DNA of 64,000 bases. Origin: an uncultured Eubacterium sp. Lineage in GTDB: Bacteria; Bacillota; Clostridia; Lachnospirales; Lachnospiraceae. The position numbers and the translations under genes are program-made. The notes below the pieces were generated by a model. It was not told where the DNA came from and did not search any database. It was given only the letters and a program-made list of their open reading frames with translations. The DNA lies in assembly GCA_947088865.1 (NCBI GenBank), contig CAMUHY010000002.1:186001-250000 (forward strand), given 5' to 3'. This document shows, piece after piece, positions 1 through 64,000 of this stretch (positions within the stretch are counted from its first letter, which is position 1; each line of letters opens with the position of its first letter).

Positions 1-137
1 ACAAATCCTGCGGAAGTGGAAAGACCTGCGCCTGCGCCGATCACAATGGCGTCGGCAGATTGGATTGATTCTTTCAGGCGGCTAATTTGTTCGGAGTAGC
101 TTTTTGTAGATTTCGTAGTCCAAATCCTTGAAAACAT
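1..137 (-). CDS. SirTM-type sirtuin, N-terminal fragment (cut by window edge)
   Basis: Only the first 45 codons lie in the window; the gene runs off the left edge. The ATG at 137 overlaps the end of the macrodomain gene and is preceded at good spacing by AAGGTGAT, which decides the start. Residues 34-45 read GAGAGLSTSAGF, the NAD-binding glycine/serine motif at the start of the sirtuin (SIR2) fold. Sirtuins encoded next to a zinc macrodomain belong to the SirTM class, which is known to ADP-ribosylate a partner protein rather than deacetylate. The 56-bp overlap with the macrodomain gene suggests translational coupling. The writer/eraser pairing is inferred from context because the catalytic core is not visible. 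Confidence 0.82.
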   Translation of the reverse strand, partial: MFSRIWTTKSTKSYSEQISRLKESIQSADAIVIGAGAGLSTSAGF

Positions 138-861
138 TAAATATCACCTTGATTTCGCTTTGTTTTTGCGCCATAAATTCCGTTACAGTCTGTATGGCGA
201 TTTCGGCTGCACGGTCGTTTGGAAAATGAAACTCGCCCGTAGAGATACAGCAAAATGCAATGCTGTTTATTCTGCTCAGTGCCGCAAGCTCCAAGCAGGA
301 ACGGTAGCAGGACGCAAGCAGTTTTTCATCTTCCTTTGTCACACAACCTTTCACGATTGGACCGACTGTGTGAAAAACATAATCGCATGGAAGATTATAG
401 GCAGGTGTGATTTTGACTTTACCCGGTTCTTCATCAACGATCTGTTCCAGCATAATATCCGCACAGGCAAGGCGCAACTGAACACCTGCAAAGGTATGGA
501 TGGCATTGTCAATACAGCCGTGATTCGGGCAAAAGCAGCCAAGAAGCTGTGAGTTTGCGACATTAACGATAGCGTCACACCGAAGCGTTGTAATATCCCC
601 CTGCCAAAGGTAGAGATTATCCTTTTCAGGCGATAGATCTTCCAGTAGCGTTATCCCTTTCCGTGCGGTTTCCTCCTGCAAATACTCATCCTGTACTTGC
701 AAAAATTCCTCTGATACAGGCTCCGGCATACGGATATTAAAAAGCGAACGCAGGAGCTTCTTTTGCTCATCAGCGTTCGCTGGAATCTGCATATCCGCAT
801 ATTTCGGCTGCTCTGCGAGCAATGCTTTGATTAAGAAAATCCTTCTTTCCGTTTGATTCAT
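82..861 (-). CDS. Zinc-containing macrodomain protein-ADP-ribose hydrolase
   Basis: 259-residue protein. Residues 1-75 are a helical N-terminal extension. The macrodomain starts with GDITTLRCDAIVNVANS (88-104), which carries the ADP-ribose-binding Asp and Asn. The insertion GCFCPNHGCIDNAIH (108-122) holds the Cys/His ligands typical of the zinc-macro subclass that sits beside SirTM sirtuins. ISTGEFHFP (206-214) is the distal-ribose/phosphate loop. Members of this class remove ADP-ribose added by SirTM. The ATG overlaps the upstream PNPOx-ferredoxin stop (ATGA) and has a GAGGCGG ribosome binding site. In staphylococci and streptococci the pair sits with GcvH-L and LplA2; neither is visible here, so the modified target is unknown. 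Confidence 0.9.
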   Translation of the reverse strand: MNQTERRIFLIKALLAEQPKYADMQIPANADEQKKLLRSLFNIRMPEPVSEEFLQVQDEYLQEETARKGITLLEDLSPEKDNLYLWQGDITTLRCDAIVNVANSQLLGCFCPNHGCIDNAIHTFAGVQLRLACADIMLEQIVDEEPGKVKITPAYNLPCDYVFHTVGPIVKGCVTKEDEKLLASCYRSCLELAALSRINSIAFCCISTGEFHFPNDRAAEIAIQTVTEFMAQKQSEIKVIFNVFKDLDYEIYKKLLRTN

Positions 862-1478
862 TTGCCGCCTCGTTTCCCAACTGCATGAACAGGGCAGTTT
901 TCATAACAGTTTCCGCAGTGCAGACAATGTTCCTGCCGGATAAAATAAGGCTTGCCCTGCGTAATGCACTGCTGCGGACAGCCACGCTGACATTTCCCGC
1001 ACCCAATACAGCTATCGGTGATAACATATCCTTTTTCGGAAAGCGTTCCCGCTCCAAGCGTATAACTTTCCCTGAAAATCGGCTTTACGCCAAGATTGAA
1101 GTATTCAATCTCTGCATCTTTTATCTCGAAAATAATCCCTATTTTTCGGGTATCGCCCGGATAAACATTTGAGAGGTAGGGCTGCTCTGCAAAAATCGTG
1201 TTGATTTTTTCTTCCTGCTCCGATTCGGGGGCAGGCTGCGCCTTTGCTGACAGCCGTATCATTTCTTTGAAACGGGTATAGGCGAGTATCTGTACCTTTC
1301 CGTTCTCAAGAAGCTCTTGGCAAAAGTTTTTTCCTCTTGCAGTAAAGAAATAAAAGCTGTCGCTGTCATAATGAATTGCGCTGATACAGCGAATTTGCGG
1401 ATTGCCCTCGCTGTCAACGGTTGCAAAGGACAAAACGCCGACAAGCTTCAATTTTTCCATACAGGTTTTTGCGTCCAT
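858..1478 (-). CDS. Pyridoxamine-phosphate-oxidase-like domain fused to 2[4Fe-4S] ferredoxin
   Basis: 206 residues from the ATG at 1478, chosen because GGAAGG lies 9 nt upstream; an ATG nine bases earlier would abut that site. Residues 5-145 form a split-barrel flavin-binding domain of the pyridoxamine 5'-phosphate oxidase family. The C-terminus has two ferredoxin motifs, CIGCGKCQRGCP (C157, C160, C163, C167) and CLHCGNCYENCP (C185, C188, C191, C195). The fusion predicts FMN-to-ferredoxin electron transfer in the cytosol; the substrate is unknown. It sits between a nitroreductase and the macrodomain gene in the same operon, so it is probably a redox carrier or reductase for that pathway. Confidence 0.85.
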   Translation of the reverse strand: MDAKTCMEKLKLVGVLSFATVDSEGNPQIRCISAIHYDSDSFYFFTARGKNFCQELLENGKVQILAYTRFKEMIRLSAKAQPAPESEQEEKINTIFAEQPYLSNVYPGDTRKIGIIFEIKDAEIEYFNLGVKPIFRESYTLGAGTLSEKGYVITDSCIGCGKCQRGCPQQCITQGKPYFIRQEHCLHCGNCYENCPVHAVGKRGGK

Positions 1479-1497
1479 ATACACCATCCTTCCTAAA

Positions 1498-2097
1498 TTA
1501 TTTTAGCGGTGCCTGATTATAGAAACAGGTCTCGCTAAGCGGCTTCCTGTGGCAGCCGAGTTTGATATTCGGTACAAAATCATCTGCCGGATAGCCGACA
1601 TAAAGCATACACACCGGCTGCCATGTTTCGGGAATCTTCAAAAGCTCTTTTGCCTTATCTTCATCAAAATAGCTGATCCATACCGTTCCAAGACCAATAC
1701 TTGCCGCTTCCAGCATCATATGTGTGGCGACAATCGTTCCGTCTGTCGCTCCGCTACTTTTTCCGCTCTGCGGGTGTGTCCAGCAGGCAGTTTTGTCATA
1801 ACACACAAACAGTACAAGTGGTGCGCCGTAGTAGAGATTGATTTTTCCATGCTCTTTATCGTCGCACTCTTTCGATAAATCCACATACTTCTGATCGTAA
1901 CCGAAAGAGCAGAACTCCTTGACCTTCGCCAGATTTTCAGGCGTATTCAGTATAATGATTCTTTGCGGCTGTGCGTTTACCGCAGTAGGCGACCATCTGC
2001 CGGCTTCCAAAATCTTCTCTATTTTTTCTTCCTCAACAGGCTTCTGCGAGAATTTGCGGACAGTTACCCGCATTTTGGAAATATCCATAAAATCCAT
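1498..2097 (-). CDS. Nitroreductase family protein
   Basis: 199-residue FMN-dependent nitroreductase-fold protein. The N-terminal MRVTVRKFSQKPVEEEKIEKI is followed by GRWSPTAVNAQPQRII, the canonical FMN-phosphate-binding start of the family. The middle segment ASIGLGTVWISYFDE is also typical. Such enzymes reduce quinones, nitroaromatics or other electrophiles using NAD(P)H. The length is normal and the start has GAGGGA 6 nt upstream. It is one of two nitroreductases in the operon; this one has no ferredoxin domain. In Bacillus, HxlR-family regulators control nitroreductases during electrophile stress, which matches the HxlR gene at the head of this operon. Confidence 0.93.
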   Translation of the reverse strand: MDFMDISKMRVTVRKFSQKPVEEEKIEKILEAGRWSPTAVNAQPQRIIILNTPENLAKVKEFCSFGYDQKYVDLSKECDDKEHGKINLYYGAPLVLFVCYDKTACWTHPQSGKSSGATDGTIVATHMMLEAASIGLGTVWISYFDEDKAKELLKIPETWQPVCMLYVGYPADDFVPNIKLGCHRKPLSETCFYNQAPLK

Positions 2098-2114
2098 TTA
2101 TATCCCTCGCTTTC

Positions 2115-2999
2115 TTAACTTCGTTCCTGCTCCGAATAGCGGTGGATTTTGGCTTTTCTGTCTTTTTGCACGCCTCTTGCATACGGTATTTCAGGGTAGC
2201 CAAAGCCCACAATCAGTTTCATATAATGGTCGGGCGGTATATGAAGCATTTTTTTCGCTTCCGGTGCAAGTTCTATGAGTACATCTGCCGGATAACTCAT
2301 AATAATCGTACCCAATCCAAACGCATTGGCGAGCAGTTCAAAGTAGGCAGTCGCAATATTGCAATTTACTTTGGAATCTTCCGCCCACTTGCCCGAACAT
2401 TTTTCGTGGGCAATAAACAGATGGGGCGCACCGCAAAAAAGCAGATCATCTTTTCGGACGGTTTTCTCCGATTGTTTCATTTTGTCATAATAGAAGTCGC
2501 TGAAGCTGGAAGTGTAAATGTGTTTTCTGGCGGCTGATTCCATTTTTGAATATGCAAGCTGCCAGATTTCTTTTACCCTGTTTTTATCGTCAATTACCGT
2601 ATATTCCACGCTGCTTGAATTTCCCCCGGTGGGAGCAGCCTGCATAGCGTTTAATATCCTGTCAATCGTCTGCGGTTCAACATTTTTATCAAGGTATCTG
2701 CGACAGGAACGGCGGCTCATTACAAGCTGCTCCATATAACCACCCATTTCAGACGGCGGCAGAGGAAGTGAGTTTTCAGGTTCTTTATCGAAAATAGAGA
2801 TTGCGCCTGTCGGACACACCGCAAGACAATGCTGGCACCTCCAACATCCCCTCCATCCAAACCGCTCAAAATCTCTCATCTGTGGACAGCCCTCTTTGCC
2901 GAGAGACAGCACCATGCCGGAGCAGGTGTTTACGCATTTCCCACAGCTAATACATTTTGATTTATCTACCTTAAAATGTGTTTTTTGTTCCATGCCCAT
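2115..2999 (-). CDS. Ferredoxin-nitroreductase fusion protein
   Basis: 294 residues. The N-terminus carries two [4Fe-4S] motifs (C16, C19, C22, C26 and C52, C55, C58, C62). From about residue 90 it is a nitroreductase domain, with SRRSCRRYLDKNVE and AAPTGGNSSSVEYTV as the FMN-binding part and GLGTIIMSYPADV near the C-terminus. This architecture is common in anaerobes, where ferredoxin clusters feed electrons to the flavin. The ATG has AGGAGA 8 nt upstream. It lies 17 bp upstream of the second nitroreductase and 22 bp downstream of the dehydrogenase, so it is co-transcribed. The substrate cannot be read from sequence. Confidence 0.92.
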   Translation of the reverse strand: MGMEQKTHFKVDKSKCISCGKCVNTCSGMVLSLGKEGCPQMRDFERFGWRGCWRCQHCLAVCPTGAISIFDKEPENSLPLPPSEMGGYMEQLVMSRRSCRRYLDKNVEPQTIDRILNAMQAAPTGGNSSSVEYTVIDDKNRVKEIWQLAYSKMESAARKHIYTSSFSDFYYDKMKQSEKTVRKDDLLFCGAPHLFIAHEKCSGKWAEDSKVNCNIATAYFELLANAFGLGTIIMSYPADVLIELAPEAKKMLHIPPDHYMKLIVGFGYPEIPYARGVQKDRKAKIHRYSEQERS

Positions 3000-3021
3000 T
3001 GCTTATTTCTCCTGCCTGCTG

Positions 3022-3993
3022 TCAAATGGTGACAACAATCTTTCCGTTTACGCTTCCGCTGTCAAGAGCAACACAAGCGTCCTTAATCTGCTCAAAGCCA
3101 AAACTTGCTCCGATGGCGGGTTTCAGACCGTGATTGTCTAAAAACTCAAAAATATCCCGCATTGTTTTTTCGGTCGGATAGTTGGAAAAAAATCCGGTGA
3201 GATATACTCCATTCGGAATATCCTTAATCGGATCAAAGCCGTTCAGCGTATATAAGCCGCCCAAAATACCCGTATTGCAGACGATTCCGCCCTTTTCTAC
3301 ACAGCGGAGCGTGTCAGGCAGGGTTTTGGAGCCGACCAGCTCCAACGCTTTTGTTATGCCGTTTAAGGTATCACAAAGCTTTCCCGTATCAAGAATCGCT
3401 TTATCCGCCCCCGTAAGCAACGGCAGCTTACTTTCCTTATGCGTTGTTGCAACAACAGTACAGCCAATGGCTTTTGCTATCTGAATTGCCGCATAACCAA
3501 GCGCACATGTAGCGCCACGAATCAATAATGTATCGCTTGGTTTCAGATGGAGGCATTCAAAAAGCGAACCCCATGCTGTAAAATAGGTTTCGGGGATTGC
3601 CGCCATATCCGTCCACGAAAGCGCCGACTCCACAGCAAATACATGATGAATCGGTAAAAGTGCATATTCTGCATAGCTTCCGTGAAAACTGCGCCCCATA
3701 CCGCCCATAAGAGCGACAACCTTTTGTCCGGCTGTAAAATTGCTGTCCGAGGGATCGGCTATCTTTCCAACGCATTCAATACCGGGAATAATCGGTTTTC
3801 TGATATAGTCGGCTCTGATTTCGTTTAACCGCAAAATCTGCTCAGAGTGATTCATTCCAAATGCTTTTATTCTTACAAGTACCCAGCCGGGCTTTACTTC
3901 GGGAATCGGAATCTCACAAAGTGCAACATTTTCGGCTTCTGTTGGTCTGTCAAGCAAAACCGCTTTCATTGTCGTATTCACAGGCGCCCTCAC
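3022..3993 (-). CDS. Zinc-less alcohol dehydrogenase / quinone oxidoreductase family protein
   Basis: 323 residues, MDR superfamily. The N-terminal catalytic domain has GMNHSEQILRLNE and IIPGIECVGKI. The Rossmann domain carries GATCALGYAAIQIAKAIG (from residue 160), the AxGxxG-type NADPH motif of quinone oxidoreductases. The structural-zinc cysteine cluster is absent, which fits the quinone-reductase branch. The start is taken as GTG at 3993 because it forms a GTGA overlap with the radical SAM stop codon; an ATG at 3969 aligns well with relatives but lacks a spaced ribosome binding site. The likely role is NADPH-dependent reduction of a quinone or reactive enone. Confidence 0.88.
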   Translation of the reverse strand: MRAPVNTTMKAVLLDRPTEAENVALCEIPIPEVKPGWVLVRIKAFGMNHSEQILRLNEIRADYIRKPIIPGIECVGKIADPSDSNFTAGQKVVALMGGMGRSFHGSYAEYALLPIHHVFAVESALSWTDMAAIPETYFTAWGSLFECLHLKPSDTLLIRGATCALGYAAIQIAKAIGCTVVATTHKESKLPLLTGADKAILDTGKLCDTLNGITKALELVGSKTLPDTLRCVEKGGIVCNTGILGGLYTLNGFDPIKDIPNGVYLTGFFSNYPTEKTMRDIFEFLDNHGLKPAIGASFGFEQIKDACVALDSGSVNGKIVVTI

Positions 3994-5042
3994 TTTCTGA
4001 ACAAATCGCTGTTCTCATCTGCCCAGCACTGCGGATCGGCGGCATAAAAATCTCCGTTTGTTCCTTTTGCGACTGCGGGGCAGCCCCGGCAAAATGCAAG
4101 TAGCTTACATTTTGCACATTTGCTGAATTTTGTGTATTCCCGGTAACACTCCATATTTGCTACCCATATATCGGCAAGACGGTCGGCAAAGATATTCCCT
4201 ACATGGCTGTCCGCTACCCGGCGGCAGGCGTAAACTTCACCTGTGGGAAGAATGGTGATATGGCAGTTTCCGCAGTTGCAGCCGCCGTAAATCATGCCGT
4301 CCTTTGCGTTTTCGGGAATTTTGAACTCTCCCGTTTCATATTCATACAGCATCCAAAGGTGATCCTTTTTATTAAAGTAGGTATCACAGCCCTCCGCTTC
4401 GTACTCTTTGAATTTCTTATCGCACACGGCAAGCAGGTCACGATATTCCTGCGGCGTCATACTCGCATCGAGATCGCCGCCGCTGGGAACATAACGGGAA
4501 AAAGCAAATACATTCACGCCTGCTTTTACAACAGCGTCGATAATACCGGGGATTTCCATGCGGTTTGTCTTGGAAACCGTCGTCATCACAACGCTGCGGA
4601 TTCCTGCACGGTTAATACAGCCGATTTTTTCAAGAGTGCAATCGTAAGAGCCGGGTTTTCTAAACCAGTCGTGTGTCTCACGCAGACCGTCGATTGACAA
4701 CTGATATTTCTCACAGCCGTATGCTTTCAGTTCACGGCAGACCTGATCGTTTAAGTGGAATGGATTTCCGAGAATGGTAAAAGGTACGCTGTGTTCGTGA
4801 AGCAGTTCCAGAAGTCTCCAAAAATCAGGGTGCAGAATCGGATCGCCGCCCGTAATATAGAAATAGGGCAAACGGTTATAAACCTCGCAAAAATCAAGGC
4901 AATTATAAAAAGTGTCCTGCATTTGCTGCCAACTCATAGAATCTATTTTTTTACAGGTATCTCCCGAAAAAATATAACAGTGCTTGCACCGCTGATCGCA
5001 CTCATCAGTAATGTGCCATTGAAAAGAAAAATATTGCTTCAT
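3990..5042 (-). CDS. Radical SAM/SPASM peptide maturase, ACGX system
   Basis: 350 residues. The radical SAM cluster motif is C15-x3-C19-x2-C22 (CDQRCKHCY), followed by ITGGDP (63-68), the GGE-like SAM-binding segment. The C-terminal SPASM region is cysteine-rich (C255, C257, C260, C273, C309, C312, C318, C321, C339) and should hold auxiliary Fe-S clusters. SPASM enzymes install carbon or thioether crosslinks in ribosomally made peptides. The gene directly upstream in the operon encodes a peptide with six ACG motifs, which identifies this as the ACGX-type maturase (TIGR families for the maturase and target, from memory). GAGGT lies 8 nt before the start. Confidence 0.9.
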   Translation of the reverse strand: MKQYFSFQWHITDECDQRCKHCYIFSGDTCKKIDSMSWQQMQDTFYNCLDFCEVYNRLPYFYITGGDPILHPDFWRLLELLHEHSVPFTILGNPFHLNDQVCRELKAYGCEKYQLSIDGLRETHDWFRKPGSYDCTLEKIGCINRAGIRSVVMTTVSKTNRMEIPGIIDAVVKAGVNVFAFSRYVPSGGDLDASMTPQEYRDLLAVCDKKFKEYEAEGCDTYFNKKDHLWMLYEYETGEFKIPENAKDGMIYGGCNCGNCHITILPTGEVYACRRVADSHVGNIFADRLADIWVANMECYREYTKFSKCAKCKLLAFCRGCPAVAKGTNGDFYAADPQCWADENSDLFRK

Positions 5043-5093
5043 ATCGCATACCTCGCTTTATATAAAATCGGTTATACCGAGTAACATCTAAAT

Positions 5094-5123
5094 GTTCCCG
5101 GCGAGAGCGTTCCCGCCGGGAAC
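5094..5123 (-). promoter_or_regulatory. Intercistronic hairpin between ACGX peptide and maturase genes
   Basis: Perfect 10-bp inverted repeat GTTCCCGGCG / CGCCGGGAAC with a 10-nt loop, lying between the peptide stop and the maturase start. It lacks a T-run on the minus strand, so it is more likely an mRNA-stabilising or attenuating hairpin than a full terminator. Such hairpins often keep precursor-peptide mRNA more abundant than maturase mRNA. The role is inferred. Confidence 0.6.
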
Positions 5124-5148
5124 AGCTTTGGGATAGAGAACGGAACAA

Positions 5149-5370
5149 TTATTTGTCGCCAGCGCCGCAAGCAGAGCCGCAAGCTGCAGGCTTTTCCTCC
5201 GGCTTGTCGGCTGCACCGCAAGCTGCGGGAGTTTCGGCAGGCTTATCGCCAGCGCCACAGGCAGAGCCACAAGCAGCAGGCTTTTCTTCCGGCTTGTCAA
5301 CCGCACCGCAAGCTGCGGCAGGAGCAGCCTCCATTTTCTTGTTCCATCCAAACAGATTAGAAAGTGCCAT
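5149..5370 (-). CDS. ACGX-repeat ribosomal peptide precursor
   Basis: 73 residues with a leader MALSNLFGWNKKMEAAP and a core rich in Ala, Lys, Pro and Glu. Six ACG motifs place cysteines at 21, 34, 38, 51, 64 and 68. The core is a 30-residue unit present twice (C21/C51, C34/C64, C38/C68), and its DNA is a clear 90-bp direct repeat. There is no signal peptide. It is the predicted substrate of the radical SAM/SPASM enzyme encoded downstream, with the cysteines as likely crosslink or metal-binding sites. The start has a perfect ggaggt ribosome binding site. The mature product and its function are not established; a redox or metal-binding role is a guess from the operon partners. Confidence 0.88.
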   Translation of the reverse strand: MALSNLFGWNKKMEAAPAAACGAVDKPEEKPAACGSACGAGDKPAETPAACGAADKPEEKPAACGSACGAGDK

Positions 5371-5423
5371 TGTTTTGACCTCCGTATAAGTATTCAGCGA
5401 GCGTTTTGCTCTCTGTATCTATT

Positions 5424-5451
5424 ATTTTACTGATTTTTTTGCCCTCCACAA
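5424..5451 (-). promoter_or_regulatory. Candidate promoter of the ACGX/redox operon
   Basis: On the minus strand, TTGTGG (5451-5446) and TAAAAT (5429-5424) are separated by 16 bp, about 55 bp before the ACGX start codon. This is the best -35/-10 pair in the divergent intergenic region on this strand, but each hexamer departs from consensus. It lies close to the dyad at 5474-5489. Confidence 0.45.
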
Positions 5452-5465
5452 GTACGCACTTTTTT

Positions 5466-5500
5466 ATTACCCAGTCACCTTTTTGTGACCTTTGCGTAAT
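5466..5500. promoter_or_regulatory. Dyad in the divergent hxlR/ACGX intergenic region (candidate operator)
   Basis: Perfect inverted repeat GTCAC-N6-GTGAC at 5474-5489, flanked by a looser outer pair ATTAC (5466-5470) and GTAAT (5496-5500). It sits just upstream of the candidate -35 of the ACGX operon and between the two divergent genes, the usual location for an HxlR-family operator. Binding is inferred only. Confidence 0.5.
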
Positions 5501-5558
5501 AGCAGGGTTTTTGGAGCGAAAAAAATTTGAAAAAAATTTGTGACATATAAAAAACCTA

Positions 5559-5587
5559 TTGAAAAATGGCGAGTGTTGCAGTATAAT
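5559..5587 (+). promoter_or_regulatory. Promoter of the HxlR-family regulator
   Basis: TTGAAA at 5559-5564 and a perfect TATAAT at 5582-5587 with a 17-bp spacer, about 50 bp before the start codon. This is a near-consensus vegetative promoter. Confidence 0.75.
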
Positions 5588-5637
5588 AAGAATGTAACAT
5601 TCAAATATGATGTAATATAATTTTTGGAGGTTTTTAT

Positions 5638-5970
5638 ATGCTAACAAAGGACGAAATGCCAGCTTGTCCCGTAGCGACAACCGTACAGATGATAGGTAGC
5701 AAATGGAAATTGCTTATTATGCGTAATCTTCTTGCCCGTCCGTGGCGCTTTAATGAATTGAAAAAGGATTTGGAGGGTATCAGTCAAAAGGTATTGACGG
5801 ACAGCCTTCGCTCTATGGAGGATGACGGTATTGTTATTCGTACTGTTTATCCCGAAGTCCCGCCGAGAGTAGAATACGCTCTATCAGAACTTGGTGAATC
5901 TATGCGACCGATTATTAAATCTATGGAGTTGTGGGGGTTAGATTATAAATCCAATTATAAAGGCGAATAG
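5638..5970 (+). CDS. HxlR-family winged-helix transcriptional regulator
   Basis: 110 residues, the usual length for the family. It opens with CPVATTVQMIGSKWKLLIMR and continues with RFNELKKDLEGISQKVLTDSLR (the recognition-helix region) and the wing RTVYPEVPPRVEYALSELG. Cys10 occupies the position of the redox-active N-terminal cysteine of Bacillus YodB, CatR and HypR, which sense quinones, diamide or hypochlorite and control nitroreductases. The gene diverges from an operon containing two nitroreductases and a quinone-reductase-like enzyme, so it is the likely local regulator. A GGAGG ribosome binding site precedes the ATG and a strong terminator follows. Confidence 0.93.
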   Translation: MLTKDEMPACPVATTVQMIGSKWKLLIMRNLLARPWRFNELKKDLEGISQKVLTDSLRSMEDDGIVIRTVYPEVPPRVEYALSELGESMRPIIKSMELWGLDYKSNYKGE

Positions 5971-5981
5971 AATCATATGTA

Positions 5982-6012
5982 GCCGTCTGCAAACGCAGAC
6001 GGCTTTTGCTTT
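5982..6012 (+). terminator. Rho-independent terminator of the HxlR gene
   Basis: Stem GCCGTCTGC / GCAGACGGC (5982-5990 with 5995-6003), loop aaac, followed by a short T-rich tail (ttttgcttt). It lies 12 bp after the stop codon and its tail meets the 3' end of the opposing conjugation-gene remnant. Confidence 0.85.
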
Positions 6013-7140
6013 AATACTGCGGCACACCATAGCCGAGTATCTGATAATTTCCTATGGAATACTGATTGATTCGGCAACTATCGCCGGAATTGCCTTCGAC
6101 TGTATAAACAATACCATTCTCGACTTTCTCAACGATCCCCACATGATCGGATTCTCCGTCGCTGTCCCAATCAAAGAAAATAATCATATCGGGAATAGGC
6201 TCGGCAGAGCCGTCAAGCCATTGCACTCTGTCCTTAAACCATTGCACTCCGTTGACGCAGCCTGCAAACTTCGGGATAACCCCGGTATCAATATAGCCGC
6301 ACTCGTTAGCGCACCAGCTCACAAAGCAGGCGCACCATTCCACACGACCATTAAAGCCATACCACGACCAATAAGGCTGACCGCCGACATTGCCGACCTG
6401 AGACAAAGCAACGGTCACGATCTGATCGCTGCTGTACGAAATACCATAAAGGACAGCCGACCAAAGCGAATTGTTTTCATCTTTCAGCAATTCAGCAAGG
6501 TAATCCTTCTGCTCCTGATTGAAGCCGTACTGAGCCGCCATTTCATCGACCGTCTTATGGGAAACCGTGATATAGAGATAGGTTTGCGTCACGCTCGTTT
6601 CCATCTGCACGATGTTCCCGTGTCCGTCATCGGTTTCGGTAATCTGTGTTTCCGTCTTACTTTTCGTTCGGGAAGATATTGCATTCATCTCCCAAAAGAT
6701 GTCCGTCAGGATTTGCTTCTTGGAATCGTCCATCGTCGCAACTTCTTGTGGGTTATCTTCATCTGTATTTGTTTTAACAGCGTAAACCGCAAGCACATCT
6801 TTCCACACAGCTCTGCTTCCACTCATTTCAAGAACATCAAAAGATACTTTGTCTTTTTCTGCTTGCAGCTTGGTATCATACTCCGTGTTGATTTCCTGCA
6901 CCACCGTCTGCATACTCATACCCGTCCCGCTGTCCTCGCCGGAAAAGAATATCCCGAACACAGAGCCGATCAACAGCGCAATCAGGCAAATCACGATAAT
7001 TACGACCACCGCAATCCAGCCTGCTTTTCCTTAAACTGCCGGATTCCGTCCTTCGCTTTTGAAAAGTTCTGTTTTGTTGCTTCAACGCCCTTTCGTCCCT
7101 GTTTGTCAAACTGATAAAAACTTGTAGTTTGCAACCAGAT
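6011..7140 (-). pseudogene. Truncated, frameshifted conjugative-transposon gene (CD1108-like, CHAP amidase)
   Basis: The open part (6011-7009) gives a transmembrane segment VVIIVICLIALLIGSVFGIFF, a lipoprotein-like linker and a C-terminal CHAP-type amidase domain (EWCACFVSWCANECGY, DHVGIVEKVENG). This is the peptidoglycan hydrolase found in Tn1549/CD1108-type conjugative elements. Upstream, another frame still reads a cytoplasmic tail, including QGRKGVEATKQNFSKAKDG (about 7100-7044), ending in a stop just past 7025; joining the two parts needs a one-base shift near 7021-7027. The true N-terminus is missing before about 7140. I read it as a decayed remnant of an integrative conjugative element. 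Confidence 0.72.
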
Positions 7141-7150
7141 ACACCACACA

Positions 7151-7191
7151 ACGCAAAAAGACCTTGAAAGGTGTTATCCTTTCAAGGTCTT
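7151..7191 (-). terminator. Rho-independent terminator downstream of lysS
   Basis: Perfect 14-bp stem AAGACCTTGAAAGG (7158-7171) with its complement at 7178-7191 and a 6-nt loop; read on the minus strand it is followed by TTTTTGCG. It could end leftward lysS transcription, or it may belong to the adjoining element remnant. Confidence 0.75.
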
Positions 7192-7212
7192 AATCTACTT
7201 AACTCCAAAATC

Positions 7213-7311
7213 CACCTGCTTTGCAGGTGTCTTCCTGATTTTGTCGTTAGCATATCAGGTGAAAACAAATACTTCGCTCCGCTCGTGCTTATTTTCCTGC
7301 TGATATGCTAA
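7213..7311. repeat. Cluster of palindromes next to the element boundary
   Basis: Contains CACCTGC-ttt-GCAGGTG (7213-7229) and a long imperfect palindrome whose outer arms are a perfect 12-bp repeat, TTAGCATATCAG (7247-7258) and CTGATATGCTAA (7300-7311). There is no coding potential. It may be an element end, an origin-of-transfer-like structure or a small folded transposable remnant; which one cannot be decided from sequence. Confidence 0.6.
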
Positions 7312-7350
7312 ATTATGCGATTTTTTCATCCCTGCACAAATCTTTGCACC

Positions 7351-7380
7351 GTTTGATGTAAGTTTGATGTAAAGATGTAA
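7351..7380. repeat. Tandem 11-bp repeats, candidate integrase arm-type sites
   Basis: GTTTGATGTAA occurs twice head to tail (7351-7361 and 7362-7372), followed by a partial copy GATGTAA (7374-7380). Short direct repeats near the end of an integrative element are typical binding sites for the N-terminal domain of tyrosine integrases. They lie 50-80 bp from the lysS stop codon, next to a decayed conjugation gene, suggesting the element boundary falls around 7380-7430. Confidence 0.5.
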
Positions 7381-7428
7381 TTTTGAGCGTTTTCCCAAGT
7401 CCGCAAACCCCCCATAAATAGGGACTTT

Positions 7429-8940
7429 TTAACCTTTTTCGTTAGGTAAGGACTTCATTGTCGGGAACAACAACACATCTCTTATTGCCGCAGAATTTGT
7501 CAACAGCATAACCATTCTGTCGATACCAAAACCAATGCCACCCGTTGGAGGCATACCATACGCCAGCGCATTTAAAAAGTCATCATCTGTATGATTGGCT
7601 TCCTCGTCACCTGCTGCAAAGGCTTCCTCCTGCGCCGCAAATCTTGCCTTCTGGTCGATTGGGTCGTTTAATTCCGAATAGGCATTTGCCATTTCACGCC
7701 CTGTTATAAATAATTCAAATCGTTCTGTGTATTCAGGTGCATCGGGCTTCTTCTTTGTAAGAGGAGAAATTTCAATTGGGTGGTCCATAACAAATGTTGG
7801 CTGAACTAAATTTTCCTCAACAAATTCCTCAAAGAATAAGCTTAAAATATCACCCTTTTTATGTCTCGCCTCAAATTCAATGCCCTTTGATTTTGCTACC
7901 TCTTTTGCTTCGTCATCAGAATGAATTTGTGTAAAATCAACGCCTGAATATTTTTTAACCGCATCAAGCATGGTGATTCTCTCAAATGGCTTTGAAAGGT
8001 CTATCTCCACATCACCATATGGTATAATAGTTGTTCCATTTACTTTTTGACATACTGTTCGATACATATTTTCCGCTAAATCCATCATGCCATAATAATC
8101 GGTATATGCCTGATAAAGCTCCATCAATGTAAATTCTGGATTGTGTCTTGTATCAACGCCTTCATTTCTAAATACACGCCCTATCTCATATACCTTTTCA
8201 AGTCCGCCGACAATTAATCGTTTCAAATAAAGCTCCAAAGAAATGCGCAAATTAATATCCTCATTTAAGGCATTATAATGAGTCTGGAATGGTCTTGCTG
8301 CTGCACCACCTGCATTGGCAACAAGCATTGGCGTCTCAACCTCCATAAAGCCCTGTTCATCAAGGAAGTTGCGTATTTCTTTTATAATTTGTGACCTTTT
8401 AACAAATGTATCCTTTACTTCTGGATTCATAATAAGGTCAACATAACGCTGTCTATAACGTTGGTCTGTATTGGTCAGTCCATGATATTTTTCAGGAAGG
8501 ACTTGCAAACTCTTTGTAAGAAGAATGATAGATGATACATGTACGGATATCTCGCCCTTTTGCGTCTTAAATACTTCTCCCTTGACACCTACAATATCGC
8601 CAATATCAAACTTTTTAAATAAGGCATAGGATTCTTCACCGACATTATCTCTTGCAACATAAATCTGAATATTTCCCTTTAAATCAGCAATATTACAAAA
8701 AGAAGCTTTACCCATCACACGCTTTTGCATAAGCCTTCCTGCAATGGATACTTCTTTTCCCTCAAGTTCATCAAAATTATCCTTTATATCTTGTGTATGA
8801 CATGTAACATCATACTTTGTTATCTGGAATGGGTCTCTTCCATCCTGTTGAAGTGTTCTTAGCTTTTCTACACGATTTTTAATCTGCTCTCCCACATCAA
8901 CGGACTTTGCATTATTTTGTGCATTTTTATTATCAGCCAA
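7429..8940 (-). CDS. lysS: Lysyl-tRNA synthetase, class II
   Basis: 503 residues, normal for LysRS. It has an N-terminal OB-fold anticodon-binding domain (about 60-165; [17 protein letters not shown]) and a class II catalytic core. Motif 1 surrounds the [15 protein letters not shown] stretch, motif 2 is [20 protein letters not shown], and motif 3 is [14 protein letters not shown] near the C-terminus. It charges tRNA-Lys in the cytosol. greA lies upstream in the same direction but is separated by 321 bp with its own structured leader. The DNA immediately beyond its 3' end appears to be the junction with an integrative element. Confidence 0.98.
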
Positions 8941-9261
8941 CTTTCTTCGCTCCTTCTCTTTATTTTCTAGTTAGGCAGATATTTACAATCCGCTTCGCTG
9001 CTTGCTTAAACTACCTAGCTGTTATCGCCGCTTTTCAGTGCGGGTTTATATCCCCACTGAAACAAGCAAGTTCCCGCTTATATCTCTACAATATTGAAGA
9101 AAGGTACTTACTTGATAAGGTTAAATAATCGTAAAATCTGTATATTTTATATAATGAAATAATCAAAAACAACCATTTAAGTTTGATTGCAATGAACAAT
9201 TATATATCTGTTCATTCATTTCAAAGCAATCAATAAAAAATTTAGTTGCTGTTATTTCCTA
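8941..9261. other. lysS-greA intergenic region
   Basis: 321 bp without a gene. On the minus strand it can act as the lysS leader; a possible promoter is TTGATT-N16-TATACA around 9130-9160. It contains the repeat described at 8979-9126. An imperfect inverted repeat, TGAACA / TGTTCA with outer GATTGC / GCAATC (about 9185-9230), lies just after greA and may serve as its terminator, though no T-run follows. Confidence 0.5.
8979..9126. repeat. MITE-like folded repeat, full-length copy
   Basis: The left end resembles ATATTTACAATCCGCTTCG and the right end TTGATAAGGTTAAAT. Inside, CTTGCTT / AAGCAAG arms enclose TTTCAGTG / CACTGAAA with a GGG/CCC pair, giving a stable nested fold. The same two ends, joined without the interior, recur at 47936-47983, and one end recurs inverted at 58402-58440. 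That pattern suggests a short non-coding mobile repeat. It lies in the lysS leader, so it may affect lysS expression. Confidence 0.5.
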
Positions 9262-9735
9262 TCAATTTTCCACAGAAATAATTTTATATTCCACTTCTCC
9301 CGTTGGCGCTTCAACTTTTACCGTATCGCCTACTCTTCTGCCAATAAGCGCAGCGCCTAATGGTGATTCGTTAGAAATTTTATTATTTAAACTGTCTGCT
9401 TCCGAAGAACCAACAATAATATATTCAACATCTTCATCAAATTCAACATCGTGAATTTTGACAACACTCTCCAACTTTACTTTATCTTTGCTTTTATCAT
9501 TATCTTGAATAATCTCAGAATTTTTCAATATATTTTCAAGTTCTGTAATCTGCGCTTCAATATCTCTCTGCTCATCTTTTGCTGCATCATACTCTGCATT
9601 TTCGGACAAATCGCCCTGTTCTCTTGCCTCTTTTAATTTTTGAGCAACTTCTTTTCTTCTGACAATTTTTAAATTCTCTAATAATGCAACACGCTCTTCA
9701 TAACCTTTTTTTGTAAGATACTGCTTCTCTGCCAT
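9262..9735 (-). CDS. greA: Transcription elongation factor GreA
   Basis: 157 residues, the standard length. The N-terminal coiled coil runs from about 5 to 75 (LTKKGYEERVALLENLK, KLKEAREQGDLSENAEYDAAK), with acidic residues at the tip. The C-terminal FKBP-like domain ends with SPLGAALIGRRVGDTVKVEAP. GreA enters the RNA polymerase secondary channel and stimulates cleavage of backtracked transcripts. GGAAGGTGA precedes the ATG. It precedes lysS and follows the dus gene on the same strand. Confidence 0.98.
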   Translation of the reverse strand: MAEKQYLTKKGYEERVALLENLKIVRRKEVAQKLKEAREQGDLSENAEYDAAKDEQRDIEAQITELENILKNSEIIQDNDKSKDKVKLESVVKIHDVEFDEDVEYIIVGSSEADSLNNKISNESPLGAALIGRRVGDTVKVEAPTGEVEYKIISVEN

Positions 9736-9889
9736 TATTTGTCACCTTCCATACTTTATTATAACTTTGCCATTTAACAGCCATTTATTCCCCATGACAT
9801 ATAGCAATATGCAAAAACATATTTTTTATTCTTTTAGCTGTCAACGGAAACTAAAACACTAATTTTAGTATTATATACTAATGATTTTT

Positions 9890-10846
9890 TTATGTCAATC
9901 CCTGACACAACTGCTCTAATTCCTTATAACTTTCTACTTTATTGACTTCATTTCTCAATCCGCTTGCATATTTCATGCCCGCCGTATACCATGCAAAATG
10001 CTTTCTCATCTCTCTTATACCTGTATGCTCTCCCTTTGCTTCTATCAGCATCTTTGCATGTCTTAATATCATTTCTTTAATTTCAAAAGCATTAGGCAAT
10101 AAGTCTGTCCTTCCATTTTCTATATATTCACCAATCTGCTTAAATATCCATGGATTGCCTCTTGCTCCTCTTCCTACCATAACGCCGTCACAGCCCGTCT
10201 GCTTCATCATCTGTATGGCATCCTCTCCTGTAAAAATATCTCCATTTCCTATAACGGGTATATTTACAGCCTCTTTAACCTGCCTTATAATATCCCAATT
10301 TGCGTGTCCTGAATAATATTGCTCTCTTGTCCTTCCATGTACTGCCACAGCAGCTCCGCCCGATTCTTGTATTATTTTTGCAAACTCAGGAGCATTCAAA
10401 TGTTCATTTTGAAATCCTGCTCGAATTTTTACGGTAACAGGCTTTTGAATGGCGCTTGCCATCGCTTCAATAATCTTTCCTGCAAGCACTGGATTTTTCA
10501 TCAAAGCAGAACCTTCTCCATTGTTTACTACTTTGGGTACAGGACATCCCATATTGACATCAATAATATCAAACGGTCTTTCTTCCAAACACTTTGCCAT
10601 ATCTGCCATTATCTGTGGGTCTGAGCCAAAAAGCTGCACAGCAATAGGTCGTTCTTCTGGCATAACGGACAATAATGCTTCTGTATTTTTATTATTATAC
10701 AAAATAGCTTTTGCACTGACCATCTCTGTATATAAAAGACCACATCCCATCTCTTTACATAACAGCCGAAATGATAAATCGGTCACTCCTGCCATGGGTG
10801 CTAAAACGATATTATTTTTAATTTCTACATTTCCAATCTTCATCAT
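9890..10846 (-). CDS. dusB: tRNA-dihydrouridine synthase (DusB-like)
   Basis: 318 residues. An FMN-binding TIM barrel begins IVLAPMAGVTDLSFRLLCKEMG; DVNMGCPVPKVV carries the catalytic cysteine and NGEGSALMKNP follows; VKIRAGF, AVHGRTREQYYSG and GDIFTGEDAIQMM are phosphate/FMN-binding strands. The helical C-terminal domain contacts tRNA. It reduces uridine to dihydrouridine in tRNA D-loops. The first of two adjacent ATGs has GGAGG at good spacing. The assignment to DusB rather than another Dus subclass rests on the Firmicutes distribution and is less certain than the family. Confidence 0.94.
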   Translation of the reverse strand: MMKIGNVEIKNNIVLAPMAGVTDLSFRLLCKEMGCGLLYTEMVSAKAILYNNKNTEALLSVMPEERPIAVQLFGSDPQIMADMAKCLEERPFDIIDVNMGCPVPKVVNNGEGSALMKNPVLAGKIIEAMASAIQKPVTVKIRAGFQNEHLNAPEFAKIIQESGGAAVAVHGRTREQYYSGHANWDIIRQVKEAVNIPVIGNGDIFTGEDAIQMMKQTGCDGVMVGRGARGNPWIFKQIGEYIENGRTDLLPNAFEIKEMILRHAKMLIEAKGEHTGIREMRKHFAWYTAGMKYASGLRNEVNKVESYKELEQLCQGLT

Positions 10847-10951
10847 TTTTAGCCTCCATGCAGCTACTTATTTTTAAAAGCAGTTAATGACCCAACAATT
10901 CATAACCAAAAAATTTCTATTTATATTCAATATTTTTTAAATAATTATTTC

Positions 10952-11281
10952 TCAGCTATTTAGAAAGAACACTTTATAAAACATTTCCAACGCCTCTAGC
11001 AACTCTCTTTTTTCATACTGCAACTTTTTGATAAACATACCGCACGCAATATCATCATAGAGCAAATCGCCCTCATCTGCTTCTGTCTTAAAAATCAATG
11101 TTCCATTTTCATCAAATTCTAAAGATAAAATTCCGCCTACTTCCTCTGTAAACAACACACACATGATTTTTAGCTCATTTTTAATATCTTGCGGAAGTTT
11201 ATCAAAATTTTCATTTAAAAAAAATTTTTTCTCGTAAGAACTGGAAGCACACAACACTATATTTTCATCAAACATATCCAT
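10952..11281 (-). CDS. DUF6145-like hypothetical protein
   Basis: 109 residues, acidic, with no signal peptide or membrane segment. The N-terminus ENIVLCASSSYEKKFFLNENFDKLP and the central LFTEEVGGILSLEFDENG resemble small uncharacterised Clostridia proteins that I recall as DUF6145; that label is from memory. It overlaps the 3' end of birA by 14 bp, so the two are translationally coupled and this is its downstream partner. Function unknown. Confidence 0.7.
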   Translation of the reverse strand: MDMFDENIVLCASSSYEKKFFLNENFDKLPQDIKNELKIMCVLFTEEVGGILSLEFDENGTLIFKTEADEGDLLYDDIACGMFIKKLQYEKRELLEALEMFYKVFFLNS

Positions 11282-12425
11282 ATAAACCTCTCACAGATAC
11301 CTCTCCTGCCATAATTTCTGCTTTTTGCCCATCTTCTTTTACAACAATCAATCGACCAAACATATCAATTCCTTGTGCAATGGCTGTGTAAGAGTTATTA
11401 TTTTCATTAATTTGAACCTGTTTGCCGCAATTGATAAGCAATGCGTTATAATCGTCAATAAATGCACTTAAATTACATGTTTCAATAAATTTTGCATACA
11501 GTTGCGAAAAATGTTTAATAAAATGAACAATGATATTACTTCTCTTCACTTTTTCTCCTGTTTGAAGATAGATTGATGTGGCAATACCATTGACTTCATC
11601 ATCAAATTGTTCGGTATTGACATTAATACCAATGCCAATGACAACATAATTTGTCCAGTCAGGCTCTGCACTCATCTCTGTCAATATCCCGCATATCTTA
11701 TGATTTCCCATCACAATATCATTTGGCCATTTAATAAAACATTCTGGGACATCATTTTTTGAAATACCTTCTACAATAGAATGTAATACATCTTTATCAT
11801 CATTACTTGAAATATCTTTCGCAATAGGATTTGATATATCCTTAACACTCTTCTTTAAAATATCCCCAACAACATAATTGGTTATATCATTAACATTGTT
11901 GCTAGACATATCTTTAACAATATCATTTAGTGCATGGGCAACTGCCATCGCCGTTATTATCGTCAACATCGGTGCTGCTGCTGGATTGATTTTAGGACGA
12001 AGCAGCAATGTCATAAAAATTTCACTTCCAGCAGGTGATACCCATGTTTTTCCGCGCCTGCCGCGCCCTGCTGTCTGATGTTCTGTCACAAATAAGGTTC
12101 CCGACTCTTCCCCATCTTCTGCCGCCTGTTTTGCAACATTGTTTGTTGAATCAACCTCATCATAAAAGACAACTTTTTTTATAACATTTTCTGTTTCCTT
12201 TAATACAAGCTGGCTTTCTATCTCTTCTTTTGTGACAATATCTGGATAATGTACAATATGATATCCCTTGTTGGACACTGCTTCTATCTCATAGCCTTCT
12301 GCTTTAAGCTGATTGATGTATTTCCACACGGCTGTTCTTGAAATATTTAATGTATCGCAAATACTTTGTCCAGATATAAATTCATCTGCATTTCTTAACA
12401 TTCTTAAAATTTTAGATTTCATCAT
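11268..12425 (-). CDS. birA: Bifunctional biotin-[acetyl-CoA-carboxylase] ligase / biotin operon repressor
   Basis: 385 residues. The N-terminal winged helix (about 1-60: SGQSICDTLNISRTAVWKYI) binds DNA. The catalytic domain has STNNVAK (93-99), GRGRRGKTW (120-128) for biotinyl-AMP, KWPNDIV (232-238) and GIGINVN. The C-terminal SH3-like domain carries DMFGRLIVV. It is about 60 residues longer than the Bacillus enzyme. The excess is an insertion at 169-228 composed of 16-residue degenerate repeats between the ITAMAVAHALND helix and the KWPNDI strand. A second ATG three bases downstream (12422) is equally possible. Confidence 0.95.
   Translation of the reverse strand: MMKSKILRMLRNADEFISGQSICDTLNISRTAVWKYINQLKAEGYEIEAVSNKGYHIVHYPDIVTKEEIESQLVLKETENVIKKVVFYDEVDSTNNVAKQAAEDGEESGTLFVTEHQTAGRGRRGKTWVSPAGSEIFMTLLLRPKINPAAAPMLTIITAMAVAHALNDIVKDMSSNNVNDITNYVVGDILKKSVKDISNPIAKDISSNDDKDVLHSIVEGISKNDVPECFIKWPNDIVMGNHKICGILTEMSAEPDWTNYVVIGIGINVNTEQFDDEVNGIATSIYLQTGEKVKRSNIIVHFIKHFSQLYAKFIETCNLSAFIDDYNALLINCGKQVQINENNNSYTAIAQGIDMFGRLIVVKEDGQKAEIMAGEVSVRGLYGYV
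11742..11921 (-). repeat. Degenerate 48-bp / 16-residue tandem repeat inside birA
   Basis: In frame with birA, residues 169-184, 185-200, 201-216 and 217-228 line up with an exact 16-residue period: IVKDMSSNNVNDITNY, VVGDILKKSVKDISNP, IAKDISSNDDKDVLHS and IVEGISKNDVPE. Asp and Ile recur at fixed positions. This is about 3.75 copies within the catalytic domain. Confidence 0.8.
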
Positions 12426-12446
12426 TCATCCCTATTTCTATATCTT

Positions 12447-12734
12447 TTATCGCTGCAATGCACCAAGACATAAAACCGACATTATAAGCAAAACACCTGT
12501 TACAACCATTAAAATAATACCAGAAACCGTTGCCCTATCCATAAATTTCTTAATCCCTGTAAGAAAATTGACCGTTGCCCCAGCGGCGAATATCAGTGGA
12601 AATGCTGCGCCGCTTTTACTGCGCATAAAAAGTATAATAATAAAAAGCGCTGCCACACATACAGTCAATACAATATTAGAATAGTCAATTATCATTTTTG
12701 CCTTTTTATGACTTCCACTTGTTGTATAAAACAT
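12447..12734 (-). CDS. Small three-helix membrane protein
   Basis: 95 residues with three predicted membrane segments: about 18-37 (IVLTVCVAALFIIILFM), 43-60 (AAFPLIFAAGATVNFLTG) and 70-90 (VSGIILMVVTGVLLIMSVLC). There is no recognisable motif. GAGG precedes the ATG. It lies 21 bp upstream of birA on the same strand and is probably co-transcribed. It resembles small conserved Lachnospiraceae membrane proteins of unknown function; I cannot name the family with confidence. Confidence 0.75.
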   Translation of the reverse strand: MFYTTSGSHKKAKMIIDYSNIVLTVCVAALFIIILFMRSKSGAAFPLIFAAGATVNFLTGIKKFMDRATVSGIILMVVTGVLLIMSVLCLGALQR

Positions 12735-12864
12735 ATTTTCCTCATTTCTGTATTGATTTCCATAAATTGGTTTTTTTGCTTTTTTATAATTTTTGTGTCA
12801 AACAACACACCAATATAAAACTCGCTTAAACCATCAAGCGATTATCGCACCGCAAGTCCCCACC

Positions 12865-13860
12865 TTATTTATATGCGCCCAATGTCGCTGCCATAACTGC
12901 TTTAATGGTGTGCATACGATTTTCGGCCTCATCAAATACAACAGACTGTGCTGATTCAAATACTTCATCAGTCACTTCCATCTCATCAAGCCCAAATTTT
13001 TCATGTATCATAGCGCCAATCGTTGTTTTTAAATCATGGAATGCAGGGAGACAGTGCATAAATATAGCCGTATCCGATGCGTTATCCATCACGGACTTAT
13101 TTACCTGATATGGAGAAAGTTCTTTGATTCGTTCCTCCCAAACTTCGTCAGGTTCGCCCATTGATACCCATACATCGGTATATATCACATCTGCATTTTT
13201 TGTTGCGCTGATAACATCCTCTGACAATGTAACGGAACCGCCGCTTGCCTTTGCCCATTCTCTGCACTGTTCCACTAAAGTCTGGTCTGGAAAATACTTT
13301 TTTGAAGTACATGCCGTATAGTGCAAACCAAGTTTTGCACATACTATCATCAAAGAATTTCCCATATTGTATCGGGCATCACCCATATATACAAACTTAA
13401 CGCCTTTTAATCTGCCCAATTTTTCACGCACTGTAAGCATATCTGCAAGCATCTGGGTTGGGTGATATTCGTTTGTCAACCCATTCCATACAGGAACACT
13501 GGAATACTTAGCTAAATCTTCAACGATTTCTTGCCCGAAACCTCTATATTCAATTCCGTCATACATACTTGCAAGCACTCTTGCAGTATCGGCAATACTT
13601 TCTTTTTTTCCTATCTGTGAACCTGTCGGGTCAAGATAGGTTGTTCCCATTCCTAAATCATGAGCGGCTACCTCAAATGAACATCTTGTTCTTGTACTTG
13701 TTTTTTCAAATATCAACGCCACATTTTTGCCAACTAATGGCTGTTCAACAATCCCCTTATGTTTCTTTCCTTTCAACTCGGCTGCCAAGTCAATCAAATA
13801 CTCAATCTCTTCACCATTAAAATCTTTTAATGTAAGAAAGTCGCGTCCCTTTAAATCCAT
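12865..13860 (-). CDS. argF: Ornithine carbamoyltransferase
   Basis: 331 residues, normal length. The carbamoyl-phosphate motif is [16 protein letters not shown]; the catalytic [12 protein letters not shown] and ornithine-binding [10 protein letters not shown] motifs are intact; [15 protein letters not shown] is the second-domain start. It forms citrulline from ornithine and carbamoyl phosphate in arginine biosynthesis, although fermentative anaerobes can also run it catabolically (arcB), and sequence alone does not decide. No other arginine genes are adjacent. GAGGG precedes the ATG. Confidence 0.97.
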
Positions 13861-14257
13861 AAATCCCTCATTTCTGTGCCACTTTATGTATAAATCTTTT
13901 ATTTAAAAATAATTGTTTTTATCATTAATGTTTAAAATAATCATGTTTGACATCCTTATTTTCGCAATTATTTTTAATTACTTTGTATCAAGCAGCACAC
14001 AAATACAAAGTATCCTCTAAATTTTACTTGTCCTTCAAAATAATTTAGTGAAAATTTTTAAATTTTTCAATCTGCCTTATTCCGTTTATTCTATTACAAA
14101 CTTAGCTTTAATGCAAGTAAAAATGCAGTCACATATATGGTCTTGTCTTTTTTCTAGTCAAAAAATAGAGGTGTAAAAACACCTCTATTTTTGCCAGACA
14201 AATTTATATCTGCCTGCTATTTTTCTATTATCTTATTTTTCAATAAGATTTGCTTAT
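13861..14257. other. argF upstream region
   Basis: 397 bp without a gene, AT-rich. It should carry the argF promoter, but I see no convincing -35/-10 pair. A segment near 13982 (TTTGTATCAAGCAGCACAC) resembles one near 12796 on the other side of argF (TTTGTGTCAAACAACACAC); the meaning is unknown. The left part holds the terminator at 14161-14192. Confidence 0.5.
14161..14192 (-). terminator. Rho-independent terminator of the SleB-type hydrolase gene
   Basis: Perfect stem AAAAATAGAGGTGT / ACACCTCTATTTTT with a 4-nt loop. The T-run at the minus-strand end makes it a terminator for the leftward gene; the symmetry means it can also work rightward. Confidence 0.88.
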
Positions 14258-15418
14258 TTAATAAAAACAATGATTTCCAATGATTGTATAACTTGAATAT
14301 GCTCCAAGATTTGCAACTTGCAATGCTCTAAAAAATGTATAATTTCCAATATTATTCTCACCAGATAAAGCAGCCATAGCCGCCTTTAAACAATCTGAAG
14401 TTCTTGGTCCTGCTGACAATCTTGTCTGAAATGTTGCACTTGGTCCGCCGTTTCCATCAGAAACACCCGAAAATTGATTTCTTGCATAAATAACATCCGT
14501 TATTGAATTTCCATATTGACTATTTCTTACTCTGTTAAGAACAACATTAGCAACTGCTAATTTTCCTTCATAGCTTTCCCAGCCTGCTTCCCAGTCAATA
14601 ACACAGGCAAGCAGCCATATTTCATCATCCGATGCCGTCATCGTTGGATTATAGGTTATCTCTACATTTGTCATAGCTGCCTGTATTCTTGATTGTCTTG
14701 CTTCTTCCTCTGCTATTCTTTGTGCTTCCTCTGCTGCAATTCGTTCTTCTTCCTCTTTGGCCTCTATCTCTTCGTTGGTCATGCCTAATTCCATGCCATA
14801 ATCAATCACCACATGTTCTGTGTTAATATAAGCCACATCACTATCTACTGCTACGGATATATACTCACCGCATTTTGAAAGAGCTGTAAACTCTTCTCCA
14901 TTCTCTGCTGTGGCATACGTTACCAATCCATTTGGAGCAATATACATATCCGCTGTATCTGCAATAACAACAGCCTTTACTTCATCAGAAGTGCTAACTG
15001 CCCTCGCTTCCTCGTCAAAACACAAATTTGCTGAGTTTACATATCCTGCAAGTTCTCCTGATGATATTTTTGTCCATTCACCGTTGACCTCAACAACTGT
15101 GCCTATACTATTTTGATACATACGCCCAAGTGCTTGAGACTCCTCGTCTGGACTTTCATAAACTTCACAATAATCCTCTGCAATGGCAACTGCCATACCT
15201 GCATATATATCCTTTACTTCTGCTTTATAACCTGAGGCAACTATGTCTGCGACATTAACTGTATAAGATGCTTCTTTCACATCGCTTTGAGCTTGTGTAC
15301 ATTCTTTTTGTTGCTCATAGGTAGGTTTAGCGGAAACTACACTCGGAACGACTGGCATAAGTACTGCCACCATAGCTGTTCCCAGACACATTGCCACTTT
15401 GCTACTTCTAAGTTTCAT
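14258..15418 (-). CDS. Secreted cell-wall hydrolase, SH3 + SleB-type hydrolase domain
   Basis: 386 residues from the ATG at 15418, preceded by AAGGGA; a longer in-frame start at 15469 has no ribosome binding site. A signal peptide (MKLRSSKVAMCLGTAMVAVL, cleavage after VSAKP or nearby) is followed by bacterial SH3-like segments (about 40-215). A charged Ala/Glu-rich coiled linker (EEIEAKEEEERIAAEEAQR) leads to a C-terminal hydrolase_2 domain (ACVIDWEAGWESYEGKLAVA, NVVLNRVRNSQYG, ARNQFSGVSDG). The family cleaves peptidoglycan, as in the spore cortex enzyme SleB. Its promoter and operator are described separately. Confidence 0.92.
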   Translation of the reverse strand: MKLRSSKVAMCLGTAMVAVLMPVVPSVVSAKPTYEQQKECTQAQSDVKEASYTVNVADIVASGYKAEVKDIYAGMAVAIAEDYCEVYESPDEESQALGRMYQNSIGTVVEVNGEWTKISSGELAGYVNSANLCFDEEARAVSTSDEVKAVVIADTADMYIAPNGLVTYATAENGEEFTALSKCGEYISVAVDSDVAYINTEHVVIDYGMELGMTNEEIEAKEEEERIAAEEAQRIAEEEARQSRIQAAMTNVEITYNPTMTASDDEIWLLACVIDWEAGWESYEGKLAVANVVLNRVRNSQYGNSITDVIYARNQFSGVSDGNGGPSATFQTRLSAGPRTSDCLKAAMAALSGENNIGNYTFFRALQVANLGAYSSYTIIGNHCFY

Positions 15419-15482
15419 ACTTGAATCCCTTCCGCCGCATCTGCGACTTTCATTTGTAACATGTGTCATAATAATTTCTTAA

Positions 15483-15511
15483 TTGTTACGAAATTGTTAC
15501 GCTTTGTTACG
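15483..15511 (-). promoter_or_regulatory. Three phased direct repeats (OmpR-type response-regulator site)
   Basis: Read leftward, CGTAACAA occurs three times, ending at 15483, 15494 and 15504, with 10-11 bp spacing. They lie directly downstream of the -10 box. Six-base half-sites repeated every 11 bp are the geometry of OmpR-family regulators such as WalR (TGTWAH-N5-TGTWAH), which controls cell-wall hydrolases. A further related TTTGTAACAG lies upstream of the -35. Identification as WalR-like is inferred. Confidence 0.6.
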
Positions 15512-15516
15512 AAAGT

Positions 15517-15545
15517 ATTGTAGCAAAGTTAAGCAATTTTGTCAA
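15517..15545 (-). promoter_or_regulatory. Promoter of the SleB-type hydrolase gene
   Basis: Perfect -35 TTGACA (15545-15540) and -10 TACAAT (15522-15517) separated by 17 bp on the minus strand. The predicted start of transcription falls at the first phased repeat. Confidence 0.85.
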
Positions 15546-15622
15546 ATCTGTTACAAACCGCACTATTACTGGGCTAAGAGGATTGTATAAAAAATAGTAC
15601 ATTAGCATTTTTTAACCTTATC

Positions 15623-15673
15623 AAGGAAATTCCCCTCTTCAATGCCTCAAAAGCATAAGAGGGGGACTTCCTT
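15623..15673. terminator. Hairpin downstream of the fructose PTS operon
   Basis: Long imperfect stem built from AAGGAA / TTCCTT, CCCCTCTT / AAGAGGGG and ATGC / GCAT around a short loop, 5 bp beyond the HPr stop. No clear T-run follows on the minus strand, so it may be a 3'-end-stabilising hairpin rather than a classical terminator. Confidence 0.6.
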
Positions 15674-15677
15674 ATTA

Positions 15678-15935
15678 TTATAAATTATTTTTTAAAAATA
15701 TTTCTAGTTTTTCAGCAGCCACATCTTCATCAGCTCCGTCAACGGTCACTGTAATTTCCTGCCCCTGTTTAATGGCAAGCCCCATAACGCCGAAAATCTT
15801 TTTTGCACTGACTGTCTTGTCGTCTTTTGTAATATTGACATCAGACTGACATTCTTTTGCCACTTTGACAAACTCTCCTGCTGGTCTTGCGTGAATCCCC
15901 TCTGGGTCTGTGATTACATACTTAAATTCTCTCAT
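15678..15935 (-). CDS. HPr-like phosphocarrier protein lacking the regulatory serine
   Basis: 85 residues, the usual HPr length. GIHARPAG carries His15, the site phosphorylated by Enzyme I. The segment corresponding to the HPr kinase site aligns without gaps to Bacillus HPr (KTVNLKSIMGVM against KTVSAKKIFGVM), but Ser46 is Lys46, so ATP-dependent regulatory phosphorylation should be impossible. The gene is the last of the fructose operon, 23 bp after fruA, suggesting a dedicated phosphate donor for the fructose transporter, analogous to FPr/DTP in other bacteria. GGAGG precedes the ATG. Confidence 0.93.
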   Translation of the reverse strand: MREFKYVITDPEGIHARPAGEFVKVAKECQSDVNITKDDKTVSAKKIFGVMGLAIKQGQEITVTVDGADEDVAAEKLEIFLKNNL

Positions 15936-15958
15936 TTTAATCCTCCATTCTTATTGTT

Positions 15959-17941
15959 TTACTCTTTAATTGGTTTCTTTAAAAGCGCAAGCATAAACAT
16001 AGTCACAACAGAACCAACTGCAAGCGCTAAAAGATACATAGGCCAATTTCCTACAACCGCAAATACAAATATACCTCCATGCGGCGCCATCAATGTACAG
16101 TTAAACAACATTGAAAGCGCTCCTGCAATTGCTGCGCCAAGTGCTGTTGCTGGAATAACGCGCGCTGGGTCTGCCGCTGCAAAAGGAATTGCTCCTTCTG
16201 TAATAAAACATAATCCCATAATGTAATTGCTCAGTCCTGAATTTTTTTCTGATTTGTTAAAACGGTTTTTAAAAAATGTAGTGGCAAGCGCTATTCCAAT
16301 AGGCGGAACCATGCCGCCAATCATAACAGCCGCCATAATATCATAGTTTCCATTTGCTATCGCCATCGTTCCAAATACATAAGCCGCCTTGTTGATTGGA
16401 CCGCCCATATCAATAGCCATCATAGCGCCAAGCACAATGCCAAGTACAATCTTTGAACTGCTGCCCATCGCATTTAAGAAATTAGCCAGCGCTGTATTGA
16501 CAACACCGATAATTGGATTAAATACAAGAAGCATAAGCGTTCCCATAATCAATATGCCAAGAACAGGATATAACAGCGTTGGTTTGATACCATCCATACT
16601 CTGCGGAAGTTTTGAGAACAGCTTTTTTAATATCCGTACAATATATCCTGCGACAAATCCTGCAACAAGCGCGCCAAGAAATCCAGATACGGTATTACCC
16701 TCTGCTCCAAATACGGTATTTTGAATAAATCCATTTAATCCGTTATAAGTCATCGACTGCCCATCTGCATTGACCCACTGCAAAACAGCATTGCCGTTAG
16801 CTGCCATCAGTCCGCCTACAAAACCTACCGCAAGTCCCGGACGGTCTGCTATACTGTATGCAATATAGCCAGCTAAAACAGGAAGCATTAAACCAAACGC
16901 CGCCTCGCCAATCGTCTTAAAAAATGCTGCAATTGGAATATTCTTGCCAAAGTTACCTGGATTTAAGCTAAAATCATCAAGCAAAAATGCAATAGCTATC
17001 AGTATACCGCCTCCTATAACAAATGGAAGCATATGTGAAACGCCGCTCATTAAGTGCTTATAAAGAGAATGACCAATTCCTTCCTTTCCATTATCGGAAG
17101 CTTCTTGTGTGTCGTTTCCTTCACAAGAGTAGACAGGAACATCGCCTGAAATAGCACGTTTGACAAGCTGGTCTGCTTTGCTGATTCCATCTGAAACTTG
17201 AACTTTAATCAATTTTTTACCAGCAAATCGCTCCATAGGTACATTGACATCACAGGCAACAATAATACAATCTGCCGCTTTTATCTCATCTGCACGGATA
17301 ACATTCTTTGCACCGCCTGACCCCCTCGTCTCAACCTTAATAGAACAATTATTTGCAATTGCCGCCTTTTCAAGTGCTTCCGCCGCCATATAGGTATGTG
17401 CTATACCAGTCGGACATGCTGTAACTGCAAGAATCGTACACTTGGCATCCGCTACCGTAGCGCCATAAGAATCAATTCCTTTGCTCTCCTCATCGGCATC
17501 ATCAATAATTTTCAAAAATTCATCAACCGAGTTGGCATTTTTTAAACGCTCTGAAAAATCTTCATCCATCATCATAACAGACAGCTTTCCAAGTACATCA
17601 AGATGGACATTTTCTTTTGTGTTTGGCGCCGCAATTAAAAAGATAAGCGATACAGGTTCACCATCAAGCGCGTCAAAATCAACACCGCCCTTAACAACCA
17701 TCGCCGCAAGTCCTGGTTTGGACACAGCGTCACATTTTGCATGGGGAATGGCTATGCCTTCTCCAATTCCAGTTGAACCTTCTTCCTCTCTTGCAAATAC
17801 CCTCTTTTTATATTCCTCCTTATCCTTTATTTTGCCACTTTTACACATTAAATCAACCATTTTGTTGATAGCGTCTTGCTTGGAAGACGCTGTTCCATTG
17901 ACATCAATCGAACGTCTATCCAGTAAATCTGTAATCCTCAT
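15959..17941 (-). CDS. fruA: PTS fructose transporter, IIABC subunits fused
   Basis: 660 residues from the ATG at 17941 (MRITDLLDRRSIDV), chosen over an ATG 57 bp upstream because of domain alignment and a nearby GGGGG. IIA domain: GIAIPHAKCD with the phosphorylated His67. IIB domain: AVTACPTGIAHTYMAAEALE with the phosphocysteine at about 176. IIC domain: roughly 300-655 with many membrane helices and AIDMGGPINKAAYVFG. It takes up fructose as fructose 1-phosphate, the substrate of the upstream fruK product. The energy-coupling HPr-like protein is encoded immediately downstream. Confidence 0.96.
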   Translation of the reverse strand: MRITDLLDRRSIDVNGTASSKQDAINKMVDLMCKSGKIKDKEEYKKRVFAREEEGSTGIGEGIAIPHAKCDAVSKPGLAAMVVKGGVDFDALDGEPVSLIFLIAAPNTKENVHLDVLGKLSVMMMDEDFSERLKNANSVDEFLKIIDDADEESKGIDSYGATVADAKCTILAVTACPTGIAHTYMAAEALEKAAIANNCSIKVETRGSGGAKNVIRADEIKAADCIIVACDVNVPMERFAGKKLIKVQVSDGISKADQLVKRAISGDVPVYSCEGNDTQEASDNGKEGIGHSLYKHLMSGVSHMLPFVIGGGILIAIAFLLDDFSLNPGNFGKNIPIAAFFKTIGEAAFGLMLPVLAGYIAYSIADRPGLAVGFVGGLMAANGNAVLQWVNADGQSMTYNGLNGFIQNTVFGAEGNTVSGFLGALVAGFVAGYIVRILKKLFSKLPQSMDGIKPTLLYPVLGILIMGTLMLLVFNPIIGVVNTALANFLNAMGSSSKIVLGIVLGAMMAIDMGGPINKAAYVFGTMAIANGNYDIMAAVMIGGMVPPIGIALATTFFKNRFNKSEKNSGLSNYIMGLCFITEGAIPFAAADPARVIPATALGAAIAGALSMLFNCTLMAPHGGIFVFAVVGNWPMYLLALAVGSVVTMFMLALLKKPIKE

Positions 17942-18093
17942 AATAACCCCCATTCTAAGGCTTAGAATTTCTCCTTTTCCAAATATTTTTATACCCAAAT
18001 TACGTTAATCAAATTCTTGTAGCGATTCATTACCAATAAAAATAAAATTATTTATTATATATATTTAAGTAACAATAAATCATGTTTATACTA

Positions 18094-19005
18094 TTATAAA
18101 AGCTCAATGCAGCGATATACCTGTTCAATTTCTGATTTCGTCGCAAGCACCTTTGAAAATGCACTTGCACTTCCTGCTGCCACCCCCATCTTAAAGGCAT
18201 GTGCATAGTCTTGTTTTTCATGCCAGCCTGCAATAAATCCAGCAACCATAGAGTCGCCCGCACCGACCGAATTTTTAACCACGCCTTTCGGCGCTTTGCT
18301 AGCAAATACTTCACCCGTCTGTGTTACTAGCACGGCTCCTTCTCCAGCCATAGAAACCAAAACATTCTGCACTCCTTTTTCTTGAAGCTTTTTTGCATAA
18401 GGAATAACATCTTCCCTTGTTTCTAATGACACATTAAACAATTCCCCCAACTCATGATTATTCGGCTTTATAAGAAATGGCTTATATTGCAGTACATTTA
18501 CAAGAAGGTCTTTTGTCGCATCAACTACAATCATAATATTTTTATCTGCAAGCATTTTCATAATATCGCTGTAAAGTGAATCTGACAAAGACGATGGTAT
18601 ACTTCCGGCAAGGACAAGCGTATCTCCTTCTTTTAATAAATGCAGCTTATTTAAAAGTATTTTAATGGACTCCTCATCAATAACAGGTCCTATGGCATTT
18701 AGTTCGGTCTCTTGAACCGATTTGATTTTTATATTAATTCTTGAAAGTCCTTCTTTTAATTCAATAAAATCACTTTTTCCACCTAATGCTTCAAAATGTC
18801 TTTTTATCTCCATCCCTGTAAACCCTGCAATAAATCCAAGCGCTATATTCTCTATCCCCAGATGATGAAGTATGATAGAGACATTCAGTCCTTTGCCTCC
18901 GGGCAAAAACTGTTCAAAAGAAGCACGATTTGTCATACCCAATTCAAGATTTTCAATACCGATTGCATAATCAATAGCTGGATTAAATGTAACCGTATAA
19001 ATCAT
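18094..19005 (-). CDS. fruK: 1-phosphofructokinase
   Basis: 303 residues, PfkB/ribokinase family. TFNPAIDYAI at the start, the substrate-binding PGGKGLNVSIILHHLG (36-51), and the C-terminal signature NSVGAGDSMVAGFIAGW, which holds the catalytic Asp and the anion-hole glycines, are all present. It phosphorylates fructose 1-phosphate to fructose 1,6-bisphosphate. It is the second gene of fruR-fruK-fruA-HPr, with 57 bp from fruR. GGAGGG precedes the ATG. Tagatose-6-phosphate kinase is the family alternative, but the operon argues against it. Confidence 0.95.
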   Translation of the reverse strand: MIYTVTFNPAIDYAIGIENLELGMTNRASFEQFLPGGKGLNVSIILHHLGIENIALGFIAGFTGMEIKRHFEALGGKSDFIELKEGLSRINIKIKSVQETELNAIGPVIDEESIKILLNKLHLLKEGDTLVLAGSIPSSLSDSLYSDIMKMLADKNIMIVVDATKDLLVNVLQYKPFLIKPNNHELGELFNVSLETREDVIPYAKKLQEKGVQNVLVSMAGEGAVLVTQTGEVFASKAPKGVVKNSVGAGDSMVAGFIAGWHEKQDYAHAFKMGVAAGSASAFSKVLATKSEIEQVYRCIELL

Positions 19006-19062
19006 TCGTTTTCCCTCCTTTCATTTTATAAACTATGGTCTATCATTTATTGTGAAACAAAT

Positions 19063-19821
19063 CTATTTTAATGTAGATGTCGGCAAGATAATATTACTGC
19101 AATCTTCATATCCTCGTATAATTTTTTCTGTTATAATAATGGCATCGTTAAAATCAGCAAATTTTACCGGACTGATGGAATCAAATTTTGATGAATCTGC
19201 AACAATATATCGTTTTTTACAATTTAAAAAGGAGGTATGCTTTACGCCTGCTTCCAATCGTTCCGGTGTTGTAAATCCTGTTCGTTTACTTATTCCGTTT
19301 GCACCCCAAAAACCAATTGTAAAATTATAAACCAATAACATCTCTATGGTTTCTGCACCGACAATGGCTTCTGTTGCACTTTTAAGCTTCCCTCCAACAA
19401 GGTAAACTTCACACCCCATATGTGCAAGCTTACAGGCATGATTGACAGCATTCGTCACATAAACGGCAGCAGGTTCTTTAATAAAATCAATAATAAATTC
19501 GGTTGTCGTTCCTGCATCGATATAGACAAAATCATCTTTTTTTATAAGACTTGCCGCATATTGTGCTATAAGCTTTTTTTCTTCCATATGAATAATACGT
19601 CGGTCTGAAATTTCATCATCGCGCATCTTAAATGACGTATTGTCAACCGATACAGCGCCGCCATGAACTTTGACAACCTCTCCTCTTAAATCAAGCGTTC
19701 GTATATCTCTTCTTATTGTTGATTCCGACGTTTCCAGATATTCTACAAGCTCTTGAAGCGTTGCACTTCCCTGTTCATCTACACGCTCTTTTATTCGGGA
19801 CAACCGCTCCTCCGCCAACAT
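19063..19821 (-). CDS. fruR: DeoR/GlpR-family repressor of the fructose operon
   Basis: 252 residues. An N-terminal DeoR helix-turn-helix (LAEERLSRIKERVDEQGSAT, LQELVEYLETSESTIRRDI) is followed by the sugar-phosphate sensor domain with DAGTTTEFIIDFI, NAVNHA and the C-terminal IVADSSKFDSISPVKFADF. These repressors usually respond to the phosphorylated sugar produced by the operon, here fructose 1-phosphate. It heads the fru operon with its own promoter and tandem operator-like repeats. GGAGGTGAG precedes the ATG. Confidence 0.93.
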   Translation of the reverse strand: MLAEERLSRIKERVDEQGSATLQELVEYLETSESTIRRDIRTLDLRGEVVKVHGGAVSVDNTSFKMRDDEISDRRIIHMEEKKLIAQYAASLIKKDDFVYIDAGTTTEFIIDFIKEPAAVYVTNAVNHACKLAHMGCEVYLVGGKLKSATEAIVGAETIEMLLVYNFTIGFWGANGISKRTGFTTPERLEAGVKHTSFLNCKKRYIVADSSKFDSISPVKFADFNDAIIITEKIIRGYEDCSNIILPTSTLK

Positions 19822-19868
19822 AAATTTCTCACCTCCTAAATTATAAATGAATTTGTTTTGATGGTTTT

Positions 19869-19914
19869 ATTATATTTTAAATTTCATTCAAAATCAATCA
19901 TTTTCATTCAAAAT
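19869..19914 (-). promoter_or_regulatory. Promoter and tandem operator-like repeats of the fru operon
   Basis: On the minus strand, -35 TTGATT (19897-19892) and -10 TATAAT (19874-19869) are 17 bp apart. Two identical 13-bp repeats, TTTCATTCAAAAT on the plus strand, lie at 19882-19894 and 19902-19914, exactly 20 bp apart (two helical turns). One fills the spacer and part of the -35; the other lies just upstream. This suits repression by the DeoR-type protein encoded next. Confidence 0.72.
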
Positions 19915-20234
19915 AAGTCACGAAATACATTCTTGATTTTTATGCAAATTGCACTAAAACACAATTTATTTTATAAAAATTATATTAGTTTTTATAATTA
20001 AATATGCTATTATTTTCAAAACGGTCAAATTCAATCAAAAATTTATAACAAAAAAAGACTGTTACAAAACAGAAATGTTATATTTAATATTGTATTTATC
20101 AAAATCAATTACAACAATATCAAATATGATACATTCTTTTTGCAACAGTCTATATTTTTAATCCACTTTTCTTTAATCAAATATCTTACAACTACTATAC
20201 ATTAATATATCTACTTTATTGATTATAGAAAAAT
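19915..20234. other. Intergenic region between fruR and the RNA methyltransferase gene
   Basis: Very AT-rich, no gene. It holds the distal fru regulatory DNA, including another TTCAATCAAAAA-like motif near 20030, and the long terminator hairpin at 20051-20153. Confidence 0.6.
20051..20153 (-). terminator. Long hairpin terminator of the pfkA-methyltransferase operon
   Basis: The stem base GACTGTTACAAAA pairs with TTTTGCAACAGTC across about 100 nt of AT-rich, partly self-complementary DNA. On the minus strand the stem is followed by TTTTTTT. It belongs to a family of similar hairpins elsewhere in the window. Confidence 0.8.
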
Positions 20235-21038
20235 CTATTTATTACTATCTCGTTGTCTTACCGCCTCATATGTCAGCACCGTACAAGCCACTGCCGCATT
20301 CAGTGACTCCACCTCTCCCTGCATAGGAATCTTGATATATTCACTTGCCGCATGGGCGACATCTTGCGACAGTCCATTTGCCTCATTGCCTACCAAAAAT
20401 GCTGTTGGCAGCCTATAATCCGGCTCCGTATAGCTTTTTGTGCCTTCTAAGTGAGCAGCATATACATGAATGCCTTTTTCTTTCATCATCTCTATTGTGC
20501 CAATAAAATCATCTGCATATGCAAAAGGTACGCGATAAATAGACCCCATTGTTGACCGTATGGTCTTTGGATTATATATATCAACGGTATTGGCACTTGC
20601 TATAATGCCTGAAACACCTGCTCCCTCTGCCATTCGCATAATGGTTCCAAGATTGCCGGGGTCTTGAAGATTTTGTATACATATAATAAGCGGTTTATCA
20701 TATGATGAAATCATGGTATCAAGGTTCCAATTATTCATTGCAACAACAGCCATAATTCCTTGCGGTGTCTGGGTGTCTGACATATGTACAAACACGGAAT
20801 CCGACACTTCCTCAAACAGCGCAGAATCAAATTTTATATGAAGTTTTTTGATTACTTCTTGATTATTACGCAAAAAACTTTCCGATACATATATTTTTAC
20901 AATGCGTTCGCTCGGCGCTTCCAAAACCATCTTGCTGCCTTCAACAATAAACTGTCCTGCTTTTTTCCTTGCTTTGGACTTATTTTGCAGCAATAATATA
21001 TTTTTAACCTGAGAATTACTTGTACTTGTTATCATCAT
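20235..21038 (-). CDS. TrmH/SpoU-family RNA 2'-O-methyltransferase
   Basis: 267 residues. An N-terminal RNA-binding domain (SQVKNILLLQNKSKARKKAG, FIVEGSKMV) precedes the SPOUT knot: IQNLQDPGNLGTIMRMAEGAG, FLVGNEANGLS and KIPMQGEVESLNAAVACTVL are motifs 1-3. Family members methylate ribose in 23S rRNA or tRNA; the exact target cannot be read here. The ATG shares one base with the pfkA stop (TAATG), so translation is coupled. A weak ribosome binding site fits coupling. Confidence 0.92.
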   Translation of the reverse strand: MMITSTSNSQVKNILLLQNKSKARKKAGQFIVEGSKMVLEAPSERIVKIYVSESFLRNNQEVIKKLHIKFDSALFEEVSDSVFVHMSDTQTPQGIMAVVAMNNWNLDTMISSYDKPLIICIQNLQDPGNLGTIMRMAEGAGVSGIIASANTVDIYNPKTIRSTMGSIYRVPFAYADDFIGTIEMMKEKGIHVYAAHLEGTKSYTEPDYRLPTAFLVGNEANGLSQDVAHAASEYIKIPMQGEVESLNAAVACTVLTYEAVRQRDSNK

Positions 21039-22012
21039 TATTTAGAAAGCAATGCACTGACATTAAATTCGTACTCGCTTATATCCTTTTTCATTGAAAG
21101 TGCTTCGTCAATATCAAAATCAACAAATTTTCCATTTTTATATGCTACAACGCGATTGCTCTTTCCTTCACACAGAAGGTCAACCGCATAGGCGCCCATA
21201 ACCGATGCATACATTCTGTCCTTACACGTTGGAGAACCACCCCTTTGCATGTAACCTAATATCGTCGCTCTTGTCTCAATACCTGTGGCGGCTTCAATTC
21301 TTCTTGCCATTCCTGTTGAGTGACCGATTCCTTCTGCATTAATAATCAAATGATGCTTCTTTCCTCTCTTGCGCCCCTCAATAATATGGTTAATAAGAAC
21401 CTGCTCATCATTGTCATAACGCTCTGGCAAAAGGATATCTTCTGCACCGTTTGCAATGCCGCACCAAAGAGCAATATATCCTGCATTGCGTCCCATAACT
21501 TCAATAATACTGCATCGTTCATGTGACGTTGACGTATCACGAATCTTATCAATGGCTTCCATAGCCGTATTGACAGCCGTATCAAATCCAATCGTATAAT
21601 CGGAACAAGCAATATCTAAGTCAATTGTACCTGGAAGTCCAATGGTGTTTACTCCCGCTTCTGCTAACTTTTGTGCGCCTCGAAAAGAGCCATCTCCTCC
21701 AATAACAACAATGCCGTCTATACCATGCTTATGACAAACTTCCGCTCCCTTTTTTTGTCCTTCAGGCGTCATAAATTCAAGGCATCGCGCCGTATAAAGT
21801 ATAGTGCCGCCCTTTTGAATAATATCTGCAACACTTCTCTTATTCATATCAATAACTTCGTCATTGATAAGCCCATTGTATCCTTTTTGGATTCCTTTTA
21901 CTTTTAACCCTTTATTCAATGCAGTCCTGACAACAGCTCTAATGGCTGCATTCATACCAGGCGCATCTCCGCCGCTTGTCAATACTCCAATTGTTTTGAT
22001 TTCTTTTGCCAT
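21038..22012 (-). CDS. pfkA: 6-phosphofructokinase, ATP-dependent type
   Basis: 324 residues, normal bacterial length. GGDAPGMNAAIRAVVR (14-29) and GGDGSFRGAQKL bind ATP; PGTIDLDIACSDYTIGFDTA contains the catalytic Asp region; EVMGRNAGYIALWCG and GIETRATILGYMQRGGSPT complete the site. The usual TIDND is TIDLD here, a change I believe is frequent in Lachnospiraceae homologues. It phosphorylates fructose 6-phosphate in glycolysis. GGAGG precedes the ATG. Confidence 0.97.
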   Translation of the reverse strand: MAKEIKTIGVLTSGGDAPGMNAAIRAVVRTALNKGLKVKGIQKGYNGLINDEVIDMNKRSVADIIQKGGTILYTARCLEFMTPEGQKKGAEVCHKHGIDGIVVIGGDGSFRGAQKLAEAGVNTIGLPGTIDLDIACSDYTIGFDTAVNTAMEAIDKIRDTSTSHERCSIIEVMGRNAGYIALWCGIANGAEDILLPERYDNDEQVLINHIIEGRKRGKKHHLIINAEGIGHSTGMARRIEAATGIETRATILGYMQRGGSPTCKDRMYASVMGAYAVDLLCEGKSNRVVAYKNGKFVDFDIDEALSMKKDISEYEFNVSALLSK

Positions 22013-22087
22013 GTTAATCCTCCATTACTGCTGGCTTATTACCTAGCACAATCTCCATTTCTTTCCAATTCAATGTAAAAAAAGAGC

Positions 22088-22154
22088 TGCAAGCAACTTT
22101 TTCAATTATCATTTCCTATAAAGCAAGCAAAGAATTGCAAGCAACTTTTTCAAT
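22088..22154. repeat. Short direct repeat between dnaE and pfkA
   Basis: TGCAAGCAACTTTTTCAAT occurs at 22088-22106 and again at 22136-22154, each followed by similar ATYATYATTT sequence. No stem-loop or gene is apparent. Confidence 0.6.
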
Positions 22155-22199
22155 CATTATTTTCCACAAGGTAAATAATAACGCAAACATTTTATTAAT

Positions 22200-25100
22200 T
22201 CAAGTCGTCTCTACATTTTTATTGCCATAAATTGCTCGTAAATCCGATAATAACTGCGATGTAATTTGAATATTTTTGCTCTCAGGCCATAAAATCCGTT
22301 TATTTTCCTGCATACAATAGATAACAACACTGTCTTTTCCATCTAAATCGGCAAAATCGTTTCTTAATTTATCCTCGTTCTTTTTATACTCTTGTTCATC
22401 TTTAAAACGAATCCACAATTTTCTTGGCACATTTGCAAAATCGACCATTTTTTCACAAATCAACTTTGCATTTTCATCTACATTCGCGCTTACACGCCCT
22501 GTAATAAACACCATTTTGGCTGAATCAATGACACTTCTATACTCTATATAAAGACGTGGAAAAACAATAACTTCTACGGTTCCCATAATATCCTCAATCG
22601 TAAGAAATGCCATAGGCTGCCCGTTTTTGGTATTTTTGACCGTTTTTGCTGTAATCATACCGCCAACGGTTTGTTTTGTATCATTTTTAACTTTTGGCTC
22701 TCCTGTCTCTTCATTTACCATAAAATCAACAGTCTGTGCGGATATATTTTTCTTCCACATACCAACATATTCATCCATAGGGTGTCCACTGATATATACA
22801 CCTAATATTTCTTTTTCAAAATTTAACAAATCTTCTTTTGTATACTCTGATACATTTGGCATTTTTATCTCAAATGCTTTCTTTTGACTATCGTCTACAA
22901 AATCAAAAAGCGTCATCTGACCTGCAATAGCATCTTTTCCTTGTTTTACTTCCTCGTCAATCATTTGCTGATATACGCTTATCATCTGTCGCCTATTATT
23001 TCCAAATGTGTCAAACGCCCCTGCTTTAATGAGGTTTTCTATCATTTTTTTATTGAGTTCATGGTACATTCGCTTAATAAAATCCTGCATATTTTTAAAG
23101 GTACCATGAATATTTCGATTTTTTAATATCTCTTCAATAGCCGGTTTACCTAATGCCTTAATAGCGGATAAGCCAAATCGTATACTATCGCCTTCAACCA
23201 CAAATCCCATACCCGATAAATTGACATCTGGAGGCAGCATCTTAATTCCCATCTGCCCACAGGCATATATATATTCGGCTACTTTGTTGGTATTGTTTAC
23301 TACGGAAGTCATCAAAGCCGCCATAAATTCAACAGGATAATGATATTTTAGATAAGCTGTCTGATAGGCAAGCACTGCATAGCAGGCAGCATGTGATTTG
23401 TTAAACGCATATTTGGCAAAATCAATCATTTCATCAAATATTTTTCCTGCCACTTTTTCATCAATGCCATTTTTTACACAACCTGCAACATGTTCTTCTT
23501 CATTTCCATAGATAAAATGATGGCGTTCTTTTTGCATAACATCGGTCTTTTTCTTAGACATGGCACGTCTTACCAAATCGCTTCTTCCCCAAGTGTATCC
23601 CGCCAAGTCACGCACAATCTGCATAACTTGCTCTTGATAGACAATACACCCATAAGTAGGCTGCAAGATACTTTCAAGTTGTTTGCAGTCATATGTCACT
23701 TCACCTGGATTATTTTTTCCTTTGATATACTGCGGAATAAAATCCATCGGTCCTGGTCGGTACAGAGAAATTCCCGCAATAAGGTCTTCTATATTCTGCG
23801 GTTTTAATTCCTTCATAAAGGACTTCATTCCACCGCTCTCCAACTGGAACATTCCCTCACATTTTCCAGTGCCTATATAGTCGTAGACATTTTTATCGTT
23901 ATAATCAATCGTATCCATAGAAAAGTCTGGATTTTTTAACTTTGCAAGCTGCTCGGTATCAACAATAACCGACAGATTGCGCAATCCTAAAAAGTCCATC
24001 TTTAACAGTCCCAATTCCTCTAAAGTTGTCATAACAAATTGAGCGACCACAGAACCATCGGAGCTAATTGACAAAGGAACATACTCTTCAACCGCCTGTT
24101 TACTTATTAAAACACCAGCTGCGTGCATAGAAGCATGGCGCGGCAGCCCCTCTAATCGCTTACTCTTATCAATCAAATCTCTTATCTGTGCATCCTCTTC
24201 ATACACTTTCTTTAAATCAGGATTGATTTCTAATGCTTTGTCAATGGTCATTTTTAAATCTCTTGGAACCATTTTGGCAATATTGTCAACCATCGCATAT
24301 GGAAGGTCTAAGACGCGCCCAACATCTTTAATAACCGCTCTTGCCGCCATCGTTCCAAAAGTGACAATCTGCACAACACAGTCTTTTCCATATTTGTCCA
24401 CCACATAATCAATCACTTGCTGACGTCCTTCAGGACAAAAGTCCACATCAATATCCGGCATAGAAATTCGTTCTGGATTTAAAAAACGCTCAAAAATCAG
24501 CGTATATTTAATAGGGTCAATATCTGTAATACCCAAACAGTACGAAACAATACTTCCCGCCGCTGAACCTCTGCCTGGTCCCACTGCAATCTGATGTTTC
24601 TTTGCATAGTCAATATAATCCCACACAATCAAGAAATAATCGACATATCCCATATCCCGAATAACGGATAATTCATAGTCCAATCGCTCTTTTAAAGGCT
24701 TTCCCTCTGCCTTATAACAAGATTCCTTGCTGGCGTCTTCCCCTAAAAGATATTCAGGATACCTTTTTTTCATTCCCTCATAGCATAAATGCTGTAAATA
24801 TGTCCATGAATCAAACCCGTCTGGGACTTCATATTTTGGAAGCTTTGTGACGCCAAACTCAATCTCTACATTACAGCGGTCGGCAATTTTTTGCGTATTT
24901 TCAACAGCCTGCGGAACATAAGAAAACAATTCTGCCATCTCTTGCGGCGACTTTAAATAAAACTGTCCGCCCTCATAGCGCATTCGATTTTCATCCGTAA
25001 CTTTTTTTCCAGTCTGTATACAAAGCAAAATATCATGTGCTTCCACGTCCTGCGCATAGGTATAATGAACGTCATTGGTACAGACCAGCTCTATTCCAAG

Positions 25101-25688
25101 TTCATTAGAAAGCCGTACAAGCTGTGGATTGACATAATTTTGTTCCTCAATGCCATGACTTTGTAGTTCCAGAAAAAAATTGCCTTTTCCAAATATATTT
25201 TCATATCGTTTTGCAGCGGCAGCAGCCTCCTCATACATGCCTCTTGACAAATACCTTGACACTTCGCCTGCAAGACACGCACTCAGTGCAATAATTCCTT
25301 CGTGATACTGCAAAAGCACCTCATAATCTACTCTTGGCTTATAATAAAACCCTTCTGTAAATCCTCTTGATACAATTTTCATCAAATTTTTATAGCCCGT
25401 ATAATTTTCTGCCAATAACACTAAATGATAATATCGCTCTTCTGTTACACCAGGCTCTTTATCAAATCTTGAACCGGGCGCCACATATACCTCACAGCCT
25501 ATAATAGGCTTAATTCCAGCTTTTTTTGCAGCTTTATAAAAATCAATTACACCATACATTACACCATGGTCTGTAATGGCAAGACTATCCATGCCCAACT
25601 CTTTTGCTCTTGCTGTTATTTCCTGAATTTTACTGGAACCATCAAGCAGTGAATACTCTGTATGTACATGTAAATGCGTAAAACTCAT
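22200..25688 (-). CDS. dnaE: DNA polymerase III alpha subunit
   Basis: 1162 residues from the ATG at 25688, which has GGAGG 5 nt upstream; the 23-residue upstream extension does not match the family. The N-terminal PHP domain begins HLHVHTEYSLLDGSSK. The polymerase palm carries GPGRGSAAGSIVSYCLG and PDIDVDFCPEGRQ, the catalytic aspartates. A helix-hairpin-helix and a C-terminal OB domain (VGGMITAKTVKNTKNGQPMA) follow. This is the DnaE1-like replicative/repair polymerase; Firmicutes usually also carry PolC. It precedes pfkA on the same strand. Confidence 0.97.
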   Translation of the reverse strand: MSFTHLHVHTEYSLLDGSSKIQEITARAKELGMDSLAITDHGVMYGVIDFYKAAKKAGIKPIIGCEVYVAPGSRFDKEPGVTEERYYHLVLLAENYTGYKNLMKIVSRGFTEGFYYKPRVDYEVLLQYHEGIIALSACLAGEVSRYLSRGMYEEAAAAAKRYENIFGKGNFFLELQSHGIEEQNYVNPQLVRLSNELGIELVCTNDVHYTYAQDVEAHDILLCIQTGKKVTDENRMRYEGGQFYLKSPQEMAELFSYVPQAVENTQKIADRCNVEIEFGVTKLPKYEVPDGFDSWTYLQHLCYEGMKKRYPEYLLGEDASKESCYKAEGKPLKERLDYELSVIRDMGYVDYFLIVWDYIDYAKKHQIAVGPGRGSAAGSIVSYCLGITDIDPIKYTLIFERFLNPERISMPDIDVDFCPEGRQQVIDYVVDKYGKDCVVQIVTFGTMAARAVIKDVGRVLDLPYAMVDNIAKMVPRDLKMTIDKALEINPDLKKVYEEDAQIRDLIDKSKRLEGLPRHASMHAAGVLISKQAVEEYVPLSISSDGSVVAQFVMTTLEELGLLKMDFLGLRNLSVIVDTEQLAKLKNPDFSMDTIDYNDKNVYDYIGTGKCEGMFQLESGGMKSFMKELKPQNIEDLIAGISLYRPGPMDFIPQYIKGKNNPGEVTYDCKQLESILQPTYGCIVYQEQVMQIVRDLAGYTWGRSDLVRRAMSKKKTDVMQKERHHFIYGNEEEHVAGCVKNGIDEKVAGKIFDEMIDFAKYAFNKSHAACYAVLAYQTAYLKYHYPVEFMAALMTSVVNNTNKVAEYIYACGQMGIKMLPPDVNLSGMGFVVEGDSIRFGLSAIKALGKPAIEEILKNRNIHGTFKNMQDFIKRMYHELNKKMIENLIKAGAFDTFGNNRRQMISVYQQMIDEEVKQGKDAIAGQMTLFDFVDDSQKKAFEIKMPNVSEYTKEDLLNFEKEILGVYISGHPMDEYVGMWKKNISAQTVDFMVNEETGEPKVKNDTKQTVGGMITAKTVKNTKNGQPMAFLTIEDIMGTVEVIVFPRLYIEYRSVIDSAKMVFITGRVSANVDENAKLICEKMVDFANVPRKLWIRFKDEQEYKKNEDKLRNDFADLDGKDSVVIYCMQENKRILWPESKNIQITSQLLSDLRAIYGNKNVETT

Positions 25689-25776
25689 ATTTTCCTCCAT
25701 TCTATTCCACACTCTGTGCATTAAAAATGCCACAGACCGTAAAACAGCCTGCGGCAAATATCAATTCTGTTCATTC

Positions 25777-28236
25777 TTATTGGTTATTTTCTTCTTTGCT
25801 GCTGTTATCTGAATCTTTATTATCTGGTATTTTATTTTTGTTCTTTTCAATATTTTGCCAGAAATCATCTAATGGTCCGCTAACAGTAGAAGAATAACTG
25901 CCATCTTCATTAAATGTAACACTTTCTGCTACTCTTTCAGACTTTGACATTTCACTGGTATCAACTGGTTCAGGAATCCCTTTTACCCTTCTAAATATCT
26001 TCATAAATTCTTTTCCTGTAATGGTTTCTTTATCATAAAGATATTTAGCCAATTCATCCAATACGTCCCTATTTTCAGCCAACAACTTTTTAGCTTCTGC
26101 AAAACAGCTAGCAAGAAGCTGTTTAACTTCTTCATCAATAATAGCAGCCGTCTCATCCGAACAATTGAGTCTTGCAGAACCATCTAAATATTTGCTCTCA
26201 ATCGTTTCTAGGCTCATCAATCCAAACTTTTCAGACATTCCATACTGCGTAATCATCGCTCTTGCAATATCCGTTGCTTTCTCAATATCATTGGATGCTC
26301 CTGTTGTCACTGTATCAAAAATAATTTCTTCCGCAGCACGTCCGCCAAGAAGTGTGACAAGCCTTGCCATCAGTTCATCTTTTGTCATAAGATATTTTTC
26401 TTCCTCAGGCACCTGCATAACATAACCCAATGAACCCATTGTTCTTGGCACAATCGTTATCTTTTGAACAGGCTCTGCATCCTTTTTTAATGCTGTGATA
26501 AGTGCATGACCGACTTCATGATATGCAACGGTGCGTTTTTCTTGTTTACTTAAAATTCGGTCTTTCTTTTCCTTACCAGCGATTACCACTTCAACCGCTT
26601 CAAACAAGTCTTTTTGTGTGACAACTTTTCGCCCGTCTTTAACAGCAGCAATAGCCGCCTCATTAATCATATTGGCAAGGTCTGAACCAACCGCGCCGCT
26701 TGTGGCAAGACCAATCTCGTCAAGGTCAACCGTATCATCCATCAAAACATCTTTAGAATGCACCTTTAAAACTTCAACTCTGCCCTTTAAATCAGGCTTG
26801 TCAACAATAATTCTTCTATCCAGTCGTCCCGGTCTTAACAGCGCCTTGTCCAAAACTTCTGGTCTGTTTGTCGCTGCAAGAATAAACAATCCCTTTGATG
26901 AATCAAAACCGTCCATCTCTGCTAAAAGCTGATTTAAAGTCTGTTCACGCTCATCATTGCCGCCGCCATACCTTGAATCTCTACTTTTACCAATGGCATC
27001 AATCTCATCAATAAAAATAATACATGGTGCTTGTTTTTGTGCTTCCTTAAACAAATCACGCACCCTTGAAGCACCCACGCCCACAAACATCTCTACAAAA
27101 TCAGAACCTGCCAATGAGAAAAATGGGACATTGGCTTCTCCTGCAACCGCTTTTGCAAGCAATGTTTTACCTGTACCCGGAGGTCCCACAAGCAATGCGC
27201 CCTTTGGCAGCTTGGCGCCTATCTTTGAATATTTGTCTGGATTATGCAAGAAATCCACAATCTCTTTTAATGATTCTTTTGCTTCGTCCTGTCCTGCCAC
27301 ATCCTTAAATGTTACACCTGTCTGTTTTTGCACATAGACTTTAGCCGTATTTTTACCAACGCCCATGCCTCCCATCATACCACCGCCAGACGATATCTTC
27401 CTATATATAAAGGTAAACATAAATATCATAATTAAAAGCGGCAAAATATAGGCAGCTAAAAATTCAATCATAGAAGCGCTCGAATCTGGAATATATCCAG
27501 AAATGGTGATATCTGGATTCTTTTTTAATATTGACACCAGCTCATCGTCATTGACATATGCTGTGTAATATGTGTATTTAATTTTTCCCAATTTATTTTG
27601 CTCGTTTGTTTCGTCGGCTGGTGTAATAACAATTCGGTCTGCGTCAAACTTTACTTCAGCAATTTTGTCATCTTCTACCATCTGAAGAAACTCGGTATAA
27701 GATATTTCTTTAAAACGAACGTTGTTTAAAAGCCCACGCAATAAAGAAAATCCTATAAATGTAAGAACAGCAGCAATTGCAAGTATCAAAATGGTGTTAA
27801 AATTTTTTTGCTTCTTGTTATTATTTTGGTTATTTCTATTGTTATTTTGATTATTGTTTCTTCTGTTATTTCCATTATTGTTGTCATAACCATTATAATT
27901 ACTGTTATTTTGATAATTTTGTCTATCGTAATTTGGACCATTCAGCCCACCACCATAATTTTGTCCGTTATAACCCTGATTACCATAATTTTGCCCATTA
28001 TAGCCTTGTCCGCCATAATTTTGTCCATTTAGTCGATTGTCATAATTTTGTCCATTATTGCCTTGACTGCCACGATTTGGACTATTGTAATCCTGACCGC
28101 CATAATTTGGACTATTGCCAACATCGCCCTGACCATTTGGCTTATGGTTGTAACTTTGTCCATTCTGGTTGTTTACATTGGGGTTGCCAGAATTGGTGTT
28201 TTCAGTGTTATTACCATTATTTTCCCAATTATCCAT
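25777..28236 (-). CDS. ftsH: ATP-dependent zinc metalloprotease FtsH with Asn/Gly-rich cytosolic tail
   Basis: 819 residues, about 170 more than typical. Residues 1-145 are a low-complexity Asn/Gly/Tyr/Gln tail with repeated GQNYG and NGQNYG units. Membrane helices lie at about 149-167 and 258-280 around a short extracytoplasmic domain. The AAA module has Walker A GPPGTGKT, Walker [12 protein letters not shown] and the second region [20 protein letters not shown]. The protease motif is HEVGH. It forms a membrane-bound hexamer degrading unstable membrane and cytosolic proteins. It precedes dnaE; the divergent neighbour is pyrG. Confidence 0.96.
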
Positions 28237-28333
28237 TCCTTCTCTCCATTCTTTTTGTGTATATGCACATTCAACATTATAATTATAATTTTCCCATAAA
28301 TCAATTAAAACTGTATTATTTTTTAAAAAAATA

Positions 28334-28362
28334 TGGAAAATAATTATAAACCGTTATATAAT
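28334..28362 (+). promoter_or_regulatory. Candidate pyrG promoter
   Basis: TATAAT at 28357-28362 with TGGAAA at 28334-28339, 17 bp apart. A small hairpin GCCG-ttatt-CGGC (28388-28400) lies in the leader just before the ribosome binding site. I see no terminator-like attenuator of the Bacillus pyrG kind. Confidence 0.6.
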
Positions 28363-28412
28363 GTTATTTATTATTCATTGATTTACAGCCGTTATTCGGC
28401 AGAACGGAGGAA

Positions 28413-30044
28413 ATGATGCCTGTTAAATACGTATTTGTCACAGGTGGCGTAGTATCTGGTCTTGGAAAGGGTATTACTGCTGCTTCTTTAGGACGTTTAC
28501 TGAAAGCTCGTGGATTTAAAGTTACCATGCAAAAATTTGACCCATATATTAACATTGACCCTGGTACAATGAACCCAATTCAGCACGGTGAGGTATTTGT
28601 TACCGATGACGGTGCGGAGACTGATTTAGACCTTGGTCATTACGAACGATTTATTGATGAAAGTCTCAATAAAAACTCCAATGTAACCACTGGCAAAGTA
28701 TACTGGGCGGTTTTACAAAAAGAGCGGCGCGGCGATTTTGGCGGCGGTACGGTTCAAGTTATTCCACATATTACCAATGAAATTAAAACGCGGTTTTTCC
28801 GTGATTTTTCATCAAACGATACAAAAATTGCAATTATTGAAGTTGGCGGAACGGTCGGCGATATTGAAAGTCAGCCTTTCCTCGAAGCTATACGACAATT
28901 TCAACATGAAGTCGGCAGAGAAAACGCCATTTTAATCCATGTAACACTGATTCCATACTTAAAAGCATCCGGCGAAATGAAAACAAAGCCTACACAGGCA
29001 AGTGTAAAGGAGCTTCAAGGCATGGGTATTCAGCCCGATATTCTTGTCTGCCGGACAGAACAGCCATTGCAGGCAGGTATTAAAGATAAGATTGCTCTTT
29101 TTTGCAATGTGCCAAAATCACATGTATTACAAAACCTTGATGTTGAGATTCTCTACGATGCACCGCTTGCTATGGAGGAAGAAAACCTTGCACAGGTAGC
29201 ATGTGAATGTCTGCATCTGGACTGTCCAGAACCAGACCTTGACGAATGGCGCGCAATGTGTACTGCATGGAAAAATCCTACTAAAAAAGTAACCATTGCA
29301 CTTGTTGGTAAATATATTCAGCTTCATGACGCCTACATCAGTGTTGTAGAGGCATTAAAACATGGTGGTGTTGCAAACTCTGCCGATGTTTCTATCAAAT
29401 GGGTAGACTCTGAAACAGTCAATGAAAACAATGCCAATGTCATCCTATCGGATGTTTCTGGTATACTCGTTCCTGGCGGTTTTGGCGACAGAGGCGTTGA
29501 GGGCAAAATACAGGCAATACGATATGCCAGAGAACATCATATTCCATTTTTGGGGCTTTGTCTTGGTATGCAGCTTTCTATTGTAGAATTTGCAAGAGAC
29601 GTCATCGGTTATTCCGATGCACACAGCGTTGAATTAAAGCCTGATACGACACACCCTGTCATTCATCTGATGCCAGACCAAGAAGGAATTGACGATATTG
29701 GCGGAACGCTTCGACTTGGTTCTTATCCTTGTGTTTTGGATAAGACAAGCATTGCTTACAAAGAGTATGGACAAGAGACGATACATGAACGTCACCGCCA
29801 TCGTTATGAAGTCAACAATGATTACAGAACTGTTCTTGCAGAACATGGCATGACTTTATCCGGCATTTCACCAGATGGAAGAATTATTGAAATGATTGAG
29901 TTAAAAGACCACCCATGGTTTGTTGCAACACAGGCTCATCCTGAATTAAAGTCACGACCAAACCGTCCGCATCCATTATTCAGAGGATTTATAGAAGCCT
30001 CATTAAAATATCAAAACGATGCAACTGCTTCGACAAAAAAATAA
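28413..30044 (+). CDS. pyrG: CTP synthase
   Basis: 543 residues. The N-terminal synthetase domain begins [20 protein letters not shown] (P-loop), with [13 protein letters not shown] and [18 protein letters not shown]. The C-terminal glutamine amidotransferase has the oxyanion strand [10 protein letters not shown], nucleophile elbow [11 protein letters not shown] and the HPELKSRP triad region. It makes CTP from UTP. GGAGG precedes two adjacent ATGs; the first is used. It is a single gene, ended by the hairpin at 30069-30170. Confidence 0.98.
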
Positions 30045-30068
30045 ATAGACAACCCTATTTCGTACTTA

Positions 30069-30170
30069 GAGGCTGTCGCATAGAAAATGAAATATACAAG
30101 ATATGGTTCAATATTACATTTTAATATCTTGTAGTTGATTTTCTTTATGCGACAGTCTCTTTTTTTCCTC
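30069..30170 (+). terminator. Long hairpin terminator of pyrG
   Basis: The outer stem GGCTGTCGCATA pairs with TATGCGACAGTC, with an inner ACAAGATAT / ATATCTTGT pair, followed by CTTTTTTT. It is a member of the long-hairpin terminator family in this window. Confidence 0.85.
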
Positions 30171-30292
30171 ATCAAACAAACGGCAAAACGTACTGCAAAT
30201 ATCTGCTTGATTGATTTAAAAATTAGCATTGACAATATAAATATTCACCTTTATAATTGAACTGTAAGTTTAATTATTACAAGGAGAATTAC

Positions 30293-30931
30293 ATGGGACG
30301 ACGAAAAAAAGAGCCAAAAAGCGTACACCGAGAGCATATAGCTTCTGCTGCCTCTGTATTGTTTATGGAAAAAGGAATTGCCGCCACTTCTATGGATGAT
30401 ATTGCAAAAGCAGCAGGTTACAGCAAGGCAACTCTATATGTTTATTTTGAAAACAAAGAAGAAATTATCAGTATTTTGGTATTAAATAGCATGAAAAAAC
30501 TTTATGACTATATCTGTTGTGCTTTAGAACTGCAAAAAAGCACAAAAACAAGATATGATTTTATCTGTCGTGGTTTGGTACAATACCAAGAGGAATTTCC
30601 ATTTTACTTTAAAATGGTATTGGATAAAATCAATATCGACTTTGAAAATCGCAACTATCTTCCAGAAGAAAAAGAAACATATCAAGTTGGAGAAGAGATA
30701 AATAAAAAAATAAAAGACTTCTTAATATATGGCATAGAAAAAGGCGATTTGCGCGACAATCTAAAAATTATGCCTGCTATATTTAACTTTTGGGGTATGT
30801 TATCCGGAATTATTCAGCTTGCTTCAAATAAAGAAGAATACATTAAAAGTACAATGGGATTATCTAAAAAACAGTTTTTAGAGTATGGTTTTGATATGTT
30901 ATATTATTCCATTGCAAAGAAAGGGGGTTAA
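30293..30931 (+). CDS. TetR-family transcriptional regulator
   Basis: 212 residues from the ATG at 30293, which has AAGGAG upstream. The N-terminal TetR helix-turn-helix is clear: HIASAASVLFMEKGIAATSM, DDIAKAAGYSKATLYVYFEN. The C-terminal all-helical domain should bind an unknown ligand. The next gene begins one base after the stop and encodes a membrane-anchored FMN-binding protein, so the regulator probably controls this two-gene operon. No operator dyad was convincing in the short upstream region. Confidence 0.93.
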   Translation: MGRRKKEPKSVHREHIASAASVLFMEKGIAATSMDDIAKAAGYSKATLYVYFENKEEIISILVLNSMKKLYDYICCALELQKSTKTRYDFICRGLVQYQEEFPFYFKMVLDKINIDFENRNYLPEEKETYQVGEEINKKIKDFLIYGIEKGDLRDNLKIMPAIFNFWGMLSGIIQLASNKEEYIKSTMGLSKKQFLEYGFDMLYYSIAKKGG

Positions 30932-30932
30932 T

Positions 30933-31340
30933 ATGAAAATATCCCGAAAAAAAATCATTTTGTTTATCACCTTATTTTTTCTTCTTGTTAGTTTAATTTT
31001 GGCAGCAATTTATCTAAAAAATGTCGCAGCCTACAAAAAAGCTGTAAAAGAAACAACTTTTGACAGCATAGATATTTCTGTTATTCCAGACGGTGTCTAT
31101 ACTGGAGAATATGATGTTGATTTTATATATGCCAAAGTAAATGTAACCATTCAAGACAAAAAAATTATAAACATTGATATTTTGGAGCACAAAAATGAGC
31201 GCGGAAAACCTGCTGAAACAATTATAAAAACAATCATTGCAGAACAAAAAATAGATGTTGACACCATATCTGGTGCAACAAATTCAAGCACCGTTATTAA
31301 GAAAGCTGTTGAAAACGCCCTTCAAATGGATACGCATTAA
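30933..31340 (+). CDS. Membrane-anchored FMN-binding domain protein
   Basis: 135 residues from the ATG at 30933, preceded by AAAGGGGG; the longer in-frame reading overlaps the TetR gene and is unlikely. An N-terminal membrane segment (about 8-27, IILFITLFFLLVSLILAAIY) anchors an extracytoplasmic FMN_bind domain. The SGATNSST motif near the C-terminus matches the (S/T)GAT flavinylation motif to which FMN is covalently attached by ApbE-type transferases. Such proteins carry electrons in RNF-like or extracellular electron-transfer chains. No ApbE or electron-transfer partner is in view. Confidence 0.88.
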   Translation: MKISRKKIILFITLFFLLVSLILAAIYLKNVAAYKKAVKETTFDSIDISVIPDGVYTGEYDVDFIYAKVNVTIQDKKIINIDILEHKNERGKPAETIIKTIIAEQKIDVDTISGATNSSTVIKKAVENALQMDTH

Positions 31341-31404
31341 AAACTCTCATTGCCCCCAATATTGTAGGTATCTGTAAATTTTCAAAAGCATATATACATT
31401 AATT

Positions 31405-31438
31405 TTCTGCGAACAGATATGTTATACTGTTCGCAGAA
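31405..31438 (+). promoter_or_regulatory. Perfect 12-bp inverted repeat over a promoter-like sequence
   Basis: TTCTGCGAACAG (31405-31416) and CTGTTCGCAGAA (31427-31438) flank a 10-nt spacer; TATACT (31423-31428) overlaps the right arm as a -10. A GGAGGT ribosome binding site and ATG follow. The layout is that of an autoregulated gene's operator/promoter, but the gene body is missing. Confidence 0.5.
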
Positions 31439-31450
31439 TGGAGGTCACAT

Positions 31451-31513
31451 ATGAAAAAAAGGCATTATCTATTGAACACTACAAGACTGTTCTTTGTCTT
31501 TCTCCTTTTTTAA
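31451..31513 (+). pseudogene. 20-codon reading frame, possibly the 5' stump of a lost gene
   Basis: The ATG has a perfect GGAGGT 7 nt upstream and follows the inverted-repeat promoter. The peptide MKKRHYLLNTTRLFFVFLLF ends where the frame meets the convergent DUF1848 gene, whose 3' end it overlaps by 45 bp. It could be a genuine short hydrophobic peptide, but a truncated regulator or membrane gene is as likely. Confidence 0.35.
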
Positions 31514-32413
31514 AGACTTCTGTACACCTTGTATAACAATATCACTAGGTCTTGATACACCAAGAAGCAAAGGAGAAGTCTTATCATGGTATTGATAATT
31601 GTCTAATGCTTTCTGTGCACTTTTATTGGCATAGCAGTATTTACAGCCATTCATACAAGTATCATATGCTCCTATATCCCTACTTTCAATACAATGACAT
31701 CCTTGCCTTGTTCCTCTATGTTTCAAAGTCTTAAAGTCAATATTATTGGCTTTTCCTAAAATATTAAGTGTTATACAACCTGAAGTATGAATGCCATAAT
31801 CTGTAAACTTTCTATTTGTTCCACAGGTCTGAATAAAAATACCATATTTTTTAGCAATAGCGCCAAATCCTTGTGCCAGTTCATTGATATCCTGCTCTGT
31901 CAGCGCGATAAGTTCCGGCATATTGGTTTTTAGTTTTTTATACATTTCTACAAATCCAAAAATACAGCGGTCAATATAAGGCGCTAATACTTTTGCTATG
32001 CGCTCAAAAGTTTCTAAATGACATTTTACTGTATAGTCTTTTGTTAATAAAACAGGGTCATATCTCCATGCAATACGCTGTTTTCCAACTAATTTTGACA
32101 GTTTTATCAACGTCTCCATACTTTCCTCTATACTAGGCACGCCTGGCTCAATATCTTTCCCATACGCTGTAATTGTGTAATAATAATATGTATTGAAACG
32201 TTCTGTAATTTCATGTAAACGCGCTAGTATTGGTTCGTAATTTTTAGAACAAAAAACAACACAATCCACCTTATCAGGGTCTAGCTCATAACGTACTACT
32301 TTATTCGTAAACAGAGGATTGCGTGAAAGCGCATACCCTTCTGAAAATCGATTTAGCAACCATTCTGTGTAATATTGTACTGTATCTGTCCGTCCTCCTG
32401 TGTTAAGAATCAT
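31469..32413 (-). CDS. DUF1848 family protein
   Basis: 314 residues. The start MILNTGGRTDTVQYYTEWLL, the middle VVFCSKNYEPILARLHEI and YYYYTITAYGKDIEPGVP, and IAWRYDPVLLTKDYT match the DUF1848 pattern. The C-terminus is cysteine-rich with CHCIESRDIG and TCMNGCKYCYAN, a C-x3-C-x2-C arrangement like the radical SAM cluster motif but at the C-terminal end. An Fe-S-dependent enzyme is therefore plausible, but no activity is established to my knowledge. It is a single gene, convergent with the FMN-binding gene. Confidence 0.9.
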   Translation of the reverse strand: MILNTGGRTDTVQYYTEWLLNRFSEGYALSRNPLFTNKVVRYELDPDKVDCVVFCSKNYEPILARLHEITERFNTYYYYTITAYGKDIEPGVPSIEESMETLIKLSKLVGKQRIAWRYDPVLLTKDYTVKCHLETFERIAKVLAPYIDRCIFGFVEMYKKLKTNMPELIALTEQDINELAQGFGAIAKKYGIFIQTCGTNRKFTDYGIHTSGCITLNILGKANNIDFKTLKHRGTRQGCHCIESRDIGAYDTCMNGCKYCYANKSAQKALDNYQYHDKTSPLLLGVSRPSDIVIQGVQKSLKKEKDKEQSCSVQ

Positions 32414-32490
32414 TTTGTACCTGCCTCCTATTTTATCTTTTTTGATTTTATTATTTTTAGCACCATCTTTGATGTTATAAACTTATATTT

Positions 32491-33213
32491 TTATTTTATA
32501 CCATATTCAGCCGCTACGGTTATACAATATCCTTCATTTCTTAAATAATTAATTTCATATATACTATATATATCTTTCAGACGCTGACTTTCTAATATCA
32601 ACTTGTCCCCCATCTGAAAATAAATACCCTCTATAATTTGAGATAATCCTTTTCCAGTAGCTTTTGACACGGCTTCCTTTGCTGTCCATAAGCGAAAAAA
32701 ACGTTCTTGTTTTTCTTCTAAAATTTCATTTACCCAAAACTTTTCTTTTTCACTAAAACATTTTCTCATTACTTTTTCATTCATTTGATGTTTTCCTTCA
32801 ATATCAATTCCAACAGGCACATCTGCCACTACACAAACGGCATAATCCCCCGCATGAGATAAATTAAAATAGATAGGATTTATCTCTATAAGCATTGGCT
32901 TACCACCCTTTTGATACTCTATTTCATATGAAAATGCCATCTTGCTGTTTATGCCTTTTTCAATATCATTTTTAGAAAGACTTTTTATAACACAATCTTT
33001 TGAGACATTTTCTTTATGTTTATACGCTGTCACACCATAATTTAAAACAAGCTCTGCTGCCAGACTTCTTGCTTTGTCCTCCTTATTTTTTAACTGGTCA
33101 ATTTTTTGTTTTCTTCTCAAAGGCATGACATCGTAAGCCTTGTCAAACAGATATTTACATGTAAACATACCTATATTTAAAACAGCAATTTGCATTTTTG
33201 TCAACAGTTCCAC
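32491..33213 (-). CDS. 4'-phosphopantetheinyl transferase (Sfp-type)
   Basis: Up to 240 residues. VPVGIDIEGKHQ supplies the magnesium-binding Asp/Glu and FFRLWTAKEAVSKATGKGL the WxxKEAxxK motif. HAGDYAVCVVA precedes them as usual for the Sfp class. The enzyme transfers phosphopantetheine from CoA to a carrier protein. The start is uncertain: GTG at 33213 abuts AAGGA, while TTG at 33204 has the same site at 8 nt. It overlaps the 3' end of the FliB-like gene. No carrier-protein or synthase gene is nearby. Confidence 0.9.
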   Translation of the reverse strand: MELLTKMQIAVLNIGMFTCKYLFDKAYDVMPLRRKQKIDQLKNKEDKARSLAAELVLNYGVTAYKHKENVSKDCVIKSLSKNDIEKGINSKMAFSYEIEYQKGGKPMLIEINPIYFNLSHAGDYAVCVVADVPVGIDIEGKHQMNEKVMRKCFSEKEKFWVNEILEEKQERFFRLWTAKEAVSKATGKGLSQIIEGIYFQMGDKLILESQRLKDIYSIYEINYLRNEGYCITVAAEYGIK

Positions 33214-34418
33214 TCCTTACAACAAAATAATCGCAATAAATTAACGACACTATAACACCTCTTTTTACAAAACAATTTGCTGTAAACTTCATAATTATAA
33301 TAACTATGTTCAAATTGACGCGAATATAAATGAGCAATATCAATCTGTTCTTTTTTATCAAGTACACCGCCATTTTGACACCATGCCGCCATATCCAACT
33401 GCTTGAGTACCTCATATCCCACAACAGCATTTTTTACCTTTAATAAAATATTGTAATCATACACAGCATATAAAAAATACCGATATATATAATACATCAA
33501 TAATTGTTTATATTCATAATCTCTGTCTTTATAATATTTATCAAAAGATAAAACTATTTTTTTGTACTCTTTATATCCGCTCAAACCGTCTATAAATTGA
33601 TGATAACAGGACACATACCTATTCCAGTCAGGATTGATAACCTCCATATCCGGAAATGTATCAAAAAATTGACGGACTGATTTTAATAGATTGGTATATA
33701 TTTTATTTTGTTTATCCATTTCTATTGTAACCGTGTGATTTATACATTGTAACAGCCGACGTTTGCAATAATTTTCATCACTATATTTTTTTACAATATC
33801 AGAAATAGCACTATCCTTTTCCTTATCCAGAATCCTTTGAAGTTTTACTGCCATATCCAACAACAAAATAGCAACCTCATCCGAAGAAAATGTATCGTTT
33901 TGAATAATGTCATATGCACATATTCTTGCCTTTTTTAACTGATAATAAAGAAAACCATCAATATCATTGACTTGATTTAGTGGTTTTCCATCTTCTTTTA
34001 CGTCAAATGTCCATTTTTCCTGCAAATTAAATATCAATTCACCTGCTGTCTTACAAGATGGCGCTATCCCAATTTCTTTCTCATTTCCATAGGTATTGAT
34101 AAATCTTGGAAATTCAGCACAAGTATCACAAAGTTTATCCTCTCCAAGTTCTGTATATAAATCACATAAATTTTTTTCATTTAAAAAAGGACAACGTTTA
34201 TTTTCTGACAATGTAAAGGTACAGCCTCCCTCTCCATCTGGATTCATAACAGACTTTAACCGCTTGCCAAACGCTCCTTTTACTGATTGATAATATTGAT
34301 ATGCCTTCGCATCAACATCGACGTCCCACCCTGCACAACATGTATCAGTGCAGGCTCCTGCTATACATTTAAAATCTTTATAATAATGTGGTGTACAAAC
34401 CTTCATTTTTATTTCCAT
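33201..34418 (-). CDS. FliB-like lysine-N-methylase family protein
   Basis: 405 residues. The N-terminal cysteine-rich motif CIAGACTDTCCAGWDVDVD, the second cluster CPFLNEKNLCDLYTELGEDKLCDTCAEFPRF and the flanking basic region are diagnostic of the FliB (flagellin lysine-N-methylase) family. Family members methylate flagellin lysines, and the cysteine cluster probably binds Fe-S or zinc. No flagellar genes are visible in this window, so the target here is not known. It overlaps the phosphopantetheinyl transferase gene, forming a two-gene unit. Confidence 0.88.
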   Translation of the reverse strand: MEIKMKVCTPHYYKDFKCIAGACTDTCCAGWDVDVDAKAYQYYQSVKGAFGKRLKSVMNPDGEGGCTFTLSENKRCPFLNEKNLCDLYTELGEDKLCDTCAEFPRFINTYGNEKEIGIAPSCKTAGELIFNLQEKWTFDVKEDGKPLNQVNDIDGFLYYQLKKARICAYDIIQNDTFSSDEVAILLLDMAVKLQRILDKEKDSAISDIVKKYSDENYCKRRLLQCINHTVTIEMDKQNKIYTNLLKSVRQFFDTFPDMEVINPDWNRYVSCYHQFIDGLSGYKEYKKIVLSFDKYYKDRDYEYKQLLMYYIYRYFLYAVYDYNILLKVKNAVVGYEVLKQLDMAAWCQNGGVLDKKEQIDIAHLYSRQFEHSYYNYEVYSKLFCKKRCYSVVNLLRLFCCKEWNC

Positions 34419-34588
34419 TTCTGCCCTGCTTTTTACATAAAGAATAAAAAATTCTTACAAATTTATATTAAACAGCGCTTATTTTTAATTGTTGTCAACG
34501 CATTTATCCTTTGTTATACTTATAGCAATACTTTTTTAAAAACGTATTTTTTACTTTACAAAAACCAAGACAGGAATAAGTATTTATT

Positions 34589-35053
34589 ATGAAATTAAAT
34601 AACTTCACTACAATAAAAATGTCTATTTATAACGATTTTAAAAAATATGCTCTGTCCGCTTTACTTGTTCTCTTAGGATTGATATTATTGCAAGTCCTAT
34701 TTAAAAGAATATGTCCTATCTCTATTATCACAGGATATCCTTGTCCGGGATGCGGTATCACCCGAGCATTCTTTTTCTTTTTAACCTTTCGATGGAACCT
34801 TGCTTTTTCATATAATCCAACCATTTTTTTATGGTTATCTGTCATTGCATGGGGAATTTTTTTGCGGTATTTCATAAAAGACAATGCCTTTAAAACAAAG
34901 CACAAAAAAATATTCATTCGCGCAGTTACAGCAGTTGGAATAATATCCATTGCAGTATATATTGTGAGAATGAATATTCTTTACCCAAATGTTCCCCCTA
35001 TGACTTATAATACATTTAACATTTTACATTTACTGCATAGGTTTTTTATATAA
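34589..35053 (+). CDS. DUF2752 small membrane protein
   Basis: 154 residues. The diagnostic segment is ITGYPCPGCGITRAFFFFLT, a CPGCG motif between membrane helices; further helices lie at about 20-40, 85-105 and 115-135. The family is widespread, of unknown function and often encoded near Lgt or membrane-biogenesis genes; lgt is the convergent neighbour here. The start has no obvious ribosome binding site close by (AGGA is 13 nt away), so the true start may be the internal ATG at residue 11. Confidence 0.85.
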   Translation: MKLNNFTTIKMSIYNDFKKYALSALLVLLGLILLQVLFKRICPISIITGYPCPGCGITRAFFFFLTFRWNLAFSYNPTIFLWLSVIAWGIFLRYFIKDNAFKTKHKKIFIRAVTAVGIISIAVYIVRMNILYPNVPPMTYNTFNILHLLHRFFI

Positions 35054-35079
35054 TTACGTAAAATTAATTTTTTTTATTT

Positions 35080-35859
35080 TCAATAATCAATAGTCTTAGC
35101 TGCCCTTCTATGTTTAATAACATAAAGGGCAATTCCGATTGCTACAATAAATATAGAGATAAATTGTGATGTCGATAAAAATCCAATTGCACCACGATAA
35201 TCATTTCTAAAAAATTCAATAATAAATCTTCCAATTCCATAAAGAACCATATACATACTTGCAATATCGCCCGGCAAACTCTTTTTTGACTTCTTAAAAA
35301 CAACATCTGCAAATACAATCAGTATGGCTGCTATAATAAAATTGCCAAGCGCTGAATAAATTTGTACTGGTATTAATGCAACTCCTGCCGGAGCCTGCCC
35401 TCCTGCCGGAAATACCACTGAAAAAGCAGAATCGGTTTCTTTTCCATAACAACACCCTGCCAAAAAACAGCCAATACGCCCAAATCCTTGCGCTATGGAT
35501 ATTTCTGGCATAATTAAATCAAAATAGGTCAAGAAATCCAATTTTTTTACTCTGCAATATAACATATTACATAAAATTCCGGAGATAATACCTCCATAGA
35601 TAACAAAGCCAGAAGACCCCAAAAAATGCAACGGGTCTTGTATAAACGATTTAAAATCAACAATAATAAATAAAATCTTGGCTCCAACAAATCCCATAAT
35701 TGCAGCAATAACAGCAATATCAATAACCGCCTCATCCTTTAGACCTTTTTGCTTTGCTCGAAATTGTCCAACAAACAAAGCAATAATAAAACCAATTCCT
35801 ATCATAAATCCATATCCTGGTATACTTATCGAACCAAGCTTAAATAATTCAATTTTCAT
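35080..35859 (-). CDS. lgt: Prolipoprotein diacylglyceryl transferase
   Basis: 259 residues with seven membrane helices. GRIGCFLAGCCYGKETD is the Lgt signature carrying the essential Arg and substrate-site residues; the N-terminal SIPGYGFMIGIGFIIALFVG and GRFIIEFFRNDYRG are also conserved. It attaches diacylglycerol to the lipobox cysteine of prelipoproteins. AAGGAG precedes the ATG. It follows the YkgJ-like gene by 8 bp in a compact operon with nth. Confidence 0.96.
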   Translation of the reverse strand: MKIELFKLGSISIPGYGFMIGIGFIIALFVGQFRAKQKGLKDEAVIDIAVIAAIMGFVGAKILFIIVDFKSFIQDPLHFLGSSGFVIYGGIISGILCNMLYCRVKKLDFLTYFDLIMPEISIAQGFGRIGCFLAGCCYGKETDSAFSVVFPAGGQAPAGVALIPVQIYSALGNFIIAAILIVFADVVFKKSKKSLPGDIASMYMVLYGIGRFIIEFFRNDYRGAIGFLSTSQFISIFIVAIGIALYVIKHRRAAKTIDY

Positions 35860-35867
35860 AACACTCC

Positions 35868-36545
35868 TTATTTTTTAAACTGCTCCTCTATTTTGTTTTG
35901 AAATTCTTGATAAAATTTTTCGTCACTGTCATAACGTGCCATATAAAAATTTTGTAATGTGGACATACAACACCTTTTTACTGCGGCGCTGTCAAAATCT
36001 GGCTGTGACACAATATCTGCAATCTTTTTTTGCATTTTGCACACATATTTATGCCAATCAATTAAAAAGTTTTTATAATGGTCACTATTGTCTGCTTCAA
36101 TCCACTTTTTTACTTTTATCTTTGTCAAATTGCTTTTATGACATTGACCTTTTTGCACAATATATTTGAAATGTTCTTCATCTTCCCAAAAACGCCCTAA
36201 TGGAAACAAACGACACACACTCGGTCTAGCCTGATGGATGGTGCAGCGGTTATCTTTGCTTAAAAAAGAACAACAATTTGTATCTTGTGTCATCTTAATA
36301 TTAGGCAGCATTAATCCATCTACTATATTAATTTCAATCTTCCCATTTAAAAGCTGTTCAAATGAACAATGAAGGTTTAGACACAATCGATGCACATCAT
36401 ATGGGTCTAAAATAATCGTCTTATCCATTCCTTGACAACACGTAACTGCACAGTCTCTACATCCTCCTGTGTCCACTTTAACCATATCATTTTCTGTATA
36501 CAAACGTCCATCCGAAATATCTTCCAATGCGCACTGTCGATTCAT
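35868..36545 (-). CDS. YkgJ-family cysteine-cluster protein
   Basis: 225 residues. The cysteine-rich pattern CRDCAVTCCQGMDKTIILDP, then CCSFLSKDNRCTIHQARPSVCRLFPLGR, matches the putative zinc or Fe-S binding YkgJ/CxxCxxCC family. The function is unknown, although distant similarity to the FliB cysteine cluster is known. The ATG overlaps the nth stop (ATGA), so it is translated from the same message. A convergent or independent role cannot be decided. Confidence 0.88.
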   Translation of the reverse strand: MNRQCALEDISDGRLYTENDMVKVDTGGCRDCAVTCCQGMDKTIILDPYDVHRLCLNLHCSFEQLLNGKIEINIVDGLMLPNIKMTQDTNCCSFLSKDNRCTIHQARPSVCRLFPLGRFWEDEEHFKYIVQKGQCHKSNLTKIKVKKWIEADNSDHYKNFLIDWHKYVCKMQKKIADIVSQPDFDSAAVKRCCMSTLQNFYMARYDSDEKFYQEFQNKIEEQFKK

Positions 36546-37246
36546 ACTTTTTCTCTTTTCTTTCCTTCTTCTTTTTTTGTTCCTTCTTTTTTCTTTGTTT
36601 CTTTTTGGGATACATGAATATTTTTCTTACAGATATCCGAAAGACAACATTTGTCACAATATGGAGTGGTTCGTGCTGTGCAGACGTCTCTGCCGTGATG
36701 TACCAACCTGTGACAGAAATCACTTCCTTCTTTTGGCGGTATAATCTTCCACAATTCCATCTCCACTTTTTTTGGTTCTTTGATATCTTTTACCAATCCA
36801 ATTCGATTGCAAAGCCTTATACAATGCGTATCGGTGACAATTGCAGGCTTTCCAAACACATCACCCATAATCAGATTCGCACTTTTCCTTCCAACACCAG
36901 GCAGCTTTAACAATTCTTCAAAATCATCTGGAACTTTATCTTTATATTGCTCGTGAAGCATTTTCATACAAGTGCTAATATCTCTTGCCTTACTTCTTCC
37001 TAAGCCGCAAGGGCGCACAATCTCTTCTATCTTTGCAACATCCGCTTCTGCCAAAGCTTCAACGGTTGGATATTCTTTAAACAATTTTGCAACAATCACA
37101 TTCACTCTTGCATCGGTACATTGGGCAGCAAGCCTTACACTAACCAGCAACTTCCATGCATCGTCATAATCCAGTGAACAACTAGCCTCAGGATATTCCT
37201 TTTTTAGCCTCTTAATCACTTCTAAAGCCAACTGTTTTTTTGTCAT
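36542..37246 (-). CDS. nth: Endonuclease III
   Basis: 234 residues. Helix-hairpin-helix LPGVGRKSANLIMGDVFG contains the catalytic Lys, and VDTHCIRLCNRIG style sequence the catalytic Asp (VTDTHCIRL). The C-terminal [4Fe-4S] loop is CTARTTPYCDKCCLSDIC; the first spacing is seven residues, one more than the usual six, which is worth noting. A Lys/Glu-rich tail (about 215-234) extends beyond the usual end. It excises oxidised pyrimidines. It heads the nth-ykgJ-lgt operon. Confidence 0.95.
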   Translation of the reverse strand: MTKKQLALEVIKRLKKEYPEASCSLDYDDAWKLLVSVRLAAQCTDARVNVIVAKLFKEYPTVEALAEADVAKIEEIVRPCGLGRSKARDISTCMKMLHEQYKDKVPDDFEELLKLPGVGRKSANLIMGDVFGKPAIVTDTHCIRLCNRIGLVKDIKEPKKVEMELWKIIPPKEGSDFCHRLVHHGRDVCTARTTPYCDKCCLSDICKKNIHVSQKETKKKEGTKKEEGKKREKV

Positions 37247-37472
37247 ATCTTTTACATACCTTTCTGCAAATTTATCATAAAATGATATTTTTCTATTATA
37301 GTAAACTATAAATGCCTTTACATTATACCTATTTTTATTGTCTACTTCAAGATGGTTTCAGAAATCGAATGTAAGCTATTTTAGTACAATATACACAAAT
37401 AAATAAAAAAGATTGTTGCATAAACAATAAGTCTAAAAACACAACTTATTATGTTTAACAACAATCTTTTCT
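37247..37472. other. Intergenic region upstream of nth
   Basis: 226 bp, AT-rich, no gene. It contains the terminator of the ABC operon (37407-37464) and presumably the nth promoter; no strong promoter was identified. Confidence 0.5.
37407..37464 (-). terminator. Long hairpin terminator of the MacB-like ABC operon
   Basis: GATTGTTGCATAAACAATAA pairs imperfectly with its complement near TTATTATGTTTAACAACAATC; on the minus strand TTTTTTATTT follows. It lies 9 bp after the ATPase stop codon. Confidence 0.82.
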
Positions 37473-38201
37473 TTATTTTATATTATTTTCAATATCTGTT
37501 CTATTTTGCTTAAGCAATTCATTATAACTGTCATTTACAATTTTTCCATCATTAATTGTAATCACTCGGTTGGTCATCGAAGCTATTTTTGTATCATGTG
37601 TGACGATAATAACCGTTTTTCCTGTTTTATTGATATCCTTTAAAAGGTTTAAAACTTCCTCTCCAGTTTTTTGGTCTAAAGCTCCTGTCGGTTCATCTGC
37701 CAGTATTATATTTGCATCCATTACCAAAGCCCTTGCAATTGCAACTCTTTGCTGCTGACCTCCAGACATTTTTGCAGGTTTTTTATTAATAACGTCTTCA
37801 ATTCCTAACTGTTTTACAACTTCACTTATCTTACTTACTCTGCTGCTTTTTTTTACATTATTTATTAAAAGAGGCAGTTCTATATTCTCATATGCTGTAT
37901 AGTAATCCATCAAAGCAAAATGCTGATATATAAAACCAATTTCACTTTTTCGTATCTGCTCTATATCTTTTCGTCTTAACCCCAAAGTGTCTTTGCCATT
38001 GATTAAATAATGCCCTTCTGAATAATCCAATACACAGCCAAGAATATTTAACAATGTACTTTTTCCAGACCCTGATGGTCCCATTATCGCTATAAATTCT
38101 CCATCTTTTATTGTCAAATGAACATGGTCTAAGGCTCTCACTATAATACCTGATGAATCATATATCTTACTTACATCAATAATTTCAATCAAATTTTTCA
38201 C
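37473..38201 (-). CDS. ABC transporter ATP-binding protein (MacB/LolD type)
   Basis: 242 residues. Walker A GPSGSGKSTLLNILG, Q-loop IGFIYQHFALMDYYTA, signature KMSGGQQQRVAIARALVMD and Walker B NIILADEPTGALD are intact. Conservation is closest to the MacB/LolD/FtsE group that pairs with FtsX-like permeases, two of which precede it. These systems use ATP to move lipoproteins or peptides at the membrane, not to import solutes. The start is uncertain: GTG at 38201 or a TTG at 38192 with AAGGTG 6 nt upstream. Confidence 0.93.
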   Translation of the reverse strand: MKNLIEIIDVSKIYDSSGIIVRALDHVHLTIKDGEFIAIMGPSGSGKSTLLNILGCVLDYSEGHYLINGKDTLGLRRKDIEQIRKSEIGFIYQHFALMDYYTAYENIELPLLINNVKKSSRVSKISEVVKQLGIEDVINKKPAKMSGGQQQRVAIARALVMDANIILADEPTGALDQKTGEEVLNLLKDINKTGKTVIIVTHDTKIASMTNRVITINDGKIVNDSYNELLKQNRTDIENNIK

Positions 38202-38210
38202 CTTCTCATC

Positions 38211-39302
38211 TTATATATATTTAAAACTCTCTTTATTCTTTAGAACTTTATATAATGGATAAAGCATTGTTCCCAATACTGCTGCAAATTCTGCACCAAC
38301 AACAAGCAAAATATTTCTTGCTGTAATAGAAATGTCTGCTCCTCCACATATTCCAATCACCATATATATAACTAAAAAGGCACAACAGGACAACAGACTA
38401 ATCTCTACAATCTCACGCATCATATCTATAATTAATCGCATGTCACCCATTCCCAACAACTTTTTAATTGCATATTCTTTTCTTCGCTGAAGAATCCAAA
38501 ATTCCGAAACAACCATACAATTCAAGATACAAAAACAATATGCAATAACATTTATTTTTAGATTTTCCTTTGCTAATGTCTGTTCTAATACACTGTCGTT
38601 ATCACTGTTTATTTTAACAGCCTCAATAGCGCTATCCCCATCATAGCTTTTTATATTTCCATATACCATAGAATATGTCTTTTCTTCTATGTTGGAATCA
38701 CTGCATAGTTCTACTGTATATGAAAGTTGTTTTGTCAACGCCTTCTTTACATTATCGCCCATTGAATCCATATGAAAAACTAGCTTGTCATCCCAATAAT
38801 CCGAAACTTCACTTCCAATAATTCCAACAATTTTATACTTTTCACCCTCTATTGTCAAAAATAAATCATCACCTTGCTTTATTGCAATCTTTGCTTTATT
38901 TTTTCCAACAGCAATTTCATTGCTTTTTGGGGTTCCCGGTAATCGTCCGCTTAAAACTGGATACTTTAAAGATTCATTATTTTTTAAAATAACCTCGCAT
39001 AAATATGATTTGCCCAATTCTGCAATTGCCACACTAAATTTCTTTTTTATTATTAAATTGCATTGTTCAACATCACTACTTATTCCAGAAATAACATCTG
39101 TTTTCTTGGATGTTGTTATCTGCATCTGTATTACATTCTTATACAATGAACGAAGCCTGTCATTTTCCTTGTTATACGCTTTATTATATACACCAAGCGC
39201 ACCAAATATCGTAAACAGCACAATCACTTGTCCAATTACCATAAATGTAGCAGTCAATCTATAACGAAACAAACGTTTTACTATTTTCATACAAATAACC
39301 AT
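38211..39302 (-). CDS. FtsX-like permease, second of two
   Basis: 363 residues. One N-terminal membrane helix (LTATFMVIGQVIVLFTIFGA), an extracytoplasmic domain of about 200 residues, and three C-terminal helices (about 250-270, 300-320, 330-350). This is the MacB/FtsX layout. It precedes the ATPase by 9 bp and follows the larger permease by 48 bp. The two permeases are divergent from each other and probably form a heterodimer with the ATPase. Confidence 0.85.
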   Translation of the reverse strand: MVICMKIVKRLFRYRLTATFMVIGQVIVLFTIFGALGVYNKAYNKENDRLRSLYKNVIQMQITTSKKTDVISGISSDVEQCNLIIKKKFSVAIAELGKSYLCEVILKNNESLKYPVLSGRLPGTPKSNEIAVGKNKAKIAIKQGDDLFLTIEGEKYKIVGIIGSEVSDYWDDKLVFHMDSMGDNVKKALTKQLSYTVELCSDSNIEEKTYSMVYGNIKSYDGDSAIEAVKINSDNDSVLEQTLAKENLKINVIAYCFCILNCMVVSEFWILQRRKEYAIKKLLGMGDMRLIIDMMREIVEISLLSCCAFLVIYMVIGICGGADISITARNILLVVGAEFAAVLGTMLYPLYKVLKNKESFKYI

Positions 39303-39350
39303 ACTTTCCTATCAACCTGCAAATTTAAGTTTCTAAAGCAAATTTGCTAG

Positions 39351-40577
39351 TTACTCTTTTTCCTGAATTAAATCTGAAATTTTCATTTTTCTAAAGATAA
39401 TATTAGGCACGATTCCTACTGTAACAAACATAAATAAAACAATACTAATCAATACAATCGGCAAGGCATACTCATGTGCAACAACCATATTTTCTTTTAA
39501 AATGTTACCGTCAATATATATATTCCCTACATACAAGCTGCCAAATAATTTAAACTGTCTTACACCCCAAATTATCAATGATGGAAATAAAAAAATTGCA
39601 CCATTATAAATATAAGAAAGCCTTATCACTTCTTTTACCCTCATTCCACAAGATATCATAATCCCATAAGAAGCCCTATCTGAATAAAGATGAACAATTG
39701 TTGTAACAATCATAGAAAACAAAGACGCAATCATAAAATATATGGTTGCTGTCGCATTGGCATTATGAGCTAGTCCCTTATCTTCAATTTCTTTATTAAC
39801 CATTTCTTCAATGCTTATAATACTTACTGTCAGTCCATTTTCAACGGCAAAATTTCTTATATTGTTATTTATTTTTTCTGCATCACCATCTATACAATAA
39901 TAATATTCATAAGAAAAATCTACAAAGGAAGCTGTATCATATTTAGAATAATCGTTAGTCAATAAAATAAATTGATTATCAAGCACATAACTGTCCCCAC
40001 TTGCTTGATTATTAAATAAACGTCCCCTTTTTGGCCATGAAGAACCTTTCTTTAGAAATCCAGCAACCACCGCATCATCTTTGGAATATAGCGAAACAGT
40101 ACATATATCGCCTATATTATATTGACCTTTTAAATTAGCGCCTAAAAGTACTTTTTGATAACCATTATTAGAATCAAGCGACTGTTTTTGTTCATCGCTT
40201 AAATTCAAATTTCCCATATCCATTAAATCCCATTGGACAACAATACCATTTATACTGTTTTCATCTTTTATCATAACGGCTTCTGAAAAAAAGCCGCTGT
40301 ATCTAATATTTTCAAGTTCCTTTATATAATTTACAATCGTTTGACCATTCTCATATGTATTGCTGTTTCCTATACACTGTATGTAATATATATCTTTATA
40401 ATTATTAGAAAACATATTTGTAATACGGTCTAAGGCATATCTGCTGCTTATATAATTTGTAAATACAATATCAAGCATGTAAAATGTAACAACATTCATA
40501 CACAGCAATAATATTGTTATAAAAATTCTTTTGTAAATACTTCTATATGCTATTATGAAGCTGTTTAAAAACCGCAT
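39351..40577 (-). CDS. FtsX-like permease, first of two
   Basis: 408 residues. An N-terminal helix (FITILLLCMNVVTFYMLDIV), a periplasmic-type domain, then C-terminal helices TIYFMIASLFSMIVTTIV, GAIFLFPSLIIWGV and LPIVLISIVLFMFVTVGIV. The topology matches MacB-family permeases, although sequence similarity to named members is low. AAGGAG lies 10 nt before the ATG. It is the third gene of a five-gene operon that starts with a small secreted protein. Confidence 0.83.
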   Translation of the reverse strand: MRFLNSFIIAYRSIYKRIFITILLLCMNVVTFYMLDIVFTNYISSRYALDRITNMFSNNYKDIYYIQCIGNSNTYENGQTIVNYIKELENIRYSGFFSEAVMIKDENSINGIVVQWDLMDMGNLNLSDEQKQSLDSNNGYQKVLLGANLKGQYNIGDICTVSLYSKDDAVVAGFLKKGSSWPKRGRLFNNQASGDSYVLDNQFILLTNDYSKYDTASFVDFSYEYYYCIDGDAEKINNNIRNFAVENGLTVSIISIEEMVNKEIEDKGLAHNANATATIYFMIASLFSMIVTTIVHLYSDRASYGIMISCGMRVKEVIRLSYIYNGAIFLFPSLIIWGVRQFKLFGSLYVGNIYIDGNILKENMVVAHEYALPIVLISIVLFMFVTVGIVPNIIFRKMKISDLIQEKE

Positions 40578-40605
40578 GAAGCTATTTTCTCCTTAACTTT
40601 CAATA

Positions 40606-41547
40606 TCACTGAATATAATAATCCATATGACTGTCTTTCCATTCATCATAAGCTGCCTTATCACTTATTTCATATATCCCATTACCACACATACGATATG
40701 TATAGGGCATTTCTTTATCAAAATTTAAAACAATTAATATCTGAGCATAATCGCCCTTTTCATGTAAATCATTATAATCAATATAATAAACACCTGTTTT
40801 TTCAATCTTCTTTTCTGCTAATAAGTCAAACTTGTCCAAATTATTATCTTGATACTGATTTTCCCATGTACCATAGTATTGATTTTCAAATTCTCCATAT
40901 TGTTTCCATGAAAATTCCATTGTATTTCCAAGTTCTTCTTCCCAAAGCGTAACTGGAATACCATATAATTTTACTGTCAACTTTGGAATAGTATCAAAAA
41001 AATCTTCATAAATTGCAAAGGATACTGCTTGGACGTCTTGTGTTTCAACTATAAATTTATCAATTGTGGTCTTATCATGTACATTCCCTTTTCCTTCACT
41101 TGATACATTTTCCCCTTCTTTTACTACCATTAATGGATTATTCGCTTTTTCACTATTAGCCCCTTCTAATTCAGGCTGAGAATTGCATTGACTTTCACAG
41201 CCTTCCGCTTTATGTTTAATACTGTTACAGCCACTAGGACAATTTATATTTTTAAAAGCAGCAAAGCTAAAATCTAAATCATAACTATCTTCTATATATG
41301 AAACACCTTTAATCTTATTTTCTACATGTGGATAATACACATATTTAACATCTTTATATTCAAACTGACTCTCCATTCTCTCCCAGCCATCATAAACTTG
41401 CACTGTTTCATTTTCTTGAATAATACTTTTAGTTTCATATTGAGGCTCTGTTAATACTTCATTTTCAACAGACCAACTATTTTCACCACAACCTGAAATA
41501 CAACATATTGCCAGCAAAAGAAAAACATAATTTCTTTTCTTCTTCAT
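40606..41547 (-). CDS. Hypothetical lipoprotein of the MacB-like operon
   Basis: 313 residues from the ATG at 41547, with GGGAG about 10 nt upstream; a start 39 bp earlier lacks a site. The signal peptide ends in the lipobox ICCISGC, so it should be lipidated at that Cys and sit outside the membrane. The rest is acidic and soluble, with a Cys-rich patch (CPSGCNSIKHKAEGCESQC) that could form disulfides or bind metal. No known family recognised. It is encoded between the small secreted protein and the permeases, so a substrate-handling or immunity role is inferred. Confidence 0.8.
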   Translation of the reverse strand: MKKKRNYVFLLLAICCISGCGENSWSVENEVLTEPQYETKSIIQENETVQVYDGWERMESQFEYKDVKYVYYPHVENKIKGVSYIEDSYDLDFSFAAFKNINCPSGCNSIKHKAEGCESQCNSQPELEGANSEKANNPLMVVKEGENVSSEGKGNVHDKTTIDKFIVETQDVQAVSFAIYEDFFDTIPKLTVKLYGIPVTLWEEELGNTMEFSWKQYGEFENQYYGTWENQYQDNNLDKFDLLAEKKIEKTGVYYIDYNDLHEKGDYAQILIVLNFDKEMPYTYRMCGNGIYEISDKAAYDEWKDSHMDYYIQ

Positions 41548-41667
41548 TTTCGATATACTCCCTATATAGTCCAAAGAGTAATTCATAAAAAATTTTCAAT
41601 GAATTACTCTTTGAAATGAAATCCTACTTTAATATTAATTTTATTAATTTATGCAATACACCTTATA

Positions 41668-42072
41668 TTAACTTTCAGAAAGTTCCATTGTATCATAACA
41701 TTCATTTGGATTAGAATATAACTTATGAACACTGGTATAATCCTCAGACCATTCATAATCTGATGAATATGTTGGGTCACTATAAGATACTCCACTACTA
41801 TAAGTATATTGTTCACTATTTTGATATGTAGTTGTCACTTGTAAAAGAGCTAAATGTGCTGAATTTCCTCTTATTGTACCCGCACTGACATTACGCATAC
41901 CATTGGAATAATTGCTATTAAGATACGCATATCCTCCCTTTTCCATATTCTGTGAAGCTGCAAATGCAACCGTAGTCATAGAAGATATTAATAATGCTGA
42001 TAACGCTGCTGCTCTAACAATTGTTCTTTTTGATTTTTTTACAATTGATACATTATTTTCTTTCCTCTTCAT
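41668..42072 (-). CDS. Small secreted protein heading the MacB-like operon
   Basis: 134 residues. A signal peptide with a basic start (MKRKENNVSIVKKSKRTIVR) and hydrophobic core (AAALSALLISSMTTVAFAA) is cleaved after AFA. The mature part is rich in Tyr, Ser and Asn (GGYAYLNSNYSNGMRNVSAG; YTYSSGVSYSDPTYSSDYEW). Its composition, size and position before ABC genes recall lactococcin-972-type secreted bacteriocins, but I cannot claim homology. GGAGG precedes the ATG. Function unknown. Confidence 0.72.
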   Translation of the reverse strand: MKRKENNVSIVKKSKRTIVRAAALSALLISSMTTVAFAASQNMEKGGYAYLNSNYSNGMRNVSAGTIRGNSAHLALLQVTTTYQNSEQYTYSSGVSYSDPTYSSDYEWSEDYTSVHKLYSNPNECYDTMELSES

Positions 42073-42510
42073 TGTAAACTTCCTCCTATATTTTATTAGA
42101 ACTTTTTAAATAAAAATAAATATTAATTAAGTTTTTGTATTATTTTACTATATATAAATATAAATTCCAACACTTATTTAATTGTATTTACATTATTTAT
42201 AAATAAATATTTTATACATATATAATATTAATACACGAAACATAACTATATTTTATTTAAAAATCTGCAAATTTCATTGCTATTTAGCAAGATTTAAGCC
42301 AAAATTTATCTTTCTCTCTATATATTGTTCAATTTTTGTACTATGATAATTTATTTATACATTTATTATGTTGGTCTTTTATGTTCTCTTGTTATACGTT
42401 TATCTGTGTGCTAAACTGTATTTTATAAACATATCAAACAAATATTTTTCACTTATTTTATTGTTTGCCTATAAAACTTCATTTTATTTTTAGGAGAGGA
42501 GTCAAAAGCG
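42073..42510. other. Divergent promoter region between the two peptide-related operons
   Basis: 438 bp of extremely AT-rich DNA separating the leftward secreted-protein operon from the rightward PqqD-HprK operon. It must carry both promoters. I see no clear dyad or repeat, and the only longer frame (42368-42493, a hydrophobic 41-mer) lacks a ribosome binding site. Confidence 0.6.
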
Positions 42511-43677
42511 ATGAAAACCTATAATTACACACTTCAATATATTGATAACATTCCTTATCTTATCCCTTTTGGACAAGGTATATCTGACCATATTCCTTCT
42601 GTTTTACTAAATGAAACAAGTGTAATGATATGGAATGCTATTCAAGCCTATGAAACGGAAGAAGAAATTATTTTTCATTTAATACAGACCTTTCAACCTG
42701 ACACGGAAAATGAAAAAATAGAATTAGAAAATGATATCAAACAATTTATGAACCATTTAGAAATGTATAATATTTTTGGCAACCAATCATTCCATGTTTT
42801 AGTACCTTATAAAACAAAAAATATTACCTTTCATATTGCTGGGATTTCCATGTTGTATGTAGGACTTGAAGCTTTATTTTCAGATGATTTTATTCCCTTT
42901 TTATCAAACAACGAAAAACAACCTGAAATAACAATTTATACCTCCTTAACATTGCCGCATTTTAAATCCATAGGCACTATTCTTGTCCGAAGCGATGATA
43001 TTACAATTTGTGAAAATGATAATGAATATATATTTATAATGAATACCTATCAATATGTAAAAGAATGTCATCTTTCTAAAGATGGCGCAAAATGTATTTT
43101 ATATCATCTTGACTTGCAGCCTGCTGACTATAAGACAGCAAAAGAAGAAGTATTCCACACTATTCGATTTGTGTTTTTATATGTAGCAGCACAGCATGAT
43201 ATGTTTATTATTCATTCCGCTTCAATATTATATAAAAATAAAGCATGGCTATTTTCTGCCTCTTCTGGTACAGGCAAATCCACCCATACCTCGTTATGGA
43301 AAAATTTATATCACACGCCTTGTATCAATGGCGATTTAAATCTTTTAGCTATCACCAAAAACCATGTAGAAGTTCGCGGAATCCCTTGGTGCGGGACTTC
43401 TGGCATAAGCGACAACAAGACCTATCCTTTAGGCGGAATTATTCTTTTAAAACAGCATCCAACTGATAAAATACAACCTCTTACACCGGCAGAAAAAATC
43501 TTGTATACTATGCAGCGTTTTATATCACCTGCATGGAATAAAGAAATGGTACAAAAAAATCTAAATGCTGCCTGTTTTATATCAAAACATGCCATGATAA
43601 CTAAACTTTTATGCACAAAAGAGTCATCTTCTGCACAGCTTATCCATGCAGAAATTGATAACTATGAGGAGCAGTAA
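42511..43677 (+). CDS. PqqD-like domain fused to HPr-kinase-like ATPase
   Basis: 388 residues. Residues 1-90 (LLNETSVMIWNAIQAYETEE, hydrophobic, acidic) resemble the PqqD/RRE peptide-recognition fold. Residues 230-390 are HprK-like: IIHSASILYKNKAWLFSA, the P-loop SASSGTGKSTHT (Lys256), INGDLNLLA with an acidic residue at 275, and GIPWCGTSGIS. Related PqqD-HprK or HprK-like kinases occur in lasso-peptide and other RiPP clusters, where one is known to phosphorylate a peptide. AGGAGAGGAG precedes the ATG. No precursor peptide or cyclase gene is beside it. Confidence 0.82.
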   Translation: MKTYNYTLQYIDNIPYLIPFGQGISDHIPSVLLNETSVMIWNAIQAYETEEEIIFHLIQTFQPDTENEKIELENDIKQFMNHLEMYNIFGNQSFHVLVPYKTKNITFHIAGISMLYVGLEALFSDDFIPFLSNNEKQPEITIYTSLTLPHFKSIGTILVRSDDITICENDNEYIFIMNTYQYVKECHLSKDGAKCILYHLDLQPADYKTAKEEVFHTIRFVFLYVAAQHDMFIIHSASILYKNKAWLFSASSGTGKSTHTSLWKNLYHTPCINGDLNLLAITKNHVEVRGIPWCGTSGISDNKTYPLGGIILLKQHPTDKIQPLTPAEKILYTMQRFISPAWNKEMVQKNLNAACFISKHAMITKLLCTKESSSAQLIHAEIDNYEEQ

Positions 43678-43679
43678 CT

Positions 43680-45455
43680 ATGGAAATTAAAAAGACCATC
43701 AAACATATTATAAAACGTATTCAAGAAGGTATGTTAAAAGATATGTGGCTCCAGACAAAATGGATTTACAGTTATGCCAGACGTTATTGGCTAGCTATGA
43801 TTTTTTATACATTAATGGGTCTTAGCGGAACGATATTAAGTTTAATATCTAGTTTGATATCAAGAGACCTTGTTGATATGATAACCGGACATCAAACAAG
43901 TGAACTCGTAAAAACATTTTGTATGATGATAAGTTTCACAATTGGCAATCAAATTATATCCCAACTGACAGGTTATATTTCAAATTGGATAAGCATAAAA
44001 GTAGACAATTCCATAAAAGCTGAAATTTATGAAAAAATGCTGACGACGGACTGGGAGGCTATCTCCAATTATCACACTGGCGACTTACTTACTAGATGGA
44101 ACAGTGACGCCTCTGCCATCTCCTCAGGCATTTTAAACTGGATACCCAATTTAATCATATATTCCTTTAAATTTATTATGGCATTGGGTATTGTTATTAT
44201 AAATGACCCTACATTTGCCATATTTTCACTGATTGGTATGCCTGTGACCGCTTTAATGAGCAAAACATTGATGAAAAGAATGGTTCATAACAATAAACGA
44301 AGTGCTGCATTGGGCGCTAAAATGTCTGGATTTAATCAGGAATCCTTTTCTAATATTCAGACCATCAAAGCATTTGATTTAATCAAATTATATAGTCAAC
44401 GTTTAAAACAATTACAGATTGAATATCTTAATATGCGGTTGGAATTTAATCGTATGTCTATGGTGACTTCTTTTATTATGAGCCTTGTTGGAATGGCTGT
44501 CTCTTACAGTTGTTACGGATGGGGTATTTATAGGGTATTTTCTGGAAATATCTCATATGGCACTATGACGCTTTTTATATCGTTGTCCGGACAACTGACA
44601 GGCGCTTTAAATTCATTGATTTCTCTAGTTCCTTCGGCTATTGGCTTAACAACTTCAGCAGGAAGAATTATGGATATTATCAATATGAAACAGGAGGATT
44701 ACTCCGAAAAAGAAAAGGTTGCCAAGCTTAACAATCGTTATAAAGAACGGGGATTCAGCATTGATTTAAAAAACATTTGTTATCACTATGCAAATGGTAC
44801 ACCCGTATTTGACAATGTTTCTATCGAGGCGCATCCACATGAAATTGTAGCTCTTGTAGGTCCTTCTGGTGAAGGCAAAACAACCATGCTGCGATTAATT
44901 TTAGCCCTGCTGCACCCACAAAAGGGAGACGCTTTTATATATGGCAAAGATACCATTTCTTCTGCTATAACAATCTCCCCTTCCACAAGACAGCTATTTT
45001 CCTATGTTCCTCAGGGAAATACCATGTTTTCAGGAACGATTGCCCAAAATCTTAGAAATGTTATGCCAGACGCTAGCGACGAAGATATTATAAAAGCGCT
45101 TCAATTAGCTTGTGCATGGAATTTTGTATCCAAACTTCCAGATGGTATTAACAGTGAAATTAAAGAACGCGGCGGCGGCTTTTCAGAAGGTCAGGCTCAA
45201 CGTCTTAGCATTGCAAGAGCTATCCTAAGACGTTCGCCTTTTCTTCTGTTAGATGAAGCCACCTCCGCGCTTGACGTTGCCACCGAACGAATGGTATTAA
45301 AAAATCTTATGCAGGACACCTACCCTAGAACTTGTATCGTCACTACACACAGACCAACGGTACTGAATATGTGCCAACGCGTATATGAAATTCACGATAA
45401 ACAATGTATATTATTAGATGATGATAAAATAAACCAGTTGATTGACCAGTTTTGA
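43680..45455 (+). CDS. ABC exporter, fused membrane and ATPase domains
   Basis: 591 residues. The N-terminal half has six membrane helices of the type-I exporter (MsbA/LmrA) fold. The ATPase has Walker A GPSGEGKTTML, signature GGGFSEGQAQRLSIARAIL and Walker B FLLLDEATSALD. It starts 3 bp after the PqqD-HprK gene with a GAGGAG site inside the previous coding region, so translation is coupled. There is no N-terminal C39 peptidase, so it would export an already processed or leaderless product. A peptide substrate is inferred from the partner. Confidence 0.9.
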   Translation: MEIKKTIKHIIKRIQEGMLKDMWLQTKWIYSYARRYWLAMIFYTLMGLSGTILSLISSLISRDLVDMITGHQTSELVKTFCMMISFTIGNQIISQLTGYISNWISIKVDNSIKAEIYEKMLTTDWEAISNYHTGDLLTRWNSDASAISSGILNWIPNLIIYSFKFIMALGIVIINDPTFAIFSLIGMPVTALMSKTLMKRMVHNNKRSAALGAKMSGFNQESFSNIQTIKAFDLIKLYSQRLKQLQIEYLNMRLEFNRMSMVTSFIMSLVGMAVSYSCYGWGIYRVFSGNISYGTMTLFISLSGQLTGALNSLISLVPSAIGLTTSAGRIMDIINMKQEDYSEKEKVAKLNNRYKERGFSIDLKNICYHYANGTPVFDNVSIEAHPHEIVALVGPSGEGKTTMLRLILALLHPQKGDAFIYGKDTISSAITISPSTRQLFSYVPQGNTMFSGTIAQNLRNVMPDASDEDIIKALQLACAWNFVSKLPDGINSEIKERGGGFSEGQAQRLSIARAILRRSPFLLLDEATSALDVATERMVLKNLMQDTYPRTCIVTTHRPTVLNMCQRVYEIHDKQCILLDDDKINQLIDQF

Positions 45456-45576
45456 CTATATTATATTTTTTATTGGTATAACATTATTTTCTGCTAAATA
45501 AGTTGATATTTCTAAATAAATTTAATATAATGAAAGTAAGAAAAGTAAGGAATTACAAACAGGAGGTTATTTCATT

Positions 45577-45846
45577 ATGGAATTAGCAAAAGTAACATCA
45601 AAAGGACAGGTTACAATACCTATTGCAATCAGGAAAATGCTTGGAATACGTGAAGGGGATAAACTTCTTTTTGTAGAAGAAGGCGAAAAAGTTGTTTTAA
45701 TAAATGCTTCAACCACTGCTTTATTAAAAGCACAAGAAGCTTTTAAAGGTGTAGCAGAAGAACTTGGCATTAAAGATGAACAAGATGTTGTAAAACTTGT
45801 AAAAGAAATTCGCGCCGAACGAGGAGAACAATATAAATGCGAATAA
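45577..45846 (+). CDS. AbrB/MazE-like antitoxin
   Basis: 89 residues. The N-terminal swapped-hairpin DNA-binding motif (AKVTSKGQVTIPIAIRKMLG, REGDKLLFVEE) is typical of AbrB-type antitoxins; the C-terminal helix should wrap the toxin. AGGAGG precedes the ATG. Its last codons overlap the PIN-domain gene by 10 bp, the standard type II toxin-antitoxin layout. The protein should repress its own promoter. Confidence 0.9.
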   Translation: MELAKVTSKGQVTIPIAIRKMLGIREGDKLLFVEEGEKVVLINASTTALLKAQEAFKGVAEELGIKDEQDVVKLVKEIRAERGEQYKCE

Positions 45847-46238
45847 TGTTAGATACAAATATTCTAATTTCAATGTTATTTTTTCCAAGTAAACAATTTA
45901 AACAAGTGTTGGATTATATTACAAGAAATCATAAGTTGGTTTTATCCTCTTTTGTAATAAATGAATTATTTGCTGTCACTGACCGCAAATTTTCATCAAA
46001 AAAACATATAATTGATTCTTTTTTATCAGATTTAACGTATGAGCTTGTCTATACTCCCTACAATATTCCAGGTAACCTTTTTGAAATCAGAGACATAAAT
46101 GATTATCCTATATTATATACAGCAATTATTGAAAATATTGATATCTTTATTACAGGTGACAAAGATTTTTTAGATGTAAATATTGAATCGCCAAAAATAA
46201 TGACACTAATTGAATTTATGGAAAAATACATTAATTGA
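45837..46238 (+). CDS. PIN-domain ribonuclease toxin
   Basis: 133 residues. The PIN signature starts with IMLDTNILIS (Asp6), continues with LSSFVINELFAV (catalytic Glu) and ends with FITGDKDFLDV (Asp pair). These four acidic residues coordinate metal for RNA cleavage. The start has GAGGAG inside the antitoxin gene. It is a VapC-like partner of the AbrB-type antitoxin; a putative toxin-antitoxin of 40 kb-scale accessory DNA. Whether it is active is unknown. Confidence 0.88.
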   Translation: MRIMLDTNILISMLFFPSKQFKQVLDYITRNHKLVLSSFVINELFAVTDRKFSSKKHIIDSFLSDLTYELVYTPYNIPGNLFEIRDINDYPILYTAIIENIDIFITGDKDFLDVNIESPKIMTLIEFMEKYIN

Positions 46239-46314
46239 TATAAACTAAATTAATAAACATCACACTTTATTAAGAATATAATAAACGAATAAATATTTAT
46301 CATTACTTATATTT

Positions 46315-46351
46315 AAAAAGTGTGGCATTTTTTATTAAAACCACACTTTTT
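46315..46351. terminator. Bidirectional terminator between PIN toxin and degV
   Basis: Perfect 11-bp stem AAAAAGTGTGG / CCACACTTTTT with a 15-nt loop, between convergent genes, with A- and T-rich flanks suitable for both directions. A second CACACTTTATTAAG lies 54 bp upstream. Confidence 0.8.
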
Positions 46352-46380
46352 AATGTATATTATTTTTTTGAATTTCCCTA

Positions 46381-47238
46381 TTATCTCTCTTCCTCTGGTC
46401 GAACATATACCATGCCGTAAGCATTTGGTCCTATATGTGTTCCAATGGTTGCTCCAATCCCTCGAATTTTAGGTGAATCAAATTCCATTCCTTGTTTTTG
46501 TAAAGCCTGAATAAATCCGGCGCAATTGGTTCGGTCATACGCATATAAAAAGTATACAGGATACTTTTTATCATAACCTTTTGCGGCAACCTGTTTTGCC
46601 ATATGTCGGATTGCATGTCGCACCCCAATTTGCTTGCCGCATAAAACCACATTTCCCTCTGGTGTAAATGTGACAATTGGTTTAATATTTGCCAATGTTC
46701 CAATATTTGCTACACTTTTGGAAATTCTGCCGCCCTTGTAGAGATATTCAAGCGTATCAAGACCAGCATAAATACATATACGCCCTTTAATGTTTTCTAT
46801 TTCGTCAACAATATCTTCTACTGCTGCTCCTTTATCACGCATTGCCACAGCAATATCTACCAAAAGTCGGATACCTAACGTAGCAAGTTTGCTGTCAACA
46901 ATATATATATTGTCATATCCAACGATATTTTTTGCAAGATTTGCACTTTGAAATGTTCCGCTAAGTTCACTGGAAATTAAAATTGCAAGTACTGTATCAT
47001 TTACCTTCTTTGCTTCCTCAAACACTTGGGCAAATTCACTAGGTGAAGGCTGTGATGTTTTAGGAAGCTCTTTTGATGCAATCATTTTTTCAAAAAATTC
47101 TTCCTTTGTAATATCAACACCATCTCTATATACTTCTTCTCCAAAATTAACGGTCATGGGAATACAAGTGATTCCTCTTTTTTCAATTTCAGCCATACTA
47201 TAATCTGCCGCTGAATCTGTAATGATTCTAATTGCCAT
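46381..47238 (-). CDS. DegV family fatty-acid-binding protein
   Basis: 285 residues from the ATG at 47238, which has GGAGGGG upstream; the 5-residue upstream extension is rejected. ITDSAADYSMAEIEKRGI, SQPSPSEFAQVFEEA, ILISSELSGTFQSANLA and the C-terminal IGTHIGPNAYGMVYV are family hallmarks. DegV/FakB proteins bind a fatty acid and present it to a kinase (FakA). No fakA is visible. The gene overlaps the upstream MarR-type regulator by 11 bp, so that regulator likely controls it. Confidence 0.94.
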   Translation of the reverse strand: MAIRIITDSAADYSMAEIEKRGITCIPMTVNFGEEVYRDGVDITKEEFFEKMIASKELPKTSQPSPSEFAQVFEEAKKVNDTVLAILISSELSGTFQSANLAKNIVGYDNIYIVDSKLATLGIRLLVDIAVAMRDKGAAVEDIVDEIENIKGRICIYAGLDTLEYLYKGGRISKSVANIGTLANIKPIVTFTPEGNVVLCGKQIGVRHAIRHMAKQVAAKGYDKKYPVYFLYAYDRTNCAGFIQALQKQGMEFDSPKIRGIGATIGTHIGPNAYGMVYVRPEEER

Positions 47239-47674
47239 AATACCCCTCCACACTATTTGTTATTTTTCCTAACACATTTATGACTATCTGAATTTCCGCA
47301 GCATTTAATTCTTTTGTCGCTTCCTTAATCAAGTCAATAATTCTTTTATGCTCTTTTTTATAAACATCAATATGTTCCTCATTTAATACTAAATAATACT
47401 GTCTTTTATCTTTTTTAGAACGAACTCTTTTAATGATTTCTTTTTTTTCAAGATTATTTAATGTTAAATTCATAAGCGATTTAAGAATTTTTGTCCTATT
47501 ACACAAATCCGTTGCTGTCATATTAATATGATTTTGCCTTGCCTCATTTAACAGACGACAAACCACAGCCTCATTAAATGACAGGTCTTTTACAATTCTT
47601 CTATTACTGATAACAAAAGTCATTCTAAGCCATGTGTCTAACAAATTTTCATAAATATTATTTTTCATATTCAT
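47228..47674 (-). CDS. MarR-family transcriptional regulator
   Basis: 148 residues. The winged helix covers about 25-110: FNEAVVCRLLNEARQNHINM, the recognition-helix region NRTKILKSLMNLTLNNLEKK, and the wing IIKRVRSKKDKRQYYLVLN. A C-terminal helix gives the dimer interface. It is translationally coupled to degV and preceded by two dyads, so autoregulation is likely. Partnering with a fatty-acid-binding DegV recalls FabT-type lipid regulators, but that is inference. Confidence 0.92.
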   Translation of the reverse strand: MNMKNNIYENLLDTWLRMTFVISNRRIVKDLSFNEAVVCRLLNEARQNHINMTATDLCNRTKILKSLMNLTLNNLEKKEIIKRVRSKKDKRQYYLVLNEEHIDVYKKEHKRIIDLIKEATKELNAAEIQIVINVLGKITNSVEGYYGN

Positions 47675-47741
47675 TCATTATGCCTTTCTTGCAGTAAAGC
47701 AATAGTAACTACATTTTGTAAAGTGCTTTATATGAGCAAAA

Positions 47742-47758
47742 AGTTCATAAAATGAACT
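47742..47758. promoter_or_regulatory. MarR operator 1
   Basis: Perfect palindrome AGTTCAT-AAA-ATGAACT, 17 bp, about 75 bp before the marR start. It is one of a pair with the dyad at 47764-47780. Confidence 0.72.
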
Positions 47759-47763
47759 ATTTT

Positions 47764-47780
47764 AGTTTACTTTATGAACT
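47764..47780. promoter_or_regulatory. MarR operator 2
   Basis: Near-perfect palindrome AGTTTAC-TTT-ATGAACT, matching operator 1 in 5' and 3' arms with two changes. Centres of the two dyads are 22 bp apart. This copy overlaps the -10 box of the marR promoter, so binding should repress. Confidence 0.7.
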
Positions 47781-47806
47781 ATATTATAGAATGGTTTATT
47801 TGTCAA
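47778..47806 (-). promoter_or_regulatory. Promoter of the marR-degV operon
   Basis: Perfect -35 TTGACA (47806-47801) and -10 TATAGT (47783-47778) with a 17-bp spacer on the minus strand. The -10 overlaps operator 2. Confidence 0.8.
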
Positions 47807-48002
47807 TATCATAAAATTAATTTTCAATAATTTTATAGATGGATATTTCATTTTATACAGAAAAATTAGAATAAAAACATTAAAAAATGTCTGTATATTA
47901 TATAATACACAGACAAAATAACATATTTTTAAGTCAAGCGGATATTCGCAATCCGCTTGGTGCTTGCTCGATAAGATTAAATTTAAAAATAATCAACATT
48001 TT
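47807..48002. other. Intergenic region before the IS605 insertion
   Basis: AT-rich, no gene. An imperfect TCTGTATATTATATAATACACAGA palindrome (split here: TCTGTATAT / ATACACAGA) lies near 47890-47913 and may be a terminator for the broken repeat-protein gene. The MITE-like repeat copy at 47936-47983 follows. Confidence 0.45.
47936..47983. repeat. MITE-like repeat, internally deleted copy
   Basis: The two ends of the 8979-9126 repeat (ATATTCGCAATCCGCTTGG, then CTTGCTCGATAAGATTAAAT) are joined with about 100 bp missing. It contains an AAGCGGA / TCCGCTT palindrome. Confidence 0.5.
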
Positions 48003-48146
48003 CTAATTATCATAATGATTCACGCCGCCAAAAAAACCCTCATTGCTATGACCTACTTTGTTTCCGTTTGCATCATAATTGTTCATACCACCAAAAAAGC
48101 CAGGTCTGCTTTCTCCTATCTTTTTTCCATTTTCATCATAGTCAAC
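48003..48146 (-). pseudogene. 3' end of a 21-residue-repeat protein gene, cut by IS605
   Basis: Reading leftward from the insertion point gives 47 codons and a stop. The sequence is two copies of a 21-residue unit, YDENGKKIGESRPGFFGGMN and YDANGNKVGHSNEGFFGGVN, ending HYDN. No start codon is available because the IS200/IS605 right end joins it at 48146. The rest of the gene is not visible on the other side of the element. Repeats of this YDxNGxxxGxS-GFFGG type occur in uncharacterised Clostridia proteins. Confidence 0.7.
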
Positions 48147-48289
48147 TACCCACCACCTAAAGGTGGTAGGCTTGTAACTGCCCAGTCGTAGTAACGGCTT
48201 ACACCTCCGACCTTTAACCCCGATAGGTATTGCTACCTAAAGTAGCGTTACATCATAAGGGTGGTTGACAGCACCCTTTACAGCAAAGT
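48130..48289 (-). ncRNA. Predicted TnpB guide RNA (omegaRNA) region and IS605 right end
   Basis: The 160 nt between the tnpB stop and the flank contain a terminal hairpin ACCACCT-aa-AGGTGGT (48052-48067 equivalent at 48152-48167) and other short stems. In IS200/IS605 elements the transcript over the right end is the TnpB guide RNA, whose last bases come from flanking DNA. Here the guide would be taken from the broken repeat gene at about 48130-48146. Inferred from known biology; the RNA ends are not visible. Confidence 0.5.
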
Positions 48290-49770
48290 TTACTCGGCTG
48301 TAACTGTACTAGGTACTTGGCTATCTTCAAGATAGTTTATTCCCATACGGTACAAATTCATAGCTCCAATACGGTCATCATTCGATTGATAGCCACAGTT
48401 TTTACAACTAAACAGATGTATCTTTTTATTACGGTTAGCTTTTTCAATATGTCCACATGCAGGACAACACTGGCTTGTATAAGCGGGGTTAACCTTAATT
48501 ACAGTAGACTGATTCTGTTTAGCCTTGTAGATAAGTTTTTGTTCAAGGTCATAGAACGACCATGATACAGATACATATCTATTCTTGGTTTTAACACGTT
48601 CTGTGGCATTTCTAACACCGGACAAATCTTCAAGTACGAATAATGTATGCTTTGGGTTGTTTTTCACGAGTGCCTTTGATACACAGTGATTTATGTCTTG
48701 CATCCAACGGTTTTCTCGTGAGCCAATAGCTTTCATTCTTCGTCTTGCAGATGGAGTATGGCACATTTGGAGTTCTTTACGAAGTTTTGAATAGTTAGCA
48801 CGTTTCTGTTTTATAGCTTTGCCACTAATAAAATCAGACTTATGCTTACTATCGTAGGTGGCAACAACAAAGTTAATACCTCTGTCAATTCCTACAACAT
48901 TACAAATGTCCGAAATATTACTTTCTTCAACATCATAAGTAACAGGGATATGTAAAAAATACTTACCATGTTTATTTACAAGCTTGGCTGTACCAAACTT
49001 ATAGATTATATGGTTAAAATATTTAGACATACCCTTAGCAAAATATGGCAGCTTAACACGACCATTTAAGGTATTTACCGAAAAACAGTTTTGTATAAGA
49101 GAATAGTCCCTGTTCCAAACAAGGTCATACTGTGGCTTTTTAAAAGATGGTTTAATCCACTTGGACTCATTTTCAAGAATGGTCTTATATCTGGCAATAA
49201 CAGTCTTAAATACAGACTGAGCCATTTGTGATTTAAGTCTAAACTTCTCACGAAGCGTAGAATATAAAACCTTATTTAGTGAAAATTGTTTCAGGTCATG
49301 TGTACGAAATACATAGTCTGAAACATAATTACAAGCATCGCTGTAAACAGACATCGTTTTATCCAGTAAAACTTTGTCATCGGCAGTAGCAGATATTTGT
49401 ATTTTGGCTGTAATAGTCATTTGTTGCATAAATGTACTCTTTTCGTTGATATTTCACTAAATATATTATATAATAATTGTTAGTGAGAGTCAATATATGG
49501 AGGCAGCATATGAATAACAGATACAGCCGTCACAATAGACACAAATACAGTCTCAAAGTACATATAGTATTCGTTACCAAATATCGTAAACAACTTCTTA
49601 AAGAAACTATTACCGATGATGTGAAACAACAGATTTTCGATATATGCAATTCTAATGGTTGGGATATTATTGCTATGGAGACTAACAACGACCATATACA
49701 TTTTCTAATCCGTTACGATGCAACAAATAGGGTATATGATATTGTAAAGACTATTAAACAACAAACAATA
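48147..49770. mobile_element. IS200/IS605-family element, left end lost
   Basis: Two opposed genes, tnpB leftward and tnpA rightward, are flanked on the left by a hairpin right end. The tnpA side lacks its C-terminal half and any end hairpin. The insertion disrupted a repeat-protein gene. With the transposase broken the element should be unable to move by itself. Confidence 0.8.
48290..49429 (-). CDS. tnpB: RNA-guided endonuclease TnpB (IS605 OrfB)
   Basis: 379 residues, full length. The RuvC residues are all present: GIDRGINF (Asp182), FVLEDLSG (Glu267) and SNDDRIGAMNLYR (Asp351/352). The zinc finger between RuvC II and III has CCPACG and SCKNCG (C322, C325, C342, C345). TnpB cleaves DNA guided by an RNA from the element's right end, preserving the element at its donor site. 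It looks intact even though the partner transposase is broken. Confidence 0.93.
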   Translation of the reverse strand: MQQMTITAKIQISATADDKVLLDKTMSVYSDACNYVSDYVFRTHDLKQFSLNKVLYSTLREKFRLKSQMAQSVFKTVIARYKTILENESKWIKPSFKKPQYDLVWNRDYSLIQNCFSVNTLNGRVKLPYFAKGMSKYFNHIIYKFGTAKLVNKHGKYFLHIPVTYDVEESNISDICNVVGIDRGINFVVATYDSKHKSDFISGKAIKQKRANYSKLRKELQMCHTPSARRRMKAIGSRENRWMQDINHCVSKALVKNNPKHTLFVLEDLSGVRNATERVKTKNRYVSVSWSFYDLEQKLIYKAKQNQSTVIKVNPAYTSQCCPACGHIEKANRNKKIHLFSCKNCGYQSNDDRIGAMNLYRMGINYLEDSQVPSTVTAE

Positions 49771-49899
49771 TATGTATATTATTTAAAATATTTGTCAATT
49801 AATACTGATTTTTCAGCAATTAATTTTTTCTTATGGTCTTGTGCCTCCAATTTGAATTTATCAACGCTTTTTTCTTATATATCACACTATGCCAAATAA
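49510..49899 (+). pseudogene. tnpA: Truncated IS200/IS605 transposase TnpA
   Basis: The start at 49510 (GGAGG upstream) gives NNRYSRHNRHKYSLKVHIVF and ITDDVKQQIFDICNSNGW, and the HUH motif NDHIHFLIRYD is present. Homology stops near residue 87 (IKQQTIY); beyond that the frame reads unrelated AT-rich sequence. The region that should hold the catalytic tyrosine helix and the WSDGYF-type C-terminus is missing. The protein cannot be active. A deletion or insertion at about 49770 removed the rest, including the element's left end. Confidence 0.85.
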
Positions 49900-50037
49900 T
49901 TTCTTTTATTAAAGATGATTGTATCACAAAAAAAGCTACCACATAAACACAGAATATTTAAAAATATTTTGTGCTTTGGACAACTTTTATTATGTTTAAT
50001 TATTAATTACTATTTACCTTTTTTTGTAAAATATTTT
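49900..50037. other. Degenerate hairpin downstream of the first unknown membrane protein gene
   Basis: Between 49928 and 49997, AAAGCTACCACATAAACACA pairs loosely with TGTGCTTTGGACAACTTT; it is a degraded member of the long-hairpin terminator family and would end the leftward gene at 50038. Confidence 0.5.
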
Positions 50038-50529
50038 TTAATTAAAAAAATATCGCTCATTAATACTATTTTCAAAAATATCACAAAAGGCAGATATAAA
50101 TTTTGCTTTATCTTGTACTTTCTGATTTTGTGCTTGATGAGAATAAGTATTTGCATAATTACAGTAAACATCTACTTCTGTTTTTGAAAACTCTGGCAAT
50201 CCATACATTTCCTTAATTTCCTCTATTACTTCGCTATAATCTTTAACCAACTGCTTATACGCCTTATCAGGATTTTTAAAAACCGCATATCCACGCATGT
50301 TTGCACCAATATCATAAACTTCTCCATGTTCTAAAAATTTCTCAATAGCAACATTTCCCTTTATTTTATCATTTGTGGTATCATAAGCCATTATATAAAT
50401 TTTATCAATAGGATATAATATAACCTTAAATCCTATATAAGCTATACCACTAAATGCAATAATAAAAGCTATTATTACGATAATCCATTTTTTAACCTTT
50501 TTTTGTTTTTTATGGTCTGATACGTCCAT
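50038..50529 (-). CDS. Membrane-anchored hypothetical protein
   Basis: 163 residues from the ATG at 50529, chosen because AAGGGA lies 7 nt upstream. A basic cytosolic start (DVSDHKKQKKVKKW) precedes one membrane helix (IIVIIAFIIAFSGIAYIGFK) and a soluble acidic/basic mixed domain ending in CDIFENSINERYFFN. No known family recognised. It shares size and layout with the next gene upstream, so the two may be distant paralogues or functional partners. Confidence 0.65.
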   Translation of the reverse strand: MDVSDHKKQKKVKKWIIVIIAFIIAFSGIAYIGFKVILYPIDKIYIMAYDTTNDKIKGNVAIEKFLEHGEVYDIGANMRGYAVFKNPDKAYKQLVKDYSEVIEEIKEMYGLPEFSKTEVDVYCNYANTYSHQAQNQKVQDKAKFISAFCDIFENSINERYFFN

Positions 50530-50667
50530 ATCTATTCCCTTCACTTTCTTGATTTTCCCATCCATCTACATCTGTACTTGTATTATTACTTATATCTAAA
50601 ATTATAAAATCTTCTGCTCATAAATGCAATCCAATTTATTATTTTAAAAAATGACCATACAAAAAAA

Positions 50668-50706
50668 CTGCCACATAAAGCATAAATATCTTATGCTTTG
50701 TGGCAG
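50668..50706 (-). terminator. Hairpin terminator of the 50.7 kb gene
   Basis: CTGCCACATAAAGCATAA pairs with TTATGCTTTGTGGCAG around a 5-nt loop; on the minus strand TTTTTTTG follows. It is one of the long-hairpin family. Confidence 0.85.
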
Positions 50707-50723
50707 CCTTTATTTTTTTATTA

Positions 50724-51329
50724 CTACTTATTTTTTAACCCTTTATCAATAAAATCTTGAGATGAAAAAAAAACTGTATATTTATGTTCTGTCTCATACC
50801 ATACTCGATAAATTTCATATTCATCACCATTATTATAGACAAGTGCCTGAATAGTATCATCTTTAAAAAGGGAATCTTCTTTAAGTCGTCGTTCTAACAT
50901 TGCAGGCGTTTGAAATGTAACTAAAATCATTTCTTTTTCATCACATTCAACTAACTTTATATCAAAACTTGCTGTTGGCATACCCTCAAAGCTTTCTAAT
51001 TTTAATCCCTTATTTCTTTCAAACTTTTCTTCATACCAACTGCTGATAATATTATACAACTGTTCTTTCTGTGTTTGGGTAAATGTAAGATTATCACCTT
51101 CTCCTGCAAATGCTGACTGGTCAACCTCTCCTTCTATGATTGAATATTTAGACTTAATCATCCAATCTTTATCTCTTATCAATTTTATTCGCTCTTTTGC
51201 CCATTCACTATTAAGATCGATATTTTCAGGTATCTGCCCTGCATTAGTAATTGCTTTACTAGTTCCTCCAATTAACAATACAGTTACTGCTATACCAACT
51301 ATTGTTACAATTTTAATTTTCTTTTTCAT
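50724..51329 (-). CDS. Secreted or membrane-anchored hypothetical protein
   Basis: 201 residues from the ATG at 51329, which has GGTG at suitable spacing. The N-terminus is a membrane/signal segment (KKKIKIVTIVGIAVTVLLIG) with no lipobox; TSKAITNAG could be a cleavage region. The soluble part is charged (YEEKFERNKGLKLESFEGMP) and ends FFSSQDFIDKGLKNK. I recognise no family. It lies on the same strand as its neighbours, with a terminator directly downstream. Confidence 0.65.
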   Translation of the reverse strand: MKKKIKIVTIVGIAVTVLLIGGTSKAITNAGQIPENIDLNSEWAKERIKLIRDKDWMIKSKYSIIEGEVDQSAFAGEGDNLTFTQTQKEQLYNIISSWYEEKFERNKGLKLESFEGMPTASFDIKLVECDEKEMILVTFQTPAMLERRLKEDSLFKDDTIQALVYNNGDEYEIYRVWYETEHKYTVFFSSQDFIDKGLKNK

Positions 51330-51572
51330 AACATTCACCACTTTCAATAAAAAATTATTTTATTATTTTCACTTATATGTAATCCAACAGCTTAAATTTC
51401 CCCTTACTACCTTTAGTATATTGTTCCAACAATTTTACGTCAATATTTTAGTTATAGTTTTAATAAAAAAACACAACCAAATAAACAACTATATATTTGT
51501 TTAAAATTTTAAAAATATTATATATAATAACATATTAATTTTATTAACTTTTCAATTTAGAATAAAAACAAA
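51330..51572. other. AT-rich intergenic region
   Basis: 243 bp between the secreted-protein gene and the HNH gene on the same strand. No gene or strong hairpin was found; a promoter for the secreted-protein gene is expected but not identified. Confidence 0.5.
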
Positions 51573-52526
51573 TCATTCTATATAAATTAATTTTGATAAA
51601 TTTTTTTCTAATCCTTTCCAAATATATTCATAAGGATACCACTCATATTCAACTACATTTTTTAATTCTTCATCAGCACTTGTATTAATTTTCACAAGTT
51701 CATCAATTGCCAACGATACATTATCCATAAAACACCCTTCTTTTTCAAGAATATCTTTTTTACTATATAATGACATTTCAAAAGAATTTTTATAACATTC
51801 CATCCCACAAACAATTTGAATATTTTTAAAATCTGTGTTATTTATAAAATAATTTCGATAAGTATTAAGAGTAATACAATTATTAAGAAGATTGTCTACA
51901 AACTTTTTTTGAGATACTTTATAATCAATAATTGTAAAAAATATAAACCCTTTTTTATTATAATAATCCCTATAAATAAAAGCCTCTTCATCTCTACTAT
52001 AATCTTCAACAAAAATACTTTTTGAATTAAATAATTCCATTAAAAAACTTTCAAATTGTTCAAGAAGTTGTGTAGATACGTTAGATATTTTCACTTTAAT
52101 TTTTACATAACCTACAAAAACATTACTATTATGACTTTTACACTGTTTCCAAAATCTTAATCCCTGTGTCGAATCTAAAAAATTTATAGTTTTATTCAAA
52201 TTCTTATTTTTACATTGGGATTTTAAAACGATTTCATAATGTTTCTGCTTTTTTTGAATTTCAAATTTTTTACTATTTGCAATAAAACAAGGAAATTTAT
52301 TTGCCTTCTCATCGTTTGTTAAAATATGACAACAAATAAGATTATAATCGACGGTCTTTCCGCCATGAGATTGTGGCAAAATATGGTCTATATTCCAACC
52401 AAATTTACTATTTCTATCATTATATGCAGCCTTCATAATTTCCCGACCTGTAAAATCAACTGCTCTCTGTTTGTTGCCAAATTGCTGAATCCATAAACGT
52501 TTAGCAGTTTCTTTATTTAAGTCCAT
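51573..52526 (-). CDS. HNH endonuclease family protein
   Basis: 317 residues. The nuclease motif is IDHILPQSHGGKTVDYNLIC with CHILTNDEKANK: His48, Asn62 and His67 form the beta-beta-alpha metal site. Residues 100-317 are Lys/Asn/Phe-rich and match nothing I know. AAGGAG precedes the ATG. It is isolated between terminators in accessory DNA. It could be a restriction or homing-type nuclease, or a toxin; the C-terminal part would decide. Confidence 0.82.
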   Translation of the reverse strand: MDLNKETAKRLWIQQFGNKQRAVDFTGREIMKAAYNDRNSKFGWNIDHILPQSHGGKTVDYNLICCHILTNDEKANKFPCFIANSKKFEIQKKQKHYEIVLKSQCKNKNLNKTINFLDSTQGLRFWKQCKSHNSNVFVGYVKIKVKISNVSTQLLEQFESFLMELFNSKSIFVEDYSRDEEAFIYRDYYNKKGFIFFTIIDYKVSQKKFVDNLLNNCITLNTYRNYFINNTDFKNIQIVCGMECYKNSFEMSLYSKKDILEKEGCFMDNVSLAIDELVKINTSADEELKNVVEYEWYPYEYIWKGLEKNLSKLIYIE

Positions 52527-52629
52527 ATTTTATACACTCCTTTTATTTATAAAATTTATTTAAAAATATTAACCTGTTTTTAAATAAAAAATATTACTAT
52601 TTTAAATGTTTGTCAATTATTTTAATATA

Positions 52630-52681
52630 AAAGTACACCTTAAATGTTTTATATACTTATCCAACATTTAAGGTGTACTTT
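52630..52681 (-). terminator. Terminator downstream of the aldolase gene
   Basis: Perfect 19-bp inverted repeat beginning AAAGTACACCTTAAATGTT at 52630-52648 and complemented at 52663-52681, loop of 14 nt, with T-rich sequence on both sides. It lies between two leftward genes. Confidence 0.8.
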
Positions 52682-52746
52682 AAATATTTTTATTTTTTTA
52701 ATATACTTTATAATATTTAAAAAGATTGCCACATACTCTATAACTT

Positions 52747-53721
52747 TTAACCAAACAACGAATGATAAAAATCAATATAATCTTCCCTTTTTTGATTTGT
52801 AAATTCAATAGCTGCTCGAGGATGTTGATTTCTTTGTCCAGTAAGCATATACTGCACATCACAGCCCCAGACAACACCACTTTTTTTAAGAGGGACGATT
52901 CTATTTTGAAGGAATCGAAGCACTGGATTAATATTATATTTTGGATTTCTAAGGAATCCTAACAACAACTCCATATAGCAGTTTCCTGCGCCGCGTCCCA
53001 TGCCGCCCATTGTTGCATCAAGGTAACTTACACCGATAGCACAAGCTTCTATTGTATTTGCAAATGCAAGCTGCTGGTTATTATGCGCATGAATCCCCAC
53101 TAATTTACCTGTTTTTTCGCCAATCTTCAAATACTTATCAGCATATCTTCTAATCTGTTCAGGAAAGAGTGACCCATAACTGTCAACAAGATAAATTACA
53201 TTAACCTTGCTTTTTGATAATAAATTTAATGCAATATCAAGCTCGTCTTCTGCTGCTGCCGATATCGCCATAATATTAATCGTAGTCTCATATCCCATAT
53301 CCGCACAATAATTAATCATCTCAATGGCAGCAGGAATCGTGTTGACATACGTAGCAATACGAATCATATCAATAACGCTATCTTTCTTTGGAAGAATATC
53401 TTTTTTGTAATCCGTTCTTCCAACATCTGCCATAACAGCAATTTTCATATCGGTGTTATTATCTCCGACAACTGCCCTGATATCATCTTCATCACAAAAT
53501 TTCCACTTGCCAAATTCCTTTACATCAAATATTTCTTTTGAGGCTTTATATCCAAACTCCATATAGTCAACCCCAGATGCCACATTTGCCGTATACAAAT
53601 TTTTTACAAAATCATCTTCAAATTCAAAATTATTTACTAGACCTCCATCACGTATGGTACAGTCAACCACCTTAATATCTGGTCTAAATGATACCAATTC
53701 GCCTCTTTGTTCCATCTTCAT
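52747..53721 (-). CDS. DRE-TIM aldolase-domain protein (HMG-CoA lyase-like)
   Basis: 324 residues from the ATG at 53721, with AAAGGA upstream. VVDCTIRDGGLVNNFEFED is the DRE-TIM start (variant of RDG), and VYLVDSYGSLFPEQIRRY with GIHAHNNQQLAFANTIEAC are the metal-binding and HMG-lyase/4-hydroxy-2-oxovalerate-aldolase motifs. The family cleaves or condenses 2-oxoacid carbon-carbon bonds. The substrate cannot be told. Such stand-alone enzymes occur in surface polysaccharide or amino-acid loci, but no partner is near. It is followed by its own terminator. Confidence 0.88.
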   Translation of the reverse strand: MKMEQRGELVSFRPDIKVVDCTIRDGGLVNNFEFEDDFVKNLYTANVASGVDYMEFGYKASKEIFDVKEFGKWKFCDEDDIRAVVGDNNTDMKIAVMADVGRTDYKKDILPKKDSVIDMIRIATYVNTIPAAIEMINYCADMGYETTINIMAISAAAEDELDIALNLLSKSKVNVIYLVDSYGSLFPEQIRRYADKYLKIGEKTGKLVGIHAHNNQQLAFANTIEACAIGVSYLDATMGGMGRGAGNCYMELLLGFLRNPKYNINPVLRFLQNRIVPLKKSGVVWGCDVQYMLTGQRNQHPRAAIEFTNQKREDYIDFYHSLFG

Positions 53722-53865
53722 CCATTCCTTTCTCTTTTTCTGCACATTTAATTGTTTTTCTTTTTTGCACAATTCTCTGTCGCTTTAACGCGCTAAATTT
53801 ATCTTAGTATATCATACTTCATTGAAATGTCAAGATTATTTTTTAATAAATAACCAATAAAATAA

Positions 53866-56800
53866 TTATCTATTCACTAATTGTTTCTCCATTGTCTCAA
53901 CAACTTCTCTCATTCCCTTTAAATACTCGCCTTGATTTTTAAATTTTTTCTTGACAACGCGCCATACAAACTCAATATTTTTATCGTTTGTAAGGCGAAT
54001 AGCTCCGCCATAGCAATCAATAAAATGTGGTATCGCCTCCCTATTAATTTCCGCATTCAAATAGATTTTAAATTCGGTTCGATATACAGGCGGATGACTC
54101 TCGTCATCAAGACCGCCTTTTATCTCCATAATGCCCACTTTATGCGCTTTTGCTTTTATCAACGCAATCTGTAAAAGATTTTTAGCACAAGGTTCAAGAC
54201 TTCCATATCGGTCTTGCAATTCATCTTCCATATCCGACAATTCATCTAGTGTTTCAATAGCTGCAATTCGTTTATATACATCTAATTTTTGATATTCACT
54301 TTTAATATATGTCGGCGGAAGATATGCATCCACCATCACATCAACTTTTGTCTCAAACTCATACTCATTTTTGATACCTTTTAAATTATTGACAGCTTCA
54401 TTTAACAATTTGCAATAAAGGTCATATCCAACAGCTGCCATATGTCCATGCTGACTTTTTCCCAACACATTTCCAGCACCTCTAATTTCCAAATCCTTCA
54501 TTGCTATTTTAAATCCAGAACCCAAATCGGAAAATTCTCTTATTGCATGAAGCCTTTTTTCTGCAACTTCAGACAACATCTTATCACGCCGATACAATAA
54601 AAACGCATATGCTGTTCGATTGCTTCTTCCAACACGTCCCCTTAACTGATACAATTGCGATAAGCCAAACTTTTCTGCATCTTCTATAATCATCGTATTG
54701 ACATTGGATATATCCATCCCCGTCTCAATAATCGTCGTTGATATCAACACATCTATTTTTCTGGCAATAAAATCACTCATAATCCGCTCAAGCTGCCTTT
54801 TATCCATCTGCCCATGCGCAAATTCAACCACTGCATCAGGTACTAACGCACTGATATGAGCGGCAACTTCATCAATATTTTGAACGCGATTGTACACATA
54901 ATACACTTGTCCGTTTCTTGCAAGCTCTCTGTTAATCGCCTCTCGAATCATCTCATTATTGTGTTCTGTCACAAATGTCTGTATTGGCAGTCTGTCTACT
55001 GGAGGTTCTTCTAAAACGCTCATATCTCTAATTCCCACAAGACTCATATGCAGTGTTCGTGGAATTGGTGTGGCGCTGAGCGTAAGCACATCAATATTAT
55101 TTTTTAACTGCTTAATTTTTTCTTTATGAGTGACACCAAAACGCTGTTCTTCATCAATAACAAGCAATCCTAAATCCTTAAATTCAACGTCTTTTGACAA
55201 CAACCGATGTGTTCCAATAACAATGTCAACAAATCCCTTTTTTAAATCAATTAATGTTTGTTTTATCTGTCTACTTGTTCTAAAACTTGACAATTGTGCA
55301 ACTGTAACCGGAAAACTTTTCATTCGTTCCTCAAACGTATTATAATGCTGTTGTGCAAGAATGGTGGTCGGCACTAGATAGGCAACCTGCTTTCCCTCCT
55401 GAACAGCCTTAAATGCGGCTCTTATAGCAATTTCGGTCTTGCCGTAACCAACGTCCCCGCATATAAGTCTATCCATAATACGCTCGCTTTCCATATCCCG
55501 CTTCGTATCTTCAATTGCACGAAGCTGGTCAGGTGTCTCCTCATATGGAAACATCTCTTCAAACTCGCTTTGCCATACCGTATCTTGATTAAAACGATAC
55601 CCTTTTTTTTGCTGCCTTTGCGCATATAATTCAACCAAATCCTTTGCAATTTCCTCAACGGCTCTTGACACCTTCGACTTTGTGCGATGCCAGTCCGGCG
55701 CGCCGATTCGATTTACTTTTGGCTTTTTTTCTGTATCTGCCGCCATATATTTTTGAAGTCTATCAAGCTGTGTCGCCAAAACATAAAGATTCGTATTATC
55801 TGCATAATCAATTTTAATATAATCTTTTTGCGTGCCATCCGTACAAATTTTTTCAATACCTCTATATATACCAACGCCATGGTCTTCATGGATGACATAA
55901 TCACCTATATTTAACTCATTAAATTGTGAAATGGATTTGCCATCATATTGTTTTTTTCGTTGTTTTTTTCTATTTTTGCTTGTAAAAATATCATTTTCAG
56001 CAATCACAACAAGCCGCAGTAATGGATATTCAAAACCTTTGTGAATATTTCCGCATGTGACAACAATACTGCCCAGCTCTATATTATCGTCAAGCGATTC
56101 CATAAATGAAACGGTTACTTCTAAATCCATTAAATCTTTAACAATTCTTTTTGCCCTCGTTCTTGAATTGCAGACTAAAACTGTTTGATACCCTTGTCTT
56201 TTATACTTCTTTAAATCTTCCGCCAAATATTCAAAACTGTTATTATAGGAATTAATCCCTCTTGCCTCAATACGTATATATTTTGCTACCTTTAATTGCT
56301 TTGGCTTATAATCCAGCATTGATATAATTAAAAGTCTTGTGTTGTTTAATTTATTAAATATTTTACTCACAGGAATCAACAGATTAGCTTGACTAGGCAA
56401 CATGTATCCCGTAGCAATTCTATTTTTGCTGCTTTCTTCATATTCATATTGAACCAGCTTCATTCGCTCGTCAATTCTATTAGGTTCATCTAACACAAAA
56501 AGCGTATCCTCTTGTGGAAAATACGAAAGAAAACTGACACATTCGGATATAAATGTACTTATATATTTACTGTAATCTTTATTTCTTTCCAAATCTCCCA
56601 AAAGCCTTCTTATATGATTACAATGCTCCATTTGTTCTGCTTTTTTGCAATTTTTATCGTTATTAAACAGCTCAATCTGTTTTTGAGCCTCCTCTTTTAT
56701 CGCCTGCAATCCCTTCTCAACTTCATCTTCTGTAATCAGACATTCCGTTGCAGGAAATATGCTGTATTGATTTGTTTTTTCTATGGAGCGTTGACTTTGC

Positions 56801-57429
56801 ACGTCAAAAAAACGTATTGAATCGATTTCATCATCCCACAATTCAATACGCACTGGCGTTTCTTCTGTATGTGAATAAATATCTATAATTCCGCCTCGAA
56901 CAGCAAACTGTCCAGGCACGTCAACCATGCCAACACGTTCATATCCCATGTAAACCATTTGCTTTACAAACAGTTCAACATCTATTTTATCCCCTAATTG
57001 ATAATGAATTGTATGGTCTATATAGCGTTGTATTGGAACAAGCAAATCGGTTAAACCGTCAATCGTTGTTACAACGGTAAGACTCCCTTCCCCATTGAAC
57101 ATTTGCAAAATTTTATCAATACATTTAATACGCTGCCCAACAATCTGATGTCCATGAATATCTGCACTATAAAAAATAAAATCTTTTGCGGGATATGCAA
57201 TGCAATTTTTATTAAAAAACTGGACATCCTCTAAGAGTTCACGCACTCTCATCTCATCATATGTTATAATAACTTTAAATTTATAATGCTGTGATATAGC
57301 TTCCGTAAAATGCACTTTTTGCGTATCCACACAACCGCTTACCATCACTGTATTTCCAATTGTCTCAAAAGCCTGTTTTATTTCTTCCATTCCAGCCATA
57401 TCCAGAATGGGCTTATACAATCCTTGCAC
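53866..57429 (-). CDS. mfd: Transcription-repair coupling factor Mfd
   Basis: 1187 residues. The N-terminal UvrB-homology region, the RNA-polymerase-interacting Tudor-like domain (LNIGDYVIHEDHGVGIYRGI) and the RecG-like motor are present. Walker A is GDVGYGKTEIAIRAAF, the DExH box LLVIDEEQRFG, and motif VI QLRGRVGRSNRTAYAFLLY. The C-terminal domain D7 closes the protein. It removes stalled polymerase and recruits UvrA. GTG is the start, with GGAGG 8 nt upstream. It follows pth by 28 bp, the order seen in many Firmicutes. Confidence 0.97.
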   Translation of the reverse strand: MQGLYKPILDMAGMEEIKQAFETIGNTVMVSGCVDTQKVHFTEAISQHYKFKVIITYDEMRVRELLEDVQFFNKNCIAYPAKDFIFYSADIHGHQIVGQRIKCIDKILQMFNGEGSLTVVTTIDGLTDLLVPIQRYIDHTIHYQLGDKIDVELFVKQMVYMGYERVGMVDVPGQFAVRGGIIDIYSHTEETPVRIELWDDEIDSIRFFDVQSQRSIEKTNQYSIFPATECLITEDEVEKGLQAIKEEAQKQIELFNNDKNCKKAEQMEHCNHIRRLLGDLERNKDYSKYISTFISECVSFLSYFPQEDTLFVLDEPNRIDERMKLVQYEYEESSKNRIATGYMLPSQANLLIPVSKIFNKLNNTRLLIISMLDYKPKQLKVAKYIRIEARGINSYNNSFEYLAEDLKKYKRQGYQTVLVCNSRTRAKRIVKDLMDLEVTVSFMESLDDNIELGSIVVTCGNIHKGFEYPLLRLVVIAENDIFTSKNRKKQRKKQYDGKSISQFNELNIGDYVIHEDHGVGIYRGIEKICTDGTQKDYIKIDYADNTNLYVLATQLDRLQKYMAADTEKKPKVNRIGAPDWHRTKSKVSRAVEEIAKDLVELYAQRQQKKGYRFNQDTVWQSEFEEMFPYEETPDQLRAIEDTKRDMESERIMDRLICGDVGYGKTEIAIRAAFKAVQEGKQVAYLVPTTILAQQHYNTFEERMKSFPVTVAQLSSFRTSRQIKQTLIDLKKGFVDIVIGTHRLLSKDVEFKDLGLLVIDEEQRFGVTHKEKIKQLKNNIDVLTLSATPIPRTLHMSLVGIRDMSVLEEPPVDRLPIQTFVTEHNNEMIREAINRELARNGQVYYVYNRVQNIDEVAAHISALVPDAVVEFAHGQMDKRQLERIMSDFIARKIDVLISTTIIETGMDISNVNTMIIEDAEKFGLSQLYQLRGRVGRSNRTAYAFLLYRRDKMLSEVAEKRLHAIREFSDLGSGFKIAMKDLEIRGAGNVLGKSQHGHMAAVGYDLYCKLLNEAVNNLKGIKNEYEFETKVDVMVDAYLPPTYIKSEYQKLDVYKRIAAIETLDELSDMEDELQDRYGSLEPCAKNLLQIALIKAKAHKVGIMEIKGGLDDESHPPVYRTEFKIYLNAEINREAIPHFIDCYGGAIRLTNDKNIEFVWRVVKKKFKNQGEYLKGMREVVETMEKQLVNR

Positions 57430-57456
57430 GAATATCTCCTCCGTTATTTACTGCTT

Positions 57457-58017
57457 TTAGCCGTTAAACCGATTCATACCGCTGTCAATACCTTCGCTGA
57501 TAATACATTGAACGGCGTCACATGCTCTCTGTCTGCCTTCTTTAATATCTGTACACAATTCATCCGGAAATCTTCCAAGTACCCAGTCCACCAAATCCCA
57601 ACCTTTCGGTTTATTGCCAACACCAAACTTAATCCGCTTAAATTCCTCACTTTTTAAATGCGCAATAATACTTTTAATACCATTGTGTCCTCCCGCACTG
57701 CCCCTTGCCCGAAGGCGCAGCTTACCTGGTTCAAGACTAATATCATCAAATATCACAATAATATCATCTACCGTAAGTTTATAATAATTCATTACCTCTT
57801 TTACACATTCACCTGAATGATTCATATAGGTCATTGGTTTTACTAGTATTACCCTCTGACCTTCAATAATTCCCTTGCCAATAAGTCCCTTATGCTTGGC
57901 TGTATCTATATCTATATTATACTTCTGTGCAAGCATATCTATTACATCAAATCCTGCATTATGTCTTGTTCCATGATATTCTTTTCCCGGATTTCCAAGT
58001 CCAACAATAATAAACAT
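57457..58017 (-). CDS. pth: Peptidyl-tRNA hydrolase
   Basis: 186 residues from the ATG at 58017, which has GAGG at good spacing; the 4-residue upstream extension is rejected. IIVGLGNPGKEYHGTRHNAGF carries the catalytic His, and VKPMTYMNHSGECV and RARGSAGGHNGIKSII are family motifs. It recycles peptidyl-tRNA released from ribosomes. It is co-transcribed with mfd. Confidence 0.96.
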   Translation of the reverse strand: MFIIVGLGNPGKEYHGTRHNAGFDVIDMLAQKYNIDIDTAKHKGLIGKGIIEGQRVILVKPMTYMNHSGECVKEVMNYYKLTVDDIIVIFDDISLEPGKLRLRARGSAGGHNGIKSIIAHLKSEEFKRIKFGVGNKPKGWDLVDWVLGRFPDELCTDIKEGRQRACDAVQCIISEGIDSGMNRFNG

Positions 58018-58430
58018 ATATTTCCTCATTTCTATCTTTTTAATTCAAAATATAACTTTTAATCATTTATCTTTTTTTATTTTGTGACAGCCTGTTTTAA
58101 CTATTCCACGCAAGATTACCCTTGCTCTGTATTTATAAAAGTTCAATTCTTTATAACACGTAAATAAAATATTGAACTTTTTTTAAAAAAGCAAGGGGAT
58201 TTTATAATGTATGTGTCAACATTATACTGGAACATTACTAAATGAACAAGCCTATTTTTAATATAAAAACTACAAAAAAATTTTAAAATATAAACAAAAA
58301 AACTATTGCAAAATGATGATTATATAAAAGGCAATGTTAAAACATACACTGCCTTTTATATAACTTTTTCATTTTGCAATAGTTCTGTTTAAGCAAATAG
58401 CATAGCGGCTTGCGAATATCCGCTTAACTT
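58018..58430. other. pth upstream region
   Basis: 413 bp without a gene. A nested inverted repeat at 58119-58198 (outer CCCTTGC / GCAAGGG, inner AAAAGTTCAAT / ATTGAACTTTT) and the terminator at 58301-58382 fill most of it. The pth promoter should lie between them, but I do not see a clear one. Confidence 0.6.
58301..58382 (-). terminator. Long hairpin terminator of the pectinesterase gene
   Basis: ACTATTGCAAAATG pairs with CATTTTGCAATAGT, with inner arms TATATAAAAGGCA / TGCCTTTTATATA; TTTTTTTG follows on the minus strand. It belongs to the long-hairpin family. Confidence 0.85.
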
Positions 58431-58440
58431 TTACTTATCA
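58402..58440. repeat. MITE-like repeat, short inverted copy
   Basis: Reading leftward it gives AAGCGGATATTCGCAAGCC, the end sequence of the repeats at 8979 and 47936, then GATAAG. It overlaps the last codons of the pectinesterase-dockerin gene. Confidence 0.4.
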
Positions 58441-61400
58441 AATTTATTTACATACTCTTCAACACGAGCCAAATATTTAAGAAGAATTACAGCATCGGCA
58501 ACATCAATTTTGCCGTCATCATTAAGGTCACTGTTTTCTTCAATAATATCATAACCTTTCATCTGTGCGATATGCTTTTTCAAAAGAACAGCATCGATTA
58601 TATTCTTAACGCCGTCACCATTGACATCACAGTAAACTGGTTCCTGATTTTTAAGATATCCCTTACTTCTAAGTTCATCTGTCCACTTATCGGTTTCTGA
58701 ATCAAGGAATGCCTCATATGTTATATCCGTCTTTCCACCGTCAAGTTTTGGCTCTGTAAGAACCTGCGCCCATGATGCTCTCTTTGAAGAATTATCTTCA
58801 CCAGAAAGTTCTTTAGAACCATACTCACACATAAATGGAGATGGACCACCTAAGGAATTATTCCAGCCTTCAGGTACAATCAATGACTTTCCTTCTGAAC
58901 CTGGAAAATCTGTTGTTTCAATTGTTGTATTATAAAATACTGCCTCTGATGTATTACCTGCCCAAGGTCTTCCAAAATAGCCTGGTTTTGACCTTGTAGC
59001 TGAAGCAGTATCAACGCCTGGTGTTGTAGAAGTGATGTTACATTCGTACATCAAATAACCTCTGCCACCTGCCTGCTGTGTAGCCGTAATGTAAGCCACA
59101 TCTGTACCAGCCTCACTTGTGTTCATAACAAGATTACAACGATTAAATACAGCTATCATTCCACCAAAAATGTAATCTGTACCACCAAGTATATCACATT
59201 TTTCAAATACTGCTTTTGTGCTAACTCCACCATAAAGTGTGTCTTGTCTGCCAATAAATTTACATTTATTAAATGCTGCTTTATCGCCAAGAATTGCCAT
59301 AGCAGCTGCTCTCTCAACGAAAGACTTAGCTTGAACAGAAACGTCGCCTACTGTTGTAGAACGAACGCCCTTGCTTCCCGTCTCCCAGCAAACAACTGTA
59401 TCAGCAGCTTCTTTTGCTGATATATACTGGTTAAATGAGTTCTCAAATACAATTCCATCTGCTTCAAAACCATTTGCATATACAACAACTGTTGCATTCC
59501 AATAAGAATTGTTTGTTGTTCCTGAACCCGTATTAACATTGCTTAAATAACCATTTTCTTGATTTGCTTTTTTCACATCTTCATTGTACAAAGAATCAGC
59601 GCCCATACTGTAATAGTTATATCCATGACCATAGTATGATGTAATTCTTACTACGTTTTCAGCAATATCAACACCTTTGTTTGTCAACTGAATGCTTGAC
59701 TGTTTGCCCGCTGCATTGACAAGTGAAATATTAGGAATCTTAATTCTTAACATCTCTTCATAGTTGCCTGGGTCAATTACAATCTGAACTCTCTGGTCTT
59801 CACTTCTTTGCATCTTTGACACATGTTCAATTGCTTCATTAATGGTCTTAAACTGCTTATCAGCACCTACTGTTACCTTTTCAGCATATGGTATTGATGG
59901 ATTTACAACAATACTTGTAAAGTAAGTCTGTCCCTTATTGTCTGTATCATCTGCATTCTTTCCTGGTTTTGCTGTAAGTGTTACAAAACCATCTTCTTTT
60001 GCAATATACTGTTTTGACTCAATCTCAGATGTACTTCCTGAATTAGAATATACATCAACCTCACCATTAATGCTAAAACCTGCACAATAGCAATAACTGA
60101 TTGTAACAATATCATCTTTCTTTACAGGTACTTTAACACTTCCTGCCTCCGTAGGATTGCCAGCTTGGTCTGTACCAGCAGGATTTACAAGTAAATATAC
60201 TTTATTTTCCATAACATTTACTTTTGAAAGCTGTAAGCCTAAATAGTACTTATCTTCTCCAATTGTCTCAATTCCTGGATTTCCTGCATTGTATACCGCA
60301 AAATCCCAATTTGAAAGAGGCTTAAATGAAACCTTCTTTTCAACGGCTTTGCCATTTATTTTTACATTCGATGTAATTCCCTGAATAACAGCTTCACTGC
60401 CCACGCCTGAAACCTTGACAGAATATTGTCCATCTCTTAATTTTATTGCATCAGATGTTTTAAATGTATAATTATATCCCTCTTCATCAATATTGCTGAA
60501 TGTTACAACTGCACTTGCTTTTGCTGCATCGGACAATCCTTCAAAAGTCATTTTCACATCATATACTGGCTTTGCAACAAAGTCTATATTCTGTGTGCCA
60601 TCTGCATCGGCCTTAATCGTTGACATATCCTTTAAAGCATAGTCATTAATTCCATTGGCAACAATCTTATACTCAACGCCTTTTTCAAGATTAATCGTGA
60701 TATCATCACCTGTAATCTGATATTCTGGAATATAAATCTTATCTGTGTTTACAAAAGAAAGCTCAACGTTCTTCAATGCTTCTTCACTAAGACCTGTAAC
60801 TTTTCCTGTAACTTTTACTAAATCAACAGCTTTAATCTTAATATCAAATGTCTTTGCCCCTGAAGCATTTGGAATAGCTAAGTCTGTGGCACTCTCAATA
60901 ACAAAACCATTTGCATTAACTAATGAAACAGTATAGTCATAATTTTCATTTAAATATACAGAATATGTACCATTGTTTGGCTCAGCTTGAACACTCTCAC
61001 CAGTCTGAGTACACTTAAAATTCACTGCGTATGCTCCAATAGATGGCGCTGCTGTTGTATCAATTGAACCGCTTACTACAATAGGCTGTGTATGAACTCT
61101 CTCCGCTCTGTACAATACCAATTTTTCATTGATTGAATAAATTTTATATTCACCATATTCTGTGGCATAGAATGTAAGCTTTCTTCCTTCTACTGCACTT
61201 TCAGCAGACTGAATCTTGCCTGATGGAGATTCAAAATAAATAGTAGAAGCTCCGCCATTAGAACCCATATAAAGTGTAATAATATCATTAGGATATGCTT
61301 TTAATCCTACATAAGCTGTTGGTGATGCATTATTAGAATATACATAACCAGTCAATGTTGTACCTTCAACTGTAATTGGGTTTCTTGTATCATATCTTGT

Positions 61401-63094
61401 TATTGCTTCATTTGCTGTACGAATTCTGGCATTTGTTCTACCACCATAACGAAATACCAATTCGTCAAATGAAAATGAGCCAATTGTAGCACCTGTACTG
61501 CCCTTTACAACATCATCAGGATAAATACTATTAATTGTATCTACTGACAACTTATTATTATATTTTGTATCATCAAGCTGTTCGCCGCCAAAATCCCATA
61601 CATCAACCTTGCCGTTTCCAACAAGCTCTGGCTTCTCTGTTGCTGCTGGTTTATTAGAGACACTCATACCGTGCATATAATACTCTGCACCGTCTGTTCC
61701 GCCAACTTTAAATGTCAATGTTGTAGCGACACCTGTATATGTAAAGGACATCGTTGAAAGTCCATCATTTTTATGACTAATAATAGACTTTGTATCTTCT
61801 TCAAATTTTCCTTTTTTGCTTGAAGCCTTAATTACGCCTGCTTCATCTGCACCATACTCGCAAAGATGGAATGTAATCGTTGCATCGCCTGCTACCTTTA
61901 CATCAAACGTATCACCTTTTAAAATTGCAAGTCCATGTTGTGTGTCATGTGTATACATTGTACCAGCACTTGTTAATGTCAAAAATCCATCTTTTGAAGT
62001 AACAGAGCCATTTAATTGATTTGCACTGTCATAGCTAGCTGCCAAAACAGAACCATCTGAAAAATTGTAATCATAAATGGTATCTTTTACAGCACCATTA
62101 TCATCTGGTTTTTCTTCTGTGATAGCAGCTACCTTAATGATTGGAATATACATCGTTGCTTCTAGCTTTAATGTCAATGTTGTTGGCTCTTCCTCTGTAT
62201 ATTCAAACACAGCAGCGCTTCCATCATTATGCCAGCATCCCTTTTGTACATCTACTGACTGTGTATATGTTCCGTCCGCATCTGTCATCGTTACTGAAAT
62301 TGGTTGTTGTCCATTGTTATACAAACAATCCCCCACTGTTATCTTACTTGGACCATTCACCTTAATTTCAATATTATTATCTTTATTAACTTGAATACCA
62401 TGCTGCGCACCATTTAACTTAAATGTTCCACCTGCCGCAGCTTTTACTGTAAGACTACCATAAACAAGGTCTTTAGAACCATCTGTCTCGCCTGTAATAA
62501 TTGAATTATCACAAAAATTATAGGTCTTACTCATAGCTACAACTTCTATACATGGAATATACATTGTTGCTTCTATATTTAATGTCAATGTTGTTGCTTC
62601 TTCCTCTGTATAGTTAAATACCGTCGCACTCTCATCTTGGTGATAGCAGCCTTTTTTTGCATCTCCTGTCTGTGTATATGTTCCGTCTGCATCAGTCATT
62701 GTCAACGAAGCAAGTCCACTGTACTGACAATCCCCCACGATTATCCTACTTGGACCATTAACCTTAATCTCAATATATTACCTGCATTGACTTGAATACC
62801 ATGCTGTGCACCATTTAATTTAAATGTTCCCCCTGCAACAGCTTTTACTGTAAGATTACCATAAACTAAATCTTTAGAACCATCTGTCTCACCTGTAATA
62901 ATTGTATTGTCTCTGAAATCATAAAATGCATCCCCATCTTGTGATACAACAGTACCTTTTTTTCCTACTTCTTCTGCTGCATATGTTGTTGATAAAAATA
63001 CATTTGACAATTCAGAGCCAGAAAATACCGTAGTTACAGACAACAATATCGCTGCAATCGAAGCTGTAACTCGCTTTAATGCTTTTTTTCTCAT
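58431..63094 (-). pseudogene. Secreted pectinesterase with dockerin, split by a frameshift
   Basis: Two frames together encode about 1550 residues. The first (62741-63094) has a signal peptide (MRKKALKRVTASIAAILL) and the start of a carbohydrate-binding-like repeat. The second (58431-62738) continues with further copies of that repeat (GSKDLVYGSLTVKAAAGG, FKLNGAQHGIQV), fibronectin-like modules, a pectinesterase beta-helix (GRQDTLYGG, GGTDYIFGG, GYFGRPWAG) and a type I dockerin (DVNGDGVKNIIDAV, SDLNDDGKIDVADA). Comparison with the next repeat shows one base missing in the AT tract at 62773-62780. It demethylates pectin. The shift may be a true mutation or a read error. Confidence 0.85.
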
Positions 63095-63359
63095 TTTAGC
63101 ACCATAACCCTTTCTGTACTCTGTAAACGTTGATTTACAGTCACAAACTTTTCATAAAGTTTCCAATTCCTACGAAATTTCCCTCCTCCCAGAAATCTAA
63201 ACTAAAACATTACTCTTAACATATTAACATTTATAAAATTAACACATTATTTTTTGTAAATCTACCTTAATTTTTAGATTTACAGCTTGATTACAGTTTT
63301 TTTTAGATATATACTATTATTTAGTAAAAATGTTCAATAATTGCTTAGGAGAATTGTAT
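63095..63359. other. Divergent region between pectinesterase and AraC regulator
   Basis: 265 bp, very AT-rich. It should carry both promoters. I saw TTACAGTTTTTTTTAGATAT with TATACTATT near 63285-63315 as a possible rightward -10 region, but nothing clear for the leftward gene. Confidence 0.4.
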
Positions 63360-64000
63360 ATGTTGTCAAGATTTGAAATTAATAAGGATATAAAAAAAAG
63401 AGGACAGTCTATGTATTCTCCTCATATTCATTCATACTGTGAATTATTTTATCTTATTAAAGGACATTGTGACTTTCTGCTTGGTGACAGGACATTTTCT
63501 TTAATTGAGGGAACCATTGTACTGATACCGCCAAACACTCTACACAAGACTACTTATACAGATAATGAGCTTTGTGAGCGGATTAATATTGAGTTTACAT
63601 ACGACTATGTATCTAATCTTGACAAGTCTTTTGGAAATTTATGGATAAATACCAATGCTTTTAGTAATTTCATTTATATTAAACCAGAATATCGAGAACC
63701 TATCAATGTACAGTTTGATAACCTTATCAACGAGACTCATATAAAAGATAGCTTTTCCGACTATCTTATAAAGATAAATTTTGAATCCCTTGTGCTGCAA
63801 TTAATTAGAATAAGGGAAGAACCTTCTGTTTTTACTATCAACAACAATACGATTATTGTTGATAAATCCATTAAAAAGGCACTTCAATATATTGACAATT
63901 ATTATTATGAAAATATCACCTTAACACAAATGGCCGATATGTTAGGACTGAATCCTTCTTATTTTTCTAACAAATTTAAAATGATTAATGGAATTGGCTT
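63360..64000 (+). CDS. AraC-family transcriptional regulator, C-terminus cut by window edge
   Basis: 213 codons are visible. The N-terminal cupin-like sensor has SYCELFYLIKGHCDFLLGDR and IEGTIVLIPPNTLHKT. The first helix-turn-helix of the AraC domain (ENITLTQMADMLGLNPSYFS, NKFKMINGIG) has begun at the window end. GGAGAA precedes the ATG. Its position divergent from the pectinesterase suggests control of pectin use; this is inferred from neighbourhood only. Confidence 0.9.
   Translation, partial: MLSRFEINKDIKKRGQSMYSPHIHSYCELFYLIKGHCDFLLGDRTFSLIEGTIVLIPPNTLHKTTYTDNELCERINIEFTYDYVSNLDKSFGNLWINTNAFSNFIYIKPEYREPINVQFDNLINETHIKDSFSDYLIKINFESLVLQLIRIREEPSVFTINNNTIIVDKSIKKALQYIDNYYYENITLTQMADMLGLNPSYFSNKFKMINGIG

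Follow-up and report, generated by a model that had tools for sequence, protein, structure and literature searches.

The SirTM extended operon of Lactobacillales and Staphylococcaceae encodes GcvH-L, LplA2, a zinc-dependent macrodomain (Zn-Macro), a class M sirtuin (SirTM), OYE and LLM. When extended-operon proteins were assayed, SirTM modified only the co-encoded GcvH-L, and did so far better once GcvH-L was lipoylated (PMC4518038, in part). The 2024 Zn-Macro paper names GcvH-L as the sole SirTM substrate known so far and describes the targets of other SirTM/Zn-Macro pairs as elusive (PMC11490716, in part). A separate system, ACGX, is represented by models for a radical SAM maturase (TIGR04340) and a repeat peptide (TIGR04341) and by acgM/acgA in a RefSeq plasmid; no paper on it was found under its model names or related phrases. 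Cysteine-based HxlR/DUF24 regulators respond to quinones, disulfide stress or related electrophiles. In Bacillus subtilis, the MarR/DUF24 thiol-switch regulons of YodB, CatR and HypR include nitroreductase and azoreductase genes (PMC6943732, in part).

We analysed a 64,000-nt stretch of DNA (the window) in which components of these systems lie together. Profile scans placed on its minus strand all genes named by a first-pass annotation, as described there, and the eight leftward genes with tight spacing that it had proposed were confirmed, with, from acgA onward, a 106-bp gap, a 4-bp overlap, gaps of 22, 17 and 10 bp, a 4-bp overlap and a 56-bp overlap (Table 1). The gene set thus stood, but the sirtuin is not the last gene, as had been claimed, since a ninth gene (DUF5131) lies 4 bp beyond it, and position 5970, given as the end of the locus, is where hxlR, which diverges from the operon, ends. 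The divergent HxlR regulator itself had been recognised correctly. Most of sirTM lies off the window, which holds only its first 45 codons (1..137, minus strand).

Table 1. Features of the ACGX operon and its surroundings (window positions, except those prefixed L005).
Feature	Position	Strand	Evidence
DUF5131, ninth operon gene	L005:8376-9263, just beyond the window's left edge	-	PF07505 137.8 bits
sirTM (class M sirtuin), 289 aa	L005:9268-10137; start = window 137	-	best PDB match 5a3a 249.4 bits
Zn-Macro (zinc-dependent macrodomain)	82..861	-	NF003163 357.2 bits (cut-off 272); PDB 8rsi 288.2, 5kiv 251.4 bits
pnpfd, PNPOx-fold flavoprotein with C-terminal 4Fe-4S ferredoxin domain	858..1487	-	PF01243 and Fer4 families
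Nitroreductase	1498..2097	-	PF00881 111.3 bits
Ferredoxin-nitroreductase	2115..2999	-	PF00881 85.7 bits and Fer4 families
Quinone-reductase-like oxidoreductase (qor), zinc-type alcohol dehydrogenase superfamily	3022..3993	-	PF08240, PF13602, PF00107
acgM, radical SAM/SPASM maturase of the ACGX system	3990..5042	-	TIGR04340 590.3 bits (cut-off 400)
acgA, ACGX-repeat peptide, 73 aa	5149..5370	-	TIGR04341 98.4 bits (cut-off 28)
Operator-like element GTCAC-N6-GTGAC-N14-GTGCGTACTT, between hxlR and acgA	5450..5489	-	conserved among relatives
HxlR/DUF24 regulator, single Cys (Cys10, CPV motif)	5638..5970	+	PF01638 102.7 bits; Cys in relatives
CHAP-domain protein of the carrying element	6011..7009	-	PF05257 52.7 bits
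Right end of carrying island	7310..7460		repeat of about 150 bp with few differences, second copy L005:3584-3733; includes the lysS 3' end

The maturase and peptide genes are adjacent and both products score above the curated cut-offs, which places them in the ACGX system. In an alignment of 12 relatives, the AcgM cysteines of the CxxxCxxC motif (C15, C19, C22) and those of the C-terminal part (C255, C257, C273, C309, C312, C318, C321, C339) were invariant. To call AcgA "crosslinked" is to make an assumption about the maturase product. Peptide matches were found in 31/299 genomes (30 above the cut-off), all of them among the 37 genomes with the maturase. As for the redox genes, Qor matched TIGR02824 with 150.4 bits, under the cut-off of 296.8. 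Relatives usually carry either qor or ntrB, an alternative nitroreductase gene, and both occur together in 0/37 and 2/49 loci of the two locus sets described below. A PDB search with the PNPOx-ferredoxin gave, among the matches listed, only relatives of its two parts. This protein was found in 18 of 24 loci with SirTM vs 6 of 13 without; since the association was not significant (p = 0.15), we rejected it as an obligate partner of SirTM.

The ACGX operon resembles the SirTM extended operon in that the Zn-Macro and SirTM genes overlap or adjoin each other, in that a small protein is paired with the enzyme that modifies it, and in its flavin oxidoreductases; a role in oxidative stress has been proposed for the extended operon too (PMC4518038 and PMC11490716, both in part). 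In contrast to it, family scans of the nine proteins revealed no GcvH or lipoate ligase, and the operon instead has the ACGX peptide, the radical SAM maturase, an HxlR/DUF24 regulator with its own element, and other reductases. With the ACGX system as annotated it shares peptide and maturase, to which we add the regulator, the element and the partnership with SirTM/Zn-Macro. Like the YodB, CatR and HypR regulons it has nitroreductase genes and a small regulator of the HxlR type whose N-terminal Cys is conserved (PMC6943732, in part), but unlike them it has a peptide and ADP-ribosylation genes. The proposal that the combination was previously undescribed agrees with our search, in which no paper on SirTM together with radical SAM was found; the main text of the two SirTM papers does not mention "radical SAM" (PMC4518038, PMC11490716).

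We then asked how often the ACGX system and SirTM occur together. Of the 37 loci for which 4.5 kb or more of downstream sequence was available, 24 had a sirTM gene no more than 7 kb from acgM; in a scan of named genomes, a set that overlaps in part with the first, it lay within 7.5 kb in 33/49 loci. Thus, the gene order, whose absence outside this strain had been named beforehand as grounds for giving up the idea of one module, was conserved in both sets. In two of the 24 loci (L050 and L058) the SirTM/Zn-Macro pair is on the opposite strand. SirTM was absent from about a third of the usable ACGX loci (13/37 and 16/49), suggesting that the ACGX system manages without SirTM in cis. At the level of whole genomes, a SirTM-like gene was present in 33/37 acgM genomes vs 120/262 others (p = 3e-7). 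SirTM-like genes are far commoner (153/299 genomes) than ACGX (37/299), which makes SirTM/Zn-Macro a common module in this family. The association is repeated across many genera and is also found on plasmids. A SirTM tree, in which 46/98 inner branches are unresolved and the comparison loci are largely the highest-ranking entries of a similarity list, required 18 label changes (at least 9 of them forced) vs a mean of 31.6 after shuffling. A one-time fusion of the two modules is rejected by this tree; gain or loss of the pair by ACGX operons has occurred many times.

Of the 66 loci that include 1.5 kb or more of upstream sequence, 64 had HxlR and 62 the element core GTGCGTACTT, whereas the complete element, strictly defined, occurred in only 20/41 and 19/66 loci of two locus sets. 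The regulator has the HxlR fold and an N-terminal Cys, and the CP motif starts 33/34 HxlR alignments in the first locus set, which assigns it to HxlR/DUF24. This Cys and the conserved element fit the earlier suggestion that the operon may be controlled by electrophiles or oxidants. The formaldehyde sensor HxlR has a Cys-x-Lys pair (PMC7835342, in part), whereas the ACGX-operon HxlR has Cys-Pro-Val with no Lys at that site, so that formaldehyde sensing through a Cys-x-Lys bridge is not expected. We also examined 40 SirTM loci away from any maturase. These have the same two enzymes, with Zn-Macro within 4 kb in 34/40, and no ACGX peptide was found in any of them. HxlR lay within 4 kb of SirTM in 18/40, and the core was also found upstream of the Zn-Macro/SirTM genes in 10/40; some of these lone pairs therefore look like relatives of the same regulon, and the pair seems to be a stress regulon member in its own right.

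The window SirTM aligns with PDB 5a3a, which we take to be the Streptococcus pyogenes SirTM. Gln replaces the catalytic His in all 103 aligned SirTMs (Gln140 in the window copy). The Zn-Macro of the window, whose gene overlaps that of SirTM, was aligned with 8rsi and 5kiv; the motif CxxxxHxC, read from the alignment with 8rsi and presumably the zinc site, stands beside CIDN. After exclusion of 3 short sequences, it was found in 51/53 full-length Zn-Macros encoded in acgM loci, and in 30/33 from other SirTM loci (1 short excluded). Eight of the 24 SirTM-bearing ACGX loci had no Zn-Macro in cis, and a ninth, L073, has a fusion. Six of these eight genomes encode a Zn-Macro above the cut-off elsewhere, G225 has none, and G090 has one below the cut-off.

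Is GcvH-L the SirTM substrate in these bacteria? Full-length GcvH (more than 100 bits) was found in only 3/37 acgM genomes, and in the source genome the one match (20.3 bits) fell below the cut-off. Short matches (35-60 positions, 22-27 bits, above a low cut-off) occurred in 10/36 genomes and are read as putative domains of biotin-type carriers. We therefore rejected GcvH-L as the substrate for most acgM genomes, which suggests that another SirTM substrate is needed.

Our preferred reading, which we hold to be evenly balanced between right and wrong, is that the locus represents a mobile stress operon found in Bacillota, mostly those of the gut, and with it a second, so far undescribed, type of SirTM extended operon. 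Its HxlR/DUF24 regulator would act as a Cys-based switch that controls the operon through the candidate operator element, and AcgM, judging from its family, would modify the repeat peptide within the cell. The modified peptide may then serve as thiol/redox partner of the adjoining flavoproteins, namely a quinone-reductase-like enzyme or nitroreductase, together with PNPOx-ferredoxin. This idea is helped by a single locus (L051) in which a flavin reductase carries fused ACGX repeats, a hint of a redox role inside cells. SirTM would ADP-ribosylate a product of the regulon and Zn-Macro would remove the ADP-ribose, as expected of their families, so that reversible modification might tune the module, much as lipoylated GcvH-L is tuned by SirTM in other systems. 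The SirTM-free ACGX loci, the opposite-strand pairs, the gaps in cis-encoded Zn-Macro, the minority of loci with the strict element, the lone fusion, the much wider occurrence of SirTM-like genes than of ACGX, the lack of a significant tie between PNPOx-ferredoxin and SirTM and the short GcvH matches all count against this model. Nevertheless, a conserved gene set in genomes nearly all without full-length GcvH yields a short list of candidate SirTM substrates and a candidate operator, and gives the ACGX system a physiological setting, that of a Cys-switch stress regulon with flavoproteins. The operon is thus a promising, if unproven, place to seek a new target of bacterial ADP-ribosylation, and gut bacteria join these systems repeatedly, apparently under a single stress switch.

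The first-pass annotation had suggested that the peptide and its redox partners are controlled by, or are targets of, reversible ADP-ribosylation under electrophile or oxidative stress. The combination is indeed conserved and recurrent, but a role of the peptide as ADP-ribose acceptor was not supported. In a rival reading that gives it this role, the ACGX peptide, as a small maturase-modified thiol carrier, would itself be the SirTM substrate and stand in for lipoyl-GcvH-L, while AcgM would correspond to LplA2. The modified protein of the known operon is indeed the co-encoded carrier GcvH-L (PMC4518038, in part), in whose position peptide and maturase sit here, adjoined by redox enzymes as by OYE and LLM in the known operon; full-length GcvH was not found in 34/37 acgM genomes, and most ACGX peptides have Asp/Glu near the Cys repeats. 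We nonetheless consider it unlikely, because SirTM/Zn-Macro also occurs without ACGX in regulons of this type, likewise with HxlR and the core element, because about a third of ACGX loci lack SirTM, and because peptides with and without SirTM are alike. In a comparison of 49 vs 25 distinct peptides (78 rows, 74 distinct, excluding loci with less than 4.5 kb downstream, with no pattern-found peptide or with a peptide of at least 140 aa), acidic content (p = 0.97) and length (p = 0.66) did not differ, and Cys number, Asp, Glu and paired repeats were likewise similar, so that a peptide signature for SirTM was rejected. Lys content alone differed (p = 0.019, uncorrected, seven tests), and we gave it no weight. 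Equally unlikely is the boldest version of this reading, in which the peptide is a genetically encoded redox carrier, installed by the maturase, that has taken over from lipoyl-GcvH-L as the modification-dependent SirTM substrate and would be a second, chemically different carrier under reversible ADP-ribosylation.

If the pair merely shares the HxlR regulon with ACGX, SirTM would have its targets elsewhere, and a common promoter and a mobile element would have made the genes neighbours. The maturase-free loci with HxlR or the core near the pair, the ACGX loci without SirTM and the location of the window copy on an island with a Tn916-type integrase all agree with this, but association across many genera and plasmids and the strong co-occurrence in genomes exceed what a single hitch-hike would give, and we regard this explanation as possible though somewhat improbable. 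Far less probable, in our judgement, is that its product is a RiPP secreted as an antimicrobial or a signal, and that the redox and ADP-ribosylation genes of the operon provide self-protection. AcgM does belong to the SPASM peptide-maturase class. However, when the 97 unassigned ORFs of the operon chains were compared, among themselves only, no exporter or peptidase common to the operons emerged and any additional gene cluster was limited to at most 3 of the 129 loci; the peptide-flavin reductase fusion and the adjoining thiol-type HxlR regulator also argue against secretion.

Finally, we examined the element that carries the window copy. Phage carriage was rejected, as no match at E <= 1e-60 was found among 50,697 phage records. 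By eye, no conjugation genes were recognised among the ORFs of the island (about 13.9 kb), which were family-scanned in part. Its CHAP-domain protein is present as a single copy in the genome, has distant plasmid relatives and is uninformative on the operon. The island is integrated at lysS, encodes a Tn916-type integrase and an excisionase (PF02920, PF00589, PF09035), and is flanked by repeats of about 150 bp at the lysS 3' end.

At the left end of the window, a minus-strand operon encodes an ACGX-repeat peptide (acgA), a radical SAM/SPASM maturase (acgM), a quinone-reductase-like protein, a ferredoxin-nitroreductase, a nitroreductase, a PNPOx-ferredoxin flavoprotein, a zinc-dependent macrodomain (Zn-Macro) and a sirtuin, complete only beyond the window edge (289 aa). 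All eight genes and the divergent hxlR gene reported by the first-pass annotation are present, and a ninth, a DUF5131 gene, lies 4 bp past the sirtuin, outside the window. Neighboring genes overlap by 4, 4 and 56 bp or are separated by gaps of 4 to 106 bp, and because of this spacing a single transcript would suit the operon. AcgM and AcgA score above the curated cut-offs of TIGR04340 and TIGR04341, respectively. The top solved-structure relative of the sirtuin is 5a3a, which we take to be the class M sirtuin (SirTM) of Streptococcus pyogenes, and those of the macrodomain are 8rsi and 5kiv. Glutamine occupies the catalytic place in 103 of 103 aligned SirTMs, and CxxxxHxC is found in 51 of 53 full-length Zn-Macros of acgM loci (3 short ones set aside), both sets including some duplicate contigs.

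Left of the operon are the DUF5131 gene, an HTH gene, a sigma-like gene, a MazF-Xis fusion and a Tn916-type integrase. Repeats of about 150 bp that include the lysS 3' end stand at both ends, placing the operon on a lysS-integrated island of about 13.9 kb. The operon makes up most of the island's cargo.

Coordinates of features in the window, its genome and related loci
Feature	Location	Remark
hxlR gene	window 5638-5970	divergent from operon
Direct repeats, ~150 bp, including lysS 3' end	L005 (operon locus extended past the window's left edge):3584-3733 and window 7310-7460	both island ends
Island, 13.9 kb	G000:C2 (contig of the window's genome) about 179,584-193,460	Tn916-type integrase and excisionase, flanking repeats
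264-aa frame	L005:5784-6578	PemK/MazF-like toxin domain and Tn916-type excisionase domain
Second Zn-Macro/SirTM pair of the window's genome	L144 (G000:C21), macro 37302-38120, SirTM 38163-38999	
TnpB-looking frame (by eye)	L138:6884-7897	between full element and Zn-Macro/SirTM pair
Zn-Macro and SirTM as one 513-aa frame	L073:1936-3477 (-)	in an ACGX locus
Diverged ACG-repeat peptide and two-gene maturase	L037 (archaeal plasmid) 9673-9930 and 10001-11025	
Flavin reductase with ACGX tail, one 249-aa frame	L051:10317-11066 (-)	beside a maturase

The reported arrangement is confirmed, and its conservation extends beyond this strain. Of 299 genomes (298 genera) in the window's family, 37 have the maturase (E up to 1e-80), 36 of them above the cut-off; an ACGX peptide match occurs in 31, scoring above the cut-off in 30, and all 31 belong to these 37. 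The first locus set (n = 41) comprised 37 stretches and L005, which together are all 38 family maturase places, and three plasmid loci; 4 of the 41 end less than 4.5 kb downstream, leaving 37 usable loci (34 without plasmids). A sirTM gene lies within 7 kb of the maturase in 24 of the 37 (22 of 34 without plasmids), on the opposite strand in two, L050 and L058. A separate Zn-Macro accompanies sirTM in 15 of the 24, and L073 adds one more as a Zn-Macro-SirTM fusion. Such fusions are described for fungi, and the L073 frame is alike. Eight ACGX loci have SirTM without Zn-Macro in cis (L040, L043, L049, L054, L059, L060, L065 and L074); in six of their eight genomes, a Zn-Macro above the cut-off is encoded at another place. 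None of the 37 loci has the quinone reductase together with the alternative nitroreductase.

A scan of named genomes gave at least 586 relatives, of which the best 80 were kept (77-91% identical, hence near relatives, and partly on contigs that are also in the first set, for example L211 and L062). Among the 49 of these best 80 with at least 4.5 kb downstream, sirTM was found in 33, Zn-Macro in 31 and the quinone reductase with the alternative nitroreductase in 2; among the 66 with at least 1.5 kb upstream, the ACGX peptide was found in 62 and HxlR in 64. In the phylum, 9 of 398 genomes, the window's counted, have the maturase; outside the family, Zn-Macro and SirTM are in the operon in 4 of 8 genomes, two of these loci being repeats (L228 and L230 equal L148 and L169). 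The maturase is in 4 of 72,556 plasmid records, two of which are versions of the same plasmid. A Roseburia plasmid is annotated with acgA, acgM, a nitroreductase, a 4Fe-4S protein, a protein-ADP-ribose hydrolase, Sir2 and DUF1848. In an archaeal Methanosphaera plasmid, which lacks SirTM, an ACG-repeat peptide that has diverged and a maturase that the annotation gives as two genes accompany HxlR and a quinone-reductase-like gene, with PNPOx-ferredoxin encoded on the opposite strand. Within the literature searched, mostly outside subscription papers, no paper joined SirTM with radical SAM, SirTM with HxlR, or radical SAM, macrodomain, sirtuin and RiPP, and none used the ACGX model names or phrases that were searched for; absence from print is claimed only within that literature.

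The association appears to exceed chance. SirTM-like genes (E up to 1e-20, distant ones included) occur in 153 of the 299 family genomes, in 33 of 37 maturase genomes versus 120 of 262 others (p = 3e-7, a guide only, as the genomes are related). By rough arithmetic, assuming one or two SirTM-like genes per 3-Mb genome, fewer than 1 of the 34 usable genome loci would be expected to have such a gene at most 7 kb away by chance, against 22 observed. A quick tree of 103 SirTMs (64 ACGX-linked, 39 unlinked), with many branches unresolved and a very long row L058, required 18 changes of the link, at least 9 forced by starred branches, against a mean of 31.6 with shuffled labels (0 of 500 shuffles as low as 18), showing that the link is clustered and also repeated.

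Between hxlR and acgA lies a conserved element, GTTAC-N6-GTNAC followed after 14 or 15 bases by GTGCGTACTT, which we regard as a candidate HxlR binding site. The strict full form is present in 20 of 41 first-set loci and the core in 30; among the 66 upstream regions of the best 80 of at least 586 named-genome relatives, these numbers are 19 and 62. We compared 40 SirTM loci away from family-scan maturases, mostly from the top of the SirTM similarity list and 11 from genomes with a maturase elsewhere. Zn-Macro lies no more than 4 kb from SirTM in 34 of them, HxlR in 18, PNPOx-ferredoxin in 10 and a weak maturase-like match in 3; no ACGX repeat was found in the 40. The core is present in 12 and the full form in 2, and in 10 the core stands upstream of the Zn-Macro/SirTM genes, on the same strand and within 1.2 kb, against about 0.1 in 40 by chance (arithmetic for a ten-base site with one twofold place). 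L109, a locus without ACGX, encodes an HxlR with 85% identity to that of the window. From this placement and likeness, the ADP-ribosylation pair appears to be part of the HxlR regulon, whether ACGX is present or not. The reading of the operon as part of a stress regulon gains support from the element that ACGX loci share with some of these SirTM loci. The SirTM of L144 is 46% identical to the operon's, and no core was found within the analysed stretch of that locus. L138 is perhaps a broken ACGX operon.

In Bacillus subtilis, HypR, YodB and CatR use an N-terminal Cys to detect HOCl, quinones and diamide, and they control azoreductase and nitroreductase genes (PMC6943732). The window's HxlR has one Cys only, within a CPV motif, and its inducer may be akin to these signals. 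The formaldehyde-sensing HxlR requires a Lys for its bridge (PMC7835342); this Lys is missing in the window's HxlR.

In the known extended operon, GcvH-L was the sole SirTM-modified protein among the operon proteins tested, best once lipoylated (PMC4518038). Because full-length GcvH (>100 bits) is found in only 3 of 37 maturase genomes (G015, G065 and G109), another substrate is needed in nearly all of them. Full-length GcvH was not found in the window's genome; ten further maturase genomes gave short matches (22-27 bits, above a low cut-off), read as putative biotin-type carrier domains. Among 14 known genomes, the control search gave a match in 13, of which 10 scored above the cut-off. The maturase locus of G015 lacks SirTM, and those of G065 and G109 end too near the maturase to show whether SirTM is present. 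Candidates in cis are the flavoproteins and the modified ACGX peptide, which with its maturase resembles a modified carrier and its modifying enzyme. However, ACGX peptides beside SirTM are alike to those without it, and the SirTM/Zn-Macro pair occurs with the same core element where ACGX is lacking.

In 74 distinct ACGX peptides, 423 of 432 Cys fall in ACG or SCG steps, and a leader, e.g. MALSNLFGW, precedes the repeats. Along the operon chains of 129 loci, any additional gene cluster recurs in 3 loci at most, so no recurring exporter or peptidase emerged, a check that is weaker for the 35 chains that stopped at the maturase itself. In L051 the repeats form the C-terminal tail of a flavin reductase (PF01613, 47.3 over 27 bits; TIGR04341, 33.7 over 28 bits), the only such fusion seen among the ACGX peptides listed, which hints that ACGX repeats act inside the cell with flavin enzymes.
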